Assembly: GCA_036275915.1 (NCBI GenBank)
Contig: DASUCV010000010.1
Span: 1 to 64,000, forward strand
Origin: Candidatus Polarisedimenticolaceae bacterium
GTDB lineage: Bacteria; Acidobacteriota; Polarisedimenticolia; Polarisedimenticolales; DASRJG01
Length of the DNA: 64,000 nucleotides
Direction: 5' to 3'
How positions within the stretch are numbered: position 1 is the first letter of the stretch; each line of letters begins with the position of its first letter. A program made the translations under genes and the position numbers. The notes below the pieces were generated by a model. It ran no database searches, was not told the origin of the DNA, and worked only from the letters and a program-made list of their open reading frames with translations. Positions 1 to 64,000 of this stretch are shown here, one piece after another.

Positions 1-240
1 CGGTGCCGGGCTCGAACGACGGGTCTTGGATGTAGGTGTCGTCGGTGCCGGGCTCGAACGACGGGTCTTGGATGTAGGTGTCGTCGGTGCCGGGCTCGAA
101 CGACGGATCCTGGATGTAGGTGTCGTCGGTGCTGGGATCGAACGACGGATCCTGGATGTAGGTGTCGTCGGTGCTGGGATCGAACGACGGATCCTGGGTG
201 TAGGTGTCGTCAGTGCCAGGCCCGAACGACGGATCCTCGA
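1..240. repeat. 42-bp in-frame tandem repeat
   Basis: Copies start at 1, 43, 85, 127, 169 and 211, directly adjoining and without spacers. The first two are identical. Copies then accumulate changes towards 211, where the last copy is clearly divergent and decays after about 240. Each copy encodes 14 residues of the minus-strand protein (DPSFEPGTDDTYIQ and variants), so the array keeps the reading frame. The array continues beyond the left edge. Confidence 0.95.
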
Positions 241-1141
241 TCCCCGACTCGTCAACCCCGTTCCCGGTTTCCAGGCTCGGGCTAGTGTCCGTCGTGGCCG
301 AGTATGTATCCGCGCTCGGGGGCTGAGCCGCGTTGTTCACTTCGGGCCGCGAGTTCGCCGAATTCGAGTTAGTGTCGGTCGACTGCGAACCGAAGATCTC
401 GTCAACTGCGCTCCCGATTGCCCCGGCGGTCGCGCCGCCGAGAGCGCCAAGGGCTGCGCCTGGACCAGTGGCAGCACCGGCGACCCCGCCGGAGACTGCT
501 CCAGCCACCAGGGCGCCGGCACGTCGTTCCGCCGATTCAACGAGCTCGTTCGTGATGCTGGGCTCGCCGGCCTCGTCGCGCGGACCGGTGGAGGATCCAT
601 CTCCAACAACCTCGTTGATCGCACCTTCGATGGTCCCGCCCGCGGCCCCGCCGAGCGCACCCAAGCCCGCACCCTCCGGGCCCGCGGGGGCGCCACCGAT
701 CGCCCCTGACACCGCGCCTCCGACGAGGTCCCCCGCGCGTCGCGCGGCGGAATCCGCCAGCTCGCCCATGAGACTCGGGCTGGAGTCCGGATTCTTGGCG
801 GCGTCGGTAGTGGCATGATCGCCATCGACGATCTCTTTCGCGGCGCCGCCGACGACCCCGCCGACCGCGCCCGCGACCGCGTCTCCGGCCCTCTCTGTCG
901 CTGCCTTCGCAGTCGACCCCATCGCGCCCGCGATTGCACCGTCGATGAAGTCGCCGATCCTCCGACCCGCCGAGTCGATGAATTCCTCGACAAAGCTCGG
1001 GCTGACGTCCGACGACTCCGTGGCGTCCGCCGACGGGGTGCTCTGGGCATTGCCCGTCGAGCTCTGGTCGCTCGATCCGGCGTATGCCAGCAAGCTCGCA
1101 GTCAGGACAACCCATCCAATTCGCAACATTTTCGCTTTCAT
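1..1141 (-). CDS. Secreted glycine-zipper repeat protein (C-terminus outside window)
   Basis: Open reading frame of 380 codons with no stop, leaving the window at its C-terminal end. The start ATG at 1141 (MKAKMLRIGWVV) is preceded by GGGAG at a good distance. Residues 1-22 form a signal peptide. Three related modules follow, at about 54-107, 125-182 and 198-252. Each begins with a S-A-x-R-R-x-G motif and continues as a Gly/Ala-rich glycine zipper (for example LVAGAVSGGVAGAATG), ending in an acidic residue. Glycine zippers usually make paired membrane helices. A Ser/Thr/Asn-rich linker leads to a 14-residue tandem repeat (DPSFEPGTDDTYIQ) from about residue 302 to the edge. No named family recognised; an envelope-inserted or surface protein is an inference. 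Confidence 0.85.
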   Translation of the reverse strand, partial: MKAKMLRIGWVVLTASLLAYAGSSDQSSTGNAQSTPSADATESSDVSPSFVEEFIDSAGRRIGDFIDGAIAGAMGSTAKAATERAGDAVAGAVGGVVGGAAKEIVDGDHATTDAAKNPDSSPSLMGELADSAARRAGDLVGGAVSGAIGGAPAGPEGAGLGALGGAAGGTIEGAINEVVGDGSSTGPRDEAGEPSITNELVESAERRAGALVAGAVSGGVAGAATGPGAALGALGGATAGAIGSAVDEIFGSQSTDTNSNSANSRPEVNNAAQPPSADTYSATTDTSPSLETGNGVDESGIEDPSFGPGTDDTYTQDPSFDPSTDDTYIQDPSFDPSTDDTYIQDPSFEPGTDDTYIQDPSFEPGTDDTYIQDPSFEPGT

Positions 1142-1496
1142 GACGTTCGCTCCCTTTTCATTGGCTCTGACCGGGCCATCCGGCTGAGCTCAGGGGGGAG
1201 TCGCGACGTCCCAGCGAACGCTGCGAAAAAACTTGCCACTGAATCGGGGTCAAGCGGTGGAGACGAATTGACCTGGCGCTTCGAAGCAGGTGAGGGCTGT
1301 CTCCAAGAACGGGGCTCCGCGAACCCGCGCGCCCGGACGGAGGCATCGCAGACGCCTCGTCGAGCCAAAGGCTCTCCTCAAACGCCAGCTCGAGCGGGTG
1401 GTCGATTGCCCCTACGGCTGTCGTCGCATGACGTTTTTCGCGGTTGCCCGCTCGAACGGCAAGCCGGCCTCGGCGACAGGCACTAGTGCGCTTCTT
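1142..1496. other. Intergenic stretch, no gene seen
   Basis: 355 bases between the start of the glycine-zipper gene and the stop of the MuiA-like gene, both on the minus strand. It must hold the promoter of the glycine-zipper gene; its ribosome-binding site lies just upstream of 1141. I see no credible coding frame, RNA gene or strong hairpin here. Confidence 0.6.
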
Positions 1497-3218
1497 CTAC
1501 TCCAGCCCCGCCACCAGCATCTCCTTTGGATAGCGCACCGTGTACGCGAGCACCACGTCCTTCTTCTCGTGCGGTGCCAGATTCAGCTTCCACAGGAGCA
1601 CGCCGGGCCGCGACGCGCTCGGCTTGTGATCAGGCGTCGTCGTCTTCGCGATGTCGACGACGACGCGCTCGTCCTCGGAGACCGGTACGCGGTCTTCGAC
1701 GATCACGGTGACGTCGCGGTCGCGGAGATTCTCGACGCTCGTCTTGTAGGCGTAGGCGATCTGGTGCGTCTTGCCGGTGAGCCCTTCGGTGGTGTGGTCT
1801 TGCGGCTGCTTCACGCGGTCGACCTTGATGCGGTTGTCGCGGCCGAACGGCACGGTCAGCTCGGCGCCGGGCGCGGTCTCGGGGAGCGCGTACACGCCGA
1901 GATAAGCGCCGCCGGCCAACACGCGCATCGCTCCCGAGAGGAGCGGGTACTGCTGCGGCGCGCGCACGACCGAGGTCAAGAACGCCGCGGGCTCGATCGC
2001 AGGCGCGATGCGATACGAGACGGCGCCGGCCAGCTCCTCCTGCCGCAGCACGACGCGATGATCGGCGTTGTCCGCGGGGACGTCGGAGCGGCCGGGGACT
2101 TCGAAAGCGACGTTGTAGGCGGAGCGGACGAGCCCGGCTTCTGCGATCGTGGTCGGCATCGGTGGCGGCGGGACTCCAGGCCCGTCCGGGTCCTGGACGC
2201 CGGGTGCCAAGCCGATCACGTTCTGATAGTACCGGCCGGCGACGGGAAGGCCCGCTACGAAGTCGGAGTTGAACTTCGCCTTCGTCGCATTGTCCAAGGT
2301 GCCGGCAACGACCTTCGGCTCGTAAGGCCTGAGCAGTCGCGACATCATCTCCGGCGGCGCGACACCGCGTGCCGGCGCCGCGGTCGAGAGGCGCAGCGCG
2401 ACGCCGGGCCAGCTCTCGCCGGTGCCCTGGCGCACGACCGCTTCGGAGACGAGTCCGACCTCGCCGGTCGCCGGATCGAGCGTCGCACGGTATGCGGGCG
2501 ACCACGACGCTCCGGTGACGAGGTAGGCGAGGCGCAGGGTGATCGAGCCCGCCTGCTTCGTCTCGAGCTCCGCGGCGGCGACGCGCGATTCGATCGAGCG
2601 GCTTCCGGGCCCCGCGGCCGCCTTCGCGCGCGCGACTTCGAGCTCGCGATTCAGCTTGTCCTTCGCCTGCTCGCGCGCGAGGTCCTGATCGGCGAGGTCG
2701 GCGAGCTTCTTGGCGAGCAGATCGTAAGTGGCGCCGATCGACGCGGGGTCGCTCTTGCCGGCGCCGATGTTCCCCGACTCGCGCTCGGCGGCGGTCGCGC
2801 GGAGCGACTTCAGGAACTCGCGGAGATCGTTCGCGACCCGCTCCTGTGACGCGAGCTTCGCCAGCTCACCCTCGAGGCGCTTCACCTCGTCGCGGAGCGC
2901 CTGAAGCTCGGGGGTGTCCGTCGGAGTTTCCGCGTGTCGCCGGATCGTCACGGCGCCAAGGAGCGCCGGCACACCTTTGGCGTTGACGCGGAGCGAGTCA
3001 TTCTCGGCGTTGAGCGGAATGTCGTTGAATTCGACGGTGGAGGCGCCCGACGGCAGCTCGAGCGTCGCCTCGCGGACGACCTCGGCGCGGTCGGGATAGA
3101 CGGTCACCTCGACGATGCGGGCGTTCTTCGCGGACAGCGTCGCGGCGGATGCGGCGAGCGGGAGGACGAGGGCAGCGAGCAGGGCGACGACGGTTCGACG
3201 GGTTTGTCTCGTGGTCAT
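1497..3218 (-). CDS. MuiA-like DUF4140/DUF4139 domain protein with Oar-like inserted motif
   Basis: 573 residues, with a signal peptide (1-26) and an upstream GGAGG 8 nt before the ATG. An N-terminal DUF4140-type beta domain begins at IVEVTVYPDRAEVVREA (about 34-50). A charged coiled coil spans about 104-200, then a DUF4139 domain from about 220 to the end, as in proteins annotated mucoidy inhibitor MuiA. The biochemical role of the family is unknown; an exported envelope protein fits the signal peptide. Odd: at about 318-345 the DUF4139 part carries LPVAGRYYQNVIGLAPGV followed by an acidic and Pro-rich stretch. That resembles the conserved plug-region motif of Oar-like TonB-dependent receptors. 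Its ATG lies 167 nt beyond the stop of the small exported protein upstream, with a 24-bp palindrome between them. Confidence 0.85.
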   Translation of the reverse strand: MTTRQTRRTVVALLAALVLPLAASAATLSAKNARIVEVTVYPDRAEVVREATLELPSGASTVEFNDIPLNAENDSLRVNAKGVPALLGAVTIRRHAETPTDTPELQALRDEVKRLEGELAKLASQERVANDLREFLKSLRATAAERESGNIGAGKSDPASIGATYDLLAKKLADLADQDLAREQAKDKLNRELEVARAKAAAGPGSRSIESRVAAAELETKQAGSITLRLAYLVTGASWSPAYRATLDPATGEVGLVSEAVVRQGTGESWPGVALRLSTAAPARGVAPPEMMSRLLRPYEPKVVAGTLDNATKAKFNSDFVAGLPVAGRYYQNVIGLAPGVQDPDGPGVPPPPMPTTIAEAGLVRSAYNVAFEVPGRSDVPADNADHRVVLRQEELAGAVSYRIAPAIEPAAFLTSVVRAPQQYPLLSGAMRVLAGGAYLGVYALPETAPGAELTVPFGRDNRIKVDRVKQPQDHTTEGLTGKTHQIAYAYKTSVENLRDRDVTVIVEDRVPVSEDERVVVDIAKTTTPDHKPSASRPGVLLWKLNLAPHEKKDVVLAYTVRYPKEMLVAGLE

Positions 3219-3325
3219 GGCGGGATCCTCCGATGATGAGTAAGACGCTGCACCCGATCGATGAGACCGGGGAACTCGGGACGAGTTCCGTGCTGCATCG
3301 GAGGATGCGGGGTGGAAACCGCAGT

Positions 3326-3381
3326 AAGAGGGGACAGCTTCCGAAACTCGAAGTCTTGAGTTTCGGAAGCTGTCCCCTCTT
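3326..3381. repeat. REP-like palindrome, copy 1 (24-bp perfect arms)
   Basis: Arms 3326-3349 and 3358-3381 are perfect inverted copies of each other with an 8-nt loop. The inner 20 nt, GGGGACAGCTTCCGAAACTC, recur in the palindromes at 16415 and 35337. It lies 3 nt beyond the stop of the minus-strand gene ending at 3385, so it can act as a terminator hairpin. The unusual arm length and dispersed exact copies mark it as a repetitive element rather than a simple terminator. Confidence 0.92.
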
Positions 3382-3384
3382 GGC

Positions 3385-3945
3385 TTAGAGCCCTCTCGCC
3401 ACCAGCACGCGCATCTCCTTCGCGCGCGCCGTGAGCCAGTCCTCGTCGACGGTGTTCTTCGACTCGAAGCCGTCGAAGCGGAGGAGGCCGTCGTGCGCGT
3501 CGAGCGTGACGAAACGGCGGGCGGGGTCGATGGCGATGCGGTCGATCCCCTCGGAGGCGCGGCAGAGCGGGGCGTCGACGAGGATGGCGCCGTCCATGAC
3601 GACCTTGAGGTCGACGAACGACGAGGCGCCGCCCTCGCCGTGCCCGGCGGGCGGGTAGACGACGATCGTGGTCGTGATCTCGTGCGTGCCCGCGTGCTCG
3701 ATCTTCGTGATCGTGCGCAGCGTGTTCGCCTCGAGAACGTAGAGGCCCTGTTTCTCGAGCGTCGCGGCGCGCGCGGGAAGCTCTGAGTTCCGCTCCATGA
3801 AGCCGGTCGTGATCTGGATCTGGCCGGCGCTCTTCATGTAGCGGTACTCGAGGTACGGCGCGTCCTCGGCTAAGGCGAGACCGGCGACGGCGCAGCACGC
3901 GAGGATGGCGAGAGCGATTCCGGCGACGCGGCGGGTCGCGCGCAT
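3385..3945 (-). CDS. Small exported protein of unknown function, coupled to the TIR-PilZ gene
   Basis: 186 residues. The start is taken as the ATG at 3945, which opens a clear signal peptide (MRATRRVAGIALAILACC, cleavage near residue 26); the frame stays open upstream but reads as shadow sequence. Its ATG overlaps the stop codon of the TIR-PilZ gene (TGATG), so the two are probably translationally coupled. The mature part looks like one beta-rich domain (YLEYRYMKSAGQIQITTGF near residue 31) and has no catalytic motif I recognise. The C-terminus has a short charged helix. A palindrome follows directly after the stop. Because it is exported while its partner has no signal, a direct complex between them is doubtful. 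Confidence 0.75.
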   Translation of the reverse strand: MRATRRVAGIALAILACCAVAGLALAEDAPYLEYRYMKSAGQIQITTGFMERNSELPARAATLEKQGLYVLEANTLRTITKIEHAGTHEITTTIVVYPPAGHGEGGASSFVDLKVVMDGAILVDAPLCRASEGIDRIAIDPARRFVTLDAHDGLLRFDGFESKNTVDEDWLTARAKEMRVLVARGL

Positions 3946-4763
3946 CAGGCCGCCCTCTCGCCGGCCTCGACGAACGCTTGAAGCGTGCGGCGCACCGCAT
4001 CGTTGACGCCGGTGAACTTCACGCCCACGCCGCCGATCTTCTTCCACGAAGGCTCCTGGACGCGCACGACCTCGGCTTCGAGGAAGACGAGGAGATCGCC
4101 GCGGAGGCGCAGGTGCAGCTCGAGGCGCTCGCCCGGGTCGGGCGCGGGGCCGGCGGTTTCGAGGAATGCGCCGCTGGTGCTGAGGTTGACGATGCGCATC
4201 GCGTTGTCGGGGCCCTGCGACATCGCGGTGCCGATCCAGTCGAAGTGCCGGCGGCGCGCGGCCTGGCCGGGCAGGAGCACTTCCGGGCGCTTCGAGCCCG
4301 TGCGCAGGATGGCGTTGCCGATCTCCGCGCACGCCGGCGCGAGCACCGCGCGCGCGTTGCCGTTCGTGTGTTGCGGGAACGTCGCGAAGATCAGGCCGGC
4401 GAGATCGGAGGGCAGCTCGATGCCGGAGTCGGGGCAGATGAGGAACGTCCGGTCGTGGCCGAGGTGCGCCAAGAAGAGGCCGGCTTCGACGAGGAGGTTG
4501 CCGGCGGGGACGTTGCGCTGCTGGCCGGCCTGACCCGCGGGCGCTTCGGGGGTCAGGAGGAGCACGGCGTAGTCGAACTCCTTGAGCTTGCGCTCGAGGA
4601 CGTCGATCAGCGTGCCGCCGGGCCGGAAGGCCCCTTGATTCCAGACCGTCGAGACGATCGAGCCGGCGAGGTTCGCCTGGATCGCTTCGGCGAGAGGCAC
4701 GCTCTCGGTCGACGATCCGATGAAAAGTCGCGGCAGGCCGGTCGTGACGCCAAGATTCTTCAT
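3945..4763 (-). CDS. TIR-like (CAP12/Pycsar-type, PF10137) domain fused to PilZ domain
   Basis: 272 residues, no signal peptide, so cytoplasmic. The ATG at 4763 has GGGGGGA upstream; an ATG 69 nt further up is less likely. Residues 12-150 match the CAP12/Pycsar TIR family: strand RLFIGSS (12-18), DYAVLLLTPEA (64-74), the catalytic-type region NLLVEAGLFLAHLG (89-102, candidate Glu93), and ELPSDLAGL (116-124). This family includes NADases that act as effectors in CBASS, Pycsar and TIR-STING immunity. Residues 168-268 are a PilZ domain with the N-x-S-x-x-G motif (193-198, NLSTSG) and GVGVKF (245-250). The second PilZ signature, RxxxR, is not intact (only RRR at 170-172), so cyclic-di-GMP binding is uncertain. 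No nucleotide cyclase gene lies nearby. Signal-gated NAD hydrolysis is an inference from the two folds. Confidence 0.88.
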   Translation of the reverse strand: MKNLGVTTGLPRLFIGSSTESVPLAEAIQANLAGSIVSTVWNQGAFRPGGTLIDVLERKLKEFDYAVLLLTPEAPAGQAGQQRNVPAGNLLVEAGLFLAHLGHDRTFLICPDSGIELPSDLAGLIFATFPQHTNGNARAVLAPACAEIGNAILRTGSKRPEVLLPGQAARRRHFDWIGTAMSQGPDNAMRIVNLSTSGAFLETAGPAPDPGERLELHLRLRGDLLVFLEAEVVRVQEPSWKKIGGVGVKFTGVNDAVRRTLQAFVEAGERAA

Positions 4764-5049
4764 CGCAAGTCCCCCCGACGACGGAAACGAAATTCGTTGT
4801 CTCAAGCTAAGTTCCGAGGGAGGGGGAGGCAATGGTCCTCGACCATCAGGCGCGCCGGCCTCTCATGAAATGCTCGCCGCTCCGCGAGGCCGAGCCCGGA
4901 AAAGTTCAAATACTGGCCGTTCGGGAGCAGCCCGGCGGTTGACACCCTCGCGCGCGGGTCCTACAACAGTCGCGTCCGCACGGCGCCTGGCGACGGGCCG
5001 GCGCCGATTCACCGCCGGGAGCGTAACGCCTCGGCGAGAGGAGCGAGCC

Positions 5050-5463
5050 ATGCACCACCAGTGTCACTCCCCCTATCAACGTTGGTATCAGGACTCGTGG
5101 CGCCACGACGCCGGCTTCGAGGCCGGCTTCGGCGTGCGGCGGCCCCTCCGGTTCCTCGCGTACAAGCTGGAGCTCGACGAAGCGCAGATGACGCGCCTCG
5201 CGCAGGTGCTCGATCAGCTCAAGACCGATCGTGCGCAGGCGGCGGTCGACGACCGGCGGACGCTGAGCGCGTTTGCCGAGGCCGCCGAGCAAGAGGGGTT
5301 CGACGAGGCGAAGGCGCGTGACGGCGCCGCGGTTCGTGTCAAGAGCGCGGAGGCGTTGGCGAAGAGCGTGGTGACGGCGCTCGGCCAGATCCACGCGATG
5401 CTGCGGCCGGAGCAGCGGGCGCGGTTCGCTTACATGATCCGGACGGGCGCGCTGCAGCTTTGA
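5050..5463 (+). CDS. Spy/CpxP-like helical protein with His/Cys N-terminus
   Basis: 137 residues. Start ATG at 5050 follows GAGGAG. The N-terminus (MHHQCHSPYQRWYQDSWRHD) is rich in His and Cys and is not a signal peptide. The rest is helical and carries two degenerate LTxxQ-type motifs, LDEAQ near residue 42 and LRPEQ near 120, the hallmark of Spy/CpxP periplasmic chaperones and related metal sensors. Known relatives are exported; this one appears cytoplasmic unless exported by another route. It is divergent from the TIR-PilZ gene (286 nt between starts) and ends at a hairpin shared with the convergent Cys-rich gene. Confidence 0.75.
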   Translation: MHHQCHSPYQRWYQDSWRHDAGFEAGFGVRRPLRFLAYKLELDEAQMTRLAQVLDQLKTDRAQAAVDDRRTLSAFAEAAEQEGFDEAKARDGAAVRVKSAEALAKSVVTALGQIHAMLRPEQRARFAYMIRTGALQL

Positions 5464-5470
5464 TGGTGAG

Positions 5471-5521
5471 GTGCCGCGTACCACCCGCGGTACGTTTCGT
5501 ACCATCGGTGGTACGCGGCAC
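5471..5521. terminator. Bidirectional hairpin between convergent genes
   Basis: Outer arms GTGCCGCGTACCACC (5471-5485) and its exact complement (5507-5521), three mismatched bases, then a 6-bp inner stem GGTACG/CGTACC with loop TTT. It lies between the stops at 5463 (+) and 5543 (-). It differs in sequence from the GGGGACA palindromes elsewhere in the window. Confidence 0.85.
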
Positions 5522-5542
5522 TCTCGGCTTCATCGAGAAAAG

Positions 5543-5770
5543 TCAGTTCACCCCGCCGCCGCCGTAGGGAACGCAGCCGGTGGCGCCGAAGCAGCTCGCG
5601 ACGCACATGTTCGCGTAGATCTTCCCGCCCTTGCAGATGACGGGCGCGTCGAGCGGCGCACACTCGCAGATGAGGCGCGCGTGGGACGGCGGTGTCGCGA
5701 GCGCGAGGACGCCGGCGAGCGCGGCGATGCCGATGGCCGTTCCGATTCCTGCACGAACGAATCTCTTCAT
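5543..5770 (-). CDS. Small secreted cysteine-rich protein
   Basis: 75 residues with an AGGAGG ribosome-binding site 9 nt upstream of the ATG. Residues 1-32 form a signal peptide (VRAGIGTAIGIAALAGVLAL). The mature peptide of about 43 residues has six cysteines (LICECAPLDAPVICKGGKIY then NMCVASCFGATGCVP), a spacing reminiscent of Kazal-type inhibitor modules, which carry three disulfides. A Kazal-like fold is a suggestion only. Last gene of the minus-strand run that starts at 13347. Confidence 0.8.
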   Translation of the reverse strand: MKRFVRAGIGTAIGIAALAGVLALATPPSHARLICECAPLDAPVICKGGKIYANMCVASCFGATGCVPYGGGGVN

Positions 5771-5854
5771 GGTGATTCCTCCTGGGTGAGAACGTTCCGG
5801 CGGAGCTTACTCCCATTGGGCGGAAGCCCCGCCACGGAACGAGTGCACTGAGAG

Positions 5855-6805
5855 CTAAGGCGCCTTCGTGTCCGCGTCGTCGGGAACGACCTTCCACGAG
5901 GGGTCGGGGTCGAAGCGGTCCATCGCCTTGAACGCGTCGAGCGTTTTCGGCCCGAGGTCCTTCTCGTACACGACACCGTCCTGGCTCACGATGAAGCTCT
6001 TCACGCCGGTGACGGCGTGCTCGGCCGGCGCGGCGACGAGCGCGAAGCCGCCGATCATGATGCCCTTCACGACGTAGTCCAACGTGCCGAGCGGCGCGTG
6101 CTTGCCCTGCCCCTTGAGAATCTTGAAGAAGTACCCGTGGTACGGCTCGGTCTTGCTCGAGTAACCCTCTTCGATCGCTTGCGCGATCTTCTCGCCGATC
6201 GGCCCACGCCACGTGCCGTCGGGGTCGCGCCACGCGAGACCGTCTTCCTTGTCCGCGGTGCCGACGACGCGCTGCGCGTATTGCACGACCTTCGATCCGC
6301 CGCGAGGCTCGGACGCGTACTCTTCCTGCGCCTCGACGTAGCCGCGGCAGACCTCGATCGCGTCGAGCTCGTTGCGGCCGACGCGGCGGTAGAGGATCTC
6401 CTTCTTTCCGGCGACCGTGTCGAACCGCCAACCGCTCGCCTGTTTGACGACGGGAATCGGCATCGGCCAATCCTGCTCGCCGATGACGATGGTGGCGCGG
6501 CTCGCGTTCTTCGGGTCGGGAGTGATGCCGAGCTTCACTCTGGCCTGCTTGGCGAACTCCGCCGCCTGGTTCTTGTCCATGACGGCGTCGCCGCTGCCGA
6601 CGAGATCCTTCCCTTCCGGCCCGAGGATCTCCATCAGCGCGGGAACGTCGTCCTTCTCGGCTGCGGTGACGAGAGCATCGGCCGCGGCCTGCGCGGTCGG
6701 GAACGAGCGCTGCTTGACCGGAGCCGGAGCGGTGGTCGCGCCCGGCGCGGCGAGAGCCGCCGCAGCGACGAGGAAGGCGAGCGCGACCACGGTCAACGTT
6801 CTCAT
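5855..6805 (-). CDS. DUF2950 family secreted protein
   Basis: 316 residues with signal peptide 1-21 (MRTLTVVALAFLVAAAALA). The body matches DUF2950: KQRSFPTAQAAADALVTAAE near the N-terminus, YHGYFFKILKGQG in the middle, and GGFALVAAPAEH with SFIVSQDGVVYEKDLG towards the end. The function of the family is unknown. Its ATG overlaps the TGA of the DUF3300 gene by four bases (ATGA). DUF3300 and DUF2950 genes are recurrent neighbours in bacteria, which suggests that the two exported proteins act together. Confidence 0.9.
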   Translation of the reverse strand: MRTLTVVALAFLVAAAALAAPGATTAPAPVKQRSFPTAQAAADALVTAAEKDDVPALMEILGPEGKDLVGSGDAVMDKNQAAEFAKQARVKLGITPDPKNASRATIVIGEQDWPMPIPVVKQASGWRFDTVAGKKEILYRRVGRNELDAIEVCRGYVEAQEEYASEPRGGSKVVQYAQRVVGTADKEDGLAWRDPDGTWRGPIGEKIAQAIEEGYSSKTEPYHGYFFKILKGQGKHAPLGTLDYVVKGIMIGGFALVAAPAEHAVTGVKSFIVSQDGVVYEKDLGPKTLDAFKAMDRFDPDPSWKVVPDDADTKAP

Positions 6806-8061
6806 CGGCGTCGCCCTCCGCCGCCACCGCCGCGGGAGCCGCCGAAGCTCGACGAGCCGCGCGCGCTGCTGGCGCGGCTGCCGCTTCCGTTGAAGCCGCC
6901 GGAGTAGCCGCCGCCCAGGCCGCCCGCACCGCGCGAGGCGCCGCCGCCGATGTCGCGGCTGCCGACGCTGTTCGCGCCGCTCGGCCGGTTGAACGATCGA
7001 TTGCCGCCGCCTCCGGCGCCGGCCCCCGGCGAGCGGTTTCCCGCGCCGGCGCCCGCGCCGCCCGATCGGCCGAGCTGCTGCTGCGCGCTCGCCATGCGAT
7101 TCGACGACGAAGGCCCCTGGCCGCGCGCCTGGCCGCCGAACTTGTTGGCGGTCCCGCGATCGCCGTACGGCGTTCCCCCGCGGTGCGAGGGGTTGTGATT
7201 CCACTTGCCGCCGTTGCCGACGTTACCGTTCCCTCGGCCGCCGAGGTTGCCGTTCCCGCGGTTGCCGGCGTTGCCGTTGTGGTGGTTCACCCGATTGAAA
7301 TTGTTGTTCACGTTGATGTTGATGTTGCTGCTTCCGCCCCAGTGGCAGCCGCCCCACATCCCGCCCCAGAACGCGCCCCACATGAAGCCGACGCCGAACG
7401 AGACGAATGCGGCGCCCGGGTAGTAATAGGGATAGTAGATCGGCGGGTACGGGTAGACGGGCGGGCCCCAGATGACGACCGGGTCGTACGCAGGGACGTA
7501 GACGATCTGCGGATTCGCGGGCTGGATGACGATGACCTGCTGGCTCTCGACGGTCTGGGTCTCGACCTTCTGCTGCTCGCCGGACTTCAGCGTGCCCTTG
7601 TCGACCGCCTTCTTCCGCATGCGCTGGACCGCGTCCATGACGTCCGATTCCTGCGCGAGCACCGCGTTGCCGAGCTGAAGCGTCCACTGGATGTCGTCGG
7701 ACAGACGCTTGACCGCCTCGGGGAACGCGGCCATCGATTGCACCGACGCGTCCCACGGCTGCTGCGCGACCGCATCGACGAGCGCCTTGTCCTTGAGGCC
7801 CTTGTTCTTCGCGAGCCACTGCTGGAGCTGGACCATCTCGAGCGGATAGGTCGACGCCGCCAGTGTCTGCGCGAGGAGCGCATCGGGGTAAAGCGCGATC
7901 GGCGCGACGAGCGAGTCGAGCTGGTCGGCCGGAAGCTTCACGGCAGCGGGGGGAGCTGCGTCCGCCGGAGGCGGCTGCTGCGCAAAGACGGCGAAAGGCT
8001 CGAGGACGAGCAACGACGCGCAGAGATAAGCAGTCGACTTGCGAATCACCGGGAAGCTCAT
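6802..8061 (-). CDS. DUF3300 family secreted protein with Gly/Asn-rich tail
   Basis: 419 residues, signal peptide 1-28 ending at VFAQQ. DUF3300 spans about 45-235: LVAPIALYPDALLAQTLAAS, then QQPWDASVQSMAAFPEAVKR and QIVYVPAYDPVVIWGPPVYP. A Tyr/Pro-rich and Trp/Gly-rich stretch (about 200-240) is followed by a long low-complexity tail rich in Gly, Asn, Arg and Ser to the C-terminus. That architecture is usual for DUF3300. An envelope or surface role is inferred. It is translationally coupled to the DUF2950 gene downstream and begins 35 nt after the DUF1648 gene. Confidence 0.9.
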   Translation of the reverse strand: MSFPVIRKSTAYLCASLLVLEPFAVFAQQPPPADAAPPAAVKLPADQLDSLVAPIALYPDALLAQTLAASTYPLEMVQLQQWLAKNKGLKDKALVDAVAQQPWDASVQSMAAFPEAVKRLSDDIQWTLQLGNAVLAQESDVMDAVQRMRKKAVDKGTLKSGEQQKVETQTVESQQVIVIQPANPQIVYVPAYDPVVIWGPPVYPYPPIYYPYYYPGAAFVSFGVGFMWGAFWGGMWGGCHWGGSSNININVNNNFNRVNHHNGNAGNRGNGNLGGRGNGNVGNGGKWNHNPSHRGGTPYGDRGTANKFGGQARGQGPSSSNRMASAQQQLGRSGGAGAGAGNRSPGAGAGGGGNRSFNRPSGANSVGSRDIGGGASRGAGGLGGGYSGGFNGSGSRASSARGSSSFGGSRGGGGGGRRR

Positions 8062-8096
8062 TCGTCGCGCCTCGCGCACGGAGCTTACACCAGGGT

Positions 8097-9191
8097 CTAG
8101 CGGGCAGCGAGGATCGCGACGGCGACGATCGCTGCCATGAAGAGGAAGAGCGCGATGAGCGCCTTCGGATTCCCGAAATTGATCGTGTAACCGAGGCCGA
8201 AGCGCTTCTCGACGAGCCACGCCGGGTCTTCGCGGTTGACGTAGATCACACCGCCCCACCAGCGGCGATTGTCGGCGAGGCCGTCGGCCAGCGGCGCCGC
8301 GGTCGCCCCTTCGAGGCGTGAGCCGCCCTGGCCGTAACGCGCAAACAGATAGATGACGCCGCCGAACGTCCACGCGAGGATCGCGAATACCCAGAGGATG
8401 AACGAGGACGGGAGGCCCGGCGCTTGACCCTGCGCGACGCGCAGCGCGAGCGCCGAGATCGACCCCAGCATCGCGACGAGGATGAACGTCAGCCCCGCGA
8501 GGAACCGCGCGAGCGCCCTACGGAAACGCGCTTGCGCGACGATCGACACGCCCGCATCGCCGGCGCGAACGGCGGGGCGCGTGCGCGCGATCAGGACCGC
8601 GATACCGCCGACGAAGAGTCCGAGCAGTCCCGTCAGCAGCGGCACCGCGTAAACCGAGCCGAAAGACTTCGGCGCGAAGCCGTCGGGTGTGCCCGCCGCG
8701 TTGAAGTGGATCGGGATCCGGTCGGGGAGCGCGTCGTATCGCGACGCCGCGTCGGCGACGAGCCACACGCTCACCGCGATCGACGCGGCGACGGCGACCC
8801 ACGGGAGAACGGTGCCGGCGTGCGCGATCGCGATCTCGGGCGGAGGCGGAGGAGCGGCGGCCTGCGCGAGCGCACGGGCGGCCCGGTACGCCCTCACATA
8901 AAGGAAGGCGCCGATCGCGAGGAGCGCCAGCTCCGGAGCGATCGCGGCGACGGGGTGCACGGACTTCATCGCGAGGACGGCGGCGGCTGCAACGCACGCG
9001 ATCGTGGCGGCCGTCATCCCCAGCGACCACTCGCGCCGGATCGCGTGAGCCGCTTCGCCGTCGTGTGCGGCCTCACCGACGTAGACGCCGAAGAGCAAGC
9101 CGCGGCGCGTGATCCGCGGGACGAGGATCGCGACGACGCCGAGCAGCGCGGTCTCGGCGACGAAGATCCACGCAAGCGGAGGTGCGGCCAC
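8097..9191 (-). CDS. DUF1648/DUF5808 polytopic membrane protein
   Basis: 364 residues starting at GTG (9191), which overlaps the TAG of the cupin gene by one base (TAGTG). Seven or so hydrophobic segments are visible. DUF1648 is recognised from RIPIHFNAAGTPDGFAPKS (about 175) and the following membrane helix. A C-terminal DUF5808-like block has GGVIYVNREDPAWLVEKRFG (about 318) and TINFGNPKA. DUF1648 proteins include SdpI-type immunity and regulatory membrane proteins, but no specific substrate can be assigned here. Confidence 0.85.
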   Translation of the reverse strand: MAAPPLAWIFVAETALLGVVAILVPRITRRGLLFGVYVGEAAHDGEAAHAIRREWSLGMTAATIACVAAAAVLAMKSVHPVAAIAPELALLAIGAFLYVRAYRAARALAQAAAPPPPPEIAIAHAGTVLPWVAVAASIAVSVWLVADAASRYDALPDRIPIHFNAAGTPDGFAPKSFGSVYAVPLLTGLLGLFVGGIAVLIARTRPAVRAGDAGVSIVAQARFRRALARFLAGLTFILVAMLGSISALALRVAQGQAPGLPSSFILWVFAILAWTFGGVIYLFARYGQGGSRLEGATAAPLADGLADNRRWWGGVIYVNREDPAWLVEKRFGLGYTINFGNPKALIALFLFMAAIVAVAILAAR

Positions 9192-9628
9192 TAGCCCTTG
9201 CGCAGCTCGCTCGCCGGCAGGTCTTCAGGGAGCGGCGTCTCGAGCGGCGGCTTCCCTTCCTTCGCATCCCACGACACGAACGCGGTGCCGTCCTTCCCGA
9301 CGTGCTCGTTCTGTCCGCCCATTGCGAGGACGACGCAGCGCCCCGGTCCGCGGTTGACGAGCTGACGCTTCACGTCGGGCGCGACGCGCGCGATCTCGCC
9401 CTTCGTCATGTCGCGCTCGGCGCCATCGACGACGAGCGACAGCGTCCCTTCGAGCACGAGGTACACCTCTTCTTGGGTCGCGTGCTTGTGAATGCGGCCG
9501 CGATTGCCCGGTTGAAGGCGGATGAGGTTGATGCCGAAGCTCGTGATCCCCAGCTCCTGCGCGAGCCGCTGAAAGCGCTCGGTGCCGGACGCGAGGTCGA
9601 GGCGGGCCGTGGAAACGCCTGAGTTCAT
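9191..9628 (-). CDS. Cupin domain protein
   Basis: 145 residues. Cupin motif 1 is present as GRIHKHATQEEVYLVLEG (about 44-61; metal-ligand-type His and Glu), followed by the strand TLSLVVDGAE. The motif 2 region is GPGRCVVLAMGG near 95, without the usual His ligand, so metal binding may be partial. No signal peptide. It could be a small-molecule isomerase or a sugar- or ligand-binding protein; the sequence does not decide. It lies 19 nt after the propeller gene and overlaps the DUF1648 gene by one base. Confidence 0.85.
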   Translation of the reverse strand: MNSGVSTARLDLASGTERFQRLAQELGITSFGINLIRLQPGNRGRIHKHATQEEVYLVLEGTLSLVVDGAERDMTKGEIARVAPDVKRQLVNRGPGRCVVLAMGGQNEHVGKDGTAFVSWDAKEGKPPLETPLPEDLPASELRKG

Positions 9629-9647
9629 CGAAGATCTCCTCCGCAGC

Positions 9648-11366
9648 TCACAGTACCACCGTCACCCGGTAGACCTGCTTGTCCTTGATTCCGTAGAAGC
9701 GGAAGGTGTGGTCGTCGACGAAGCGGCAGCCGCCGACCGACAGCTCGAGCATGTCGTCGTACGGGAAGCTCGCCATGCCGTCGACCATGACCGCCCACCC
9801 GTTCCCGCTCCAGTTCATGACGGCGAAGCGTTTGCTGTCGGGGCTGAACGACGGAAAGGAAAACTGCCCGGTCGCGCCCGGATACCACGTGCCGTCGACG
9901 ACGACCGAAGTCTCGGCGTCCGGCTTCGTCGCGACGAAGGCGACCCGGCTGCCGTCGGGGCTGAAGACGATCGGCGGAAAGAGGACCGGTGGTGTGGCGT
10001 GGAGATGGGTGCTGAACGTGCCGAGGTAACCCGGCACGGCCTTGCCGTCGATCAACGCCTCGAACCCCGCGGCGCTCGCGAGCGTTCCTGCGACGAGGCG
10101 CTTGCCGTCGGGCGAGAACGCCAGCGAGTGCGGGGACAGGTCGTTCGTCTTCCAGTATTCCTTGCCGTCGAGGTAGATCTTGCCGCCGTTCTGGGTGCGC
10201 GCGAAGTACGCGTAATGCTGCCCGTCGTTGCTGAACGTGAAGTCACTGTACGAGCGGCAGGCATCGAGCTCCTTCCCGTCGACGACGGGGATCGTGCCCT
10301 TGCTCGACGTCGCCGTGAAGTGGAGTCGGCTGCCGTCGGGGCTGAAGAGGAGCTGCCCCGCGCCGTCGTACGTCGTCCCCACCGGATTCCCATTCACCTT
10401 GACCGTGACGCCGGGACCGGGTGCGTTGGCCTCGATGGTGGCGAATCGCTTGTGGTCGTTGCTCCACGCGACGCGTCGGAGCGGTCCGGGACCGCGGTTG
10501 TCGGCGACGTTGAACGTGGTCACCCGGTCGATAATCTTTCCCTCGACGATGAGCGACACGCTTCCGTGAGTCGCCGTGTAGGCGATGCGGCCGTCGGGAG
10601 CCATCTCCAGATCGCCGAGGCGCGCCTGGTAGCGCTTGCCTTCCACGCCGTCGCGGACCGCGACGTTTCCCTGTTTCGAGCTCGCGAAATAGACGTAGTG
10701 GTCGCCGTCGGCGGTCGTCGTCAGCGTGTTGATCCCGTCGTAGGGTGGGCCGGGCCTTCCGTCTACGACGGCGTGCCACTTCTCGTCGTCGGTCATCGCG
10801 ACGTAGATCAAGCGCTTGCCCGCGAACGTGAACTGGGCCAGGTCGAGCTGCTTGTACGCCGGGCCTTTCACGCCGTCGACGACCATCACCCACTTGGCGC
10901 CTTCGCTCGCAGGGTAGGCGAGGTGCGATCCGTCGGAGCTGAACCTGAAGCCCCACAGCTGCGAGATGACGAAGTAGTTGGCGTGCGCCGACACGCCGGT
11001 CGCGATCGGCATCGTTTCCTTCCCGTCGACGACCGCGAAGTAGTCGCCGCCGCGCCGCCCGATGTAGGCGTTGCGACCGCCCGTCCGGCTGAACGTCATC
11101 GAGCCGCGGCTGTTGGCCGCCATCTGCGGGATCTCGTCGAACGCCGGGCCCGGGACGCCGTCGACGATCATCGTTTGACCGCTTTGCTTCTGCGCGACGA
11201 TCGCGATGTGGCTGCCGTCCTCGCTCAGGACGATGCGCGCGAGCGCCGGACCCATGAGCTCTTCCTTGATCTTCGCGTCCAGCGGCTCGAGCGCGGACAT
11301 GGTCACGGGCTGCTGCGCGGCAGAGACGATGGTCACGGCGATCGCGGCGAGCAGGATCGAACGCAT
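9648..11366 (-). CDS. Secreted WD40-like beta-propeller with VDG repeats
   Basis: 572 residues from the ATG at 11366, which opens a signal peptide (MRSILLAAIAVTIVSAAQQ). Two motifs alternate throughout. One is a PD40/TolB-type blade, such as FSPDGSRLHFTATSS or FSPDGKRLVAGT. The other is a strand ending in VVDG or a variant, such as MVVDGVKGPAYKQL and AVVDGRPGPPYDGI, seen about twelve times. No catalytic residues are evident. A periplasmic or surface propeller for binding is the likely form; the ligand is unknown. Member of the co-directional run, 31 nt after the VWFA gene. Confidence 0.8.
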   Translation of the reverse strand: MRSILLAAIAVTIVSAAQQPVTMSALEPLDAKIKEELMGPALARIVLSEDGSHIAIVAQKQSGQTMIVDGVPGPAFDEIPQMAANSRGSMTFSRTGGRNAYIGRRGGDYFAVVDGKETMPIATGVSAHANYFVISQLWGFRFSSDGSHLAYPASEGAKWVMVVDGVKGPAYKQLDLAQFTFAGKRLIYVAMTDDEKWHAVVDGRPGPPYDGINTLTTTADGDHYVYFASSKQGNVAVRDGVEGKRYQARLGDLEMAPDGRIAYTATHGSVSLIVEGKIIDRVTTFNVADNRGPGPLRRVAWSNDHKRFATIEANAPGPGVTVKVNGNPVGTTYDGAGQLLFSPDGSRLHFTATSSKGTIPVVDGKELDACRSYSDFTFSNDGQHYAYFARTQNGGKIYLDGKEYWKTNDLSPHSLAFSPDGKRLVAGTLASAAGFEALIDGKAVPGYLGTFSTHLHATPPVLFPPIVFSPDGSRVAFVATKPDAETSVVVDGTWYPGATGQFSFPSFSPDSKRFAVMNWSGNGWAVMVDGMASFPYDDMLELSVGGCRFVDDHTFRFYGIKDKQVYRVTVVL

Positions 11367-11397
11367 CGGGCCATGAGTAGAGCACGGATCGAGCGGC

Positions 11398-13347
11398 CTA
11401 GCGCGACGCGGCGACGCTCTCCGCTGTTCCGGCCGTGAATCGAATCGCCTTCGTGCCACCGGTGCCGAGCCCCGCTTCGAAGACGTACTCGACTCCCGAG
11501 ACGAGCGTGCCGGGGGGCACGAGGTCGAGATGGCGCGCGCAGCGGTCGTCGCCCGCCGTGACGTCGTCTTCGAAATCCAGAACGACAGCGCCCGACGCGG
11601 CGCGAAGGACGCGCCGGGCGCTCGGCAGCGCGGTCGCGCGCTTGCCGGCGGGAGCGCAGACGGAGGTCAGGATCGCGAGCTCGGAGTGGGGATCGACACC
11701 GGCGTCGAGCAACGGAGCGAACCCGACCGGCGAATCGGAGAGCGTCTTCCCAAGTACCGGACCGATGAGAAACGCAGCGCTCCCGGCCGGCGTGTCCGGG
11801 ACCTCGACCTCGATCGACGTCGCGCGGGGCAACGTGGAGCCCGGATCGGACAACACCGCGGCGACCGTGTACTTACCCGGCTTGAGATCGACGGTCTCGA
11901 TCACCGTCGAGACGACCGGCTCGCCGGCCGCCGGCGTGACGTCGCGCGCCACCTCTTGGATGACGTCCGGTCCGCGGCTCACCGCCGCCTCGAGCTTCGC
12001 GGAGGGCCCCGTCTCGCCGGCAGCGCGCGGCTGGACCGGAAACGAGACGACGAGCTGGGCGCGCCACGTCGAGCGCGAGCGGAGCGAAACCGGGATCAGG
12101 GACGCGTGAACGACGCCCGTGTCGAAAAGGGCGGGTGAGACGTACGCGGCCTGCAGCAAGGACGCGCGCTTCATGGCGTCGGTTCGAGAAGCGAACACGG
12201 CGGCATGCACCGCGTGCAAGCCGGTGGGACGAAGCCAGACCTCGACCGACCGCGGACGGCCGTCGCGCGGCCCATCGTCCTTGAACGACAAGGTGTAATT
12301 CCCCGCCGCGCGCCGGAGCGCCAGGTCGAGCGCCAGGTCGGAAGCGTTGGTGCGCTCCGTCAGCGCGCCGCCCGATTCGACGCCGAGGCGTGCCAGCGGA
12401 ACGATGTGCGGCTCGGCGTACTTGTTGACCTTGACGGTGTAGGGAAGGCCGACGGAGAACTTCGAAGGGGTGGGCCTGGCGTACGTGGCGGCGTTGCGGG
12501 GAGAACTTCCCGGCTCTGGTCTCGGGCCTCAACCACAACCGCCTGCCGTCGCCTGCGAGGCCAGCACCTTGTCGGCCTGCTGTCTCCCCCAATCGGAGGG
12601 CTCGGCCCACGGTGGAGGCGGTGCAGCGGATGGCGGGAGCGCATCGACTTGCAACCCGCGGACGTTGACCGGGTAGATCGTGCACCGCGACGCGGCGGCC
12701 TGCGCGGCGATCTCTCGGAACTGATCCTCGAGCGGAAGGTCCTTCATGTCGGAGTAGAGGACGACTGCCTTCGGTCCCGAGTACGTTCCCAGAAGATCGA
12801 GGAGAGCGGTCATGCCCGCGACGAAGCCGTCCTCGTCGTAGTGCTCGAAAATCCTCGGGAACAAGCTCGAGTCTCGTTCCATCGCGGTCAACGCGGAGTC
12901 GGTCCGGCCGGTGTCGCCGGTGAACGCCTGCTCGACCCGGAGCGATCCGGTCAAGACGCCGACCGACACCGGCGAGCCCGCGGCGCCTCCTTCCGCGATC
13001 GTCTTCCGCGCCATCTCGACGGCGCGCGTGCGATCGACCGGGGCGAGGTGCTGGTAATCGAAGAGGAGCGTGAGGCTCGGCTTCTCGCTTCCGGCGTCGG
13101 GCGTATCGACGGCGACGAGCGGCACGGAGCGGCCGGCGATCGTCAGATCGAAATCGTCCTTCGTGAGGCCCGAGACCACCTTTCCGGCGCGGTCGAGAAC
13201 GACGACGTCGAAGAGCACGAGCTCGGTCTTGACCGACTCCACGAGCCCCTTGCGGAGCGGCTTCGGCTCCGGCGCCGGCTCGGCGGCGAGCGCTGCCCAA
13301 GCAGCGATCGAAGCACCGGCTCCCCAGACGATGAGGTTGCGTCGCAT
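11398..13347 (-). pseudogene. VWFA-related (acidobacterial type) secreted protein interrupted by an in-frame TGA
   Basis: A single frame of 650 codons with a signal peptide (1-22) and one internal TGA at 12531-12529 (codon 273). The N-terminal half has the family hallmark VVVLDRAGKVVSGLTKDDFD (about 47-66), then a von Willebrand A core (LTLLFDYQHL, VVLYSDMKDL, CTIYPVNVRG). Reading resumes in the same frame with RNAATYARPTPSKFSVGL and the typical LARLGVESGGALTERTNASD block. The C-terminal part has beta-sandwich character. Either the gene is truly interrupted, or the TGA is a sequencing error or point mutation (TGG would give Trp). Two compensating frameshifts are possible but less simple. The intact portions would be translated separately only if there is a restart near 12291. 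Confidence 0.75.
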
Positions 13348-13488
13348 CGACGGCCCCCTACGGTTGCCATGACGATACGCCGCAGCCCGCGGTTAGGGGA
13401 ACCCCGAGAGAGGCAGCGCTGCAAATCGCCCGCGCGTCTACAATCGCCGCCTCACGGGGGTGGCGCTCTGAACCTCGAACCCGGCCGG

Positions 13489-16425
13489 ATGCTTCTTCAT
13501 TACCGTCTCATCGAGCGCCTCGGCGAAGGCGGGATGGGCGTCGTCTGGAAAGCGGTCGATACGACCCTCGACCGCGAGGTGGCGATCAAGATCCTGCCGG
13601 CGGCGTTCGCGGCCGACCCGGAGCGGCTGCACCGGTTCGAGCGCGAGGCGAAGGTGCTGGCGTCGCTCAACCATCCGAACGTCGCGGCGGTCTACGGGCT
13701 CCATCAGGCGGACGGGATTCGCTTCCTCGCCATGGAGCTGGTGCGCGGACGGTCGCTCGCGGAGGAGATCCATCGCGGGCTCGTGCCGGGGCGCACGGTC
13801 GAGCTGGCGCTCGCGATCGCGGACGGGCTCGCGGCGGCGCACCGGAACGGGATCGTGCACCGCGATCTCAAGCCGGACAACGTGATGATCGACGCCGAGG
13901 GCCGGCCGAAGATCCTCGACTTCGGCCTGGCGAAGACCGGCGTGGCCGGACCCGCGCCCGATGCGCCGACGCAGCTTCGCGAGCAGACGACGACGCAGCA
14001 GGGCACGCTCATGGGGACGGTCGCCTACATGTCGCCGGAGCAGGCGCAGGGCAAGCCGGTCGATCCGCGCTCGGACGTCTTCTCGTTCGGTATCGTGCTC
14101 TACGAGATGGCGACGGGGCGCCGGCCGTTCGCCGGCGACAACACCGTCTCGACGCTGACCGCGATCCTTCGCGATACGCCCGCGCGCGTCACGAGCGTGG
14201 CGCCGTCGGCGCCCGAGCCGCTCGACAAGATCGTCGCCCGTTGCCTCGAGAAGGACCCGGCGCGGCGCTACGCCGACGCTTCGGGTGTGCGCGACGATCT
14301 GCGCGCGCTCCAGACGCAGCTCATCTCGGCGCCGCTCGGCGCGCGGATCCCGACGCGCACGAAGAGGCTGCTCTTCACGACGATCGGCATCCTCGCTGCG
14401 ATCGAGGTCGCCGTCATGGGCGCGTGCTTCGTACGCAAGCACAACCGCGAGGCGTGGGTCAGAAACGAAGCGCTCCCGCAGCTCCAGTCGATCATCGACC
14501 ACATCCAAGGCCTTCAAGAAGGAAGGGAGGCCTGGGACGCGTGGGTGCTCGCGCGCAAGATCGAGGAGGTCGCGCCGGGCGAGCCGCTCGTCGAGAGCCT
14601 CCGGAAGAAGTTCTCGCGCGAGATCGACATCACGTCGGATCCGCCCGGGGCCGAGGTCGTCGCGCGTTACTACGACGAGCCGGATGCGCCGCCGGTGCCG
14701 CTCGGGAAGACGCCGCTCACGAAGTTCGCTTACCCCCTGGGCTTCACGCGCCTCCATCTCGCCTTGCCGGGGAAGGCGCCGGTCGACGACGTCGTCTGGA
14801 ACCTCAGCCTCGTCGGCGATGCGTGGAGCTACACGTTCCATGCGCCCGGCGAGATCCAAGGCGACAAGGCGTGGATCCCGCCGCAGTCGGGTCCGCTCTT
14901 CATCCCGGGGCTCGACGACCTTGCGCCCGAGCCGACGGTGGCGTTCCTCATGGACCGGCACGAGGTCACGAATCGCGAGTACAAGAAGTTCGTCGACGCG
15001 GGAGGCTACACCGACGCGAAGTACTGGAAGGAGCCGTTCCAGGACGGCGCGCGCACGCTCACGTTCGCCGAGGCGATGGCGCGCTGCGTCGACAGGACCG
15101 GGCGGCCCGGCCCCGCGACGTGGGAGATCGGCGGTTTCCCCGCGGGCCACGACGAGTTCCCGGTCGCGGGCGTGAGCTGGTACGAAGCCGCGGCGTATGC
15201 CGAGTGGGCGGGTGAGCGCCTGCCGACGATCTTCCACTGGAACCGCGTCGCCTTCACCGAGGCCAGCTCGCGCATTATCCCGATGGCCAATCTCGCGGGG
15301 AAAGATCTCGTCGCGGTGGGAACGACGAAGAGCGCCAACCGGTGGGGCGTCTCCGATCTCGCCGGCAACGTGCGCGAGTGGGTCTCGAACCCATCGGGCA
15401 CCGGGAACGATCGCTTCATCCTCGGCGGAGGGTGGAACGATCCCGACTACGCGTTCGCCGACGCGTTCGCGCAGCCGGCGTGGGACCGCGCGCCGACCGA
15501 CGGCTTCCGCTGCATCAAGCTCATCGAGCCCGAGCCGAACCTCGCCAAGCTCGATCGCGCGATCGAGCGGCAGTTCCGCGACTTCAAGAGCGAGAAGCCG
15601 GTCCCGGACGCCGTCTTCGCGCAGTACCTCCGTCAGTTCGATTACGACAAGACGCCGCTCGACGCGAAGATCGAGGAGGAGAAGGAGTTCCCGACCGGCG
15701 TCCGCCAGAAGATCACGTTCAATGCGGCGTACGGCGGCGAGCGGATGATGGCGTACCTCTTCCTGCCGCCGAAGGACAATGCGAAGCCGCCGTACCAGGT
15801 CGTCATCCAGTTTCCCGGCTCCGGCTCGATCGACACGCGATCGTCGGAGACGCTCGATGCGGGCCGCGTCGACTTCCTCGTCACGACCGGCCGCGCGATG
15901 CTCTTCCCGATCTACAAGGGGACCTACGAGCGGGGCGGCGACCTGCACACCGACTATGCGTCGCCGACGGCGCAGTATCGCGACTACGTGACGATGTGGT
16001 CGAAGGACCTCGCGCGCTCGATCGACTACGTCGAGTCGCGGAAGGATCTCGACGCCGGCAAGATCGCCTACTACGGGCTGAGCTGGGGCGGCGCGCTCGG
16101 CGCGATCCTCCCCGCCGTCGAGCACCGGATCAAGTGCAACGTCCTCTACGTCGCGGGCCTGGGATTCCAGCGCGCGCTTCCCGAGGTCGACGTCGTCAAC
16201 TACGTCGGCCGCGTCAAGCAGCCGACGCTGATCCTGAACGGCGAGCTCGACTTCTTCTTCCCCGCCGAGACGTCGCAGAAGCCGATGTTCGATCTGCTGG
16301 GCGCGCCGTCCGCCGACAAGAAGCGCCTCGTCTTCCCCGGCGGCCACTCGGTCCCGCGCACCGAGATGATCAAGGAGTCGCTCGCCTGGCTCGACAAGTA
16401 CCTCGGAGCAGTAAGGGGACAGTAA
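13489..16425 (+). CDS. Ser/Thr kinase - PEGA - formylglycine-generating-like - alpha/beta hydrolase fusion
   Basis: 978 residues. Kinase domain at 1-270: glycine loop LGEGGMGVVW, Lys34 in VAIK, catalytic Asp126 in HRDLKPDN, DFG at 144-146, and YMSPEQAQG. One membrane helix at about 293-316. A PEGA-like domain with DPPGAEV starts near 380. A SUMF1/FGE-sulfatase domain covers about 477-680 (MDRHEVTNREYKKFV, VAGVSWYEAAAYAEWAGERL, WGVSDLAGNVREWVSN, GGGWND). A dienelactone-hydrolase-type domain fills about 690-978, with nucleophile elbow GLSWGGALG and a C-terminal PGGHSVP carrying the His. The ATG may not be the true start: a CTG at 13468, preceded by GGGGG, would add the LEPGRM stretch seen in sister kinases. 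The last codons and the TAA lie inside a palindrome. Confidence 0.9.
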   Translation: MLLHYRLIERLGEGGMGVVWKAVDTTLDREVAIKILPAAFAADPERLHRFEREAKVLASLNHPNVAAVYGLHQADGIRFLAMELVRGRSLAEEIHRGLVPGRTVELALAIADGLAAAHRNGIVHRDLKPDNVMIDAEGRPKILDFGLAKTGVAGPAPDAPTQLREQTTTQQGTLMGTVAYMSPEQAQGKPVDPRSDVFSFGIVLYEMATGRRPFAGDNTVSTLTAILRDTPARVTSVAPSAPEPLDKIVARCLEKDPARRYADASGVRDDLRALQTQLISAPLGARIPTRTKRLLFTTIGILAAIEVAVMGACFVRKHNREAWVRNEALPQLQSIIDHIQGLQEGREAWDAWVLARKIEEVAPGEPLVESLRKKFSREIDITSDPPGAEVVARYYDEPDAPPVPLGKTPLTKFAYPLGFTRLHLALPGKAPVDDVVWNLSLVGDAWSYTFHAPGEIQGDKAWIPPQSGPLFIPGLDDLAPEPTVAFLMDRHEVTNREYKKFVDAGGYTDAKYWKEPFQDGARTLTFAEAMARCVDRTGRPGPATWEIGGFPAGHDEFPVAGVSWYEAAAYAEWAGERLPTIFHWNRVAFTEASSRIIPMANLAGKDLVAVGTTKSANRWGVSDLAGNVREWVSNPSGTGNDRFILGGGWNDPDYAFADAFAQPAWDRAPTDGFRCIKLIEPEPNLAKLDRAIERQFRDFKSEKPVPDAVFAQYLRQFDYDKTPLDAKIEEEKEFPTGVRQKITFNAAYGGERMMAYLFLPPKDNAKPPYQVVIQFPGSGSIDTRSSETLDAGRVDFLVTTGRAMLFPIYKGTYERGGDLHTDYASPTAQYRDYVTMWSKDLARSIDYVESRKDLDAGKIAYYGLSWGGALGAILPAVEHRIKCNVLYVAGLGFQRALPEVDVVNYVGRVKQPTLILNGELDFFFPAETSQKPMFDLLGAPSADKKRLVFPGGHSVPRTEMIKESLAWLDKYLGAVRGQ

Positions 16426-16507
16426 CCAGGAGTGATGGGGGACAGCTTCCGAAACTCGCAGTTCGAGTTTCGGAAGCTGTCCCCCATCACTCCTGGTTAC
16501 TGTCCCC
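16415..16507. repeat. REP-like palindrome, copy 2 (44-bp perfect arms)
   Basis: Arms 16415-16458 and 16464-16507 are perfect inverted copies with loop CAGTT. The inner part contains GGGGACAGCTTCCGAAACTC as in copies at 3326 and 35337; the outer part adds a further GGGGACA and an AGTAACCAGGAGTGAT stretch. It overlaps the last codons and the stop of the kinase fusion on the left and abuts the TAG of the phosphodiesterase gene on the right, so it also serves as a bidirectional terminator. Confidence 0.95.
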
Positions 16508-18382
16508 CTACTGCTCGAGGTCGGCGGCGTCGCCCGTCGCACCGAGGCGCGTCATGACGAAGACGAGGAGGCGCTGCGCCGGCGGCATCGCGGCGTAGTC
16601 CGCGACGACTCGCTTCGCGAGGGCGGGACGGTTCGTGATCAGGCCGTCGACGCCGAGCCCGATGTACCGGAGCATCTTCGCGGGATCGTCGATCGTCCAG
16701 ACGTAGACGGACTTGCCGGCGGCATGCGCGTGGCGGATGAACGCGCGCGTCGCCATGGACGCCTGAACGGCGAGGAAGTCGCCCGGAAGGCGGCTCGCGT
16801 CGCCCATCGCCTTCGCGACGAGGAGCCCCGAGGTCCACTGCGGCCGTAGCTGCTTCATCTTTGCGGTCATCGGCGCCGACAGCGACATCGTCACGATGTG
16901 ATCTTGCATGCCGGCGGCCTCGACGATCTCGGCGACGCGCTCCTCGAGCCGCTCGTCGTGGCCGTAGTCCTTCAGCTCGATGTCGACCTTGCAGACGCCT
17001 TTGCAGGCGTCGAGCGCCTCGGCGAGCGTCGGCACGCGCTCGGAGGCGAATTGCGGGCCGCGATAGCTGCCGATGTCGACCGCCCGCAGCGCCGCCGCAT
17101 CGCTCTCCCAGATCTTCAAGGGCGAGCGGCCGATCTTCATGAGATCGGCGTCGTGGGCGACGAGGACGATGCCGTCCCTCGACTCCTGCACGTCGAGCTC
17201 CACGAAGTCGGTGCCTTCCTGCCCCGCGAGCTTGAGCGCGGCGAGGGTATTTTCCGGCGCATCGATCGAGGCGCCCCGGTGCGCGAAGACGAGCACGGGG
17301 TGATCGGTCCACGTCGCCTTCATCAGGAAGTTGGCGAGGAGCGCGGTTGCGGGGACGGCGACGACGACGATCGCGGTGAGCGCCTTCCACGAGATGGGGA
17401 AGCGCTTGCCCTCGATCTCGATGGCACCGGCGTAAGGCTTCGGCAGCGCGATCGTCGCGGGGGCGGTCTCGACGTAGAAGGCGATCACGACCAGCGCGAA
17501 CATCGCCGACACGACGACGGCGACGGCGAGCGTGACGACGAGCGCCACGACGAGCGCGAACCCGATGAACGCCAGCATCCCCGCGAGCGTCGCGCCGAAG
17601 AGCGGTGCCAGGCCCCGCCCCGAAGCGCGAAGGCCGGCGTTCGCGGCGAGAGGGGCCACGACCGCGAAAGCCGCCCACGCGGCGAGGGCGAGGGCCGCGG
17701 GCACGCGCCGCCCGGACATCCGCCGCGCGCTCTCGCCGAACGCGCGGATGGGGAGCGTGCCCTCGAAGACGACGATCGGCAGGACGAGGAGCCAGGCGGC
17801 GATCTTGCGCGCGAGCACGAACGCCATCACGGCCGCGACGACACCCGCGACCGCGACGGCGGCCAGGAACTCCGGCGGCTTCGCCGCGAGGAAATAGTTG
17901 ATGTCGTGCCGGCGCAGAAAGATCCAGTAGACGCCGCCGATGGCGGCGGCGAACGGCGCCACGATCGAGAGGACGCGCGCGACGAGCTGGACGGTGAGGC
18001 GCAGCACGGCGAACGATCGCGCGGCGACGAAGGCGAAGGCATCGCGTACGCGCGGCGCGTTGCCCCTCTCGCGTGAGAGCGCGGTCGCCATCAGACAGGC
18101 CTGCTCGAGCGCGGAGACGGCGACGACGAGTCCCGAGACGAGCAGGAGAGCGACGACGCCCGGCCTCGTCGTGAAGAAGAAGAGCGCGATGTCGACGTCG
18201 GCGAGAGCGGTACGGCCGCTCCGGGCGATCAAGAGCTTGAAGAGGAGCCCGATGAGCGGCGTGAGGATCGCGAAGCCGATCGCCTTGTAGAGGAGATCGA
18301 TCTCGACGAACGCGACCCAACCATGGCCGAACCGGCGCGCGGCGCCGCCGATCACGCTCCCCGCTCGACGTAACGCGTCCAT
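16508..18382 (-). CDS. Membrane glycerophosphodiester phosphodiesterase
   Basis: 624 residues. The N-terminal 330 residues carry about seven to eight hydrophobic helices, matching the GPDPase membrane domain (PF10110 type). The C-terminal 270 residues are the catalytic TIM barrel: HRGASIDAPENTLAAL near 366, ELDVQESRDGIVLVAHD with the metal-binding Glu/Asp and the second His, DIELK further on, and YVWTIDDP near the end. The enzyme hydrolyses glycerophosphodiesters to glycerol 3-phosphate and an alcohol. The catalytic face is probably extracytoplasmic, judging from the family. Convergent with the kinase fusion across the palindrome. Confidence 0.9.
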   Translation of the reverse strand: MDALRRAGSVIGGAARRFGHGWVAFVEIDLLYKAIGFAILTPLIGLLFKLLIARSGRTALADVDIALFFFTTRPGVVALLLVSGLVVAVSALEQACLMATALSRERGNAPRVRDAFAFVAARSFAVLRLTVQLVARVLSIVAPFAAAIGGVYWIFLRRHDINYFLAAKPPEFLAAVAVAGVVAAVMAFVLARKIAAWLLVLPIVVFEGTLPIRAFGESARRMSGRRVPAALALAAWAAFAVVAPLAANAGLRASGRGLAPLFGATLAGMLAFIGFALVVALVVTLAVAVVVSAMFALVVIAFYVETAPATIALPKPYAGAIEIEGKRFPISWKALTAIVVVAVPATALLANFLMKATWTDHPVLVFAHRGASIDAPENTLAALKLAGQEGTDFVELDVQESRDGIVLVAHDADLMKIGRSPLKIWESDAAALRAVDIGSYRGPQFASERVPTLAEALDACKGVCKVDIELKDYGHDERLEERVAEIVEAAGMQDHIVTMSLSAPMTAKMKQLRPQWTSGLLVAKAMGDASRLPGDFLAVQASMATRAFIRHAHAAGKSVYVWTIDDPAKMLRYIGLGVDGLITNRPALAKRVVADYAAMPPAQRLLVFVMTRLGATGDAADLEQ

Positions 18383-18543
18383 GGCGTCCTCCCAACGCGC
18401 ATTGTCGCCTCACGCGTCCATTCCGTGGGAGAGAATCGCAGCCGAAAGCGCGGCGCCACAGCCGTTGCGAGGCAGACGGCTCCGTCAGTGCGAATGTTCC
18501 CGCGAACGCGACCTCGATCGGTGCCTGCCCTCGAGACGGACCC

Positions 18544-20214
18544 TCACCGCGGCGCGCTGGCAGCTTTCTCCGCCAGCGTCGCCGTGGTCTTCTCGGGCTC
18601 GCTCTTGCCGTCGATCCGCGACAGATAGGGCATGAGCGGGGTCACCTGGAACGGCATCTTCTCCCGCGCCGAGACCAGGGCGATCTTGGCTCCCGGCATC
18701 AACGAAGCAGCCGCCGTCCACGGGTCGACGCGGACGCGGCCGCCGAGCGGAAGCGCCGCGATCTGCGTGATCGAGCCGGGGTCGAGCGCCGGCGCGGCGT
18801 CGACGATCGGCGCCATGCGGTAGACCTGGCCGTTCCCGAAGTGGGGCTGGATCAGGTACGGGAGCGCGCTCGCCTGCGCTTGCAGCGCCTTGAAGAAGAG
18901 GCCCGCCGCGGCGAGCTTGTCCTTGTAAGGCGAGTTCTTGAGGAGCGCCACGGCTTTCGCGTCGGCTTCCATCTCCTCCTGCGGCGTCCGCTCGAACTGG
19001 AAGCGCGCGACCGCCTCGCGATCGCCGACGAGCACGCGGTCGGTGAAGGCGTAGCGCGTGTCCAGCTCGTGGCCGGCCATGACGTGGCCCAGCTCGTGGG
19101 CGACGATCGCCGCGAGACTCGCTTCGTCAGGCAGCACGTCGATGAGGCCGCGGGAGAGGACGATCGTGCGTCCGATCGTGAACGACTCGAGAGGCGTCGT
19201 CAGCAGGACGCGGCAGTGCACCGGCGGATCCATCTCGAGGTTGTTCGTGACTTCGAGATTGTTGACGACGGTCTCGAGGATGGCGTCGAGCTTCCCCTTC
19301 GGTGCCAGGAGGCCGGCGTCCGTCAGGCGGCGCACGACGTTCTCCTCCGCCTCGAGCTGCCACTGCCTCGCCGCCTCGACCGGTGACGTCTGCCCGGAAC
19401 CGTCGCTCGCGTCGTGCGCGACGGGGGTCTCGAGCATGACCTTCGTGAACTCGTCGTCCGCGTCGGGCTTTTCGAGCTGGTACCCCCAGACGCGGATCTG
19501 CCCGCGGTACGAGAGGTTGAGCTGCCGCGACGTCTTGTCGGCCTCCTCGGTGTACACGTACGACGGGAGCCACTGGCCCTGGCCGACGTTCGTCCGCCAG
19601 CTGTCGAAGTGGAAGTTGGCGGCGAGGCTCGAGGCGTAGATCCCGTTGTAGCGCACGATGCGATAAGCCTGGTCCTCGACCCAGATCCGGCCGGTGAAGC
19701 GCCCGGGGCGGTAGCGGTCGAGCGGCTTTCCTTCCTTGGGCGTCACGTCGAAGACGAGCGTGCGAACGTCGCCGAGGAACTCCGAGCGCAGGAAATGGAA
19801 CTCGTACGTGTTGCGGTCGAACGACCCGCGATCGAGGAGGAGCATGCGGGAGAAGTCCTCCGGCTTGAAGACCGCCGAGTGGAAGTCCTGGAGGAGCGAG
19901 AGCGTCTGCTTGTTCTTCTTGTCGGACTTCTTCTGCTTCGCGGGCTCGCCCGTGGACGCGAGCTCGAGCCGTCCGAAGAAGTAGTTGTCCCTCACGGGGA
20001 CGAAGCCCAGCGCCGCATCCGGCTTGACCGTCTGGACGTACGTCTCGACGACCGGCCGGTGCGACTCGAGGAGGACGGCGAGCGCCTGCTCCCCTGCGAT
20101 CGCGGCGTCGAGGACCTGATCCATGCGCGCCGAAGGCGCGTCGGCGGCCGGAGGCGCCGCCGCGGCGGCGGGCAGAACGGCGAGAAAGCCCCACATCACG
20201 ATTGCGGTTCGCAC
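18544..20214 (-). CDS. M48 family metalloprotease, secreted
   Basis: 556 residues from the GTG at 20214, which has GGGAGGAG upstream and opens a signal peptide (RTAIVMWGFLAVLPAAAAA). The zinc motif is HELGH at 373-377, inside AAIVAHELGHVMAGHE, with the third ligand region in EMEADAKAVALL. The N-terminal 320 residues form a long beta-rich domain (GRFTGRIWVEDQAYRIVRYN near 171) that is not part of the usual M48 core and resembles outer-membrane lipoprotein sensor folds. Starts 19 nt after the TonB gene and so is probably the last gene of the six-gene operon. A role in envelope protein quality control is inferred. Confidence 0.88.
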   Translation of the reverse strand: MRTAIVMWGFLAVLPAAAAAPPAADAPSARMDQVLDAAIAGEQALAVLLESHRPVVETYVQTVKPDAALGFVPVRDNYFFGRLELASTGEPAKQKKSDKKNKQTLSLLQDFHSAVFKPEDFSRMLLLDRGSFDRNTYEFHFLRSEFLGDVRTLVFDVTPKEGKPLDRYRPGRFTGRIWVEDQAYRIVRYNGIYASSLAANFHFDSWRTNVGQGQWLPSYVYTEEADKTSRQLNLSYRGQIRVWGYQLEKPDADDEFTKVMLETPVAHDASDGSGQTSPVEAARQWQLEAEENVVRRLTDAGLLAPKGKLDAILETVVNNLEVTNNLEMDPPVHCRVLLTTPLESFTIGRTIVLSRGLIDVLPDEASLAAIVAHELGHVMAGHELDTRYAFTDRVLVGDREAVARFQFERTPQEEMEADAKAVALLKNSPYKDKLAAAGLFFKALQAQASALPYLIQPHFGNGQVYRMAPIVDAAPALDPGSITQIAALPLGGRVRVDPWTAAASLMPGAKIALVSAREKMPFQVTPLMPYLSRIDGKSEPEKTTATLAEKAASAPR

Positions 20215-20233
20215 TGCGTCTCCTCCCTCGAGG

Positions 20234-21298
20234 TCATGCCAGCCGGAAGACCACGCGCAGCCTCGCGGCATGGTCGACCGGCGTGCCATCCCGTTTCGCC
20301 GGAACGAACTGGATCTTCTTCGCGGCCGCCGCGGCGGCTTCGTCGAGCCCGTGGCCGAGACCGGACGCCACGCCGATCACGCGCACCGTCCCCAACGCTT
20401 CGAAGACGACGTCCAGGACGACGTCGCCCTCGAGGTGGAGCGCGCGCGCTTCCTCGGTGTAGACCGGCTTCGGCTTCGTAAGGATCTCGACGTCGGTGTC
20501 GTCGACCGACGGCGGCCGCGTGGCCTCGGCGTCGCGCTTCTTGGGCGCCGCCTCGGCGTCGAACGCCGCCGCCTTGACCGAGGTGGCCGGCGCCGAGCGT
20601 CCCTTCGTCTTCGTCGATGCCTCTTCGAACGCGGCCTGCACGACGCGGCCTGAGCGCGCCGCGGTCCCTGTGCCGCCGGCCGTGCCGCCGTCGAACCCCG
20701 CGCCGACGACGACCGGGGAGCGGGACGTGCGCGATGCGACAACGTTCGGAGCCGCGGGAGACTCGTCGAGGAGGCCGACCTTCACCTCGGGCTTGGGCTT
20801 CGGCGGCTCCGCTTTCACGATCTCGGGAACCGGCTCCGGCTTCGCGACCGGCTTCGGCGCCTCGGCGACCGGCGGGGGCGGCGGTTCCTCGCGGGGCTGC
20901 TCGAGCCTTGCCTTGGGCGCCGGCTTCGGCAACGGCTTCGGTGCCGCCGGCGCGAGCTTCACCTCGGGAACCTTCGGCGGCTCCATGGCGAGCACGATCT
21001 CGATCGGGAGCCGAGGGTCGTCGATCGACTGCACGTGCTTCGGCATGAGGACGACCACGACGACGAGGAGCACGTGCGCCGCGATGCTCACCGCGACGAC
21101 GATCTTCCGTTTCCGCTTCGCGGCCGGCGGCGTCTCCGCGAACAGGGGCGAGAACTGGACGCGCGGCGCTCGCTTCACGACGCGGAGGCGCTGGTCGATC
21201 GCGCGCTCGAGGTCGGCGAGCGGAGCCGATTCTGCGAGGGGAATCGACGAGGGACGCCGGAACCTCAACACCTCTTTCGAGGTTAGATCAGGTTTCAC
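20234..21298 (-). CDS. tonB: TonB family energy-transducer protein
   Basis: 354 residues from GTG at 21298, overlapping the TGA of the preceding lipoprotein gene (GTGA). A cytoplasmic segment of about 60 residues precedes the single helix (KIVVAVSIAAHVLLVVVVVL, about 66-85), which carries the conserved-type His75. A Pro/Lys/Ala-rich periplasmic spacer follows (about 105-190). The C-terminal TonB domain is clear: PKPVYTEEARALHLEGDVVL then DEAAAAAAKKIQFVPAKRDG. TonB couples proton motive force through ExbB/ExbD to outer-membrane receptors; no exbBD is in the window. The long cytoplasmic N-terminus is unusual. Its partner could be the beta-barrel encoded two genes upstream. Confidence 0.9.
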   Translation of the reverse strand: MKPDLTSKEVLRFRRPSSIPLAESAPLADLERAIDQRLRVVKRAPRVQFSPLFAETPPAAKRKRKIVVAVSIAAHVLLVVVVVLMPKHVQSIDDPRLPIEIVLAMEPPKVPEVKLAPAAPKPLPKPAPKARLEQPREEPPPPPVAEAPKPVAKPEPVPEIVKAEPPKPKPEVKVGLLDESPAAPNVVASRTSRSPVVVGAGFDGGTAGGTGTAARSGRVVQAAFEEASTKTKGRSAPATSVKAAAFDAEAAPKKRDAEATRPPSVDDTDVEILTKPKPVYTEEARALHLEGDVVLDVVFEALGTVRVIGVASGLGHGLDEAAAAAAKKIQFVPAKRDGTPVDHAARLRVVFRLA

Positions 21299-21702
21299 TT
21301 CGCGCCCTCGTCGATCCAGGAGGCGACGAGATCGATCTGAGCCTGCGAGAGCGGGCCGCCCGAGAGCGGCATCTGCTGGCCGCCGATCGCCGGGTTTCCG
21401 GTGATCTTCCAGTACATGTACGAGTTGGCGGAGTCGCCCGGCAGGACGCGCTTCATCGACGCGTTCTCGCCGCTGTCGACGTTGACGAGGTGCGCCGCCG
21501 ACGCGGAGACGCTGCTCATGTCGAGGCCGAAGGGCGCACCGGTGCCGACGTGACAGCCGGAGAGCGCGCATCGCGGCGTCAGAACCTGCGTCTGGACTTC
21601 GAGGAGCGTCGTGCGGCCGCCGTTCCCGGTGACCGGGTTCGAGGGACCGCCGCACGCCGATGCGAGCGCCGCCACGGCGAGGACGCTCGCTCGGACCTTC
21701 AC
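21295..21702 (-). CDS. Cytochrome-like lipoprotein with CX4CH motif
   Basis: 135 residues. GTG start at 21702 overlaps the stop of the beta-barrel gene (GTGA). The N-terminus is a lipoprotein signal ending at ALASAC (Cys17). The motif CALSGCH (45-51) has four residues between the cysteines, not the two of a classical haem c site. It is followed by HVGTGAPFGLDMS, and later by QMPLSGGPLSQAQIDLVASW, where a Met could be the axial ligand. Small proteins with this pattern are often annotated as cytochrome c-like in Planctomycetes and Acidobacteria. Haem attachment is therefore plausible, not shown. Confidence 0.8.
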   Translation of the reverse strand: MKVRASVLAVAALASACGGPSNPVTGNGGRTTLLEVQTQVLTPRCALSGCHVGTGAPFGLDMSSVSASAAHLVNVDSGENASMKRVLPGDSANSYMYWKITGNPAIGGQQMPLSGGPLSQAQIDLVASWIDEGAK

Positions 21703-23138
21703 CACGACACGGCCGCCGAGAGCACGAGCTTGTCGAGCTGGATCGTGCGGCGCGAGCCTTCCGGGATGCCGATCGGGATCGGGTTCGACGGCGCGGCCTC
21801 GCCGGTGAGCCACGCGAGGTCGAGCGTGACGTTCGCGAGCACCGTCTCGAGGCCGATCGCGAACTGCGCCGCGGTGAGCGTCGCCTTGTCGTTCTGGGAG
21901 CCGGTGTCGAACGTCGTCTTCGTCTGCGAGTCCAGGAGATCGGCGTGGCCGCTCACGATGATCCGCAGCTTGTCCTTGAAGAGCGGCTGGCGGACGCCCA
22001 GGGTCAGGCCGAGCGCGATCTGCGAGTCGTCGATCTCCTCGCGGACGGGCGTGCCGGCGGCGTCGACGTCCGAGCTTCCGCTCGCCTTGTCGTAGCCGAG
22101 GCGCGCGCCGACGAACATCTCGGTCTCTCCCGCCTGGAAAATCATCCGCGCCGAGCCGAAGCCCGAGAGGGTCGTGATCGGGTTCTGGCCGAGGAGGGTC
22201 GTGTCCGGCGTGACGACGCCGCCGGTCTCGGACGAGGCGAGGTCGGAGTTGCCGAGCTTGCGCTGCGACCACGAGAGGCCGCCGCGGTACTCGGTCTCGC
22301 CGAGCCCTTCCTTGCGGAGGCGGTTGTAGCCGCCGGTCACGCCGAAGCTCAGATCGTTGATGTCGTAGTTCGTGCTGGTGAAGCGATCGGTGACGGCGCC
22401 CGTGTCGTCGATGTCCTCGCTGTAGACGTCCTTCGTGGAGCTGCCGTAGCCGAGGACGCCGTCGATCTCCCAGCTGCTCGTCGGCGTGAGGAAACGGCGC
22501 ACGCCCGCGTCGGCGGAGATGTCGAGCTGATCGAAGTTGTCGACGCCGTTGAAGCCCCCGACCCCGGGCGCGAAGTTCGAGCTGGTCGCGTCGTGCCTCG
22601 CCCAGACCGTGCGCAGCCCCACGCCCAGCACGGTGCTGTTATTGAGCTGGAACGCGGCACCGCCGCGGACGTCGGCGGACTTGAGATCGTTGTTGTCGTC
22701 GAACGTCTGCCCACCGGACGTGGCGTCGCTCTTGATCGTGCCGGCGAGGACCGCCGCCGAGAGGCCCCACGCGAACGTCCCGGTCTCGCGCCGGATCATC
22801 GTGCCGTTGATCGCGTCGGCCTGGTTCTCGACGCCGGTCGCTCCGTTGTTCCCGATGACCCCGTCGACGTAGCGCGCGTAGCTTCCCTGCTGACCGGGCC
22901 ACGCGCCGAAGTTCGACATCCGCGCGATGTTGGCGAAGAGCAGGTTGTACGGCCGCGTCTGCAGCTCGTCGAACGGCGTCCGGTAGGTGTCGAACGTCAG
23001 CTCGTTCAGAACCGAGCGGCCGAACGTGAGAACGAACGTCGGCGTGTCGGCGAGCTCGCGCGTGACCGCGTGCGCGCTCGTGGCCGCCGGCCCCCCGACC
23101 AGAAGGACGAGTAAGGCTCCCCCTCGTGACAGACGCAT
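21699..23138 (-). CDS. Outer-membrane beta-barrel protein
   Basis: 479 residues, with a signal peptide (MRLSRGGALLVLLVGG, cleaved near AHA) and GGAAGGAG upstream of the ATG at 23138. The sequence is a series of amphipathic strands rich in Gly, Thr and aromatic residues (for example TFAWGLSAAVLAGTIKS, SFGVTGGYNRLRKEG, EMFVGARLGYDKASG), and it ends in Trp (LVLSAAVSW), a usual outer-membrane barrel terminus. I do not recognise a named porin family. The ATG lies 1 nt after the DUF1501 stop, so the two are co-translated. Confidence 0.82.
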   Translation of the reverse strand: MRLSRGGALLVLLVGGPAATSAHAVTRELADTPTFVLTFGRSVLNELTFDTYRTPFDELQTRPYNLLFANIARMSNFGAWPGQQGSYARYVDGVIGNNGATGVENQADAINGTMIRRETGTFAWGLSAAVLAGTIKSDATSGGQTFDDNNDLKSADVRGGAAFQLNNSTVLGVGLRTVWARHDATSSNFAPGVGGFNGVDNFDQLDISADAGVRRFLTPTSSWEIDGVLGYGSSTKDVYSEDIDDTGAVTDRFTSTNYDINDLSFGVTGGYNRLRKEGLGETEYRGGLSWSQRKLGNSDLASSETGGVVTPDTTLLGQNPITTLSGFGSARMIFQAGETEMFVGARLGYDKASGSSDVDAAGTPVREEIDDSQIALGLTLGVRQPLFKDKLRIIVSGHADLLDSQTKTTFDTGSQNDKATLTAAQFAIGLETVLANVTLDLAWLTGEAAPSNPIPIGIPEGSRRTIQLDKLVLSAAVSW

Positions 23139-23139
23139 C

Positions 23140-24567
23140 TCATGCGCTCCTTCCCGCCGTGAGGGCGGTTCCCGCGAGAAGAGGCGGCGTGGACGAGCCC
23201 GGCGTCCAGAACCGCCCGATGTTCGGCAAGATGACGTCGAGGTCGGCGGTCGACACGCCGAACCAGACGGCGAGCTGGGCGAAGTACTCATCGACCGACG
23301 TCGTCGGGATGAGACGCCCGCGCCCCGTGTCGAGATCGTTCCCGGCGTAGAGGCTCGGATACGAGCCGTAGAGATCGCCGCCCGGGATCGCGGGGCCCAT
23401 GACGATGTGGTTCCCGCCCCACGCGTGGTCGGAGCCCCGGCCGTTCGAAGTGAGCGTGCGGCCGAAGTCCGAGGCGGTGAACGTCGTCACCGCGTCCGAG
23501 ACGCCCAGCTCGACGAGCGCCGCGTGGAACTCGGAAAGCGCGTGGCTGACGATCGGGAGCATCGTCGATTGGTTGAGGATGACCTCGTCGTGCATGTCCC
23601 AGCCGCCCCAGTCGATGAAGAACGTCTGGCGCTTCATGCAGAGCGCCTCGCGCGCGGCGATCGTCATCGCGATCATCCGGAACTTGCGCGAGAGCGACGT
23701 GTTCGAGAACTGCGTCTGGAGGGGCGGGATCGACGCGAGCGCGTTCGAGAAGTCGACCTGGGCGTCGATCGCGCCGCGCATCTTCGCCGCGAACACCTTC
23801 TCGAAGAGGTGCCGGTACTGGAGCGCGAGCAGGCTGTCGACCGCGTCGGTGCGCACCATCGCCGAAGGCGACGTGCCGCGATAATCCCAGAGCGGCACCG
23901 CGCCGTTCTCGCTGATCGTGTAGTGGCTCGTCATCCGGCCCGACTGCCAGATGTTGTTCCCCGAGAGCGAGATGTTCATCCCGATGTTCGGGTCGCAGTT
24001 CCCGCTGTCCATGACGTCGGCCATCCGGCCCGCCCAGCCGATCGGCGAGCGCTGATCGGGGATCCCCGACTGCCACGCCATCTGCTGGTCGGAGTGCGAG
24101 AAGAGGCCGACCGGAAGATTGGCGGTCCCGCGCCGGTAGGCGTCCAAGGTCGTCGGCTCGGCGAGGGTGCCGAGGTTGGCGACCAGGCCGAGCTGGCCGG
24201 CCGCGAAGAGCGCCTGCAGCTCGGGGAGCCCGGGGTGGAGCCCGTACGTCTTGCCGTCGGGAGTGGCCGGCGTGATCGGGAGCAGGACGTTCTGCGGGAG
24301 CGCGAGGTCGCCGCGGACCGCGGCGTACTCCTGGTGCTCGGCGTCGCCCAGGGGGACGAGCACGTTGTACGAGTCGATCCCGCCCGAGAGGAACAGGCAG
24401 ACGAGCGCACGGTAATCGTCGGTGGGCGCCGCGAGGGCGTTGAACATCCGCAGGTTGAGGATCGTGTTGAAGAGCGCCGTCGTCCCCACCGCGGCGCAGC
24501 TCGCCTGGCCCAAGAACCGGCGGCGGTCTCGGCGGGGGACGTCGCCCTGTCGGCGTCGTGTCGTCAT
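23140..24567 (-). CDS. DUF1501 family Tat-exported protein
   Basis: 475 residues. A twin-arginine signal (RRDRRRFLGQASCAAVG) at about 12-28 predicts folded export. DUF1501 features are LVCLFLSGGIDSYNVLVPLG (about 55-74), LFSHSDQQMAWQSG, FFIDWGGWDMHDE, and TTFTASDFGRTLTSNGRGSD near the C-terminus, which resembles the metal site of alkaline-phosphatase/sulfatase-like folds. The reaction is unknown. It follows the DUF1800 gene by 12 nt; DUF1800 and DUF1501 genes are commonly paired in Planctomycetes, Acidobacteria and Proteobacteria. Confidence 0.92.
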   Translation of the reverse strand: MTTRRRQGDVPRRDRRRFLGQASCAAVGTTALFNTILNLRMFNALAAPTDDYRALVCLFLSGGIDSYNVLVPLGDAEHQEYAAVRGDLALPQNVLLPITPATPDGKTYGLHPGLPELQALFAAGQLGLVANLGTLAEPTTLDAYRRGTANLPVGLFSHSDQQMAWQSGIPDQRSPIGWAGRMADVMDSGNCDPNIGMNISLSGNNIWQSGRMTSHYTISENGAVPLWDYRGTSPSAMVRTDAVDSLLALQYRHLFEKVFAAKMRGAIDAQVDFSNALASIPPLQTQFSNTSLSRKFRMIAMTIAAREALCMKRQTFFIDWGGWDMHDEVILNQSTMLPIVSHALSEFHAALVELGVSDAVTTFTASDFGRTLTSNGRGSDHAWGGNHIVMGPAIPGGDLYGSYPSLYAGNDLDTGRGRLIPTTSVDEYFAQLAVWFGVSTADLDVILPNIGRFWTPGSSTPPLLAGTALTAGRSA

Positions 24568-24579
24568 CGCATCATCCCC

Positions 24580-26172
24580 TTAGTTGAGGACCGCGTACTC
24601 GGGCGCGATCGAGATGAGCTGGAGCGCGGTCATGACCCGCTCCTGCGGATCGGGGAGCTGCTCGAGCGCGTGGACGAGGACGCCGCGCATCGGGTTCGAC
24701 ATCGTCCCGTACATGAGGAGCAGGTCGAGGCGGTTGACGAGCGCGAGCGGATCCGAGGCCAGCCCCATCTCGTCGGTGAGGTCGAGCCGCACCTCGAGCG
24801 CGTCGTTCGGGTCCGAGTTCAGGGCGCCGCGAATCTCGGAGTTCAGCGCGTTCGCGCTCGTGATCGCGGTCACCGCGGTCACGATCTGGAACTCCGGTGC
24901 CACGAGGCCGGCGTCCGCGATGATCCCGGTCGGCTGGTAGTCCGGGAGGAAGAAGTTGAAGACGGTCGGGGACGAGAGCGGCCGCTGGCCGAAGTCGTCC
25001 GGGGCGCCGCCATCCGAGATGGGCCAGGTCCCGGCGAGGTTCTTCGCGTCGAACGCGCGCGCGAAGTGGACGCGCCTGAGGAACGACTCGCGCAGCATCC
25101 CCTTCGTGATGCCGCCGGCGGTCGGCCACGCGCGCGCTTCCGGGTCGAGCAGGATCGCCGTGATGACCGCCTTCATGTCGCCTCGCACGCCGCGGCCGTT
25201 GTTGGCGAACGCGGCCGCGACCCGGGCGACGTACGCCGGGCTCGGATTCGACGTCACGAGGCGCTGGATGAGCCGGCGCGAGAGGAACGGGCCGACGTTC
25301 GGGTGCCGGAAGAGGTTGTCGATCGCGGCGTCGACGTCCTGCATGCCGGTCTGCCCGGCCGGCACGTATTTTCCGCGGAGGAGATACTTCGGGCCCGGCT
25401 CGTGGTGCTCCTCGTACATCCGCATCGGCGCGGTCCAGTTCTCCTGGCCGCGGTAGAAGTCGCGGTCGGCGCCGTCGAACGAGAGGCCGGTGAAGATCTT
25501 CGCCATCTCGGTGATCTGGTCGTTGGTGTAGGTCGGGATCGGCCGCCCCTTGCCGTCGCGCAGGAGCGTGCCGTTCGACCGCAGCTGGAAGAGGCCGATC
25601 GAGAAGAGCTGCATGACCTCGCGCGCGTAGTTCTCGTCGGGGTACCGCCCGCTCGCCGGATCGGACTTGTCGTTCCGCAGGTGGCTCAGGTAGGCGCCCA
25701 TCATCGGATGGAGCGAGATGTCGTGGAGGAGCGTCCTGTAGTTCCCGAACGCGTTCCGGAGCAGCATGTCGTAGTAATTCGCCGCGCCGATCGGCTGAGC
25801 CCCAACGTCGCCCTGGACGTCGGAGATCACGAAGATCTCGGAGAGCGCGAGCGCGACGCGCTGCCGGAGCGGATCGGGCCCCTCCATGACCTGCTGCCAC
25901 CACGCGTAGCGGCGCTCGTCGGAGCCGACGGAGAGCCCTTGGCGGAGGCGGTCGTCCAGGAACGGCTCGTGGTAGCCGATCGGTCGCGCGAACTGGTCCT
26001 GGAGCCACAGCGTCGGCGTCGTGCGCGCGGTTCGCTGGATCTCGGCGTAGTCGGCGCCGAGCGTCGCCTGCGCGAGGAAGCGGGAGGCTTGGGCAGGCGT
26101 CATCGCGGCATGGGCGGATCCCATGAGAACGAGCGCCATGAGGACAACGATGGGACGCCGCATGCGCGGCAT
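24580..26172 (-). CDS. DUF1800 family protein
   Basis: About 530 residues; the start could be 26172 (MPRMRRP) or 26163, and neither has a strong ribosome-binding site. A signal peptide ends at GSAHA. DUF1800 hallmarks run from FLAQATLGADYAEIQ (about 31) through RVALALSEIFVISD and NYYDMLLRNAFGNYRTLLHD to ENYAREVMQLFSIGLFQL, then FLSRRLIQRLVTSNPSP. The function is unknown; the helical protein is exported. It is the first gene of a six-gene set with tiny or negative spacings down to 18544. Confidence 0.9.
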   Translation of the reverse strand: MPRMRRPIVVLMALVLMGSAHAAMTPAQASRFLAQATLGADYAEIQRTARTTPTLWLQDQFARPIGYHEPFLDDRLRQGLSVGSDERRYAWWQQVMEGPDPLRQRVALALSEIFVISDVQGDVGAQPIGAANYYDMLLRNAFGNYRTLLHDISLHPMMGAYLSHLRNDKSDPASGRYPDENYAREVMQLFSIGLFQLRSNGTLLRDGKGRPIPTYTNDQITEMAKIFTGLSFDGADRDFYRGQENWTAPMRMYEEHHEPGPKYLLRGKYVPAGQTGMQDVDAAIDNLFRHPNVGPFLSRRLIQRLVTSNPSPAYVARVAAAFANNGRGVRGDMKAVITAILLDPEARAWPTAGGITKGMLRESFLRRVHFARAFDAKNLAGTWPISDGGAPDDFGQRPLSSPTVFNFFLPDYQPTGIIADAGLVAPEFQIVTAVTAITSANALNSEIRGALNSDPNDALEVRLDLTDEMGLASDPLALVNRLDLLLMYGTMSNPMRGVLVHALEQLPDPQERVMTALQLISIAPEYAVLN

Positions 26173-26262
26173 TTCTGCAAGGGATGTACCGGACTTTCCC
26201 GGCGCGTTCAGTCCGGATTCAGCAAACGCCAACCCGTCGACTACCGAATCGTAAGTGCAAGA

Positions 26263-27600
26263 TCAGTTTCGTGAGACGGGATGATCCTCGTGGAAGGCGC
26301 GGACGCGCTCTTCCAGCGTGCCGAACAGCTCGGGCCCGGTCAACGACACGCAGGCCCGGAGGCCCTCACGGCGGCAGCTCCCGGTCGCGTCGAGCGAGAT
26401 CGCGCTGACGCCGTAGTGGAGCAGCTCGAGGATGAGATCGACGCCGTCGTCGAACCCAGGATAGGAGATCGTGAAATAGAAGCCGTCCCCGAGCGGCTCG
26501 CCGCGGTCGTTGTCGTAGACGAGACGGAACCCGTTCCGGAGGAAGATCGCCTTCATCGCCTTCGCGCGCCGCGCGTACTCCCGGCCCGGCTCGAACAGCT
26601 CGCGGTGGCCGCCGTTCGCGGCGGCGAGGAGCGCCGCGAGACCGTACTGCGGCGTCTCGGGCACCGACGCGATCAACGGGTAGAGGATCCCGTGCATGAA
26701 GGCGTGGCGCACGAGCGAGCTGCCGAGGCGCTCCGGAAGATCGGGAAGCCGCCGCTCGGCGAGGGCCGGGTGGAGGAACGCGATCGCGATCCGCTGCCCG
26801 GCGTAGCTGAACATCTTCGAGCTGCTGACGACCGAGATCCCGTTCCTCGTGTGCTTCAGCACGGTCGCCTGATACGGCGGCTCGCCGGGCGTGAGGACGT
26901 CGCGGCGCAGGTCCATGCCGAAGTAGGCCAGGTCCTCGATCGCGAGCACGTCGTAGCGGTCGCAGAGGGCGCCGAGTCCGCGGAGCTCGTCGTCGTCGAG
27001 AACGACCCAGCTCGGATTGTTCGGGCTCGACCACAGAACGCCGCAGACGTCCCCCTCGCGCATTCGCTCCTCGACCGCCGCGAAGAGCTTCTCTCCGCGA
27101 TGATCGTAGAAATCGATCGAGTGCGTCTTCAGACCGAGGAAGCGCGCCTGCTGACGGTTCACCGGGAAGCCCGGCTGCAACAGGATCAGCGTGCGGCGGC
27201 CTTTGTGCATGCGGTTCGCGAGCGCGAGAGCCGCGAAGGTGCCCAGCATCGCGCCGACGGCCGGAACGCAGCACGTCGGCGGGACGTCGACATCCATGAA
27301 GAGCTTCGCGAAGCGCGAGGCCTCCTGCTTGAGCTCCGGGATGCCGTCGAACGGCGCGTAGACGTTCCCGACGCGGCGGTTCTGGAGCGCATCGATCTCG
27401 GCGCGGATGGCGATCTCGCTCACCGGGAGGCCCGGGATGCCGAACTCCATCCGGATGAACGTGAGCCCGGAGTCGGCCTCGATGGCGTTCACGAGCCGGT
27501 TCATCTCGCGGATCGAGGCGTTTCGCACGTCGAACGGCTGCGCCGCGACGAGACGGGCGACAGACTCGCGGTGGAGTGGCACGGTCGTGCGTGTGCTCAC
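26263..27600 (-). CDS. PLP-dependent aminotransferase, class I/II
   Basis: 445 residues from GTG at 27600, without an obvious ribosome-binding site. The fold-type I pattern is present: YAPFDGIPELKQEASRFAKL (about 81-100), the SSPNNPSWVV substrate motif (191-200), AIEDLAYFGMDL (220-231), and the Schiff-base Lys262 in VVSSSKMFSYAGQRIA. Substrate not predictable from sequence; alanine- or aspartate-type transaminases are nearest in style. It is not clearly part of the upstream DUF operon, because 90 nt separate it from the DUF1800 start. A short GGGGAC palindrome lies just before its start. Confidence 0.88.
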   Translation of the reverse strand: MSTRTTVPLHRESVARLVAAQPFDVRNASIREMNRLVNAIEADSGLTFIRMEFGIPGLPVSEIAIRAEIDALQNRRVGNVYAPFDGIPELKQEASRFAKLFMDVDVPPTCCVPAVGAMLGTFAALALANRMHKGRRTLILLQPGFPVNRQQARFLGLKTHSIDFYDHRGEKLFAAVEERMREGDVCGVLWSSPNNPSWVVLDDDELRGLGALCDRYDVLAIEDLAYFGMDLRRDVLTPGEPPYQATVLKHTRNGISVVSSSKMFSYAGQRIAIAFLHPALAERRLPDLPERLGSSLVRHAFMHGILYPLIASVPETPQYGLAALLAAANGGHRELFEPGREYARRAKAMKAIFLRNGFRLVYDNDRGEPLGDGFYFTISYPGFDDGVDLILELLHYGVSAISLDATGSCRREGLRACVSLTGPELFGTLEERVRAFHEDHPVSRN

Positions 27601-27620
27601 GGGATCTGTCAGAAGAAAAA

Positions 27621-27633
27621 GGGGACTGTCCCC
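27621..27633. repeat. Short GGGGAC palindrome
   Basis: GGGGACTGTCCCC, preceded by AAAAA and followed by ATTAA. The ATTAA includes the TAA stop of the minus-strand membrane protein gene at 27635. It shares the GGGGAC core and the TGTCCCCATTAA ending with the right-hand inverted repeat at 49667. Probably a minimal member of the same repeat family. Confidence 0.7.
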
Positions 27634-27634
27634 A

Positions 27635-28192
27635 TTAACCCTTCGGCCAGAGCCAGCAGAAGATCATCGCGGTGACGATCGCGTAGATGAGGCTGTCGAT
27701 GAGCGCGCGGATCGTGGTGCCCCAGGGCTGGCCCCTCCAGATCGTATCGACGAAATTGCCGTAGCCGTAGGCGACGAACGCGACGGCGCCGGTGATCTGC
27801 AGGATCTGCCGCGGCGCCGCTGCGACGCTCAGCGTGTGCCGCGCGATGTAGGCTGCGGTGAAGCTGGCGAGCAGGCAGAAGCCGACCCAGAGCGCCATGT
27901 GCTTGGCCATGTCGCTGCCGTTCGGGAAGACGGTCACGATCGCCACGGGGCCCTTCTTGAACTTCTCCTGCATCGCGGGCTCTTTCATCTGCTTGTTGTC
28001 GACGCAGTAGGGGGTCATGTACTGACCCGGTGCGAGCGACCCCTTTCCCAGCGCGTCACGGACCGCCTCTTCGTTGGGGAGCTGCTTCACGTCGGCCTTG
28101 TGGTACTTGAGCACCATGTGGACGAGGAAGCTCGCGAAGAACACGGCCACTGTCGACACCACCACCGGCAACCAAAGCGTCCCGAACGGCAT
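27635..28192 (-). CDS. Conserved membrane protein, four helices
   Basis: 185 residues. An N-terminal helix (LWLPVVVSTVAVFFASFLVH, about 6-25) is followed by a soluble loop with a conserved-looking YMTPYCVDNKQMKEPAMQEK segment. Three more helices follow (ALWVGFCLLASFTAAYIARH, ILQITGAVAFVAYGYGNFVD, ALIDSLIYAIVTAMIFCWLW). No characterised family is recognised. It lies 24 nt downstream of the DUF1579 gene on the same strand, and its stop codon lies in the GGGGAC repeat. Confidence 0.8.
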   Translation of the reverse strand: MPFGTLWLPVVVSTVAVFFASFLVHMVLKYHKADVKQLPNEEAVRDALGKGSLAPGQYMTPYCVDNKQMKEPAMQEKFKKGPVAIVTVFPNGSDMAKHMALWVGFCLLASFTAAYIARHTLSVAAAPRQILQITGAVAFVAYGYGNFVDTIWRGQPWGTTIRALIDSLIYAIVTAMIFCWLWPKG

Positions 28193-28216
28193 CGTCGCTC
28201 CTCCTCCCGAAAGGGA

Positions 28217-28831
28217 TCACGCCCTGACGTAGTCCACCCGCATCGTGCGGTAGCGCTTTCCGTTGGGGGCCTTGGTCCACATCTCGTAGGCGTGATGATC
28301 GCGATCCTGGATCGTGATGATGCAGTCGAAGAGGACCGTCTTGCCCGACGGCTCGATCGCCTCGGCGGCGAACGTCAGCTTCTGGTCGCTGGGCTTGCCG
28401 GTGCCGACGCTGTTCATGAGGCCGGTGCCGAAGGTGTCCATCCACGTGCCGACGTAGCGCTTGCTCGGGTTGTCGTACCCGGTGTACCCGATTCCCTCGA
28501 ACGGCATGCCCATCGCCAGCCCGCGATAAACCTGGCGGAGGTAGCGCCCGCCGAGGACGAGCTCGTTCTCGGAGGTGCCGCCGTGCTTCTGCGCCGGCGC
28601 TCCCGGTGCCATGACGAACTCGGTCACGGCGCTCCACTTGCCGACCATCGGCGCCAGGCGCTGATGGCCTTCGGCGGGTGTGGACGCGGCCTGCCACTGC
28701 GCCATCATCTCGGCTTCGCTCATCGGCTTCTTCGCCGCGCGCTTCTTGGCGGCGGGCCTCCTGGGGGCGGACTTCTTCGCGGCTTTCAGGGACTTCTTGA
28801 TCGCCTTCTTCGCGTGCTTTTTCTTGGCCAT
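28217..28831 (-). CDS. DUF1579 domain protein with histone-like Lys/Ala tail
   Basis: 204 residues. The ATG at 28831 follows GGGAGA. Residues 1-36 are almost only Lys, Ala, Arg, Ser and Pro (MAKKKHAKKAIKKSLKAAKK and on), like the tail of bacterial histone H1-like proteins. The rest is a DUF1579 lipocalin-like barrel: LAPMVGKWSAVTEFVM (about 59), ENELVLGGRYLRQVYRG, GYDNPSKRYVGTWMDTFGTG. DUF1579 has no established function. The tail is not typical of the family and may bind DNA or another polyanion. Confidence 0.85.
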   Translation of the reverse strand: MAKKKHAKKAIKKSLKAAKKSAPRRPAAKKRAAKKPMSEAEMMAQWQAASTPAEGHQRLAPMVGKWSAVTEFVMAPGAPAQKHGGTSENELVLGGRYLRQVYRGLAMGMPFEGIGYTGYDNPSKRYVGTWMDTFGTGLMNSVGTGKPSDQKLTFAAEAIEPSGKTVLFDCIITIQDRDHHAYEMWTKAPNGKRYRTMRVDYVRA

Positions 28832-28895
28832 GGCTCGATCTCCCGTGGAATGACGGCGGGAGTATGAGGGCGACGCGAGGAGTTGGGAAGGGGTC

Positions 28896-31367
28896 TCAGG
28901 CGCGGGGACGGAGAGCGCGGGACTCGACCCAGTACGCATAGAGGCGGCGCACGCGGTACGGATCGGCCTTGACCTCCTTCTCGCAGAGGTCGGCGGGGGT
29001 GCCCGCGGCCGCGCGGTCCCACACGGCGGTCGCCAGCTCGCCGTCGTTCTCGTCGGGGTGGCGGATGGCCGGGATTCCCGCGGGCTCGTAGCGCACCCCG
29101 TCGGCGGCAAAGGCGCGCGCCTGCTGGTACTCGTCGTGACGCCGCGCCCCTTCGAGGAGGACCGACATGGCGTCGAGCGCAGTATCGGACGAGACTTCGC
29201 GATCGTCCGCGACCGCGCGAAACGCGAAGCTCCCCGGGAACGGCTTCTCCATGAAGGTGTAGATCGCCTCGGCGCCGGCCAGCGTGCCGTGGTCCGCGCG
29301 GGTGATCTTCCCCTTCGTGAGCACGATCGCTCCCTGGCGCGCCTGCTGCGTGTCGAAGAGGACCAGCTCGCCGGACGAGCCCGAGCCGGCGAGCGTCTGC
29401 ATGAGGTTCGGCAGGCCGAACAGCTCGAGGTCGCCGGTCAGAGCGTCGGGCGTGACGCGCGCCTTCGGCTCGAGCTTGGCCAGGACACTTCGGGCCTGTT
29501 CGCCGAGCGCGTGGTTCTTGAACTTCTCCGCGATCCCCTGGAGCACGGCGCGGACTTCTTGCGCCGGCGTTCCGGCGATCGCGTTCATCATGCACGCCAG
29601 ATCGTGGTGCCCCTTCTTCGGCACGAACCCGAGGACCTTGGCCGGCGCCAGGTCGCGGATCGCTTTCAGGAGCACGGCGAGCTGCTCGGGATCGACCGTG
29701 AGGTCGAGGCGCGAGAGGTGCTCGAAGCGGGTGAGCGCGTCGCCCAAGGCCGGCGCCCGGTTGCACGCGTGGGACGCGATCGCGCGGATCGCGCGCGGCG
29801 AGCCGTGCCGCGCCAGCGCCGCGCAGATGCGGTCCGCCAGCTCCCAGCTGTCCCTCGATCCGCCTCGGGAGATCATCTCCGCCTCGAGCGAGCGCAGGCG
29901 GTCGATGAGGGCCATCTCGGCATCGCTGTGGCGGACCTGGCCGAGCGCCATCACCGCCTCCTTCGCGGAGATCGGAGGCTCGAGCGGGTCGACCATCGCC
30001 GTCAGGAGGGCCAGCTCCTCTTCGAGGCGCTCGTGGGCGGTCCGCGGAATACGCCGCAGGAGGAAGGCCAGGTTGCGACGGTAGAAGCCGTCGGGATCAG
30101 GCATCTCGTGGCGCATGACCGACGCGAGGCGAGAGAGGATCGCGTCGCGGCAGATCGGACCGTGGACTTCGAGGAGCGTCAGGATCAGCTTCCGCTTCTC
30201 GCGCCGGATCTCGCCGTCCAGGTGCGACAGAAGCATGTCCGGGCGGAGCGACGGGAAGAACTCGAGCACCTTGCGCAGCAGCCCGTGCTTCGTGGGCACG
30301 TCCGCGAGCCGGCGCAGCAGATCTTCCGAGATCGCCGTCTCCGCCTGTTGAAACACCTGCGCAACGATCTCGGGATCGGGACGGCGCTCGGTGATGAGGC
30401 GCTTCGCGACCTCGAGAATCGAGACCGCCTGCGCGAGGCGCCCCTCGTTGAGCTGCTCGATGGCGGCGTAGATCATCTCGCCCCACCGCTTCGCTCGCTC
30501 CTGAGCGTCGGGGGCGAGCGCGACGATCCGGTCCATCGCCTTCAGCTGCCGGCCGGCACGCGGATCGACGTCGCCCTTCCCTTCCTCGCCGATCGTGCCC
30601 CAGCCCGGAAGGCTCCAGCCGAGGGCGCGGAAGACCTGACCCATCGGGGTCGCGACCCCTTCCTTCTTGATGCGCTCGAGATGCTGGGCGAGATCTTCGT
30701 TGGTCTTCGACTCGAGCGCGGCCGTCGAGAGGATCTGCGCGAGGAGCGCGGCCTCGGGGCCTTCCTTCGGAGCCTCCTTCGCCTTCGGGTCGTGAAGCTT
30801 CGCCAACCCGTCGAGGAGCATCCCCAGAGCGCGCGCGCCGCGGTCGATCGAGTCGGCGTCGGGTTTCGCTTGCGCCACTTCCTTCGGGCTTTGCTGCTGC
30901 GCCGCCGGTGCTGCGGCACCGCCCTCGGGAGCGGGACCGCCGCCCAGGCCGGCCTCCCGGTGGAGGAACTCCGCGCGGGAGGAGAGCACGGTCGTCGTCT
31001 CGCCAAGGTGGCTCAGGCGCAGCCGCAGCTCGTCGCGCTGCCCGGCAGGGCACACCTGCACGAGGAGACGGCTCACCTCGTGGATGGAGCGCATCATCGT
31101 GGCGCGGCGGACCAGCTCGAGCTCGGAGAGGAGCGACAGCTTCTTGAGGGCGTGGTAGATGAGATCGGCGCTCGTGACCCGCTCGCCGGGCTTGTGGTGC
31201 TGCGCCTGGACCCAGTGGGCGATGATCTTCGCCGTGATCTCCGGCGGGTGCGGCATGAGCTGCTCGAAGTACTCGACCGCCATCATCGGGGCGATCTCGT
31301 CGGAGAGGTAGCGCTGCAGCTCGTCGGCCGCCTGTCGGACACCGGTGTCTTGGTTCGCCCCGGACAT
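28896..31367 (-). CDS. Large helical-repeat protein with C-terminal DUF4388 domain
   Basis: 823 residues from ATG 31367 (MSGANQDTGV, CCGGAG upstream). The N-terminal 600 residues are helical, with HEAT-like pairs (for example SAKEAVMALGQVRHSDAEMA, SWELADRICAALARHGSPRA) and an Ala/Gln/Pro linker near 160-180. From about 635 a DUF4388 domain is seen: GDLELFGLPNLMQTLAGSGS, ELVLFDTQQARQGAIVLTKG, IYTFMEKPFPGSFAFR. DUF4388 is found with regulators and signalling proteins in myxobacteria and related groups. No enzyme motif. Divergent from the sdh operon, 91 nt apart. Confidence 0.82.
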   Translation of the reverse strand: MSGANQDTGVRQAADELQRYLSDEIAPMMAVEYFEQLMPHPPEITAKIIAHWVQAQHHKPGERVTSADLIYHALKKLSLLSELELVRRATMMRSIHEVSRLLVQVCPAGQRDELRLRLSHLGETTTVLSSRAEFLHREAGLGGGPAPEGGAAAPAAQQQSPKEVAQAKPDADSIDRGARALGMLLDGLAKLHDPKAKEAPKEGPEAALLAQILSTAALESKTNEDLAQHLERIKKEGVATPMGQVFRALGWSLPGWGTIGEEGKGDVDPRAGRQLKAMDRIVALAPDAQERAKRWGEMIYAAIEQLNEGRLAQAVSILEVAKRLITERRPDPEIVAQVFQQAETAISEDLLRRLADVPTKHGLLRKVLEFFPSLRPDMLLSHLDGEIRREKRKLILTLLEVHGPICRDAILSRLASVMRHEMPDPDGFYRRNLAFLLRRIPRTAHERLEEELALLTAMVDPLEPPISAKEAVMALGQVRHSDAEMALIDRLRSLEAEMISRGGSRDSWELADRICAALARHGSPRAIRAIASHACNRAPALGDALTRFEHLSRLDLTVDPEQLAVLLKAIRDLAPAKVLGFVPKKGHHDLACMMNAIAGTPAQEVRAVLQGIAEKFKNHALGEQARSVLAKLEPKARVTPDALTGDLELFGLPNLMQTLAGSGSSGELVLFDTQQARQGAIVLTKGKITRADHGTLAGAEAIYTFMEKPFPGSFAFRAVADDREVSSDTALDAMSVLLEGARRHDEYQQARAFAADGVRYEPAGIPAIRHPDENDGELATAVWDRAAAGTPADLCEKEVKADPYRVRRLYAYWVESRALRPRA

Positions 31368-31458
31368 GGTTTTACTCCGGTAGAAATGTTGGTTCCCCAA
31401 CGCCTCGGGGCAAGGCGGGGCGTCCCGGCCAGCCTTTCTCCGGGGTATCCTCCGCGTC

Positions 31459-32262
31459 ATGGCGCAAACGACACCCCTCGTCCAACGTGGATTCGGCGCC
31501 ACTTCGCGCCGCGACCGCTGGTGGATCCAGCCCCTCGTGGTCTTCCTCGGCCTCTCGACGTTCGTGGTCTACTCGACCTGGGCGGCGTTCCAGGGGAAGC
31601 ACTACACTTTCGGCCCCTACCTCTCGCCGTTCTACTCGCCGGAGATCTTCGGCGACTCGCCGCACGCGTGGTTCGGACCGAAGCCGGCCATCTGGCCGGC
31701 GTGGCTCCCGTTCTCGCCGGCGTTCCTCATCCTGTGGGCGCCCGCGGGGTTCCGGCTGACCTGTTACTACTACCGCGGCGCTTACTACAAGGCGTTCTGG
31801 GCCGACCCGCCGTCGTGCGCAGTCTCCGAGCCGCGGAAGAGCTACCGCGGCGAGGCCTCGTTCCCGCTCATCATGATGAACATCCACCGCTTCTTCCTGC
31901 GCCTCGCCGAGCCGATCCTCCTCATCCTCGCGTGGGACGTCTGGAAGGCGCTCTGGTTCCCCGATCCCGCGACCGGCGGCACGCATTTCGGGATCGGGCT
32001 CGGCACCCTCATCCTCGCCACGAACGTGACCCTCCTCGGGATGTACACGCTCGGCTGCCATTCGCTCCGGCATCTCATCGGCGGGCGTAAGGACGAGCTC
32101 TCGAAGTCGGCGGCGCTGCGGGGCACCGCCTACCGCTGCGTCGGCTGCCTGAACAGCCGGCACATGCTCTACGCGTGGTGCAGCCTCGTCTCCGTCGGAT
32201 TCTCCGACCTCTACGTGCGCCTCTGCTCGATGGGCGTTTGGAGCGACTGGAGGATCCTGTGA
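31459..32262 (+). CDS. Succinate dehydrogenase membrane anchor (Sdh1 type)
   Basis: 267 residues with about five membrane helices: PLVVFLGLSTFVVYSTWAAF (25-44), FSPAFLILWAPAGFRLTCYY (85-104), EPILLILAWDVWKALWF (151-167), IGLGTLILATNVTLLGMYTL (179-198) and MLYAWCSLVSVGFSDLYVRL near the end. LWAPAGFRLTCYYYRGAYYK and several His residues suit haem and quinone binding. The type and the gene order (anchor, flavoprotein, iron-sulfur) match the Sdh1 operon of mycobacteria (Rv0249c-Rv0248c-Rv0247c). Stop overlaps the next start (GTGA). Confidence 0.85.
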   Translation: MAQTTPLVQRGFGATSRRDRWWIQPLVVFLGLSTFVVYSTWAAFQGKHYTFGPYLSPFYSPEIFGDSPHAWFGPKPAIWPAWLPFSPAFLILWAPAGFRLTCYYYRGAYYKAFWADPPSCAVSEPRKSYRGEASFPLIMMNIHRFFLRLAEPILLILAWDVWKALWFPDPATGGTHFGIGLGTLILATNVTLLGMYTLGCHSLRHLIGGRKDELSKSAALRGTAYRCVGCLNSRHMLYAWCSLVSVGFSDLYVRLCSMGVWSDWRIL

Positions 32263-34079
32263 GCGCCGAGATCCGGACGATCGGGTGCGACGTCCTGGTC
32301 GTCGGCGCCGGCGGCGCCGGTCTCCGGGCCGCGATCGAAGCGTCGGCTGCGGGGGCGAAGGTCGCGGTCGTCTCGAAGTCGCTCCTCGGCAAGGCGCACA
32401 CCGTCATGGCCGAAGGCGGGATCGCCGCGGCGCTGGCCAACGTCGACGACCGCGATTCGTGGCGCGTCCACTTCGCCGACACGATGCGGGGCGGCGGCTA
32501 CGTCAACCAGCCGCGCATGGCCGAGCTGCACGCCAAGGAAGCGCCGGCGCGCGTGCGCGAGCTCGAGGCGTGGGGCGCCCTCTTCGACCGCACCGCCGAC
32601 GGCCGGATCCTCCAGCGCAACTTCGGCGGCCATAGGTACCCGCGCCTCGCTCACGTCGGCGACCGCACGGGACTCGAGATGATTCGCACGCTCCAGGATC
32701 ACGGCATCCACGCCGGGATCGACTTCTACATGGAGCGCACCGTGACCGCGCTCTTGAAGGACGGCCCTCGGATCGCGGGCGCGTTCACCTACGAGCGCGA
32801 GCGTGGACGGTTCGCCGTCTTCCACGCCAAGGCCGTCATCCTCGCGACCGGCGGCATCGGGCGCGCCTACTCGATCACGAGCAACAGCTGGGAGTACACC
32901 GGGGACGGGCACAGCCTCGCCTACGAGGCGGGGGCCGATCTCGCGGACATCGAGTTCGTGCAGTTCCACCCCACGGGCATGGTCTGGCCGCTCTCGGTGC
33001 GCGGCATCCTCGTCACCGAGGGCGTCCGCGGCGAAGGGGGCGTGCTCCGCAATCGCGAGGGCAAGCGGTTCATGTTCGACCAGATCCCCGAGTTGTACGC
33101 CGCGCAGACGGCGACCACCGAAGAAGAGGGCTGGCGTTACTGCCAGGGGGACAAGTCCGCGCGGCGCCCGCCGGAGCTCCTGACGCGCGACCACGTGTCG
33201 CGCTGCATCATGCGCGAGATCCGCGAAGGCCGGGGGAGCCCGCACGGCGGCGTGTTCCTCGACATCGCATGGATCAAGGAACGTGTGAAGGACGGCGAGG
33301 CCCACATCAAGAGGAAGCTCCCGAGCATGTACCACCAGTTCAAGGAGCTGGCCGGGATCGACATCACGAAGGAGCCGATGGAGGTCGGGCCGACGACGCA
33401 CTACATCATGGGCGGCGTCCGGGTCGATCCCGACTCGCAGATGTCGAGCGTGCCGGGACTCTTCGCGGCCGGCGAGTCGGCCGCGGGTCTGCACGGAGCG
33501 AACCGGCTCGGCGGAAACTCCCTCTCCGATCTGCTCGTCTTCGGGCAGCGCGCCGGCGCCGCCGCCGCGAGATTCGCGCACGACAGCGGTGCGCCGAAGC
33601 TCGACGCGGCTCAGGTCGCCGCCGCGGAGCGTGAGGCGCTCGCGCCGTTCGCGGGCGCTCCGGACGCCGGCGAAGGGCCGTACGCGATCCAGCGCGAGCT
33701 GCAAGAGACGATGCAGGATCTCGTCGGCATCATGAGGCGCGAGGACGAGATGCGCCGCGCCCTCGAGGCGATCGCGCGCCTGAAGGCGCGTGCCGCGGCG
33801 GTGCGGGTCACCGGCAACCGCGAGTACAACCCGGGCTGGCATACGGCGCTCGACCTCCGCCACCTCCTGACCGTCTCGGAAGCGATCGCGCGCGCGGCGA
33901 TCGAGCGCAAGGAGAGCCGCGGCGCGCAGTTTCGTGACGACTACCCGGAGAAGAGCCCCGAGCTCGGCAAGGTCACAATGGTCGTGCGGAAGCAGGGCGG
34001 CGGCGAGATGACCGTGGCGCGCGAGTCCCTTCCCGAGCCGACGCCGGAGCAGCGCGCCATCATCGAGGAGATGAAGTGA
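32259..34079 (+). CDS. sdhA: Succinate dehydrogenase/fumarate reductase flavoprotein subunit
   Basis: 606 residues from GTG 32259. The FAD-binding motif is DVLVVGAGGAGLRAAIEASA (11-30). The FAD-linked His is His47 in GKAHTVMAEGGIAAAL. Substrate-site elements are present: EFVQFHPTGMVWPLSVRGIL, the LVTEGVRGEGG block, PTTHYIMGGVRVDPDS, and HGANRLGGNSLSDLLVFGQR with the catalytic Arg region. The product oxidises succinate to fumarate (or the reverse) as part of respiratory complex II with the flanking anchor and iron-sulfur proteins. GTGA overlaps on both sides indicate tight co-translation. Confidence 0.95.
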   Translation: MSAEIRTIGCDVLVVGAGGAGLRAAIEASAAGAKVAVVSKSLLGKAHTVMAEGGIAAALANVDDRDSWRVHFADTMRGGGYVNQPRMAELHAKEAPARVRELEAWGALFDRTADGRILQRNFGGHRYPRLAHVGDRTGLEMIRTLQDHGIHAGIDFYMERTVTALLKDGPRIAGAFTYERERGRFAVFHAKAVILATGGIGRAYSITSNSWEYTGDGHSLAYEAGADLADIEFVQFHPTGMVWPLSVRGILVTEGVRGEGGVLRNREGKRFMFDQIPELYAAQTATTEEEGWRYCQGDKSARRPPELLTRDHVSRCIMREIREGRGSPHGGVFLDIAWIKERVKDGEAHIKRKLPSMYHQFKELAGIDITKEPMEVGPTTHYIMGGVRVDPDSQMSSVPGLFAAGESAAGLHGANRLGGNSLSDLLVFGQRAGAAAARFAHDSGAPKLDAAQVAAAEREALAPFAGAPDAGEGPYAIQRELQETMQDLVGIMRREDEMRRALEAIARLKARAAAVRVTGNREYNPGWHTALDLRHLLTVSEAIARAAIERKESRGAQFRDDYPEKSPELGKVTMVVRKQGGGEMTVARESLPEPTPEQRAIIEEMK

Positions 34080-34819
34080 ACCCAGAGCGGACGTTCGAGA
34101 TCTGGCGCGGCGACCGGCAGGGCGGGGCGTTCCAGACCTACCGCACCGAGGTCGCGCCCGGAATGGTGGTGCTCGACGCGGTGCATGCCGTGCAAGCCGA
34201 GTCCGCGAACGATCTCGCCGTGCGGTGGAACTGCAAGGCGGGGAAGTGCGGGTCGTGCTCGGCCGAGATCAACGGCAAGCCGCGGCTCATGTGCATGACG
34301 CGCCTCTCCGATCTTCCCGACGATCCGGTGCGGATCGAGCCGATGAAGGCGTTCCCGCTGATCCGCGACCTCGTCACCGACGTGTCGTCGAACTACGAGG
34401 CGAAGAAGAAGATCGAGCCGTTCAAGCCGCGGCCCGCCGACGCCCCCGACGGCACGTGGCGCATGGCGCAATCCGACGTCGACCGGGTCCAGGAGTTCCG
34501 GAAGTGCATCGAGTGCTTCCTCTGCCAGGACGTCTGCCACGTCCTGCGCGAGCACGCGCTCCACGACAAGTTCATCGGCCCGCGCAACCTCGTCCACGTG
34601 GCCGCGCTCGAGATGCACCCGCTCGACGTCGCCGACCGGCTGCCGAAGCTGCGCGACGAGCACGGCGCCGGCTACTGCAACATCACGAAGTGCTGCACGA
34701 AGGTCTGCCCCGAGGGGATCACGATCACGGACAACGCGATCATCCCGCTCAAGGAGCGGATCGTCGATCGTTACTACGATCCGCTCCGGACGTTCATGCG
34801 CATCGTCGGTATCGATTGA
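34076..34819 (+). CDS. sdhB: Succinate dehydrogenase iron-sulfur subunit
   Basis: 247 residues from GTG 34076. The N-terminal [2Fe-2S] ferredoxin site is CKAGKCGSC (Cys53, 58, 61) plus Cys73. The C-terminal domain has CIECFLCQDVC (Cys144, 147, 150, 154) and CNITKCCTKVCPEGI, the usual ligands for a [4Fe-4S] and a second cluster. It passes electrons from the flavoprotein to quinone at the membrane anchor. It overlaps the flavoprotein gene by four bases; the TPR gene starts 11 nt later. Confidence 0.95.
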   Translation: MNPERTFEIWRGDRQGGAFQTYRTEVAPGMVVLDAVHAVQAESANDLAVRWNCKAGKCGSCSAEINGKPRLMCMTRLSDLPDDPVRIEPMKAFPLIRDLVTDVSSNYEAKKKIEPFKPRPADAPDGTWRMAQSDVDRVQEFRKCIECFLCQDVCHVLREHALHDKFIGPRNLVHVAALEMHPLDVADRLPKLRDEHGAGYCNITKCCTKVCPEGITITDNAIIPLKERIVDRYYDPLRTFMRIVGID

Positions 34820-34830
34820 GCGAGGTGGCC

Positions 34831-35331
34831 ATGTTCGAGCTGAAACGCCTGCACAAGGACGCCGTTCCGGCCGCTCTCGCCAAGGCCGAACGCTATCGCC
34901 TCCTGAACGAGGCCCGCGAGGCGGAGAGCATCTGCCGCGACGTGCTCGCGGCCGAGCCCGGCAACGCGGCGGCGACGATCCTGCTCATCCTCGCCCTCAC
35001 CGACCAGTTCATCCACCGGCTCGCCGAAACGTGGGCTGAGGCGACGGCACTCGTGGGAACGCTCCAGGACCCGCACACGCACGCGTACTACGACGGCATC
35101 TGTCACGAGCGCCGCGCCAAGGCGCTGCTCAAGAGCGGCCGCGCCGGCGCGCGGCAAGGCGCCTACGCCGATTTCCGTTACGCGATGGCGCGCTTCGAGG
35201 AGGCCGCGGCGACGGCTCCGGCCGGTGACGACAGCGCGCTCCTGCGCTGGAACACCTGCGCGCGCATCCTGAACGCGAGCCCCGAGATCAAGCCCGACAC
35301 GGAGAGCGGCGTTCCTTCGATGCTCGAGTAG
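34831..35331 (+). CDS. TPR-like protein at end of the sdh operon
   Basis: 166 residues from ATG 34831 (GAGGTGGCC upstream; a GTG two codons earlier is possible). Helical throughout, with tetratricopeptide-like pairs: AKAERYRLLNEAREAESICR (19-38) and DVLAAEPGNAAATILLILAL (39-58). No signal peptide. A role in assembly or regulation of complex II is possible from position only. It ends before a long palindrome. Confidence 0.75.
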   Translation: MFELKRLHKDAVPAALAKAERYRLLNEAREAESICRDVLAAEPGNAAATILLILALTDQFIHRLAETWAEATALVGTLQDPHTHAYYDGICHERRAKALLKSGRAGARQGAYADFRYAMARFEEAAATAPAGDDSALLRWNTCARILNASPEIKPDTESGVPSMLE

Positions 35332-35336
35332 GCACG

Positions 35337-35400
35337 AACAAAGAGGGGACAGCTTCCGAAACTCTGTTCTCCGAGTTTCGGAAGCTGTCCCCTCTTTGTT
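35337..35400. repeat. REP-like palindrome, copy 3 (28-bp perfect arms)
   Basis: Arms 35337-35364 and 35373-35400 are exact inverted copies with an 8-nt loop, again containing GGGGACAGCTTCCGAAACTC. It sits between the stops of the convergent TPR gene (35331) and M56 peptidase gene (35410), so it should terminate both. A TGTCCCCTACT tail follows on the right, matching the right flank of the copy at 16415. Confidence 0.95.
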
Positions 35401-35409
35401 TGTTGTCCC

Positions 35410-37257
35410 CTACTGGATCTTGGCGGCGCGTCCGCTCTCCAATGCGCGTTCGAGGATCTCGGTGAGGCGGCGCTGCGCGTCGGAGCCCTCCAGCCTCATC
35501 TTCTCGCCGAGCGCGCCTTGCCGCGCGCCGAGCTCGGCCTGTTGCTCGCTGAGGGCCCGCATCTGAGCGTTCAGCTCGTTCATGCGTGCCGAGAGCGCAT
35601 TCATCTTGGCTTGAACCTCCGCATCGCGGCCCGACGCCGCCATCTCGTCGGCGAGCTTCGCCTGAATCTGCGCGAGCTGCGCTTGCTTTTCGCCGATTGC
35701 CGCCTGCTTGTCGCCGATCGCGGACTGGACGTCGCCGACACTGGACTGCTCGGTTCCCACCAGGTTCTGTGCGCGGAACGTCTCGCGGGCTTCGACGACG
35801 GTGCCGCGATCGCGCACGACATAGCTCTGCCCGTCGACACGGAACCAGATGATGTCGTCGCCCTTGCCGCGCGCATGCTCAGCCTCTTGGATGTCGCGAA
35901 TGTCGCCGCACATCGTGTGCGAATCGCCGTCCGTGATGACGAAGGCGCTGTCCCGTGACTTGCCGAGATCGAGACAGCGTTCGAAAGCCGCAGGAGCGGG
36001 AGCGGGAGGCGGCGCCGGTGCCTCGGGCGCGTCCGGCACCTCGATCGACCCGGAAGCGGGGGGCGGCGGCGGCGGAGGCGGAGACGTTGCCGATCGCTTG
36101 TAGACCGTCGTCGCACGTGGGGCCGGAAGGGGAGCCGCCACCGGCGTGGGTGATGGCGTGCCGGAAGCCGGGGGCGGCGCCGCGGCCCGCGCGAGGGGAG
36201 CCCGCATCGCAGGAGCCGCAGCGGGCGCGGGCAGGGCAGCCGGGGTGGGCTCCGTCGCGGCGGTCGCAGGCGCGGCTGGCGCTTCGGGCGCCGGGGTGTC
36301 GCGCGCGACGAGCCGCACCGGCACGAACCCGGCGGCCGCGAGAGCGATCAAGATCCAGACGACGCGTGCGTGGAGCGGCTTCCGGTTCGCCGTGCGTTCG
36401 ATCATCTCGAGCCTCCTTCGGAGCATGGAGCGGGGGGAGAGAGCCGCGGTCGACGCGTGCCGGCCGGTGGCGAGACGCAAGAGGAGCGTTCCGTACGTGA
36501 AGGCGTCGGCACCGCCGTGCGTCACAACGGCGTCGTCGCACGCCGCTTCCCGGGCGACGGCGTACTCGCGCTCGATCCACCATGCGAGCGGGTGGAAGAA
36601 GAAGACCCGCCGCGCCGCCGCGGGCACGATGCCGAGCCAGAGATCCCGCCGGGCCACGTGGGCCAGCTCGTGCTCGAGGACCATCTCGAGCTCCGCCGCG
36701 TCGAGGCGCGCGACCGCCGTCTCGGGGAGGAGGATCGAGGGTGCGACGAGCCCCGTCACGAGAGGGCCCGGTAGTCCGGGCACGAGAAGGACCTCGGGCG
36801 TGCGCGCCAGCCCCAGCTTGCGGGCCGCGCGCTCGCTCTGAGCGAGGAGAGCCGGATCGCGGAGCGGACGGCCCGATCGCCTGAGGCGGCGCGCGCGGAT
36901 CGCCCCGGCCGACGATCCTGCGGCGAACAGGAGGAGCCCCGCGGCCCAGAGGCCCAGGAGCCAACGCTCGGGTGACGGTTTGGGCCGAGCCGCGGGCGAG
37001 GCGGGAGCGACGGTCGTCAGCCGTGCCGCGCTCTCGGTCGCGTGCTCGAGCCGGACCGGCGGCGGGAGCAGCGGCAGCTCGAGCGGCTGCACGGGCGCCA
37101 ACGCGAACAGGAGCTTCGCCGCGGCGAGCCACCAGAGCGCAGCACGATGCCGTGCGGGGAGCGAGGGCACGAGCCTGCAGATCAGCGCGACGAAGAGAAC
37201 GACGAAGGTCCCCTCGATCGATGCCCGCAGCAGGCGGTCGACGACGACGGCGCTCAC
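35410..37257 (-). CDS. BlaR1-like M56 membrane metallopeptidase with coiled-coil tail
   Basis: 615 residues. Membrane helices occur near 15-55, 100-118 and 300-316. The zinc motif HELAH lies at 196-200, followed by REYAVAREAACDDAVV, the usual M56 pattern. After the last helix comes a Pro/Ala-rich linker (about 320-420), then a small domain (SAFVITDGDSHTMCGDIRDI), and a coiled coil of repeating units (SVGDVQSAIGDKQAAIGEKQ, then AQLAQIQAKLADEM) to the end. BlaR1 normally ends in a penicillin-binding sensor; that is absent. It likely senses another envelope signal and cleaves the BlaI-type repressor encoded just upstream (GTGA/ATGA-type overlap at 37254-37257). Confidence 0.88.
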   Translation of the reverse strand: MSAVVVDRLLRASIEGTFVVLFVALICRLVPSLPARHRAALWWLAAAKLLFALAPVQPLELPLLPPPVRLEHATESAARLTTVAPASPAARPKPSPERWLLGLWAAGLLLFAAGSSAGAIRARRLRRSGRPLRDPALLAQSERAARKLGLARTPEVLLVPGLPGPLVTGLVAPSILLPETAVARLDAAELEMVLEHELAHVARRDLWLGIVPAAARRVFFFHPLAWWIEREYAVAREAACDDAVVTHGGADAFTYGTLLLRLATGRHASTAALSPRSMLRRRLEMIERTANRKPLHARVVWILIALAAAGFVPVRLVARDTPAPEAPAAPATAATEPTPAALPAPAAAPAMRAPLARAAAPPPASGTPSPTPVAAPLPAPRATTVYKRSATSPPPPPPPPASGSIEVPDAPEAPAPPPAPAPAAFERCLDLGKSRDSAFVITDGDSHTMCGDIRDIQEAEHARGKGDDIIWFRVDGQSYVVRDRGTVVEARETFRAQNLVGTEQSSVGDVQSAIGDKQAAIGEKQAQLAQIQAKLADEMAASGRDAEVQAKMNALSARMNELNAQMRALSEQQAELGARQGALGEKMRLEGSDAQRRLTEILERALESGRAAKIQ

Positions 37258-37643
37258 GGCTTCCGCTCCTTGCGCTTCGATCGCAGGCGGCCGACGAGCT
37301 GCTCGAGCTCTCTGAGCTCGTGATCCGAGACGGCCTCGCGCTCGGCGAGATAAGCGACGAACGGGGAGAGGGAGCCGCCGAGCGCGCGCTCGACGAAACG
37401 CCCGACGAGACCGCTCAGCACGTCTTCGCCGCCCCGCGGGTGGTAGCGATAGACGCCGTCCTCCCGGCGGCGCGTCAGATAACCCTTCCGCCGCAGGCGT
37501 TCCATCATCGTGAGGACCGTCGATCGCGCGAGGCCGCGCGGCTCGCCGTAGCGGCCGTGAAGCTCGCCGACGGAGCCGGGGCCCCGCTCGAGCAGGTCCT
37601 TGAGGATCCTGAGCTCTTGCTCGCCGACCGGCAGCTTCGTCAT
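37254..37643 (-). CDS. BlaI/MecI-type transcriptional repressor
   Basis: 129 residues from ATG 37643. Winged-helix domain: LPVGEQELRILKDLLERGPG (4-23), then RSTVLTMMERLRRKGYLTRR (40-59) and a wing with GVYRYHP. A C-terminal dimerisation helix ends in a basic tail. BlaI-type repressors bind TACA/TGTA dyads and are inactivated by proteolysis triggered by their M56 partner. Two such dyads lie 15 to 65 nt upstream, so autoregulation of the pair is likely. The gene overlaps the M56 gene by four bases. Confidence 0.9.
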   Translation of the reverse strand: MTKLPVGEQELRILKDLLERGPGSVGELHGRYGEPRGLARSTVLTMMERLRRKGYLTRRREDGVYRYHPRGGEDVLSGLVGRFVERALGGSLSPFVAYLAEREAVSDHELRELEQLVGRLRSKRKERKP

Positions 37644-37657
37644 GCGTGATCCCGTTC

Positions 37658-37673
37658 GACTACAAGTGTAGTC
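37658..37673. promoter_or_regulatory. Putative BlaI operator 1
   Basis: GACTACAAGTGTAGTC, a palindrome with 7-bp arms and a 2-nt centre. It matches the TACA/TGTA core of BlaI/MecI operators and lies 15 nt upstream of the repressor's ATG, where bound repressor would block its transcription. Confidence 0.85.
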
Positions 37674-37690
37674 AATGTGATCGTACGCCT

Positions 37691-37706
37691 GACGACAATT
37701 GTCGTC
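37691..37706. promoter_or_regulatory. Putative BlaI operator 2
   Basis: GACGACAATTGTCGTC, a perfect 16-bp palindrome, extended by one T/A pair on each side. Its centre is 33 nt from the centre of the first dyad, about three helical turns, so two repressor dimers could bind the same face. It is less close to the TACA/TGTA core than operator 1. Confidence 0.75.
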
Positions 37707-37731
37707 AAGCGGCCCGCGAAAAAATTTCGGG

Positions 37732-39225
37732 TCAGGGGCAGGTCGCGGCGACCGTCCGCGGGGTACCGAAGCTGTTCGCGCCGAGGCCTTTTTCCACCCC
37801 GCCCGTCTTGTAGGCGACGAGATAGAAGAATCCCTGCGCTGCCGCCGGAACGTCGGTGTCGAGGAAGCTCGTGTCGGTGATGACCGGGTCACGGGAGTTC
37901 TGGCAGGTGCCGTAGCCGCCGTCGGGGAGATGGTCGGCATTCGCGTCGACCAGGTTCGTGAGCGGGCCGCGGTAGACGTCGTACTGGGTCGCCCCGGCGA
38001 CGGTGTCCCAGGTCAGCGTCTGCTTGTCGGCGGCGAAACGGTCCGTCGTCTCGGCAGCGGCGTTGGCGTTGCAATCGACGTTGAGGAGGTTGCTCTGCGG
38101 ATAGCTGGCGGAGTTGCCGGCCAGATCGGTCAGGGTGGTCGACGAGGTCCACGACCCGCTCGTGGAATAGCGCGGGATGACGACGCCGCACTGGAACGTG
38201 CCGCTGTTGCGCGTCCCCGAGACGGGAGCCGTCGCGGTGCACGTTTGAGACTGCGTGACGAAGCTCGCCGGCGGGACGAACGCCGAGATGCTGAGCGTGC
38301 AGCTCGCGGTATCGACGCCGGCGAGGGAGTCCGCGACGGCGATCGTGCAGGTCACCGTGTTCGGGCCGGAGCCGGTGCTGATCGCGGTCGGCGCAAAGCC
38401 GAAATTCGTGAGCGAAGGCGCGGTGATGTCTTCGGGAGACGAGTTCACGGTCAGACTCGCCGCCGGCATGTAGGCCGACGTCGGGACGTTCCCCGCCATG
38501 TCGATCGCGAGGACCGAGGGCGTCCACGACCCCGCATCGGCGTAGCGCGGGATCGTGAGCGTGCAGGAGAAGGTTCCGCTGTTCCGCGATCCCGACGACG
38601 GGGCGACGGAGACGCAAGAGACCGTCTGGCTACTGTTGGGTGCGGCGAGCTGGCATTGGGCGATGTTGACGCCCGACTTCGCGTCGGTCAGTCCCATGTT
38701 GCACGTCGTCGTCTGCGACGAGCCGGAGACGGTGACGGTCGCCGGCATGAGGGTGAACGTCGAGAGCGCCGGGGCCACCGTGTCGGGGTCGGAGGTCACG
38801 GTCAGCATCGAGGAGAAGCCGGACATCGCGGGGTTGATGCTCGCCGAGTTGCCGACCGCATCGATCGGCGTGACCGACGCGGTCCAGACCCCGGAGGGCG
38901 AGTAGCGCGGCACGATCACCGTGCACGACCAGGTCCCGCTCGTCACCGTCCCCGACGACGGAGTGGTCGCGGTGCAGCTCGCGCGATGGACGAAGTCGGG
39001 GGCGGTGAACGCGCAGGTCGCGCTCGCCGTTCCCGCGGGCGAGTCGGTGAGCGTCATGCTGCACATCACCGATTGCGACGCGAGCGTCGTGTCGATCGAC
39101 GCCGGCGAGAACGTGAACGCGGTGAGCGCCGGCGGCGTGGTGTCGCACTGCGCGAGTGCGCGGGCGGAAACTGCCGAAGCGAACGAGACGGCGAGCGCGA
39201 CGCGAGCGATTCCCCGGTGTCTCAT
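37732..39225 (-). CDS. Secreted protein with three Ig-like repeats and C-terminal Fn3-like domain
   Basis: 497 residues with a signal peptide ending at ARALA (about 25). Three repeats of roughly 110-120 residues follow. Each opens with a D-x-x-x-P-x-L-x-x-F motif (TPPALTAFTFSPASI, VAPALSTFTLMPATV, TAPSLTNFGFAPTAI), has conserved cysteines (MCSMTLTDSPAG, TCNMGLTDAKSG, TCTIAVADSLAG) and ends in a PRYSxxGxW block followed by D-x-x-G-N. The C-terminal 110 residues contain LTWDTVAGATQYDVYRGPL, a fibronectin III-like strand pattern. An adhesive or surface-anchored role is inferred; no sorting signal is visible. Confidence 0.82.
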   Translation of the reverse strand: MRHRGIARVALAVSFASAVSARALAQCDTTPPALTAFTFSPASIDTTLASQSVMCSMTLTDSPAGTASATCAFTAPDFVHRASCTATTPSSGTVTSGTWSCTVIVPRYSPSGVWTASVTPIDAVGNSASINPAMSGFSSMLTVTSDPDTVAPALSTFTLMPATVTVSGSSQTTTCNMGLTDAKSGVNIAQCQLAAPNSSQTVSCVSVAPSSGSRNSGTFSCTLTIPRYADAGSWTPSVLAIDMAGNVPTSAYMPAASLTVNSSPEDITAPSLTNFGFAPTAISTGSGPNTVTCTIAVADSLAGVDTASCTLSISAFVPPASFVTQSQTCTATAPVSGTRNSGTFQCGVVIPRYSTSGSWTSSTTLTDLAGNSASYPQSNLLNVDCNANAAAETTDRFAADKQTLTWDTVAGATQYDVYRGPLTNLVDANADHLPDGGYGTCQNSRDPVITDTSFLDTDVPAAAQGFFYLVAYKTGGVEKGLGANSFGTPRTVAATCP

Positions 39226-39321
39226 GGATGTCCCTCCCCGAAACGCGTGCCACGAGTATCCGGCGAATCGGGGGATGCCGCCATCGCATGATCGTGCGAA
39301 TCGGCGAAATTCAGGCCCGGT

Positions 39322-39741
39322 TCAGGTCGCGACCCGCCGGGCCTCGACCATGACGCAGGCGTCGTGCACGGTCCGGAACGGGGCGGCCGCCGCCGCGGCG
39401 AGCACCTCGGCGTCGAAGCTCCCGGGCTGCAGCCAGACGAGGCCGATCCCCGCCGCCTCCGCGTCCCGGAGGATCGTCAGCGTCACGTCGGGGGGCGTCA
39501 CGACGTCGACGAGATCCACGGGCGCGGGCACGTCGGCGAGGGTCCGGTACACGCGCCTGCCGGCGATCGCCGTCTCGTGGAGGTTGACGGGGAGGACGTC
39601 GTACCCGCGCGCGGCGAGATCGTTGAGGATGATGTTCCCGTACTTCCGCGGGTCGTTGCTCGCGCCGACGACCGCGATGCGCGTCTTCTTGTCGCGGAGA
39701 AGCGCGCGAGCGTCCTCGAGTGCGTTCGCGGTTCTCGTCAT
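39322..39741 (-). CDS. CoA-binding domain protein (YccU type)
   Basis: 139 residues, single Rossmann-like domain of the CoA_binding_2 family: IAVVGASNDPRKYGNIILND (22-41), GYDVLPVNLHETAIAGRRVY (46-65), VDLVDVVTPPDVTLTIL (75-91), and GLVWLQPGSFDAEVLAAA. Cytoplasmic. The family binds coenzyme A, and its cellular role is unclear. Divergent from the exported protein gene at 39803. Confidence 0.92.
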   Translation of the reverse strand: MTRTANALEDARALLRDKKTRIAVVGASNDPRKYGNIILNDLAARGYDVLPVNLHETAIAGRRVYRTLADVPAPVDLVDVVTPPDVTLTILRDAEAAGIGLVWLQPGSFDAEVLAAAAAAPFRTVHDACVMVEARRVAT

Positions 39742-39802
39742 GTCTCCATGGTAGCGCCTCCGCCCGGGTCACAAATCCGGGTCTTTCCCCTACACTGGCG
39801 GC

Positions 39803-40600
39803 ATGAAGCCCATGCGTACCGTCCTGGTGATCCCCGCGCTGCTCGCCGCCGGCGCCGTTCTTGCTGCGGCGTCGCGGCCGATCACGCTCGCCTACAAGCT
39901 CCCGAAGAAGGGGTCGCTCGTGCGACCCGCGGTCCCGCCGTCGCTCCTCGCGGGGCCCGTGCACGTCGAGGTGGTCGATGCCCGCGGCGGCGACGATCCG
40001 GCGGCCGTCGGCGAGCAGAGGGAGAAGGAGGACGTCGTCTACGTCTGGCGCGCGAAGAACGCCGTGCCCGCCGCAGTCGGCGGATTCGTGACGACGATCC
40101 TCAAGGCGTGGGGCGTCGCCGCCGGAGAAGGCGGGGTCACGGTCGCGATCAAGCTCGAGCGCTACTGGGTCGAGGAGACGTCGGCGACGTTCGGTTCGAA
40201 ATACCAGGCCGACGTGCGCCTGAGCCTCTCGCTCGTCGGACCCTCGGGCGAGACGTCGTGGACACACCCTGGTGCGGGGAAGGCCGGCTACACGGCCGTG
40301 GACGGCCGCGAGAGCACGTGCAACGAGCTTCTGGGCACGGCGCTTTACCAGGCGATGACCGAAGCGCTCGGCACGACCGACGAGCCCGCCGCGGCCGCGG
40401 CCGCGGCTGTACCGAAGCCGATGGAGCCGCAAGCGATGTTCGACGAGCTCGTCCGCTTGAAGAACGGCGGCGTCGGCGAGGACGTGCTCGCCGCCTACGC
40501 GAAGCAGCGCCGTCTCTCGCGCCCGCTCAGCGTCGACGAGATCCTGGCGTGGAAGAACGCCGGCATCCCGGACGCCGTCATCAAGCTCGCGTCGCCCTAG
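39803..40600 (+). CDS. Exported protein of unknown function
   Basis: 265 residues with a signal peptide (MRTVLVIPALLAAGAVLAAA, starting at residue 4; the ATG at 39812 is an alternative). The body is mixed alpha/beta with GVTVAIKLERYWVEETSATF (about 113) and VRLSLSLVGPSGETSW, resembling YajG-type lipoproteins, but without a lipobox. An Ala-rich linker at about 195-208 leads to a small C-terminal helical domain with repeated I/V-L-A-x-x-K/N motifs (AMFDELVRLKNGGVGEDVLA). Convergent with the DUF5615 gene, with stop codons overlapping. Confidence 0.7.
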   Translation: MKPMRTVLVIPALLAAGAVLAAASRPITLAYKLPKKGSLVRPAVPPSLLAGPVHVEVVDARGGDDPAAVGEQREKEDVVYVWRAKNAVPAAVGGFVTTILKAWGVAAGEGGVTVAIKLERYWVEETSATFGSKYQADVRLSLSLVGPSGETSWTHPGAGKAGYTAVDGRESTCNELLGTALYQAMTEALGTTDEPAAAAAAAVPKPMEPQAMFDELVRLKNGGVGEDVLAAYAKQRRLSRPLSVDEILAWKNAGIPDAVIKLASP

Positions 40601-40881
40601 AGCAGGACGTCGCCGAGCGCCGGCGCCCAGATCTCGGGATCGTCGGTGGCGACGACGAGGATGTCGGGCCGGCGATCGAGCGGGAACCGGGCGATGTCGC
40701 CAAAGCCGGCGTGGCCGGTGAGGAGCGTCAGTCCCAGCCGCTGCGCGAAGGCGCAGACCTCGTCATCCGACAATCCGCGCGGGCGCTCGTCGCGGAGATC
40801 GACCACGAACGCGCCGCGGTCGCGCAGCCGCTCGACGCAGGACCGGGGCACGTCCTCGTCGACGAGCAGGCGCGGGCTCAT
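40597..40881 (-). CDS. DUF5615 PIN-like toxin
   Basis: 94 residues. The Mut7-C/PIN-like DUF5615 pattern is present: RLLVDEDVPRSCVERLRDRG (4-23), GLSDDEVCAFAQRLGLTLLT (36-55), then GHAGFGDI. The acidic residues (Asp8, Glu9, Asp10, Asp39, Asp40) suit a metal-dependent nuclease site. Its ATG overlaps the stop of the DUF433 gene (ATGA). DUF433-DUF5615 gene pairs are regarded as type II toxin-antitoxin modules; the toxic target is inferred to be RNA. Confidence 0.88.
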   Translation of the reverse strand: MSPRLLVDEDVPRSCVERLRDRGAFVVDLRDERPRGLSDDEVCAFAQRLGLTLLTGHAGFGDIARFPLDRRPDILVVATDDPEIWAPALGDVLL

Positions 40882-41087
40882 GCGCGCTCCGACGCGATGC
40901 GGCGAGCGACCCAGAGGAGAGCGGCGCGAACGTCCCCGATGTCGATGCCGTACTCCTTCGCGACGTCCGCCTCGGCCATCCCGGCGGCCAGGCGCGCGAA
41001 GAGCACGTCCAGCGGGACCCGTGTGCCGCGGATCCGCGGGCGGCCGAATCCGACTCGATCGTCGATCTCGATGCGCTCGTCCTCCAT
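40878..41087 (-). CDS. DUF433 antitoxin
   Basis: 69 residues from ATG 41087; a start 72 nt further up would add a stretch without family similarity. DUF433 is recognised by GRPRIRGTRVPLDVLFARLA and a helix-turn-helix-like segment (DVAKEYGIDIGDVRAALLWV). It probably binds DNA and neutralises the PIN-like partner encoded directly downstream. The region upstream is divergent from the ABC transporter gene. Confidence 0.88.
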   Translation of the reverse strand: MEDERIEIDDRVGFGRPRIRGTRVPLDVLFARLAAGMAEADVAKEYGIDIGDVRAALLWVARRIASERA

Positions 41088-41222
41088 GCAGACCCCGAAC
41101 TCAAGGGACGTGCCAGAGCGCCGGCCTGAAAAAGTGGCAAGCCGCGCAAGACGCGTCACGAGGATCTCCGCGTGCGGAGAGCGGCACTCCAGGTTTCGAG
41201 AGTCGCGTATGCTCCCGCCGCC

Positions 41223-41960
41223 ATGCTGTCGCTTTCCGTCCAGGACCTACGAAAGGACTACCCGCGAAGGCCCAGGGCGCTCGACGGGCTCTCGCTCGAG
41301 CTCGGCCCGGGGATCCTCGGCCTGCTCGGCCCGAACGGAGCCGGCAAGTCCACGCTCATGAGGATTGTCGCGACCGTTGCCAAGCCGACCGCCGGGCGCG
41401 TGACCTGGAACGGGATCGACGTGGTCGCGACGCCGAACGCCGTGCGCGAGGTGCTCGGCTACCTCCCACAGGACTTCGGCGTCTACCCGAACCTGAACGC
41501 GGTCGAGTTCCTCGAGTACCTGGCGGCGGTCCGCGGCCTCGACGCAAAGCGCGCGCGCAAGCGGATCGACGAGCTTCTCGTGCTCGTCAACCTCGTCGAG
41601 GCCGGGAAGCGGCCCCTCGGCGGCTATTCCGGAGGGATGCGCCAGCGCGTCGGCATCGCGCAGGCGCTCCTCACAGATCCCAAGCTGCTCATCGTCGATG
41701 AGCCGACGGTCGGCCTCGATCCCGAAGAGCGCGTCCGGTTCCGCGATCTTCTCGGCGAGATGGCCGGCGAGCGGATCGTCATCCTCTCGACGCACATCGT
41801 GTCGGATGTCGAGGCGATCGCGTCCGACATCGCGATCGTCGGCGCCGGCCGCCTGCTCGCGCGCGGGTCACCCGCGGAGCTGGCCGCCCGCGCGGGAGCA
41901 CCGTCGGTCGAGGAGGCCTACCTCCGATTCGTCAAGGCGGCGCGGGAAACGCCGGCGTGA
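41223..41960 (+). CDS. ABC transporter ATP-binding protein
   Basis: 245 residues from ATG 41223. Walker A GPNGAGKST (36-44), Q-loop LPQDFGVYPN, signature YSGGMRQR (135-142), Walker B LLIVDEPTVGLDP (155-167) and H-loop STHIVSDVE. The form matches ABC-2-type exporters of the drug or lipid class. It overlaps the permease gene (GTGA), which supplies the membrane part. The substrate cannot be told from sequence. Confidence 0.93.
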   Translation: MLSLSVQDLRKDYPRRPRALDGLSLELGPGILGLLGPNGAGKSTLMRIVATVAKPTAGRVTWNGIDVVATPNAVREVLGYLPQDFGVYPNLNAVEFLEYLAAVRGLDAKRARKRIDELLVLVNLVEAGKRPLGGYSGGMRQRVGIAQALLTDPKLLIVDEPTVGLDPEERVRFRDLLGEMAGERIVILSTHIVSDVEAIASDIAIVGAGRLLARGSPAELAARAGAPSVEEAYLRFVKAARETPA

Positions 41961-43474
41961 TCGCGCCGCGCGCCCTGCTCGCGATCGCGCGCGCCGACGC
42001 GCTCGAGCGCATCCGGCGCTACTCCTTCCTCGTCACTCTCGCCGCGAGCGCCTGGATCGGCTGGCTCGTCGTCGAAGGTCAGGTGACGATGCGCGTGGGC
42101 GACTACGCCGGCGAGGTCAACGGCGCGTGGGCGGCGGCGCTCGTCGCGGCGACCGTCTCGGTGATCGTCTCGCTCGTTGGGTTCTGGATCGTGAAGAACG
42201 CGGTCCAGCGCGACCGCGACACCCGCGTGGGCGAGATCCTCGCCGCAACGCCGCTCACGAAGAGCGCCTACACGCTGGGCAAGTGCCTCTCGAACTTCGC
42301 CGTCCTCGCGACGATCGTCGTCGTGCTCGCCGCGGCGGCGCCGGTCCTCGTGTGGATGCACGGAGGGAAGGTCGAGCTGCTCCCCATGGTCGGCCCGTTC
42401 GTTCTCATCGCGCTGCCTGCGATGGCGGTCATCGCCGCGCTTGCCGTTCTGTTCGAGACGATCGGCCCGCTCTCCGGCGGGCTGGGAAACGTGCTCTGGT
42501 TCTTCGCGTGGTCCGCATTGTTCACCGTCCCGATGGTGACGCACTCGCGCCAGGCCGACATGAGCGGTCTCGTAACGATCCAGGAGAGCATGGGCGAGGC
42601 TGCGCGCGCCGCGCATCCCGACTATCGCGAAGGGTTCACCTTCTCGATCGGCCCCTCGCTCGAGGACCCCGCGCGAGGCACCTTCGTCTGGAACGGCCTC
42701 GCGTGGTCGCCGTCGCTCGTCGTGTCACGCCTCGCGTGGTTCGGCATCGCCGCACTCCTCGCGCTCGCGGCCGCCGTGCCTTTCGATCGCTTCGGCGGCG
42801 ACGGCACGAGGCTCCTCCAGGCGAAACCGCGGAGCGCAGAAGGAACGCGCGGCATCGCCCTCCGGCTTCCTGCCTTCCTGCCTCCGGTCTACGCCGGCGA
42901 GCTGAAGCTCATGTTGAGCGGCCGCAGGATCTGGTGGTGGGCCGTCTTCGTCGGTCTGGCGGCGGCGTGCACGTTCGCTCCGTCCGCCTTCGCCCGCGGC
43001 AAGCTGTTGCCGTTCGCCTGGCTGTGGCCGGTTCTCGTCTGGTCGTCGATGGGGGCGCGCGAGGCGAAAGACGCAACCGAGGAGCTCGTGTTCGTCGCGC
43101 CACGGCCTCTCCTGCGTCAGCTCCCCTCGGTCTACGCCGCCGGCGTGACGGTCGCGATCGTCGCGTCGGGGGGGCTCGCCGTGCGCATCCTCGCGAGCGG
43201 GAACCTGGCGGCGTTCGGCGCGTGGCTCGTGGGCGCGCTGTTCATTCCCGCCCTCGCTCTGGCCTGCGGAACCTGGAGCGGCGGATCGAAGCTCTTCGAG
43301 GCGCTCTACGTCGTCTTCTGGTACGTCGGCCCGCTGCAGCCCGTCCCGGCGCTCGATTTCATGGGAGTGTCGGATTTGACGGTTTCCGCGGGGATTCCCG
43401 CACGCTTCGCCGCGGCGACGGCGATCCTGCTGGCCGCCGCCGTGGCCGGCCGCAGGTGGCGTTTGTCGAGGTAG
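41957..43474 (+). CDS. ABC-2-type permease subunit
   Basis: 505 residues from GTG 41957. Roughly twelve hydrophobic helices in two halves, for example FLVTLAASAWIGWLVV (24-39), WAAALVAATVSVIVSLVGFW (57-77), and a second half from about 320 (RIWWWAVFVGLAAACTFAPS). The cytoplasmic loop NAVQRDRDTRVGEILAATPL (about 80) is typical of ABC-2 permeases that pair with the ATPase upstream. Followed 32 nt later by a secreted M48 protease gene, a combination that may serve the envelope. Confidence 0.85.
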   Translation: MIAPRALLAIARADALERIRRYSFLVTLAASAWIGWLVVEGQVTMRVGDYAGEVNGAWAAALVAATVSVIVSLVGFWIVKNAVQRDRDTRVGEILAATPLTKSAYTLGKCLSNFAVLATIVVVLAAAAPVLVWMHGGKVELLPMVGPFVLIALPAMAVIAALAVLFETIGPLSGGLGNVLWFFAWSALFTVPMVTHSRQADMSGLVTIQESMGEAARAAHPDYREGFTFSIGPSLEDPARGTFVWNGLAWSPSLVVSRLAWFGIAALLALAAAVPFDRFGGDGTRLLQAKPRSAEGTRGIALRLPAFLPPVYAGELKLMLSGRRIWWWAVFVGLAAACTFAPSAFARGKLLPFAWLWPVLVWSSMGAREAKDATEELVFVAPRPLLRQLPSVYAAGVTVAIVASGGLAVRILASGNLAAFGAWLVGALFIPALALACGTWSGGSKLFEALYVVFWYVGPLQPVPALDFMGVSDLTVSAGIPARFAAATAILLAAAVAGRRWRLSR

Positions 43475-43506
43475 AATCGCTGCGGGTCTTCCACGGGAGT
43501 CGAGTC

Positions 43507-44898
43507 ATGAAAAACGTCGCGCGCGTCTCCATCGTGGTCTTCGTGTCCCTGTTCGCGTTCGTTTCCGCAAGGTCGAGCGGCGAAGTCTGGCGCTATCCCG
43601 AGAAGGAGGTCCCCGCGACGGGGCCCGCCCTCGTCGAAATCGGCCAGCCCGGCCGCGACAAGGCGCCACGTCTCGACGTCGTCGTCAAGGACGACAAGGG
43701 TCAGCCGGTCGCCGGCATGGCGATCAACGTCTTCCCCTACCTCGGCAAGAACGAGCCGAAGCACGTGGCCACGGCCACCGACGCCTCGGGCGGCATCGTC
43801 GTGCGTGGGATCGACATGAAGGGGCTGGACGCGGTCCGTCTCGCGTTCATCTGGGAAGCGGGCGTGAAGACGATCCGCGTGCGCGTCGAGCCGTCGAAGA
43901 AAGGCTGGGCCGTCGTCGCCGCACCTTACAAGCGCGTCGAAGACGGCAAGGACGAAGGCTCGTGCATGAACCTCTTCTCGATCAAGCCCGAGGGCGGAGG
44001 CAGCTTCCAGCTCACGTTCAAACGTCCGCCGTCGATCGCATGGTGCGAAGACATCGTCTATGGCTCGAAGAAGCACGAGCAGGTCCTCTCGCACATCAAC
44101 GAGATCGGCAAGCGCGACGTCAACAAGGGCGACAAGAACATGTACAACGCCGACGACGAGGCGAAGATGGGCCTCGAGGCGTCGAACCAGTTCGACCAGA
44201 AGCTTCCCGCGATCACCGACCCCGACATCGTCGGCTACGTCACGCAGCTCGCGCTGAAGATCGTCGCCTCCTCCGACCAGCCGAACTTGAAACCGACCGT
44301 GCGCGTGGTGAACACGCAGGACGTCAACGCGTTCGTGACCGCGGGCGGTCACATCTTCGTCTTCAGCGGCTTGATCGCGGTCGCGCAGAACGAATCGCAG
44401 CTCGCGGGGGTGATCGCGCACGAAACGTCGCACGCGATCGCGCGCCATGTCACCGAGGGTGCGACGCGCAACCAGTTCGCGCAGACCGGCGCGCAGGTCG
44501 GCTCGGCGGTGTTGGGCGGTCTCCTCAAGCTGGGCAACACGACCCAGGGACTCCTCAACGAAGGGGCGACGCAATCGGCGGGGCTGGTCACCCTCCATTT
44601 CGACCGCGCCTCCGAGACCGAGGCCGATCTCCTGGGCTCGCAGTACCTCTGGAAGGGCGGCTGGGACCCGGAGGCGATCGCGCACTTCTTCGAGATGTTC
44701 GCGAAGATGTCGAAGGGGTCGTCGACGCCGGAGTTCCTCTCGACCCACCCGACCGATGCGAAGCGCGTGCAGAACGGCATCACCTGGGCGCGAGCCTTCC
44801 TGCCGGCGAAGGAGAAGTACCTCGTCGACACCGCGGAGTTCCAGGCGTGCAAGGCGAAGGTGCAGAAGCTTCCGAAGCCGCCGAAGCCGACGTCGTAA
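43507..44898 (+). CDS. Secreted M48 family metalloprotease with N-terminal domain
   Basis: 463 residues, signal peptide 1-22 ending at VSARS. An N-terminal beta domain (about 40-130, LDVVVKDDKGQPVAGMAINV) looks like a carboxypeptidase-regulatory-like fold. The peptidase part has IVSSDQ-type helices, NTQDVNAFVTAGGHIFVFSG, zinc motif HETSH (about residue 305) in GVIAHETSHAIARH, and the third ligand in FDRASETEADLLGSQYL. BepA-like M48 proteases degrade misassembled outer-membrane proteins; that role is inferred. Convergent with the M64 peptidase gene (10 nt). Confidence 0.88.
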   Translation: MKNVARVSIVVFVSLFAFVSARSSGEVWRYPEKEVPATGPALVEIGQPGRDKAPRLDVVVKDDKGQPVAGMAINVFPYLGKNEPKHVATATDASGGIVVRGIDMKGLDAVRLAFIWEAGVKTIRVRVEPSKKGWAVVAAPYKRVEDGKDEGSCMNLFSIKPEGGGSFQLTFKRPPSIAWCEDIVYGSKKHEQVLSHINEIGKRDVNKGDKNMYNADDEAKMGLEASNQFDQKLPAITDPDIVGYVTQLALKIVASSDQPNLKPTVRVVNTQDVNAFVTAGGHIFVFSGLIAVAQNESQLAGVIAHETSHAIARHVTEGATRNQFAQTGAQVGSAVLGGLLKLGNTTQGLLNEGATQSAGLVTLHFDRASETEADLLGSQYLWKGGWDPEAIAHFFEMFAKMSKGSSTPEFLSTHPTDAKRVQNGITWARAFLPAKEKYLVDTAEFQACKAKVQKLPKPPKPTS

Positions 44899-44908
44899 AT
44901 GTTCCCAC

Positions 44909-46282
44909 TTACTTCGAATACATGTCGATGACGCGCTCGATCGCCTTGCGACACACCTTGCAGAAGCCGACCTCGTCGCGCGTGTACATGATGCAGTCGG
45001 TCTGCGGCCGGTACAGGCCCTTCGCCTGATACGAGGCGCCTTCGAAGGCGCCGACCTTCCCCGAGTACTTCATTCCGCCGAGCATCGGCGTATCCGACTT
45101 CTGCTGCTCGCGGAAGAGCGCGTCGAATTCGGACTCGGGGGCGGCGCGCTTGATCAGCGCGAGCCGGCGGTCGAGGAACTCCTTCGCAACCTTCTCCCAC
45201 GCGTCCTTGTCCCAAGGCGTCGGGAGCGGGGTCGAGGTCAGGGCGAGATCGCCCCACTTGAGGTGCGCCGGGTCGCGAAGCGCCGTGATGTTCGGCTCCC
45301 ACGGCTCGGGCGCGTCGGCGGGAAACGCGGTGAACACGCCGGGCGACATGTAGTACTCGTCGGCCAGGCCCGCGAAGTGATGGCCGAACTCGTGGACGAA
45401 CACGTACTCGGCGAACGCCGTGTCGACGCTCGCGGTCGCCTCGAAGTTGTAGATGCCGCCGCCGCCGTACTGCTTTTCGTTCGCGAGGATCTCGATGAAC
45501 TCGTACGGCGCCTCGGAGAGCACGTCGCGCAGCGTACGGTTGTCATAGGTCAACATATATCGCTCGGACTCGAAGATGTAGTACTCGGCCGACACCGCGG
45601 TGCGCCGGAACTTGCCGACGTGCGGACGGTTCACTCCGCTCGTCGCGGCGGGAAGATCGATTGCGCGCACGTTGAAGTCGCTCCTCCGCGACTTGAACGG
45701 CTCGGTCGCGAACAGCTTGTCGGTGAGGCGCTTCACGTCCGCGTGGAACTTCGGCATCTCGGCCGCCGTGTACCCCTCGCCGAGGATGAGGAGATCGACC
45801 TTTTCCGTCGGCGGCCCGTTCTCGAAGACGGTCCATACCTTGCCCGCCGGCGCGACATCGGCCGCGTTCACGGCGGGAGACGACGGATCGACGCGCGTCG
45901 TCCAGATCTCGCGGAACAAGTTGTCCTTGCCCCGCTTCTTGAGGACGACCTGCACCGGCGCCTTCGGCCACGGGAAGCGCAGCGATTCGTGGAAGGTGCG
46001 CGTCCCGATCTTCGCCTCCGCCGTATCTTCCCACTCGCCGTAAAGCGACGCGAAGCCGCGCGAGTAGATCGTCTGGTTCGTTTGCGGATCGACGACCTCG
46101 AAGTAGTACGTGCCCAGGTTCAAGTCGTCCAGGAGGTGCGTCGTGCTTCCGGCCCACGGGCCGTCCGAGACGACGCGGTCGAGCGCGACGATCTCATGGC
46201 CGTGATCGCCGGTGTGGAAGTAGTCGAGCCGCATGGTTTTCGGCGTGAACACGAGTGAAAACGCGAGCGCGAGGATGAGCAT
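44909..46282 (-). CDS. Peptidase M64 (IgA-peptidase family), secreted
   Basis: 457 residues with a short N-terminal hydrophobic segment ([12 protein letters not shown]). The zinc motif is [15 protein letters not shown] at about 293-307, with the extended H-E-x-G-H-x-x-x-x-x-x-D form of the M64 family. Other family features are [20 protein letters not shown] and [16 protein letters not shown]. The C-terminal part contains [20 protein letters not shown], a pair of disulfide or zinc cysteines. A secreted protease of broad or unknown target; no link to mucosal IgA is implied. Confidence 0.9.
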
Positions 46283-46316
46283 GGGCGGAGTTTATCGCGT
46301 GCGTTATCGTAGAGAC

Positions 46317-46973
46317 ATGATCTTCTCGAAGTCCGACAAGACCCGCACGATCGACGCCACGGAAGCGCTTCCCGGCCGTACGCGACGCCTGTTCCCGGTC
46401 GCCGCGCAGCACGCAGTTCTCGGCTCGCCGATGGAGCCGCCGTTTCCCGCCGGCGCCGAGACGGCCCAGTTCGCCCTCGGCTGCTTCTGGGGCGCCGAGC
46501 GGAAGTTCTGGCAGGCGCCCGGCGTGATCTCGACGCAGGTCGGCTACGCCGGTGGATTCACGCCGAACCCTTACTACGAAGAAGTCTGCACCGGAAAGAC
46601 AGGGCACGCGGAAGTCGTCCGCGTCGTCTTCGACCCGGCGAAGACGTCCTATGACGCGCTCCTCAAGCTCTTCTGGGAGAGCCACGACCCGACGCAGGGG
46701 ATGCGCCAGGGGAACGACGTCGGGACGCAGTACAGGTCGGCGATCTACACGTACGGAGGCGCACAGGCGCAAGCCGCCGGGGCATCACGCGACGCGTATC
46801 AGAAGAGCTTGGCCGCGCAGGGCTACGGCGACATCACGACCGAGATCCGCGAGGCGCCGGAGTTCTGGTACGGCGAGGACTATCACCAGCAGTACCTGCA
46901 CAAGAACCCGAACGGATACTGTGGCCTGGGCGGCACCGGTGTGAGCTGCCCGATCGGTCTCCCCGCTCGCTAG
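46317..46973 (+). CDS. msrA: Peptide-methionine (S)-S-oxide reductase
   Basis: 218 residues from ATG 46317. The catalytic motif is GCFWGAE with Cys56, followed by [32 protein letters not shown] and [20 protein letters not shown]. The C-terminus has a resolving-type pair [14 protein letters not shown]. The N-terminal 50 residues match the extended form of E. coli MsrA. No export signal, so cytoplasmic repair of oxidised methionine in proteins with thioredoxin. Its start lies 34 nt from the divergent M64 gene start. Confidence 0.95.
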
Positions 46974-46976
46974 CCG

Positions 46977-47816
46977 CTAGAAGATCTCTCCGATCACGAA
47001 CCGGGCGCCGCGGATGCCGTCGCCGAAGCGATAGCTGAGGCCAAGCTTCGGCATCGTCAGCTTCCACCACGCGAGCTTCGGGTTGTTCCCGAACGAGAAA
47101 CCGATCTCGGTCTGCTCGTCGACGCCGGGTGTCGCTGCGGGTGCTCCGTAGGTGACGGCGACACCTCCGCCCTCGGGTTGCTTCTTCTGGATGAAGCGCG
47201 AGTACGTGATGAACATTCCGAAATCCCAGCGCGAGCGACCGGATGACCAAGGCAAATCGTGGCGGAACTCGAGGCCGACCTTCCCCTCGCCGTACCAATC
47301 GCTGAGTGCATTGCCGGACCCCGCCGCTCCCGCCCAGAGAATCTCCTGATCGGCGCGCGCGTTCCAACCGCCCACCGGAAACGACTGGATGCTGCGCAAT
47401 CCCGTGTCGTAGACCCACACGAGCTGGTCACCGGAGAAATCTTTCGCCGCGCCCACATCCGCGTGCGGGTAGAGGATCCATGGATCCTGCACCCGCACCG
47501 GGAACTCGACGCCCGGAAGGAGGCTCGCCGTGCCGACCTGCGACGGGAACTCGCCTTCCAACACATCCTGTGTCTCGTAGTCGTAGAAGCCGAACGTGAG
47601 CGGCACGCCGAACGTCGCGCCCCACACGCGATCCTCAGTCAGCTCACGGATGTTGAAGTCGATCGGAATCCGGTAGATCTGGACGACGCGTCCCTCGATG
47701 TTGTAGATCCCGGATCCCGCCTGCGTCGCGAACGCGAACGAAACGCCGGTGTCCTCGGCAGCCCAGGTCGACATGGACATTCCGATGATTGCCAACGCGA
47801 GCAGAAATGGGGACAT
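46977..47816 (-). CDS. Outer-membrane-like beta-rich protein
   Basis: 279 residues if started at ATG 47816, where AGGA lies 10 nt upstream and the signal peptide (MSPFLLALAIIGMSMSTWAA) is well formed; an ATG at 47852 would add a basic dodecapeptide. The mature part is strand-rich with alternating hydrophobic residues and an aromatic end (GARFVIGEIF). I recognise no family. The start codon lies within the left 21-bp inverted repeat of the RAYT block, so the present 5' end may have been created or altered by that repeat. Base composition is lower in GC than most neighbours. Confidence 0.75.
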   Translation of the reverse strand: MSPFLLALAIIGMSMSTWAAEDTGVSFAFATQAGSGIYNIEGRVVQIYRIPIDFNIRELTEDRVWGATFGVPLTFGFYDYETQDVLEGEFPSQVGTASLLPGVEFPVRVQDPWILYPHADVGAAKDFSGDQLVWVYDTGLRSIQSFPVGGWNARADQEILWAGAAGSGNALSDWYGEGKVGLEFRHDLPWSSGRSRWDFGMFITYSRFIQKKQPEGGGVAVTYGAPAATPGVDEQTEIGFSFGNNPKLAWWKLTMPKLGLSYRFGDGIRGARFVIGEIF

Positions 47817-47826
47817 TCTGCTTTTT
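47806..47826. repeat. Left 21-bp inverted repeat
   Basis: AATGGGGACATTCTGCTTTTT, the exact reverse complement of 49667-49687. It holds the ATG start (47816-47814) of the minus-strand outer-membrane-like gene. Confidence 0.95.
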
Positions 47827-47907
47827 CCTACAACTCCTCCGACTCGCCGCATGGTCGCCGATCATAGTAGAGTTGGCGAAGGTCCCGCCTTCTCGTCAGG
47901 TTTGAGC

Positions 47908-48585
47908 ATGCCCCGCACAGCTCGCGCTTCCGTTGCCGATGTCTGCTACCACGTACTCTCTCGCGGCAACGCTCGGCAAACCGTCTTTCATGACGCTCGA
48001 GACTTCGATGAGTTCACGACCCTCATCGCTCAAGCGAGCGCTCGTCATCCGGTCGATACGCTCGCATGGTGTCTCATGCCAAACCACTTCCACTTCGTCC
48101 TCAGACCGCGAATGGATGACGCGCTCAGTCGGTGGATGCAGTGGCTGCTTACATCCCATGTTCGGCGCTACCAGCGGCGATACTCTTCGACCGGGCGGGT
48201 TTGGCAAGGACGCTATAAGGCATTTCCGATTCAAAAGGACGATCACTTGCTCGCCGTCTTGCGCTACGTCGAGCGTAACCCCGTGCGTGCATCGCTCGCT
48301 GCATCATCCATGCAATGGAAATGGTCGAGTGCCGGACATCGAGACGCCGCGGCCGGGACACCGGAAATCAGCGGTCGAGTCCTGTCGACTTCGCCGGTCG
48401 AGCTGCCAACGCCTTGGACGCGATGGGTGGACTCACCGCTGCATGATTCAGAGCTGTCCCGCATCCGCGAATGCGCCGCGCGCGACCGGCCTTACGGCAC
48501 TCACGCTTGGATCTTGGGGACCGCAGAACGGTTGGGATTGCAGTCCTCGCTGCGCGGTCGCGGGCGTCCGCCGCGTAGAATGTGA
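47908..48585 (+). CDS. REP-associated tyrosine transposase (RAYT, IS200/IS605-like)
   Basis: 225 residues from ATG 47908. Single-strand transposase fold of the Y1_Tnp family: YHVLSRGNARQTVFHDARDF (14-33), the HUH-type motif MPNHFHFVL with His60 and His62, and the catalytic Tyr120 in LRYVERNPVRASL. WQGRYKAFPIQKDDHL is the usual block before it. RAYTs are single-copy domesticated transposases that maintain dispersed REP palindromes. The GGGGACA palindromes in this window are plausible substrates. No terminal-inverted-repeat IS structure of the DDE type. Confidence 0.93.
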   Translation: MPRTARASVADVCYHVLSRGNARQTVFHDARDFDEFTTLIAQASARHPVDTLAWCLMPNHFHFVLRPRMDDALSRWMQWLLTSHVRRYQRRYSSTGRVWQGRYKAFPIQKDDHLLAVLRYVERNPVRASLAASSMQWKWSSAGHRDAAAGTPEISGRVLSTSPVELPTPWTRWVDSPLHDSELSRIRECAARDRPYGTHAWILGTAERLGLQSSLRGRGRPPRRM

Positions 48586-48609
48586 GGCAGAATGAGGCAG
48601 GGGGCGTCG

Positions 48610-49629
48610 ATGAAATCGTGGGCAAAAGGAATGGTCTTGGCTCTTGTCCTGCTATCACGTTCGGCGCGCGCCGACTCACTCTCCGAGGTCTTCAAGAGAG
48701 TCTCCAACAGCGTCGTCGAGATTCACGCCACCGAGCGAACGGCGAGCGGAGCCGGGCTTGTGGGCACCGACGACGAGGAGATCGGTTCCGGAGTGCTCAT
48801 CGAGCCGGACCGCGTCTTGACGGCGGCCCACGTCGTTCAGGTCGCGACGCGCATTGTCGTCGACGTCGCGGGCGAATCGTTGCGCGCGCAGGTGGTCGCG
48901 TCGGAGACAGGCCCCGATCTCGCCGTGTTGAAGCTTGAGCGCGCGCCGATGAAGGCGTCGGTCGCGAAGCTCGGAGACTCGAGCGCCGTTCAAGTCGGCG
49001 ACGAAGTGTTCATCGTCGGCGCGCCGCTCGGGATGAGCAAGACCCTCTCGGTTGGCCATATCAGCGGCCGACGCGCCGCGAAGGGTTTGCTTGGCGGCAT
49101 GCTCGGCGCGGAGCTATTCCAGACAGACGCTTCGATCAATCCAGGAAACTCCGGCGGCCCGATGTTCGACATGAACGGCAACGTCATTGGCGTCGTCAGC
49201 CACATCATCTTTCAGGAAGCAGGTGCCGGCGGGCTCGGCTTCGTCGTCACCTCGAATCTTGCGAAGGAGCTGGTGCTATCCGGCCAGACATTCTGGTCCG
49301 GGATGGAGGGGGTCACCCTCGAAGGGGACATGGCGAGGATCTTCCAGCTTCCGCAGCCCCGAGGCATTCTCGTGCAGCGCATCGCCGAGGGCTCTCCTGC
49401 GGCGAGGCTTGGGCTCCTGCCTGGCAACAAGAAGGCGATGATCGGCGACGCGACGTTCCTCGTCGGCGGCGACGTGATCCTCGCCGTGCAAGGCATCGAC
49501 GTCTCGGATGACGATGCCGGACAGAAGATCCGTGAGGCGCTCTCGAAACACGATCCGAGTGCGTCGCTGTCGGTCGTCGTGCTGCGTGGTGGAAGACGCA
49601 TCGAGCTCGAGCTTCGTGCGTCTCGCTGA
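48610..49629 (+). CDS. HtrA/DegP-like trypsin-type serine protease with PDZ domain
   Basis: 339 residues from ATG 48610, preceded by GGGGG; an ATG at 48592 is possible. Signal peptide 1-21 (ending ARA). Catalytic triad: His74 in TAAHVV, Asp103 in GPDLAVLKL, Ser181 in NPGNSGGPM. A PDZ domain spans about 235-330 (RGILVQRIAEGSPAARLGLL, GDVILAVQGIDVSD). Periplasmic protease or chaperone of the HtrA group. It starts 24 nt after the RAYT stop and shares the enclosing inverted repeats, an odd partnership for a RAYT. Confidence 0.92.
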   Translation: MKSWAKGMVLALVLLSRSARADSLSEVFKRVSNSVVEIHATERTASGAGLVGTDDEEIGSGVLIEPDRVLTAAHVVQVATRIVVDVAGESLRAQVVASETGPDLAVLKLERAPMKASVAKLGDSSAVQVGDEVFIVGAPLGMSKTLSVGHISGRRAAKGLLGGMLGAELFQTDASINPGNSGGPMFDMNGNVIGVVSHIIFQEAGAGGLGFVVTSNLAKELVLSGQTFWSGMEGVTLEGDMARIFQLPQPRGILVQRIAEGSPAARLGLLPGNKKAMIGDATFLVGGDVILAVQGIDVSDDDAGQKIREALSKHDPSASLSVVVLRGGRRIELELRASR

Positions 49630-49666
49630 CTGAGCTCTCACCGTCAGGGCCTAAAGGTTCTGAAAC

Positions 49667-49687
49667 AAAAAGCAGAATGTCCCCATT
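49667..49687. repeat. Right 21-bp inverted repeat
   Basis: Exact inverted match to 47806-47826. Its end provides the TAA stop (49688-49686) of the minus-strand repeat protein gene, a use also seen at the GGGGAC palindrome at 27621. Confidence 0.95.
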
Positions 49688-51032
49688 AATCTTTGTGCGG
49701 CCCGAAATGCGAGGCGACAACACCACGGCTCGCGGAGACGACGCCGCCGCGCGCCAGGACGACCGTGTTGCTGTAGAGGGTGCCGGTCGCGCCCGACCAG
49801 GTGAGGAAGGTGACGACGTCGCCTTCTTTCCCCGCCGAGATCTTCGGTGTGACGAACGCGGACGTCGCATTCTGCTCTTGCCGGCGACGCTTGCTCTTGG
49901 GGAGCGTGCACGAAGCGGGGGTCCCGGCGGCCAGCTTCTTGATCTCGTCCGGCTTCGTGACGAGCTTCAACGTGCCGCCGCCGGCGCCGCTCACCTGCGG
50001 ATCGGTGAGAGAGACGAGCGCGTAGGCGTAGTCGAGCTTGTCGACACCGCCCGGCACGACCGGGCCGCCGCCACGCGCCGCGAGCGCCGCGTTGAACGAG
50101 GCGTTGCTCTGGGCCATCGCGTGGTCGGGTGCGAGGTTCAAGCCGAGGATCGCATCGGAGTCGCCGCCGACCAGGCGGCACTGCCCGCCGGTGATCGTGA
50201 AGACCGCCCTGCGCGGCTTGCCCTCGATTTGAGAATTCGCTTCGTAGAGCGGTAACCCCAGCGACGCATAGAGCGGCGTCTTGACCGGCTTGACGTCGAG
50301 CGACGGAGCACGGCTCTGGGGATCGGCGGGCTTGTCCGCATCCTTCGCGAAGATCGCTTCGGCGCATCCCCACGGGCTCGGACCCGTTGGACGGGTGTAG
50401 GGGGCCGGCGCGGTGAGCGCGGCGACTTCTTGTTCCGGCGTCGGCGGCGGGCCGCTGCCCTTGTAGGCGAGCGGCTTGAATCCGAATCCGTCCTGGGGCT
50501 TCCACGTCGTGTCGACGGCGTTGCTCGACCAGCTCGACTTGCTGTTCGCCATGACGTCCTTGTTCATGTCGTAGGCGTTGGTCGGAACCCAGCTCGTATC
50601 GACGGCGTCCTTCGACCACTTCGACCGGCTGTTCGCCAACACGTCGACGCTGGGGTCGTACGCATTCGTCGGGACCCACGTCGTGTCGACCGCGTCTTTC
50701 GACCACCGCGTCGGCGGCCCGAGGACCTTCAGCTGATCGTTGGGATCCTGGTTCACAGGCGCGCCGGGGCCGGCGAGCTGTTTCGGTCCCGAGTAGTCCC
50801 ACGTCGGGGGCGCCTTCGGAGGACCGTCGTCGACGAGGTTGACCTGCTTGACGAGCGCCGCCGGAAACGCGACGACGTTGCCGCCGGCCATCGTGATGAG
50901 ATACGACTCGCCGTCGCGGCGGATGTCCGTTCCCTTGATGACCTGCCCGTCGTTGAGGAGCAGCGACGAGTCGGCGAAGACGAGAGACGACGCGAGAACG
51001 AACGCGGCGCCGAGGACCCATCGCAGACGCAT
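49686..51032 (-). CDS. Exported protein with tandem WSKDAVDT repeats
   Basis: 448 residues from ATG 51032 (AGGGAG upstream), signal peptide 1-20 ending at VFA. The N-terminal domain contains LLLNDGQVIKGTDIRRDGES and VVAFPAALVKQVNLVDDG, a short beta motif. From about 108, three copies of a 29- to 30-residue repeat follow, each with W-S-x-x-A-V-D-T-x-W-x-P (WSKDAVDTTWVPTNAYDPSV and variants), the third less conserved. The second half (about 235-448) is unfamiliar, with CRLVGGDSDAILGLNLAPDH. It is not similar to a named family known to me. Divergent from the GH113 gene, 66 nt apart. Confidence 0.8.
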   Translation of the reverse strand: MRLRWVLGAAFVLASSLVFADSSLLLNDGQVIKGTDIRRDGESYLITMAGGNVVAFPAALVKQVNLVDDGPPKAPPTWDYSGPKQLAGPGAPVNQDPNDQLKVLGPPTRWSKDAVDTTWVPTNAYDPSVDVLANSRSKWSKDAVDTSWVPTNAYDMNKDVMANSKSSWSSNAVDTTWKPQDGFGFKPLAYKGSGPPPTPEQEVAALTAPAPYTRPTGPSPWGCAEAIFAKDADKPADPQSRAPSLDVKPVKTPLYASLGLPLYEANSQIEGKPRRAVFTITGGQCRLVGGDSDAILGLNLAPDHAMAQSNASFNAALAARGGGPVVPGGVDKLDYAYALVSLTDPQVSGAGGGTLKLVTKPDEIKKLAAGTPASCTLPKSKRRRQEQNATSAFVTPKISAGKEGDVVTFLTWSGATGTLYSNTVVLARGGVVSASRGVVASHFGPHKD

Positions 51033-51098
51033 CGTGATCTCCCTGAAGCGGATAGTGTGCGCCGCCGCCGCCATCGCGGCAAGGCGCATAATCCCGAG

Positions 51099-52100
51099 AT
51101 GCATCGCAGGTTTCTCCCTTGGGCTCTCTTGATTGTCGGGATCGCCGCGCTTCCGCATGCGGAGGCGGCGGAGAAGATGAAGGGCGTCTGCTGGGAGGCG
51201 GCAGGGCCGATCGACGGAACCGCGCTCGCGCCGCTTCACGACCTCGGCGCCGGCTGGATCTCGCAGACTCCGTTCGGCTGGGCGGTGGGGCTGGACGTTC
51301 CGGAGGTCCGTTTCTCGGGGGAAAGGGGACTCTGGGGCGAGACCGACTCCGGGCTCGTCGCGACGGCGACGGCGGCGCGCGCCCTCGGCATCAAGACGCT
51401 CCTCAAGCCGCACCTCTGGGTCCGTCACGGCGCGTGGCAGGGCGACATCGCGATGGCCACCGACGACGAGTGGGCGAAGTGGTTCGCGTCCTACGAGGCG
51501 TTCATCCTCCATTACGCGCGTCTCGCCGAGGCGAACGGCTTCGAGGCGCTCGCCGTCGGCACCGAGCTGGCCAAGGCGAGCGGCCGTACCGACGACTGGA
51601 AGCGGGTCATCGCCCACGTTCGCGCCGTTTACCACGGCAAGCTCACCTACGCGGCGAACTGGAACGAAGAAGCGGAGCGCATCGCGTTCTGGAACGACCT
51701 CGACTTCATCGGCGTGCAGGCCTACTACCCGCTGGCGACCGTCGACCGTCCCGACGAGAAGGCGATCGAGGCCGCATGGAAGCCGATCGCCGCGAGGCTC
51801 GAGGCGCTCGGCCGGCGCACCGGGAAGCCGGTGGTCTTCACCGAGATCGGCTTCAAGTCGCACGCCGGCGCGTTGAAGCAACCGTGGGTGTGGGTTACCG
51901 ACGGTGACGTCGATCTCGGTCTCCAACACGACGCGTTCGCCGCGATGTTCGGCACGTTCTGGGGGAAGCCGTGGTTCGGCGGGACTTTCGTTTGGAAGTG
52001 GCATCCGTCCGGGCCGGAAGGGCCACGCGCCGAGAGAGACTTCACGCCGCAAGGGAAGCCGGCGCTCGCGGTGATCAAGAGCTATTACCGCGCCCCGTGA
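51099..52100 (+). CDS. Glycoside hydrolase family 113 protein, exported
   Basis: 333 residues from ATG 51099. Signal peptide ends at AEA (about 23). A TIM-barrel clan GH-A pattern: GVCWEAAGPIDG, LKPHLWVRHGAWQGDIAMAT, GFEALAVGTELAKASG with the acid/base Glu156, DFIGVQAYYPLATV, and VVFTEIGFKSHAGA with the nucleophile Glu249. GH113 includes beta-mannanases; a beta-mannan or related polysaccharide is a candidate substrate. The following gene starts 17 nt later. Confidence 0.85.
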   Translation: MHRRFLPWALLIVGIAALPHAEAAEKMKGVCWEAAGPIDGTALAPLHDLGAGWISQTPFGWAVGLDVPEVRFSGERGLWGETDSGLVATATAARALGIKTLLKPHLWVRHGAWQGDIAMATDDEWAKWFASYEAFILHYARLAEANGFEALAVGTELAKASGRTDDWKRVIAHVRAVYHGKLTYAANWNEEAERIAFWNDLDFIGVQAYYPLATVDRPDEKAIEAAWKPIAARLEALGRRTGKPVVFTEIGFKSHAGALKQPWVWVTDGDVDLGLQHDAFAAMFGTFWGKPWFGGTFVWKWHPSGPEGPRAERDFTPQGKPALAVIKSYYRAP

Positions 52101-52117
52101 TCCGATAGCATTCCCCC

Positions 52118-53011
52118 GTGCACCGCCTCGTCGCCTGCCCGAACTGCCACCGCCAGTACGACGCCGCGGCCCTCGCGGTCGGCGCGAAGTTCCGCTGCCG
52201 CTGCGGGCAGCAAGTGACCGTCCCCGAGGTCCACGCGGTCGACGCGGCGGTCGTGCGCTGCGCCTCGTGCGGCGCCGCGCGCGAAGGCGGAGCGCTCTCG
52301 TGCCGCTATTGCGGCTCCGACTTCACGATCCACGACCAGGATCTCGAGACCGTCTGCCCGTCGTGCCTCGCACGGATCAGCGACCACGCGAAGTTCTGCC
52401 ACCATTGCGGCACGCCCATCGCTCCGGAAGAGATCGCCGCCGATCCCACCGACCGCGTCTGCCCGGCCTGCGGCTCGGGTCACCTTCTTCGGAGCCGCTC
52501 GCTCGGCGAGAGCGGCTTCTCGGCCCTCGAGTGCACGCGCTGCGGAGGACTCTGGCTCGGCGAGGACGCGTTCGAGGCGCTCGAGACGCGCGAGCGCGCG
52601 AGTGCTGCCCCCGAGGCCGACGCGAAGACGATACGGGACGAGATCGCGGCACGGCCGAAGGTGGTGCCGCAGACCGGCGGACCGTTCTACCGCCCGTGCC
52701 CCGTGTGCAAGACCGCGATGACGCGGATCAACTTCTCGAAGATCAGCGGCATTCTCCTCGACTCTTGCCGGCACCACGGCATCTGGTTCGACGCGACCGA
52801 GCTCGAAGCGGCCCTTCACTGGATCAAGATCGGGGGCGAGCGCGCGGCCGAGCGGCGTGACGCCGACGAGGCGAAGGCGAAGGCGTCTCAGGATCGTTTC
52901 CGGGTGGTGCCCAAGATTCCCGACGATCCCCGCACGATGACGATCAGCGACGTCGAGCACGGCCCCGGTTTCGAGCTCCTCCCCTGGCTCATCAGTACGA
53001 TCTTCAAATAG
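52118..53011 (+). CDS. Multi-zinc-ribbon protein (TFIIB-type zinc finger)
   Basis: 297 residues from GTG 52118. Cysteine pairs occur in order: CPNCHRQYDAAAL then CRCGQQ (7-30), CASCGAA and CRYCGSD (46-66), CPSCLARISDHAKFCHHCG (about 80-98), CPACGSGHLLRSRSL with CTRCGGLWLGEDAFEALE (110-150), and CPVCKTAMTRINFSKISG with CRHHGIWFDATELEAALH (190-225). The latter two are zf-TFIIB-type ribbons. No catalytic domain. The purpose is unknown; such proteins are often soluble adaptors. Probably co-transcribed with GH113. Confidence 0.85.
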   Translation: MHRLVACPNCHRQYDAAALAVGAKFRCRCGQQVTVPEVHAVDAAVVRCASCGAAREGGALSCRYCGSDFTIHDQDLETVCPSCLARISDHAKFCHHCGTPIAPEEIAADPTDRVCPACGSGHLLRSRSLGESGFSALECTRCGGLWLGEDAFEALETRERASAAPEADAKTIRDEIAARPKVVPQTGGPFYRPCPVCKTAMTRINFSKISGILLDSCRHHGIWFDATELEAALHWIKIGGERAAERRDADEAKAKASQDRFRVVPKIPDDPRTMTISDVEHGPGFELLPWLISTIFK

Positions 53012-53060
53012 GCATAGAATCCGCGCTCTAGGCACCTTTGCCTGTTGGGGAGATTCCGCC

Positions 53061-56000
53061 GTGATCACCAGACGATTCGCCTCGCTCGCCGTGGTCTGTC
53101 TCGTTCTCTCCACGCTCGTTCCCGCCGCCGACACGCCGCAGAAGCCGGTCGACAAGAAGGCGAAGGACGACGCGAAGGCGAAGGACAAGGCCAAGGATAA
53201 AGAGAAGGACAAGGACAAAGAGAAGGAGAAGGACGACAAGACCAAGATGAAGTCGTCGACCTTCGGTGGCCTCGCGTTCCGCGGCATCGGGCCGGCGATG
53301 ATCTCGGGACGGATCACCGACGTCGCGGTCGATCCGCGCAACAACGCCGTCCGTTACATCACCGCCGCGTCGGGCAACGTCTGGAAGACGACGAACGCGG
53401 GAACGACCTGGACACCGATCTTCGACGACCAAGGGTCGTATTCGATCGGCTGCATCACGCTCGATCCAAAGAATCCGCTCGTCGTGTGGCTCGGGACCGG
53501 CGAGAACGATTCGCAGCGCAGCGTGTCGTACGGCGACGGCATCTACAAGTCGACCGACGGCGGGGCCTCGTGGGAGAACATGGGTCTCAAGGACTCGCAG
53601 CACATCTCGAAGATCCTCGTCGATCCGCGTGACTCGAACATCGTGCTCGTCGCGGCCCAGGGGCCGCTCTGGAATTCCGGAGGCGACCGCGGCCTCTATC
53701 GAACCGACAACGGCGGCAAGACCTGGAAGGCGATCCTCACCGTCGACGAGAACACCGGGATCACCGACGTGGCGCAGGATCCGCGCAATCCCGACGTGCT
53801 CTACGCCGCGGCCTATCAGAGGCGCCGGCACGTCTGGACGCTCATCGACGGCGGGCCGGGTTCGGGCATCTGGAAATCGGTCGACGGCGGCACGATCTGG
53901 AAGAAGCTCGAGAACGGCCTCCCCAAGAGCGACATGGGGCGGATCGGCCTCGCCATCGCCCCATCGAAGCCCGACACCGTGTACGCGGTCGTCGAGGCGG
54001 CCAACAAAGAAGGCGGATTTTTCCGCTCGACCGATCAGGGCGGCAACTGGACGAAGCAGGGCGGCTACAGCCCGTCGAGCCCGCAGTACTACAACGAGAT
54101 CTTCGTCGACCCCAAGAACGAGAGCCGCGTCTACGCGATGGATACCTGGATGCAAGTCACCGAGGACGCCGGGAAGTCGTTCCACAAGGTCGGCGAGAAG
54201 TACAAGCACGTCGATAACCATGTGCTTTGGATCGACCCGGAGAACACCGACCACCTCATCGACGGCTGCGACGGCGGCCTCTATGAGACGTGGGACCGCG
54301 CCGCGACGTGGACCTGGTCGGAGAACCTTCCGCTCGCGCAGTTCTACAAGGTGGCGCTCGACACCCAGGCGCCGTTCTACAACGTCTACGGCGGCACGCA
54401 GGACAACAACAGCCTCGGCGGGCCGTCGCGCACGATGACCGTCCACGGCATCGTCAACTCCGACTGGTACATCACGACCGGCGGCGACGGCTTCCAGACC
54501 GTCGTCGACCCGACCGATCCGAACATCGTCTACTCCGAGGCGCAGCACGGCGCGCTCGTCCGCTACGACAAGCGAACGGGGGAGCAGATCGACGTGCAGC
54601 CGTTCCCCGCGGCCGGTGAGCCGGGCCTACGGTGGAACTGGGATTCGCCGCTGATCATCAGCCCCCACGATCACGCGCGCCTCTACTTCGCCGCGCAGCG
54701 CGTCTTCCGCAGCGACGATCGCGGCGACACATGGCGGCCGGTCAGCCCGGATCTCACACGCCAGACCGATCGCAACCAGCTCAAGGTGATGGGCCGCGTC
54801 CAGAGCGTCGACGCAGTGGCGAAGAACGCCTCGACGTCGTTCTACGGCAACATCGTCGCGCTCTCCGAGAGCTTCAAGAAGGAAGGGGTGCTCGCCGTCG
54901 GCACCGACGACGGTCTCATCCAGATCTCGGACGACGGCGGCAACGCCTGGCGCAAGACCGACAAGTTTCCCGGCGTCCCCGACGAGAGCTACGTGTCGCG
55001 CGTCATCTTCTCGCAGCACGACGCGTCGACGATGTACGCGAGCTTCGACAACCACAAGAAGGGCGACTTCAAGCCGTACGTCGTCGCCAGCTCCGACACC
55101 GGCCGCTCGTGGAAGGCGATCTCCGGCAACTTGCCGGAGCGCGGCACCGTCTATGCGCTCGCCGAGGATCCGACGACGCCCGACCTGCTCTTCGCCGGAA
55201 CCGAGTTCGGCGTCTTCTTCACCGTCGATCGCGGCGCGCACTGGATCCAGCTCAAGGGCGGGCTTCCGACGATCCAGGTGCGGGACCTCGCGATCCAGGC
55301 CCAGGCGAACGATCTCGTCCTCGCCACGTTCGGCCGGGGCTTCTACATCCTCGACGATTACCGGATGCTGCGAGGCGTCACCGAGGCGTCGCTGGGCGAA
55401 GAGGCCAAGCTCTACCCGGTCCGCAACGCGTGGATGTACATCCCCAAGAGCCCGGGCGGGGGCCGTGACAAGGGGTTCAACGGCGACCGGTTCTTCACCG
55501 CGCCGAACCCACCGTTCGGAGCGGTCGTCACCTATTACTTGAAGGACGAGCTGAAAACCCTCCGGAAGACCCGCCTCGACGACGAGAAGGCCAAGGCGAA
55601 GAAGGGCGAGGACACGCCCTACCCGGGCTGGGACGCATTGAGGAAGGAAGACCGGGAGCAGGCGCCGGCGATCATCCTCACGATCAAGGACCACGAGGGG
55701 AACGTCGTGCGGCGGCTCACCGGACCCGTGACCGCCGGCTTCTCACGCGTCGCATGGGATCTCCGCTATCCCGCCTTCGATCCGACGAACCTCAGCGCGG
55801 GCGAGCCCGACCCGTGGGACCGTCTGCCGGTGGGCCCGCTCGCAGCGCCCGGGCGCTACAGCGTCTCGATGGCGAAGCGCGTCGGCGACGTCGTCACGCC
55901 GCTCGGCGCGCAACAGGAGTTCGAGGCCGTTCCCGTCGGCACGGCCTCTCTCCCCGCCGCCGATCGCAAGGCGCTCCTCGATTTCGAGGAGAAGTCCGGG

Positions 56001-56441
56001 CGCTTGCAGCGCGCGGTCCTCGGCGCGCAGCGCTCGCAGGGCGAGGCCCAGACGCGCATCGACACCCTCGAGAAGGCACTCATGGACACGCCGGGGGCCG
56101 ATCCGAAGCTCCTCGCGGATCTTCGCGCGGTCGCGCTTCGGTTGAAGGACATCGATCTCGAGCTGAACGGCGATGCGACGCGCGCGTCCCGCAACGAATC
56201 GACGCCGCCGTCGCTGGCCGATCGCGTCCAGGCGATCGTCACCGGCGGCTGGGATGCGACCTCCGCTCCCACGGCAACGCAGAAGCGCAACTACGAGATC
56301 GCCGCGACCGAGTTCAAGCCGGTCCTCGACAAACTGCGGACGCTGATCCTCACGGATCTCACGAAGATCGAGGCCGCCGCCGAGGCCGCCGGTGCGCCGT
56401 GGACTCCGGGACGAGTTCCCGACTGGAAGCCGGAGCGGTAG
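53061..56441 (+). CDS. Sortilin/VPS10-type BNR-repeat beta-propeller protein, exported
   Basis: 1126 residues from GTG 53061 with GGGGAG upstream. Signal peptide about 1-23, then a highly charged Lys/Asp/Glu tract (about 31-62). Two propellers follow with BNR/Asp-box motifs S-x-D-x-G-x-x-W: STDGGASWENMG, TDNGGKTWKAIL, STDQGGNWTKQG, SDDRGDTWRPVS, SSDTGRSWKAIS. A C-terminal domain from about 850 includes VVRRLTGPVTAGFSRVAWDL, a Fn3-like strand set, and a helical end. The family occurs in Acidobacteria and Bacteroidetes and is often called a glycosyl hydrolase-like or sortilin-related protein; the activity here is unknown. Confidence 0.9.
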   Translation: MITRRFASLAVVCLVLSTLVPAADTPQKPVDKKAKDDAKAKDKAKDKEKDKDKEKEKDDKTKMKSSTFGGLAFRGIGPAMISGRITDVAVDPRNNAVRYITAASGNVWKTTNAGTTWTPIFDDQGSYSIGCITLDPKNPLVVWLGTGENDSQRSVSYGDGIYKSTDGGASWENMGLKDSQHISKILVDPRDSNIVLVAAQGPLWNSGGDRGLYRTDNGGKTWKAILTVDENTGITDVAQDPRNPDVLYAAAYQRRRHVWTLIDGGPGSGIWKSVDGGTIWKKLENGLPKSDMGRIGLAIAPSKPDTVYAVVEAANKEGGFFRSTDQGGNWTKQGGYSPSSPQYYNEIFVDPKNESRVYAMDTWMQVTEDAGKSFHKVGEKYKHVDNHVLWIDPENTDHLIDGCDGGLYETWDRAATWTWSENLPLAQFYKVALDTQAPFYNVYGGTQDNNSLGGPSRTMTVHGIVNSDWYITTGGDGFQTVVDPTDPNIVYSEAQHGALVRYDKRTGEQIDVQPFPAAGEPGLRWNWDSPLIISPHDHARLYFAAQRVFRSDDRGDTWRPVSPDLTRQTDRNQLKVMGRVQSVDAVAKNASTSFYGNIVALSESFKKEGVLAVGTDDGLIQISDDGGNAWRKTDKFPGVPDESYVSRVIFSQHDASTMYASFDNHKKGDFKPYVVASSDTGRSWKAISGNLPERGTVYALAEDPTTPDLLFAGTEFGVFFTVDRGAHWIQLKGGLPTIQVRDLAIQAQANDLVLATFGRGFYILDDYRMLRGVTEASLGEEAKLYPVRNAWMYIPKSPGGGRDKGFNGDRFFTAPNPPFGAVVTYYLKDELKTLRKTRLDDEKAKAKKGEDTPYPGWDALRKEDREQAPAIILTIKDHEGNVVRRLTGPVTAGFSRVAWDLRYPAFDPTNLSAGEPDPWDRLPVGPLAAPGRYSVSMAKRVGDVVTPLGAQQEFEAVPVGTASLPAADRKALLDFEEKSGRLQRAVLGAQRSQGEAQTRIDTLEKALMDTPGADPKLLADLRAVALRLKDIDLELNGDATRASRNESTPPSLADRVQAIVTGGWDATSAPTATQKRNYEIAATEFKPVLDKLRTLILTDLTKIEAAAEAAGAPWTPGRVPDWKPER

Positions 56442-56468
56442 AAAAAGCGCCGCATTTCTCTCCTAGAG

Positions 56469-56492
56469 GGGGACGGCGGGCAAGCCGTCCCC
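56469..56492. terminator. GGGGACGGC hairpin after the BNR gene
   Basis: Stem GGGGACGGC/GCCGTCCCC (56469-56477, 56484-56492) with a 6-nt loop, 28 nt past the stop at 56441. It shares the GGGGAC core and the GTCCCCTACT right flank with the larger palindromes at 16415 and 35337. Serves as a terminator or is a minor member of that repeat family. Confidence 0.75.
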
Positions 56493-56542
56493 TACTCGAT
56501 GGCGCGCTCTCGTGGTACATGAAAGGCACGGGAGTGCCTCAC

Positions 56543-57232
56543 ATGCGAGCGAGCGTCCGGCTCATCGGAGCGATCGCCCTGGCGTCGGGCGTCGGTTGCA
56601 ACGGCGTGGGGACGACGCCCGTCGCGAGCGGTGGCGCGGCCACCGTCACGGTGGCTCCTGCCGACGCCGTCGTGCCTCCATCGACCGCCGCCGACTTCTC
56701 CGCCACCGTGACGACCGAGTCGATCGGCATCGGCGACAGCGTGCATTGGCGGGTCGCGGGTACCGGCTGCAACGGCGCTGCGTGCGGTACCGTCACCTCG
56801 CTCAGCCCCCAAACGGCGCGCTACACGGCGCCGCAAGTGGCGCCGGTTCCCGCCACCGTCGCGGTGACCGCCGTCTCGGATTCGGATCCCGAGAGCATCG
56901 GCGTCTCCTTCGTGACGGTCGGAATCACGCCGATCGCGGTGACGATCGACCCGGCATCGGCGACGATCGCGAACTGCGACCGCGTCACGCTCACAGCGAC
57001 GGTCTCGAACGATTCGGCGAACGCCGGGGTGGCGTGGTCGCTCGAAGGCAGCCTCTGCGATGCCGGCAACTGCGGCACGATCTTTCCCGCCACGACCGGG
57101 AGCGGCGCGCCCGCGACCTACGCGGGCCCGTGCGCATCCGATCTCCCGTTCTCGGCGACGGTCCGAGTGCGCGCGACGTCGATCTCGGACCCGAGCCGCT
57201 CGACGACGGCGAACGTGACGGTGACGCGGTAG
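56543..57232 (+). CDS. Lipoprotein with two Ig-like domains
   Basis: 229 residues from ATG 56543 (GGGAG upstream; another ATG eight codons earlier is less likely). A lipoprotein-like signal ends at SGVGC (Cys about 19). Two Ig-like repeats follow, each with a V-T/D-P start, an A-x-V core, and an end like RYTAPQVAPVPATVAVTAVS. The second repeat includes WSLEGSLCDAGNCGTIF. Extracytoplasmic; a surface or adhesion role is inferred. Starts 101 nt after the BNR gene, with a hairpin between them. Confidence 0.78.
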   Translation: MRASVRLIGAIALASGVGCNGVGTTPVASGGAATVTVAPADAVVPPSTAADFSATVTTESIGIGDSVHWRVAGTGCNGAACGTVTSLSPQTARYTAPQVAPVPATVAVTAVSDSDPESIGVSFVTVGITPIAVTIDPASATIANCDRVTLTATVSNDSANAGVAWSLEGSLCDAGNCGTIFPATTGSGAPATYAGPCASDLPFSATVRVRATSISDPSRSTTANVTVTR

Positions 57233-57236
57233 AACG

Positions 57237-57629
57237 ATGAGTCAACGTCGTTCGTCACAACCTTCGCCGAGGGAAGCGGAGCCGGTCGCCGATACCCTTT
57301 GGTGCAGCTTCTGCGGCGCCGCCGAGGCCGAGGTCCACAAGATGATCGCCGGCGACCGGGCGCAGATCTGTGACCGGTGCGTGAAGGAAGCCGTCACCGT
57401 CGTGCTCGACCATGCGACCGACTCCGCCCGATCCTCCGAACGACTCGACGCCGGGTCGGCGATGTGCGGCTTCTGCCACGCGGCGAGCCTCTCTCGCAGC
57501 ATCCTGGTGGGAACCGATCACGTCGTCATCTGCGAGCAGTGTCTCGCAGGGATCCTCGTCGCCGTCGCGGAAGAGCACAGCGCGGGCAAGGTCGAACCGA
57601 TCGTGCTGCGGCTGCGCGCCAAGCGTTGA
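57237..57629 (+). CDS. Protein of two ClpX-type C4 zinc fingers
   Basis: 130 residues from ATG 57237. Two ClpX zinc-binding domains in tandem: Cys23/26 and Cys45/48 (WCSFCG, QICDRC), then Cys77/80 and Cys99/102 (MCGFCH, VICEQC). No AAA+ or other domain is attached. In ClpX this module dimerises and binds substrates and adaptors; a free-standing tandem version could be an adaptor. It starts 4 nt after the lipoprotein stop and is therefore likely in the same transcript, though the partners differ in location. Confidence 0.85.
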   Translation: MSQRRSSQPSPREAEPVADTLWCSFCGAAEAEVHKMIAGDRAQICDRCVKEAVTVVLDHATDSARSSERLDAGSAMCGFCHAASLSRSILVGTDHVVICEQCLAGILVAVAEEHSAGKVEPIVLRLRAKR

Positions 57630-57670
57630 GTCAGACGAACTCGACAAAGGTCGCTTAGAATCCCGCCTTC

Positions 57671-60361
57671 ATGCTCCTCACCCCCGGCCAACGCCTCGGC
57701 ACCTACGAGATCGCCTCGAAGATCGGCGAAGGCGGGATGGGCGAGGTCTACCTGGCGACCGACACCTCGCTCAAGCGTGACGTCGCCATCAAGGTGCTGC
57801 CGGCCGCTTTCGCGTCGGACTCCGAACGCCTCGCCCGGTTCGAGCGTGAGGCGCAGGTGCTGGCGCAGCTCCATCACCCGAACATCGCATCGATCTTCGG
57901 CTTCCACGAGGTCGACGGCATCCGTTTCTTGGCGCTCGAGCTGGTGCCGGGCGACACGCTCGAGGAGCGGATCAAGAAGGGGCCGATCCCGCACGACGAG
58001 GTCGTCGCGATCGCGAAGAAGATCGCCGACGGCCTCGAGTACGCGCACGAGCGCGGGATCGTGCACCGCGACCTCAAGCCCGCGAACGTGAAGCTTACGC
58101 AGGGCGGCGACGTGAAGATCCTCGACTTCGGCCTCGCGAAGGCGGTCACGGGCGATGCCATGAGCGGCGGGCCCACGTCGACGCCGACGATCGTCCCCAC
58201 GATGACGAGCGCGGGGACGGCGATCGGTCTCATCCTCGGCACCGCGGCGTACATGAGCCCGGAGCAGGCGCGCGGTCGGCCGGTCGACAAGCGATCCGAC
58301 ATCTGGGCGTTCGGATGTGTCGTGTACGAGATGATCACCGGGCAGCGTCCGTTCGAAGGCGAGACGATCTCGGACACGATCGCCGCCGTGCTCACGAAGA
58401 CGATCGATCTCTCGAAGGTGAGCGATCGCAGCCTCCGCGACCTCCTTGCGCGCTGCCTCGAGCGCGATCCGAAGCTGCGCCTTCGCGACATCGGAGAGGC
58501 CAGGATCGCGCTCGGCGCTCCGCCGCGCGCCGAAGTCGCCGCGGCTCCATCGGCGGCACCCGGAACCACGCGCCGCGTCATCGCCGCCGTCCCGCTCCTC
58601 CTGCTGCTCGCAGGGGGGGCCGGGTGGTGGATGCATCGACCGCCGGCCGCTCGCGCTACGGGTACGCGCTGGGCGCTTGCCATCCCGCAGGGGCTCTCGA
58701 TCACGACGAACGACCAGGTCAACGTCGCCGTCTCGCGCGACGGCAAGGTCCAGGCCCTCGTGGTGCTCGACGCCGGCGCCGTCCCGCACCTCCTCCTCCG
58801 GACCGAGGACGAGGTCGCGCCCCGCATCCTTCCCGACACCGAGCGCGCGACGTCACCGTTCTTCTCGCCGGACGGAGCATGGCTCGCGTTCTTCCGCGAC
58901 GGCAAGCTGTTCAAGATGCCGGTGGCGGGAGGGCCGCCGGCGCGCCTCGCCGAAGCGACACCCACACCGCGCGGCGCGACCTGGAGCGAGGATGGGTATC
59001 TGTACATCGTCCCCAACGCTACGAATCCGCTCGCCCGCGTCAAGGAGACCGGCGGCGCGCTCGAGCAGGTGACGACGCTCGACGACTCGCGCGGCGAGCG
59101 CACGCACCGCTGGCCGGACGCGCTCCCCGGCGGAAAGGCGGTGCTCTTCACCTGCGACGATCAGAGCTCGACCGAGTACTACGACGATGCTCGCATCGAG
59201 GCGGTGCGACCGGCGACCGGCGAGCGCAAGGTCGTTCTCGAAGGGGCGAGCATGGCGCGCTACGCGCCGGGCGGCTACCTCGTCTTCGCGCGCGGCGGCG
59301 TGCTCTACGCGGTCAAGTTCGATCTCCACTCGCTCACGACGAAGGGGACGCCGTTTCCCGTCATCGAAGGTGTCTCGACCGACGTCAGCACCGGCGCCGT
59401 CGCCTTCGCGCTTTCCGGCGACGGCCGGGCGGTCTGGGTCCCCGGCGAGGTCGGCCAGCATTGGAAGGAGCTGTGGGTCGGCCGCGACGGTACCGAGAGC
59501 TCGGTGCCGATTCCCGAGGCGCCCTACAACGAGCTGGCGCTCTCGCCGGATGGCAAGCGCGTCGCGCTGACCGGCGGCGAAGGTGGCGTGTCCGATCTCT
59601 GGGTGTACGACCTCGAGCGCGACTCGATGACGCGTCTCACGACGGGGCAGTACATCTCGCGGGCGATCTGGTCTCCCGACGGCAAGCGCATCGTCTTCGG
59701 CACGCGCCTGCAGGGCCCGAAATCGCAGCAGAACCTGTGGCAGATCGCGTGGAAGGCCAGTGACGGCAGCGCCGACCAGGAGGTCTTGCTCGAGAAGCAG
59801 CGAACCCTCCTCCCCAGCGGCTTCTCCCACGACGGAAAGGGTCTCTTGTTCAACGGACTCGACGCGACGGGAACGAAAGGGGAGATCTCGCTCCTGCCGC
59901 TCGAAGGCGAGCGGACGCCGAGGCTGCTCGTCGGTGGGCCCGGATCCAAGGGAAATGCCGTCCTGTCGCCCGACGGCCGGTTCCTCGCGTACAACTCGAG
60001 CGAGAGCGGGATGCCCTCGATCTTCGTCCGCCCGTATCCGACCGGGGATGCGCGGTGGCAGATCTCGACGCCGCAGGGGACCGAGCCGCGCTGGAGCGCG
60101 GACGGGAAAGAGCTGTTCTACCGGTGGGGAGGCGTGCTCTACGTCGTCAAGATCGACAGCACGCAGGGTTTCAGCGCGGGCCGGCCGGAGCGGCTCTTCG
60201 ACCGGGTCGCGATACAGAACACGATCTCGACCTTCGGCATCTCTCCCGACGGCAAGCGCTTCTTCACCTTCCGAGGCGCGGCGGGGGTCACGGAGATGCG
60301 CACCGTCGACATCGACACGGGATTCGCCGAGCGCCTCCAGAAGACGGTCGCGAAAAATTGA
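57671..60361 (+). CDS. Ser/Thr kinase with C-terminal TolB-like propeller (first of three)
   Basis: 896 residues from ATG 57671. Kinase: LTPGQRLGTYEIASKIGEGG start, Lys41, HRD Asp134, DFG Asp152, YMSPEQARG. A Ser/Thr/Pro-rich activation loop lies near 160-185. One membrane helix (about 300-320, IAAVPLLLLLAGGAGWWM) separates it from a PD40/TolB-type propeller (330-896) with FSPDGAWLAF, SPDGKRVALT, SPDGKRIVFG, SPDGRFLAYN. The propeller should face the periplasm and the kinase the cytoplasm, a transmembrane sensor kinase. The target is unknown. First of a tandem array in the same direction. Confidence 0.93.
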   Translation: MLLTPGQRLGTYEIASKIGEGGMGEVYLATDTSLKRDVAIKVLPAAFASDSERLARFEREAQVLAQLHHPNIASIFGFHEVDGIRFLALELVPGDTLEERIKKGPIPHDEVVAIAKKIADGLEYAHERGIVHRDLKPANVKLTQGGDVKILDFGLAKAVTGDAMSGGPTSTPTIVPTMTSAGTAIGLILGTAAYMSPEQARGRPVDKRSDIWAFGCVVYEMITGQRPFEGETISDTIAAVLTKTIDLSKVSDRSLRDLLARCLERDPKLRLRDIGEARIALGAPPRAEVAAAPSAAPGTTRRVIAAVPLLLLLAGGAGWWMHRPPAARATGTRWALAIPQGLSITTNDQVNVAVSRDGKVQALVVLDAGAVPHLLLRTEDEVAPRILPDTERATSPFFSPDGAWLAFFRDGKLFKMPVAGGPPARLAEATPTPRGATWSEDGYLYIVPNATNPLARVKETGGALEQVTTLDDSRGERTHRWPDALPGGKAVLFTCDDQSSTEYYDDARIEAVRPATGERKVVLEGASMARYAPGGYLVFARGGVLYAVKFDLHSLTTKGTPFPVIEGVSTDVSTGAVAFALSGDGRAVWVPGEVGQHWKELWVGRDGTESSVPIPEAPYNELALSPDGKRVALTGGEGGVSDLWVYDLERDSMTRLTTGQYISRAIWSPDGKRIVFGTRLQGPKSQQNLWQIAWKASDGSADQEVLLEKQRTLLPSGFSHDGKGLLFNGLDATGTKGEISLLPLEGERTPRLLVGGPGSKGNAVLSPDGRFLAYNSSESGMPSIFVRPYPTGDARWQISTPQGTEPRWSADGKELFYRWGGVLYVVKIDSTQGFSAGRPERLFDRVAIQNTISTFGISPDGKRFFTFRGAAGVTEMRTVDIDTGFAERLQKTVAKN

Positions 60362-60382
60362 ATTTCTGACAGAATTCGCCCC

Positions 60383-63064
60383 GTGTCTCTGATCCCCGGC
60401 TCGAAACTCGGCCCTTACGAGATCACCGGCCCCCTCGGCGAAGGGGGGATGGGCGCCGTCTATCGCGCGACCGACACGAAGCTCCGGCGCGAGGTCGCCA
60501 TCAAGGTCCTGCCGGAGGCGTTCACGCAGGACGCCGAGCGCCTCGCCCGGTTCGAGCGCGAGGCGGTGACGCTGGCGCAGCTTCACCATCCCCACATCGC
60601 GTCGATCTTCGGGCTCGAAGAATCGAGCGGCGTGCGCGCGCTCGTCATGGAGCTGGTGCCCGGGCCGACGCTCGCGGAGCGTCTCGCGAGCGGGCCGTTG
60701 CCTGTCCCCGAATGCATCGCGATCGGGCGGCAGATCGCCGAGGCACTCGAGGAGGCGCACGAGAAGGGGATCGTCCACCGCGATCTCAAGCCGCAGAACG
60801 TGAAGGCGCCGGTCGACGGCAAGGTCAAGGTTCTCGACTTCGGCCTCGCGAAGGCGATGGATGGGTCGCCGGCGATCGCGTCCGGATCTTCGCCGACGCT
60901 CATGAACTCGCCCACGATGACCTCGGTGCAGGGGACGCAGCTCGGGATGATCCTCGGCACCGCGGCGTACATGGCGCCCGAGCAGGCGCGCGGCGGCGCC
61001 ATCGACCGGCGCGCGGACATCTGGGCGTTTGGCGTCGTGCTCTACGAGATGCTCACCGGCGTCTCGCCGTTCGAGGCGGACACGGTGAGCGACACGCTCG
61101 CGGGAGTGCTCAAGAGCGAGATCGACTTCTCGAAGGTCCCTGCGTCGACGCCGGCCGCGGTGCGCCATCTCCTGCGGCGCTGTCTCGAGCGCAATCCGAA
61201 GAATCGCCTCCGCGACATCGGCGACGCGCGGATCATCCTGCAAGAGACGACCTCCACCGACGAGGTGGTCGCCGTCCCGTCTCGGGCGAACTGGATTCCC
61301 TGGGCGATCGCGCTCGTCGCGATCGCTGCCGCGATCGTGCTCGGCACGTCTCGTCACGCGGCCGCACCGCCTCCCGCACCGCGCGCCCCCACCGCGCTCG
61401 GCATCGTCGTGCCGCCCGATCACTACATACGACGCACCGATCGGCCGATCATCGACCTCTCGGCGGACGGGCGCATGCTCCTCTTCTTGGCCGAGGGAAA
61501 CGGACCCGTCGCGATCATGAAGCGCCCGCTCGATCGGCTCGAGGCCACCGAGGTTCCCGGAACCACCGGCGCCGACGAGCCGCGTCTCTCTCCCGACGGA
61601 CGCTGGATCGCCTTCTTCGCCGACGGCTCTCTCAGGAAGGTTCCCGTGGACGGCGGCACGGCGGTGATCCTTGCCGAGGCACGCGCTCCGCGGGGGCTCT
61701 CGTGGACGCCGGACGGCTCCCTCATCTATTCCCCGCTGTACAACGGAGCGTTGAAGCGGGTCCCGGCGACCGGCGGATCACCGGTCGACGTCACCAAGCT
61801 CGATCCGGCGCGTGCCGAGCGGAGCCATCGCTGGCCGCAGGTGCTCCCCGGCGGGAAGACGGTGATCTTCACCGTCGGCGACATGTCGAGTCCCGGCGAC
61901 TACGACGGCTCGAAGATCGACGCGGTCGACCTCGCGAGCGGCAAGCGGACGACGATCCTCGAAGGCGCGCGCATGGCCCGCTACACCGCCGCGGGGTACC
62001 TGGTGTACCAGCACCAGGACACGCTCATGGCCGTACGCTTCGATGCCGATGCGCTGAAGGCGACCGGCTCGGCGTTCGCGATCCAGGAGCACGTCGGCGG
62101 CGAGACGAGTAGCGGCGCCGGCTTCTTTGCCGTGAGCGAGGCCGGCGTCGTCGCGCTCGCCCCGAAGGACGCGATCCCGAGCGAGCGCGCCCTCGTCCTC
62201 GTCGATCGGCAGGGGCACGAAACCGAGCTGGCCGCGCCCCTGGCCGAATACAACCTTCCACGCGTCTCTCCTGACGGCAAGACCCTCGCCGTCGACATCG
62301 GGAGCGGAGCCTCGGCGGACGACGACATCTACCTCATGGACTTCGCCACGCAGCACATGCAGCGTCTCACGTTCAATCAGGGGCACGGCCACCCGCTCTG
62401 GACACCAGACGGCAAGTGGATCATCTACACGCGGGGGCGCAGCGGCAGCGTCGGGTTCGCGAAGAAGGCCGCCGACGGCACCGGCGCCGAGATCCTGCTC
62501 AAGGCGTCGTCGACGCTCGGCTTCGCGGACGCATGGCTCGCCGGCGGCCAGCGGATGCTCTTGACCGACGCGTCCGAGAGCATCGACGTGAAGATCCTCG
62601 AGCCCGATCTGAAGACGATCACGCCGCTCTTTGCGACGCCTACGGCCTCCGAGTACGCTCCCGCGATGTCGCCCGACGGGCGCTTCGTCGCCTACACCTC
62701 GACCGAGAGCGGGTCCGACGAGGTGTACGTCGAGACGATCCCCACCGGCGGCGGTCGATGGCAGGTCTCGACCGGCGGGGGACTGGACCCGGTGTGGTCC
62801 CACGACGGCCGAGAGATCTTCTTCCTCTCCGGCGTCGACGTGATGGCGGCCGCGGTCGACACGAAAGCGACTTTCCGCGCCGAGGCTCCGAAGAAGCTGT
62901 TCGGCGGTCAATACGACCTTCGCACGCCCCCCGTTCGGAACTATGACATCACGGCCGACGGCCGCTTCCTCATGATCAAGCGGAAGTTCCTCCCGGGGGT
63001 TCCGCGGCAGCTCGTCGTTCTCGACGGCTGGCAGAGCCTCGATCCCGCCAAGGCCAAGCGGTGA
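60383..63064 (+). CDS. Ser/Thr kinase with C-terminal TolB-like propeller (second of three)
   Basis: 893 residues from GTG 60383, 21 nt after the previous stop. Kinase core: IPGSKLGPYEITGPLGEGGM start, Lys41, Asp134 in HRDLKPQN, Asp152 in DFG, YMAPEQARG. Membrane helix at about 306-325 (PWAIALVAIAAAIVLG). The propeller has SADGRMLLF, SPDGRWIAFF, SPDGKTLAVD, TPDGKWIIYT, SPDGRFVAYT. Similar in every block to the preceding gene, so a tandem duplicate that has diverged. Overlaps the next gene (GTGA). Confidence 0.93.
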   Translation: MSLIPGSKLGPYEITGPLGEGGMGAVYRATDTKLRREVAIKVLPEAFTQDAERLARFEREAVTLAQLHHPHIASIFGLEESSGVRALVMELVPGPTLAERLASGPLPVPECIAIGRQIAEALEEAHEKGIVHRDLKPQNVKAPVDGKVKVLDFGLAKAMDGSPAIASGSSPTLMNSPTMTSVQGTQLGMILGTAAYMAPEQARGGAIDRRADIWAFGVVLYEMLTGVSPFEADTVSDTLAGVLKSEIDFSKVPASTPAAVRHLLRRCLERNPKNRLRDIGDARIILQETTSTDEVVAVPSRANWIPWAIALVAIAAAIVLGTSRHAAAPPPAPRAPTALGIVVPPDHYIRRTDRPIIDLSADGRMLLFLAEGNGPVAIMKRPLDRLEATEVPGTTGADEPRLSPDGRWIAFFADGSLRKVPVDGGTAVILAEARAPRGLSWTPDGSLIYSPLYNGALKRVPATGGSPVDVTKLDPARAERSHRWPQVLPGGKTVIFTVGDMSSPGDYDGSKIDAVDLASGKRTTILEGARMARYTAAGYLVYQHQDTLMAVRFDADALKATGSAFAIQEHVGGETSSGAGFFAVSEAGVVALAPKDAIPSERALVLVDRQGHETELAAPLAEYNLPRVSPDGKTLAVDIGSGASADDDIYLMDFATQHMQRLTFNQGHGHPLWTPDGKWIIYTRGRSGSVGFAKKAADGTGAEILLKASSTLGFADAWLAGGQRMLLTDASESIDVKILEPDLKTITPLFATPTASEYAPAMSPDGRFVAYTSTESGSDEVYVETIPTGGGRWQVSTGGGLDPVWSHDGREIFFLSGVDVMAAAVDTKATFRAEAPKKLFGGQYDLRTPPVRNYDITADGRFLMIKRKFLPGVPRQLVVLDGWQSLDPAKAKR

Positions 63065-64000
63065 GCCTTTCCCCCGGCACACGTCTCGGCCCGTACGAGG
63101 TCGCCGGCCCTCTCGGGGCCGGCGGCATGGGAGAGGTCTACCGGGCGAAGGACACGCGCCTCGGCCGCGACGTCGCGCTCAAGATCGTCCCCACGCATCT
63201 CTCTCAGAACCCCGAGGTGCGCGAGCGGTTCGAGCGCGAGGCGCGCGCGATCTCGTCGCTCAATCACCCGCACATCTGCACGCTCTACGACATCGGCCGC
63301 GACGGTGACGCCGACTACTTCGTCATGGAGCTGCTCGAGGGGGAGTCGCTCGCGACGAGACTCGAGCGTGGGCCGCTGAAGCTCGACGAAGCGCTCAAGA
63401 TCGCGGCGCAGATCGCCGACGGTCTCGCCGCGGCCCACAAGCAGGGGATCGTCCATCGCGACCTCAAGCCGGGGAACATCGTGCTCACGAGATCGGGGGC
63501 GAAGATCCTCGACTTCGGCGTCGCGAAGCTGCGCGAGGAACAGGTCGTCGAGATGGCGACACGGACGACGCCGCTCACGACCGCGGGCTCGATGGTCGGG
63601 ACGGTTCAGTACATGTCGCCCGAGCAGCTCGAGGGGAAGCCGGTCGATCACCGCTCGGACCTCTTCGCGTTCGGTGCGCTCCTCTACGAGATGGTCACCG
63701 GCAAGCGCGCGTTCGAGGGACAGAGCCAGGCAAGCGTGATCGCCGCGATTCTCGACCGCGAGCCGCGGCCGGTTTCCCAGATGATCCCGACGGCTCCCGA
63801 AGCCCTCGACCGTATCGTCACGCTCTGCCTTGCGAAGGATCCGGATCAGAGATGGCAGAGCGCCGGCGATCTCGCGCGCGAGCTGCGCTGGATCGCCGAC
63901 GGGAAAACGCCGTCCACGTCCAGTCCCGCTCCCACGATCGTCGCGAAGGGGATGAAGGGCCGCGAGCTGATCGCGTGGGGCGTCGTCGGGATTCTTCTCG
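63061..64000 (+). CDS. Ser/Thr kinase (third of three; 3' end outside window)
   Basis: 313 codons from GTG 63061 to the window edge, overlapping the second kinase gene by four bases. Kinase core with LSPGTRLGPYEVAGPLGAGG start, Lys41, Asp134 in HRDLKPGN, Asp151 in DFG, and YMSPEQLEG. The last residues (ELIAWGVVGILL) begin a membrane helix. A C-terminal propeller or other sensor domain is expected by analogy with the two kinases upstream but is not in view. Confidence 0.9.
   Translation, partial: MSLSPGTRLGPYEVAGPLGAGGMGEVYRAKDTRLGRDVALKIVPTHLSQNPEVRERFEREARAISSLNHPHICTLYDIGRDGDADYFVMELLEGESLATRLERGPLKLDEALKIAAQIADGLAAAHKQGIVHRDLKPGNIVLTRSGAKILDFGVAKLREEQVVEMATRTTPLTTAGSMVGTVQYMSPEQLEGKPVDHRSDLFAFGALLYEMVTGKRAFEGQSQASVIAAILDREPRPVSQMIPTAPEALDRIVTLCLAKDPDQRWQSAGDLARELRWIADGKTPSTSSPAPTIVAKGMKGRELIAWGVVGILL

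Follow-up and report, generated by a model that had tools for sequence, protein, structure and literature searches.

Six adjacent genes, encoding a DUF1800 protein, a DUF1501 protein, an outer-membrane beta-barrel, a cytochrome-like lipoprotein, a TonB-family protein and an M48 metalloprotease, form a unit that is conserved within a small group of Acidobacteriota, and energisation of this operon by TonB is well supported. In the window, the 64,000-nucleotide stretch of DNA analysed here, the minus strand carries all six open reading frames in one direction, from position 26172 down to 18544 (Table 1). Recomputed from these frames, the successive spacings are 12, 1, -4, -4 and 19 nt, exactly those from which the initial annotation had proposed co-expression. 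The lipoprotein, TonB and M48 genes start with GTG, and DUF1800 is present as a single copy in the window genome.

Table 1. Genes of the operon, in order of transcription, with the features that support each assignment
Protein	Length (aa)	Coordinates	Strand	Features
DUF1800 protein	530	24580..26172	-	N-terminal signal/hydrophobic segment; predicted all-helical; Pfam PF08811
DUF1501 protein	475	23140..24567	-	Tat-type signal RRRFLG; conserved Asp/His; Pfam PF07394
Outer-membrane beta-barrel protein	479	21699..23138	-	Signal peptide; C-terminal W; alignment and model
Lipoprotein, probable mono-haem c-type cytochrome, PSCyt1-like		21295..21702	-	CX4CH, distal Met (MP)
TonB-family protein		20234..21298	-	One N-terminal TM helix; Pro-rich linker; TonB_C; Pfam PF03544
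M48 metalloprotease (HELGH)		18544..20214	-	Signal peptide; conserved ~300-aa N-terminal region; Pfam PF01435

We compared the operon with loci from related genomes by tblastn, using as queries the six operon proteins and the products of five flanking window genes. The full set was recovered in unchanged order in four further genomes, one from the family of the window genome (G001) and three from another family of the same order (G007, G009 and G003), and identity across the four six-gene copies ranged from 40 to 68%. The five flanking genes, by the same searches, were not conserved beside these copies. Because the order is kept in four other genomes while the flanks are not conserved, the arrangement is not due to chance. 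Touching or overlapping starts are mostly retained among the relatives as well: G001 preserves the stop-start overlap between the lipoprotein and TonB genes, and G003 comes close to doing so; the view of the genes as one unit is thus borne out by both conserved order and overlaps. Orthologues of DUF1800, the barrel and the M48 protease were each found in the same 6 of the 10 genomes of the order and were absent from the other 4. As the six genomes share ancestry, this joint occurrence does not amount to six independent events. That the genes are jointly present or absent while their flanks turn over nevertheless points to a functional unit. Separately, one flanking gene, encoding a kinase fusion, gave a single weak local match in the G009 locus (E 3e-5).

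Searching for exbB and exbD genes, we found copies linked to the operon in three relatives, and in the window genome only candidates that are not linked to it. In G007, G009 and G003, exbB-exbD-exbD lies directly 3' of the M48 gene, giving a nine-gene form; in neither the window genome nor G001 do they adjoin M48. The window genome encodes four ExbB-type proteins. One, on contig C20, is encoded with two exbD genes and shares 57% identity with the ExbB encoded in the G007 operon, another belongs to a separate canonical TonB-ExbB-ExbD-ExbD cluster on contig C10 (~180 kb), and the remaining two are more distant. The operon ExbBs and the C20 and C10 proteins lie near one another in an ExbB tree. 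We considered naming the C20 exbB as the partner of the operon and dropped this assignment, as the tree leaves orthology unsettled. The TonB protein itself matches TonB_C (PF03544) with an E value of 1.9e-12, and its hydrophobic segment starts at about residue 63. Its TonB_C domain, N-terminal transmembrane helix and Pro-rich linker, together with the exbB-exbD-exbD genes in the operon of three relatives, are those of a TonB-ExbB-ExbD system. The locus differs from such systems in that the operon encodes no TonB-dependent receptor, exbBDD is unlinked in the window genome, and TonB has an M48 protease as its neighbour at all loci inspected.

The complete genome of Acidobacteria bacterium Mor1 (G005, CP011806) distributes these genes over three sites: DUF1800-DUF1501-barrel at 1.07 Mb, TonB-M48-ExbB-ExbD-ExbD together at 2.22 Mb, and the lipo-cytochrome at 4.26 Mb. 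With the exbB-exbD-exbD genes that follow M48 in the three relatives, the 2.22-Mb cluster supports the TonB-energised process that had been proposed from the window alone. Of the 247 genomes in our phylum sample, 31 encode M48 proteins with the long N-terminal region seen in the operon protease. We inspected ten loci outside the order, in distant Acidobacteriota; all ten carry a TonB-type gene beside M48 (before it in nine, after it in one), and all ten are without DUF1800 and DUF1501. This pairing, kept across distant members of the phylum, suggests a TonB-coupled protease. We found no description of a TonB-coupled M48 protease in the literature searched, which omits most subscription journals.

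The DUF1800 side of the operon recurs in a comparable way. DUF1501 directly follows DUF1800 at 20 of 21 further DUF1800 loci from the phylum, and neither barrel, cytochrome, TonB nor M48 was found in the stretch read around these 21 loci. The barrel was found in only 4 of the 247 phylum genomes, all four inside the order. Since each pair recurs alone and Mor1 is split at the border between them, the operon consists of an old TonB-M48 module joined to an old DUF1800-DUF1501 module; a cytochrome and the order-specific barrel are placed between the two. The proposition that DUF1800 and DUF1501 always occur without the other four genes fails inside the order, where the six-gene copies are found, and holds outside it, where 20 of 21 loci carry the pair only. 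In G031, from another family, the DUF1800-DUF1501 pair is followed by a gene for outer-membrane phospholipase A1, which is likewise an outer-membrane barrel.

These distributions bear on whether the two modules function together. The main rival to joint function is that two independent systems share an operon for co-regulation only, with a general TonB-ExbBD and M48 serving ordinary receptors; we regard this as possible, if somewhat unlikely. It would accommodate the ten TonB-M48 loci and the 21 DUF1800 loci (21/21) that each lack the other module, the unlinked modules of Mor1, and the eight plug-bearing receptors of the window genome. It sits less easily with the canonical cluster on C10, by which a general TonB is already present, with the joint presence or absence of barrel and M48 in the order, and with the conserved lipoprotein/TonB overlap.

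We tentatively prefer a model in which the joined modules form one TonB-energised periplasmic/outer-membrane complex for redox-linked processing or transport. Here, a periplasmic DUF1800-DUF1501 pair would work with the outer-membrane barrel and the lipid-anchored mono-haem cytochrome (module A), and the TonB protein and its M48 protease, powered by ExbB-ExbD, would constitute module B. The pair and the cytochrome would most likely carry out redox-linked processing of a compound from the envelope or from outside the cell (a glycan, lipid or metal complex) that passes the barrel. TonB would supply energy to open or reset the outer-membrane part, and M48 would trim, process or clear the proteins of that part. 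We infer the assembly of a single complex, the roles of TonB and M48, and the enzyme class of DUF1501 given below. Several observations weigh against a single complex. In Mor1, modules A and B lie apart and the cytochrome elsewhere, so their assembly into a single complex is not required; exbBDD does not adjoin the operon in the window genome or in G001; as the barrel lacks a plug, TonB may serve other receptors, the genome encoding eight plug domains; and the barrel model is weak. A new uptake or export system, as suggested in the initial annotation, is possible.

The barrel aligns with its relatives at 41-57% identity and matched no Pfam family above cut-off, with FadL/Toluene_X (PF03349) reaching 17.6 bits where the cut-off is 29.7. 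Its predicted structure has about 15 long strands at low confidence (mean pLDDT 58), and in this low-confidence model only about 60 residues separate the signal peptide from the first strand. Foldseek searches with the same model returned TonB-dependent receptors, FadL, FapF and others at similarly weak scores (TM ~0.3). A pattern scan of GTDB genomes for the barrel gave three loci, all from genomes already in the comparison. We rejected its assignment as a TonB-dependent receptor, as Pfam finds no plug domain (PF07715), and as an established FadL member, as the score lies under the Pfam cut-off and the model is too weak. A FadL-like channel through which hydrophobic compounds diffuse passively, backed by envelope enzymes in an accessory role (lipid or hydrocarbon use) and with TonB incidental, appears improbable to us. 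The sub-threshold FadL/TodX match, the presence of FadL among the best Foldseek matches and the phospholipase A1 gene after the pair in G031 are consistent with such a channel, but the TM of ~0.3 comes from a low-confidence model, and TonB-dependent receptors and FapF score alike. Compared with FadL/TodX channels, then, the barrel shares a weak sequence match and the FadL-like matches of its model; it differs in scoring under the cut-off and in an N-terminal region that is not recognisably a FadL hatch, a comparison made with a low-confidence model.

An alignment of five orthologues of the lipoprotein shows no variation in a lipidation-type Cys, a C-X4-C-H motif and, close to the C terminus, a Met-Pro. 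Judged by its sequence, C-X4-C-H is a haem-attachment motif lengthened by two residues, and the Met is a probable distal haem ligand; the lipoprotein is thus probably a mono-haem c-type cytochrome. Relatives elsewhere mostly carry CX4CH, with CX2CH in a few, and cytochrome c assembly proteins are encoded in the window genome. A redox component of the operon, which had been proposed from the CX4CH motif, gains support from the invariance of this motif and of the Met. If the cytochrome and the barrel functioned as a mono-haem porin-cytochrome unit, they would move electrons at or across the outer membrane, with DUF1800 and DUF1501 assisting assembly. The genes for the cytochrome and the barrel overlap, and elsewhere in the phylum CX4CH lipo-cytochromes are repeatedly paired with DUF5777 barrels: in G067, G079 and G141, the CX4CH lipoprotein gene is followed by that of a DUF5777-type outer-membrane barrel (called by Pfam in G067 and G141, by sequence similarity in G079). 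However, one haem site is too few to bridge the outer membrane in the manner of multihaem MtrA-type proteins, and the Mor1 barrel has no adjoining cytochrome. We consider this reading highly improbable. A multihaem conduit is ruled out, as there is only one CXnCH motif. The likeness to MtrAB-type conduits is that an outer-membrane barrel is encoded with a c-type cytochrome; the difference is that here the cytochrome is lipid-anchored with one haem site and is not a multihaem periplasmic wire.

DUF1800 matches PF08811 with an E value of 5.9e-84 (283 bits), and its orthologues in five genomes of the order are 61-68% identical. AlphaFold predicts a nearly all-helical protein (mean pLDDT 66.5, pTM 0.74). 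DUF1501 matches PF07394 (E 1.1e-28, 101 bits), so that both domains of the pair lie above the Pfam cut-off, adjacent, with DUF1800 first. Across nine DUF1501 sequences the motifs RRxF, GGxDxxN, GxDxH, FxR and GxDH are invariant, including residues D65, D324, H326, D380 and H381. GGxDxxN, GxDxH and GxDH fit what we take to be the metal site of the alkaline-phosphatase superfamily. DUF1501 is probably, on these motifs, a metal-dependent hydrolase or transferase of the alkaline-phosphatase type, exported folded by the Tat system; a search for solved structural relatives of DUF1501 found none. In the M48 protease, the Pfam match (PF01435, E 2.1e-8) is present in all four aligned members, HExxH and the downstream E/D are invariant, and HELGH is kept. 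We found no experimental study of DUF1800 or DUF1501 in the open-access literature, where few papers mention them. A DUF1800-DUF1501 pair has been described beside bacterial chitin synthase genes (PMC5122149). There, as here, the two Pfam families lie side by side and DUF1501 carries a Tat-type signal; the neighbours differ, being chitin synthase and a sugar epimerase there and the barrel, lipo-cytochrome, TonB and M48 here. Both families are widespread, and the TonB, barrel and cytochrome context assigns the pair an outer-membrane location. By tying DUF1800 and DUF1501 to energy and redox, this conserved context makes their function testable.

A second link leads to a planctomycete and verrucomicrobial set built of PSCyt-PSD proteins (PMC5615132). 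Pfam assigns no domain to the window lipoprotein and gives no direct PSCyt1 (PF07635) match for these lipoproteins. Searched in reverse, however, their profile picks out the N-terminal part of two long PSCyt1-PSCyt2-PSD1 proteins in G086 (E 1.2e-7 and 9.3e-8), a part that Pfam assigns to PSCyt1, the planctomycete cytochrome C domain. We also compared a profile of 26 DUF1800 sequences with one of ten PSCyt2-PSD1 sequences, and they aligned over 75 columns (E 3.1e-4, score 43.2). Control scores were 20.7 for reversed PSD, at most 20.4 for five other profiles and at most 27.6 for 60 column shuffles; with shallow alignments, DUF1800 against PSD1 gave P 0.014. These scores are suggestive of remote homology between DUF1800 and PSD1, with a common conserved core. 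Because the lipoprotein profile matches PSCyt1 and DUF1800 has this common core with PSD1, the operon appears to be related to the planctomycete PSCyt1-PSD1-DUF1501 set, in rearranged form and wired to an outer-membrane barrel and TonB.

PSCyt1-PSCyt2-PSD1 proteins with DUF1501 neighbours occur in planctomycetes, Verrucomicrobia and some Acidobacteriota. The operon resembles that set in DUF1501, in the PSCyt1-like cytochrome and in the DUF1800-PSD1 core. It differs in that the cytochrome stands alone as a lipoprotein and carries CX4CH rather than CX2CH, in that no PSD1 (PF07587) protein was found in the window genome, and in the addition of the barrel and TonB. The link would connect DUF1800 and DUF1501 to a planctomycete protein set that is just as mysterious. 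The individual parts of the operon are of known kinds. The six-gene combination, the nine-gene form, the TonB-M48 pairing and the PSCyt1/PSD1 link were undescribed in the literature that we searched, most subscription journals lying outside it. A larger claim, that the pair, lipo-cytochrome, non-receptor barrel and TonB-dedicated M48 make up a new TonB-energised, redox-driven machine for import, export or surface modification, and that DUF1800 and PSD1 are one family with DUF1501 as usual companion, we regard as unlikely. At one locus (L113), a PSD1 gene is adjoined by a reading frame that, judged by eye, is DUF1501-like.

Outside the order of the window genome, a TonB-type gene adjoins an M48 protease gene in all ten loci that we read (L096-L105), and the M48 proteins there have a long conserved N-terminal region. 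Neither DUF1800 nor DUF1501 was present in these ten loci. TonB-M48 is a module spread over Acidobacteriota. On contig C20 of the window genome, a gene for a 1004-aa TPR protein lies upstream of ExbB-ExbD-ExbD genes, which may encode a partner for the operon's TonB or, alternatively, a separate envelope motor.

Acidobacteria bacterium Mor1 has, at 3.88 Mb, a solitary barrel gene that is distantly paralogous to the one in the operon (30% identity); it adjoins a DUF4388 gene, with no DUF1800 or DUF1501 beside it. Genes for DUF5777-type outer-membrane barrels come after CX4CH lipo-cytochrome genes at three loci (L136, L137 and L138), across which the cytochrome-barrel pair recurs. The window genome has a second CX4CH lipoprotein copy on contig C9, flanked on one side by a gene for cytochrome c and on the other by one whose product is likely an outer-membrane barrel.

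In genome G031, a DUF1800-DUF1501 pair is directly followed by a gene for outer-membrane phospholipase A1. By profile comparison of DUF1800 loci with PSD1 (DUF1553) loci (L131, L132 and L139-L158), the two families have a 75-column conserved core in common, a match clearly exceeding shuffled controls. Elsewhere in the window, a Ser/Thr kinase domain, a sulfatase-modifying-factor domain and a weak alpha/beta-hydrolase domain are combined in a single protein, whose true start is probably well inside its long open frame.

Coordinates of features within the window and compared loci
Feature	Location	Strand	Domains or match
Long open frame	window 12205-16425	+	Ser/Thr kinase, sulfatase-modifying-factor, weak alpha/beta-hydrolase
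Outer-membrane phospholipase A1 gene	L037:10389-11345 (G031)	same as DUF1800-DUF1501	PF02253, E 2e-103
Barrel paralogue	L095:10196-11740 (Mor1)		
Second CX4CH lipoprotein	L134:6863-9110 (C9)		
TPR, ExbB-ExbD-ExbD genes	C20, 107-117 kb (L073)
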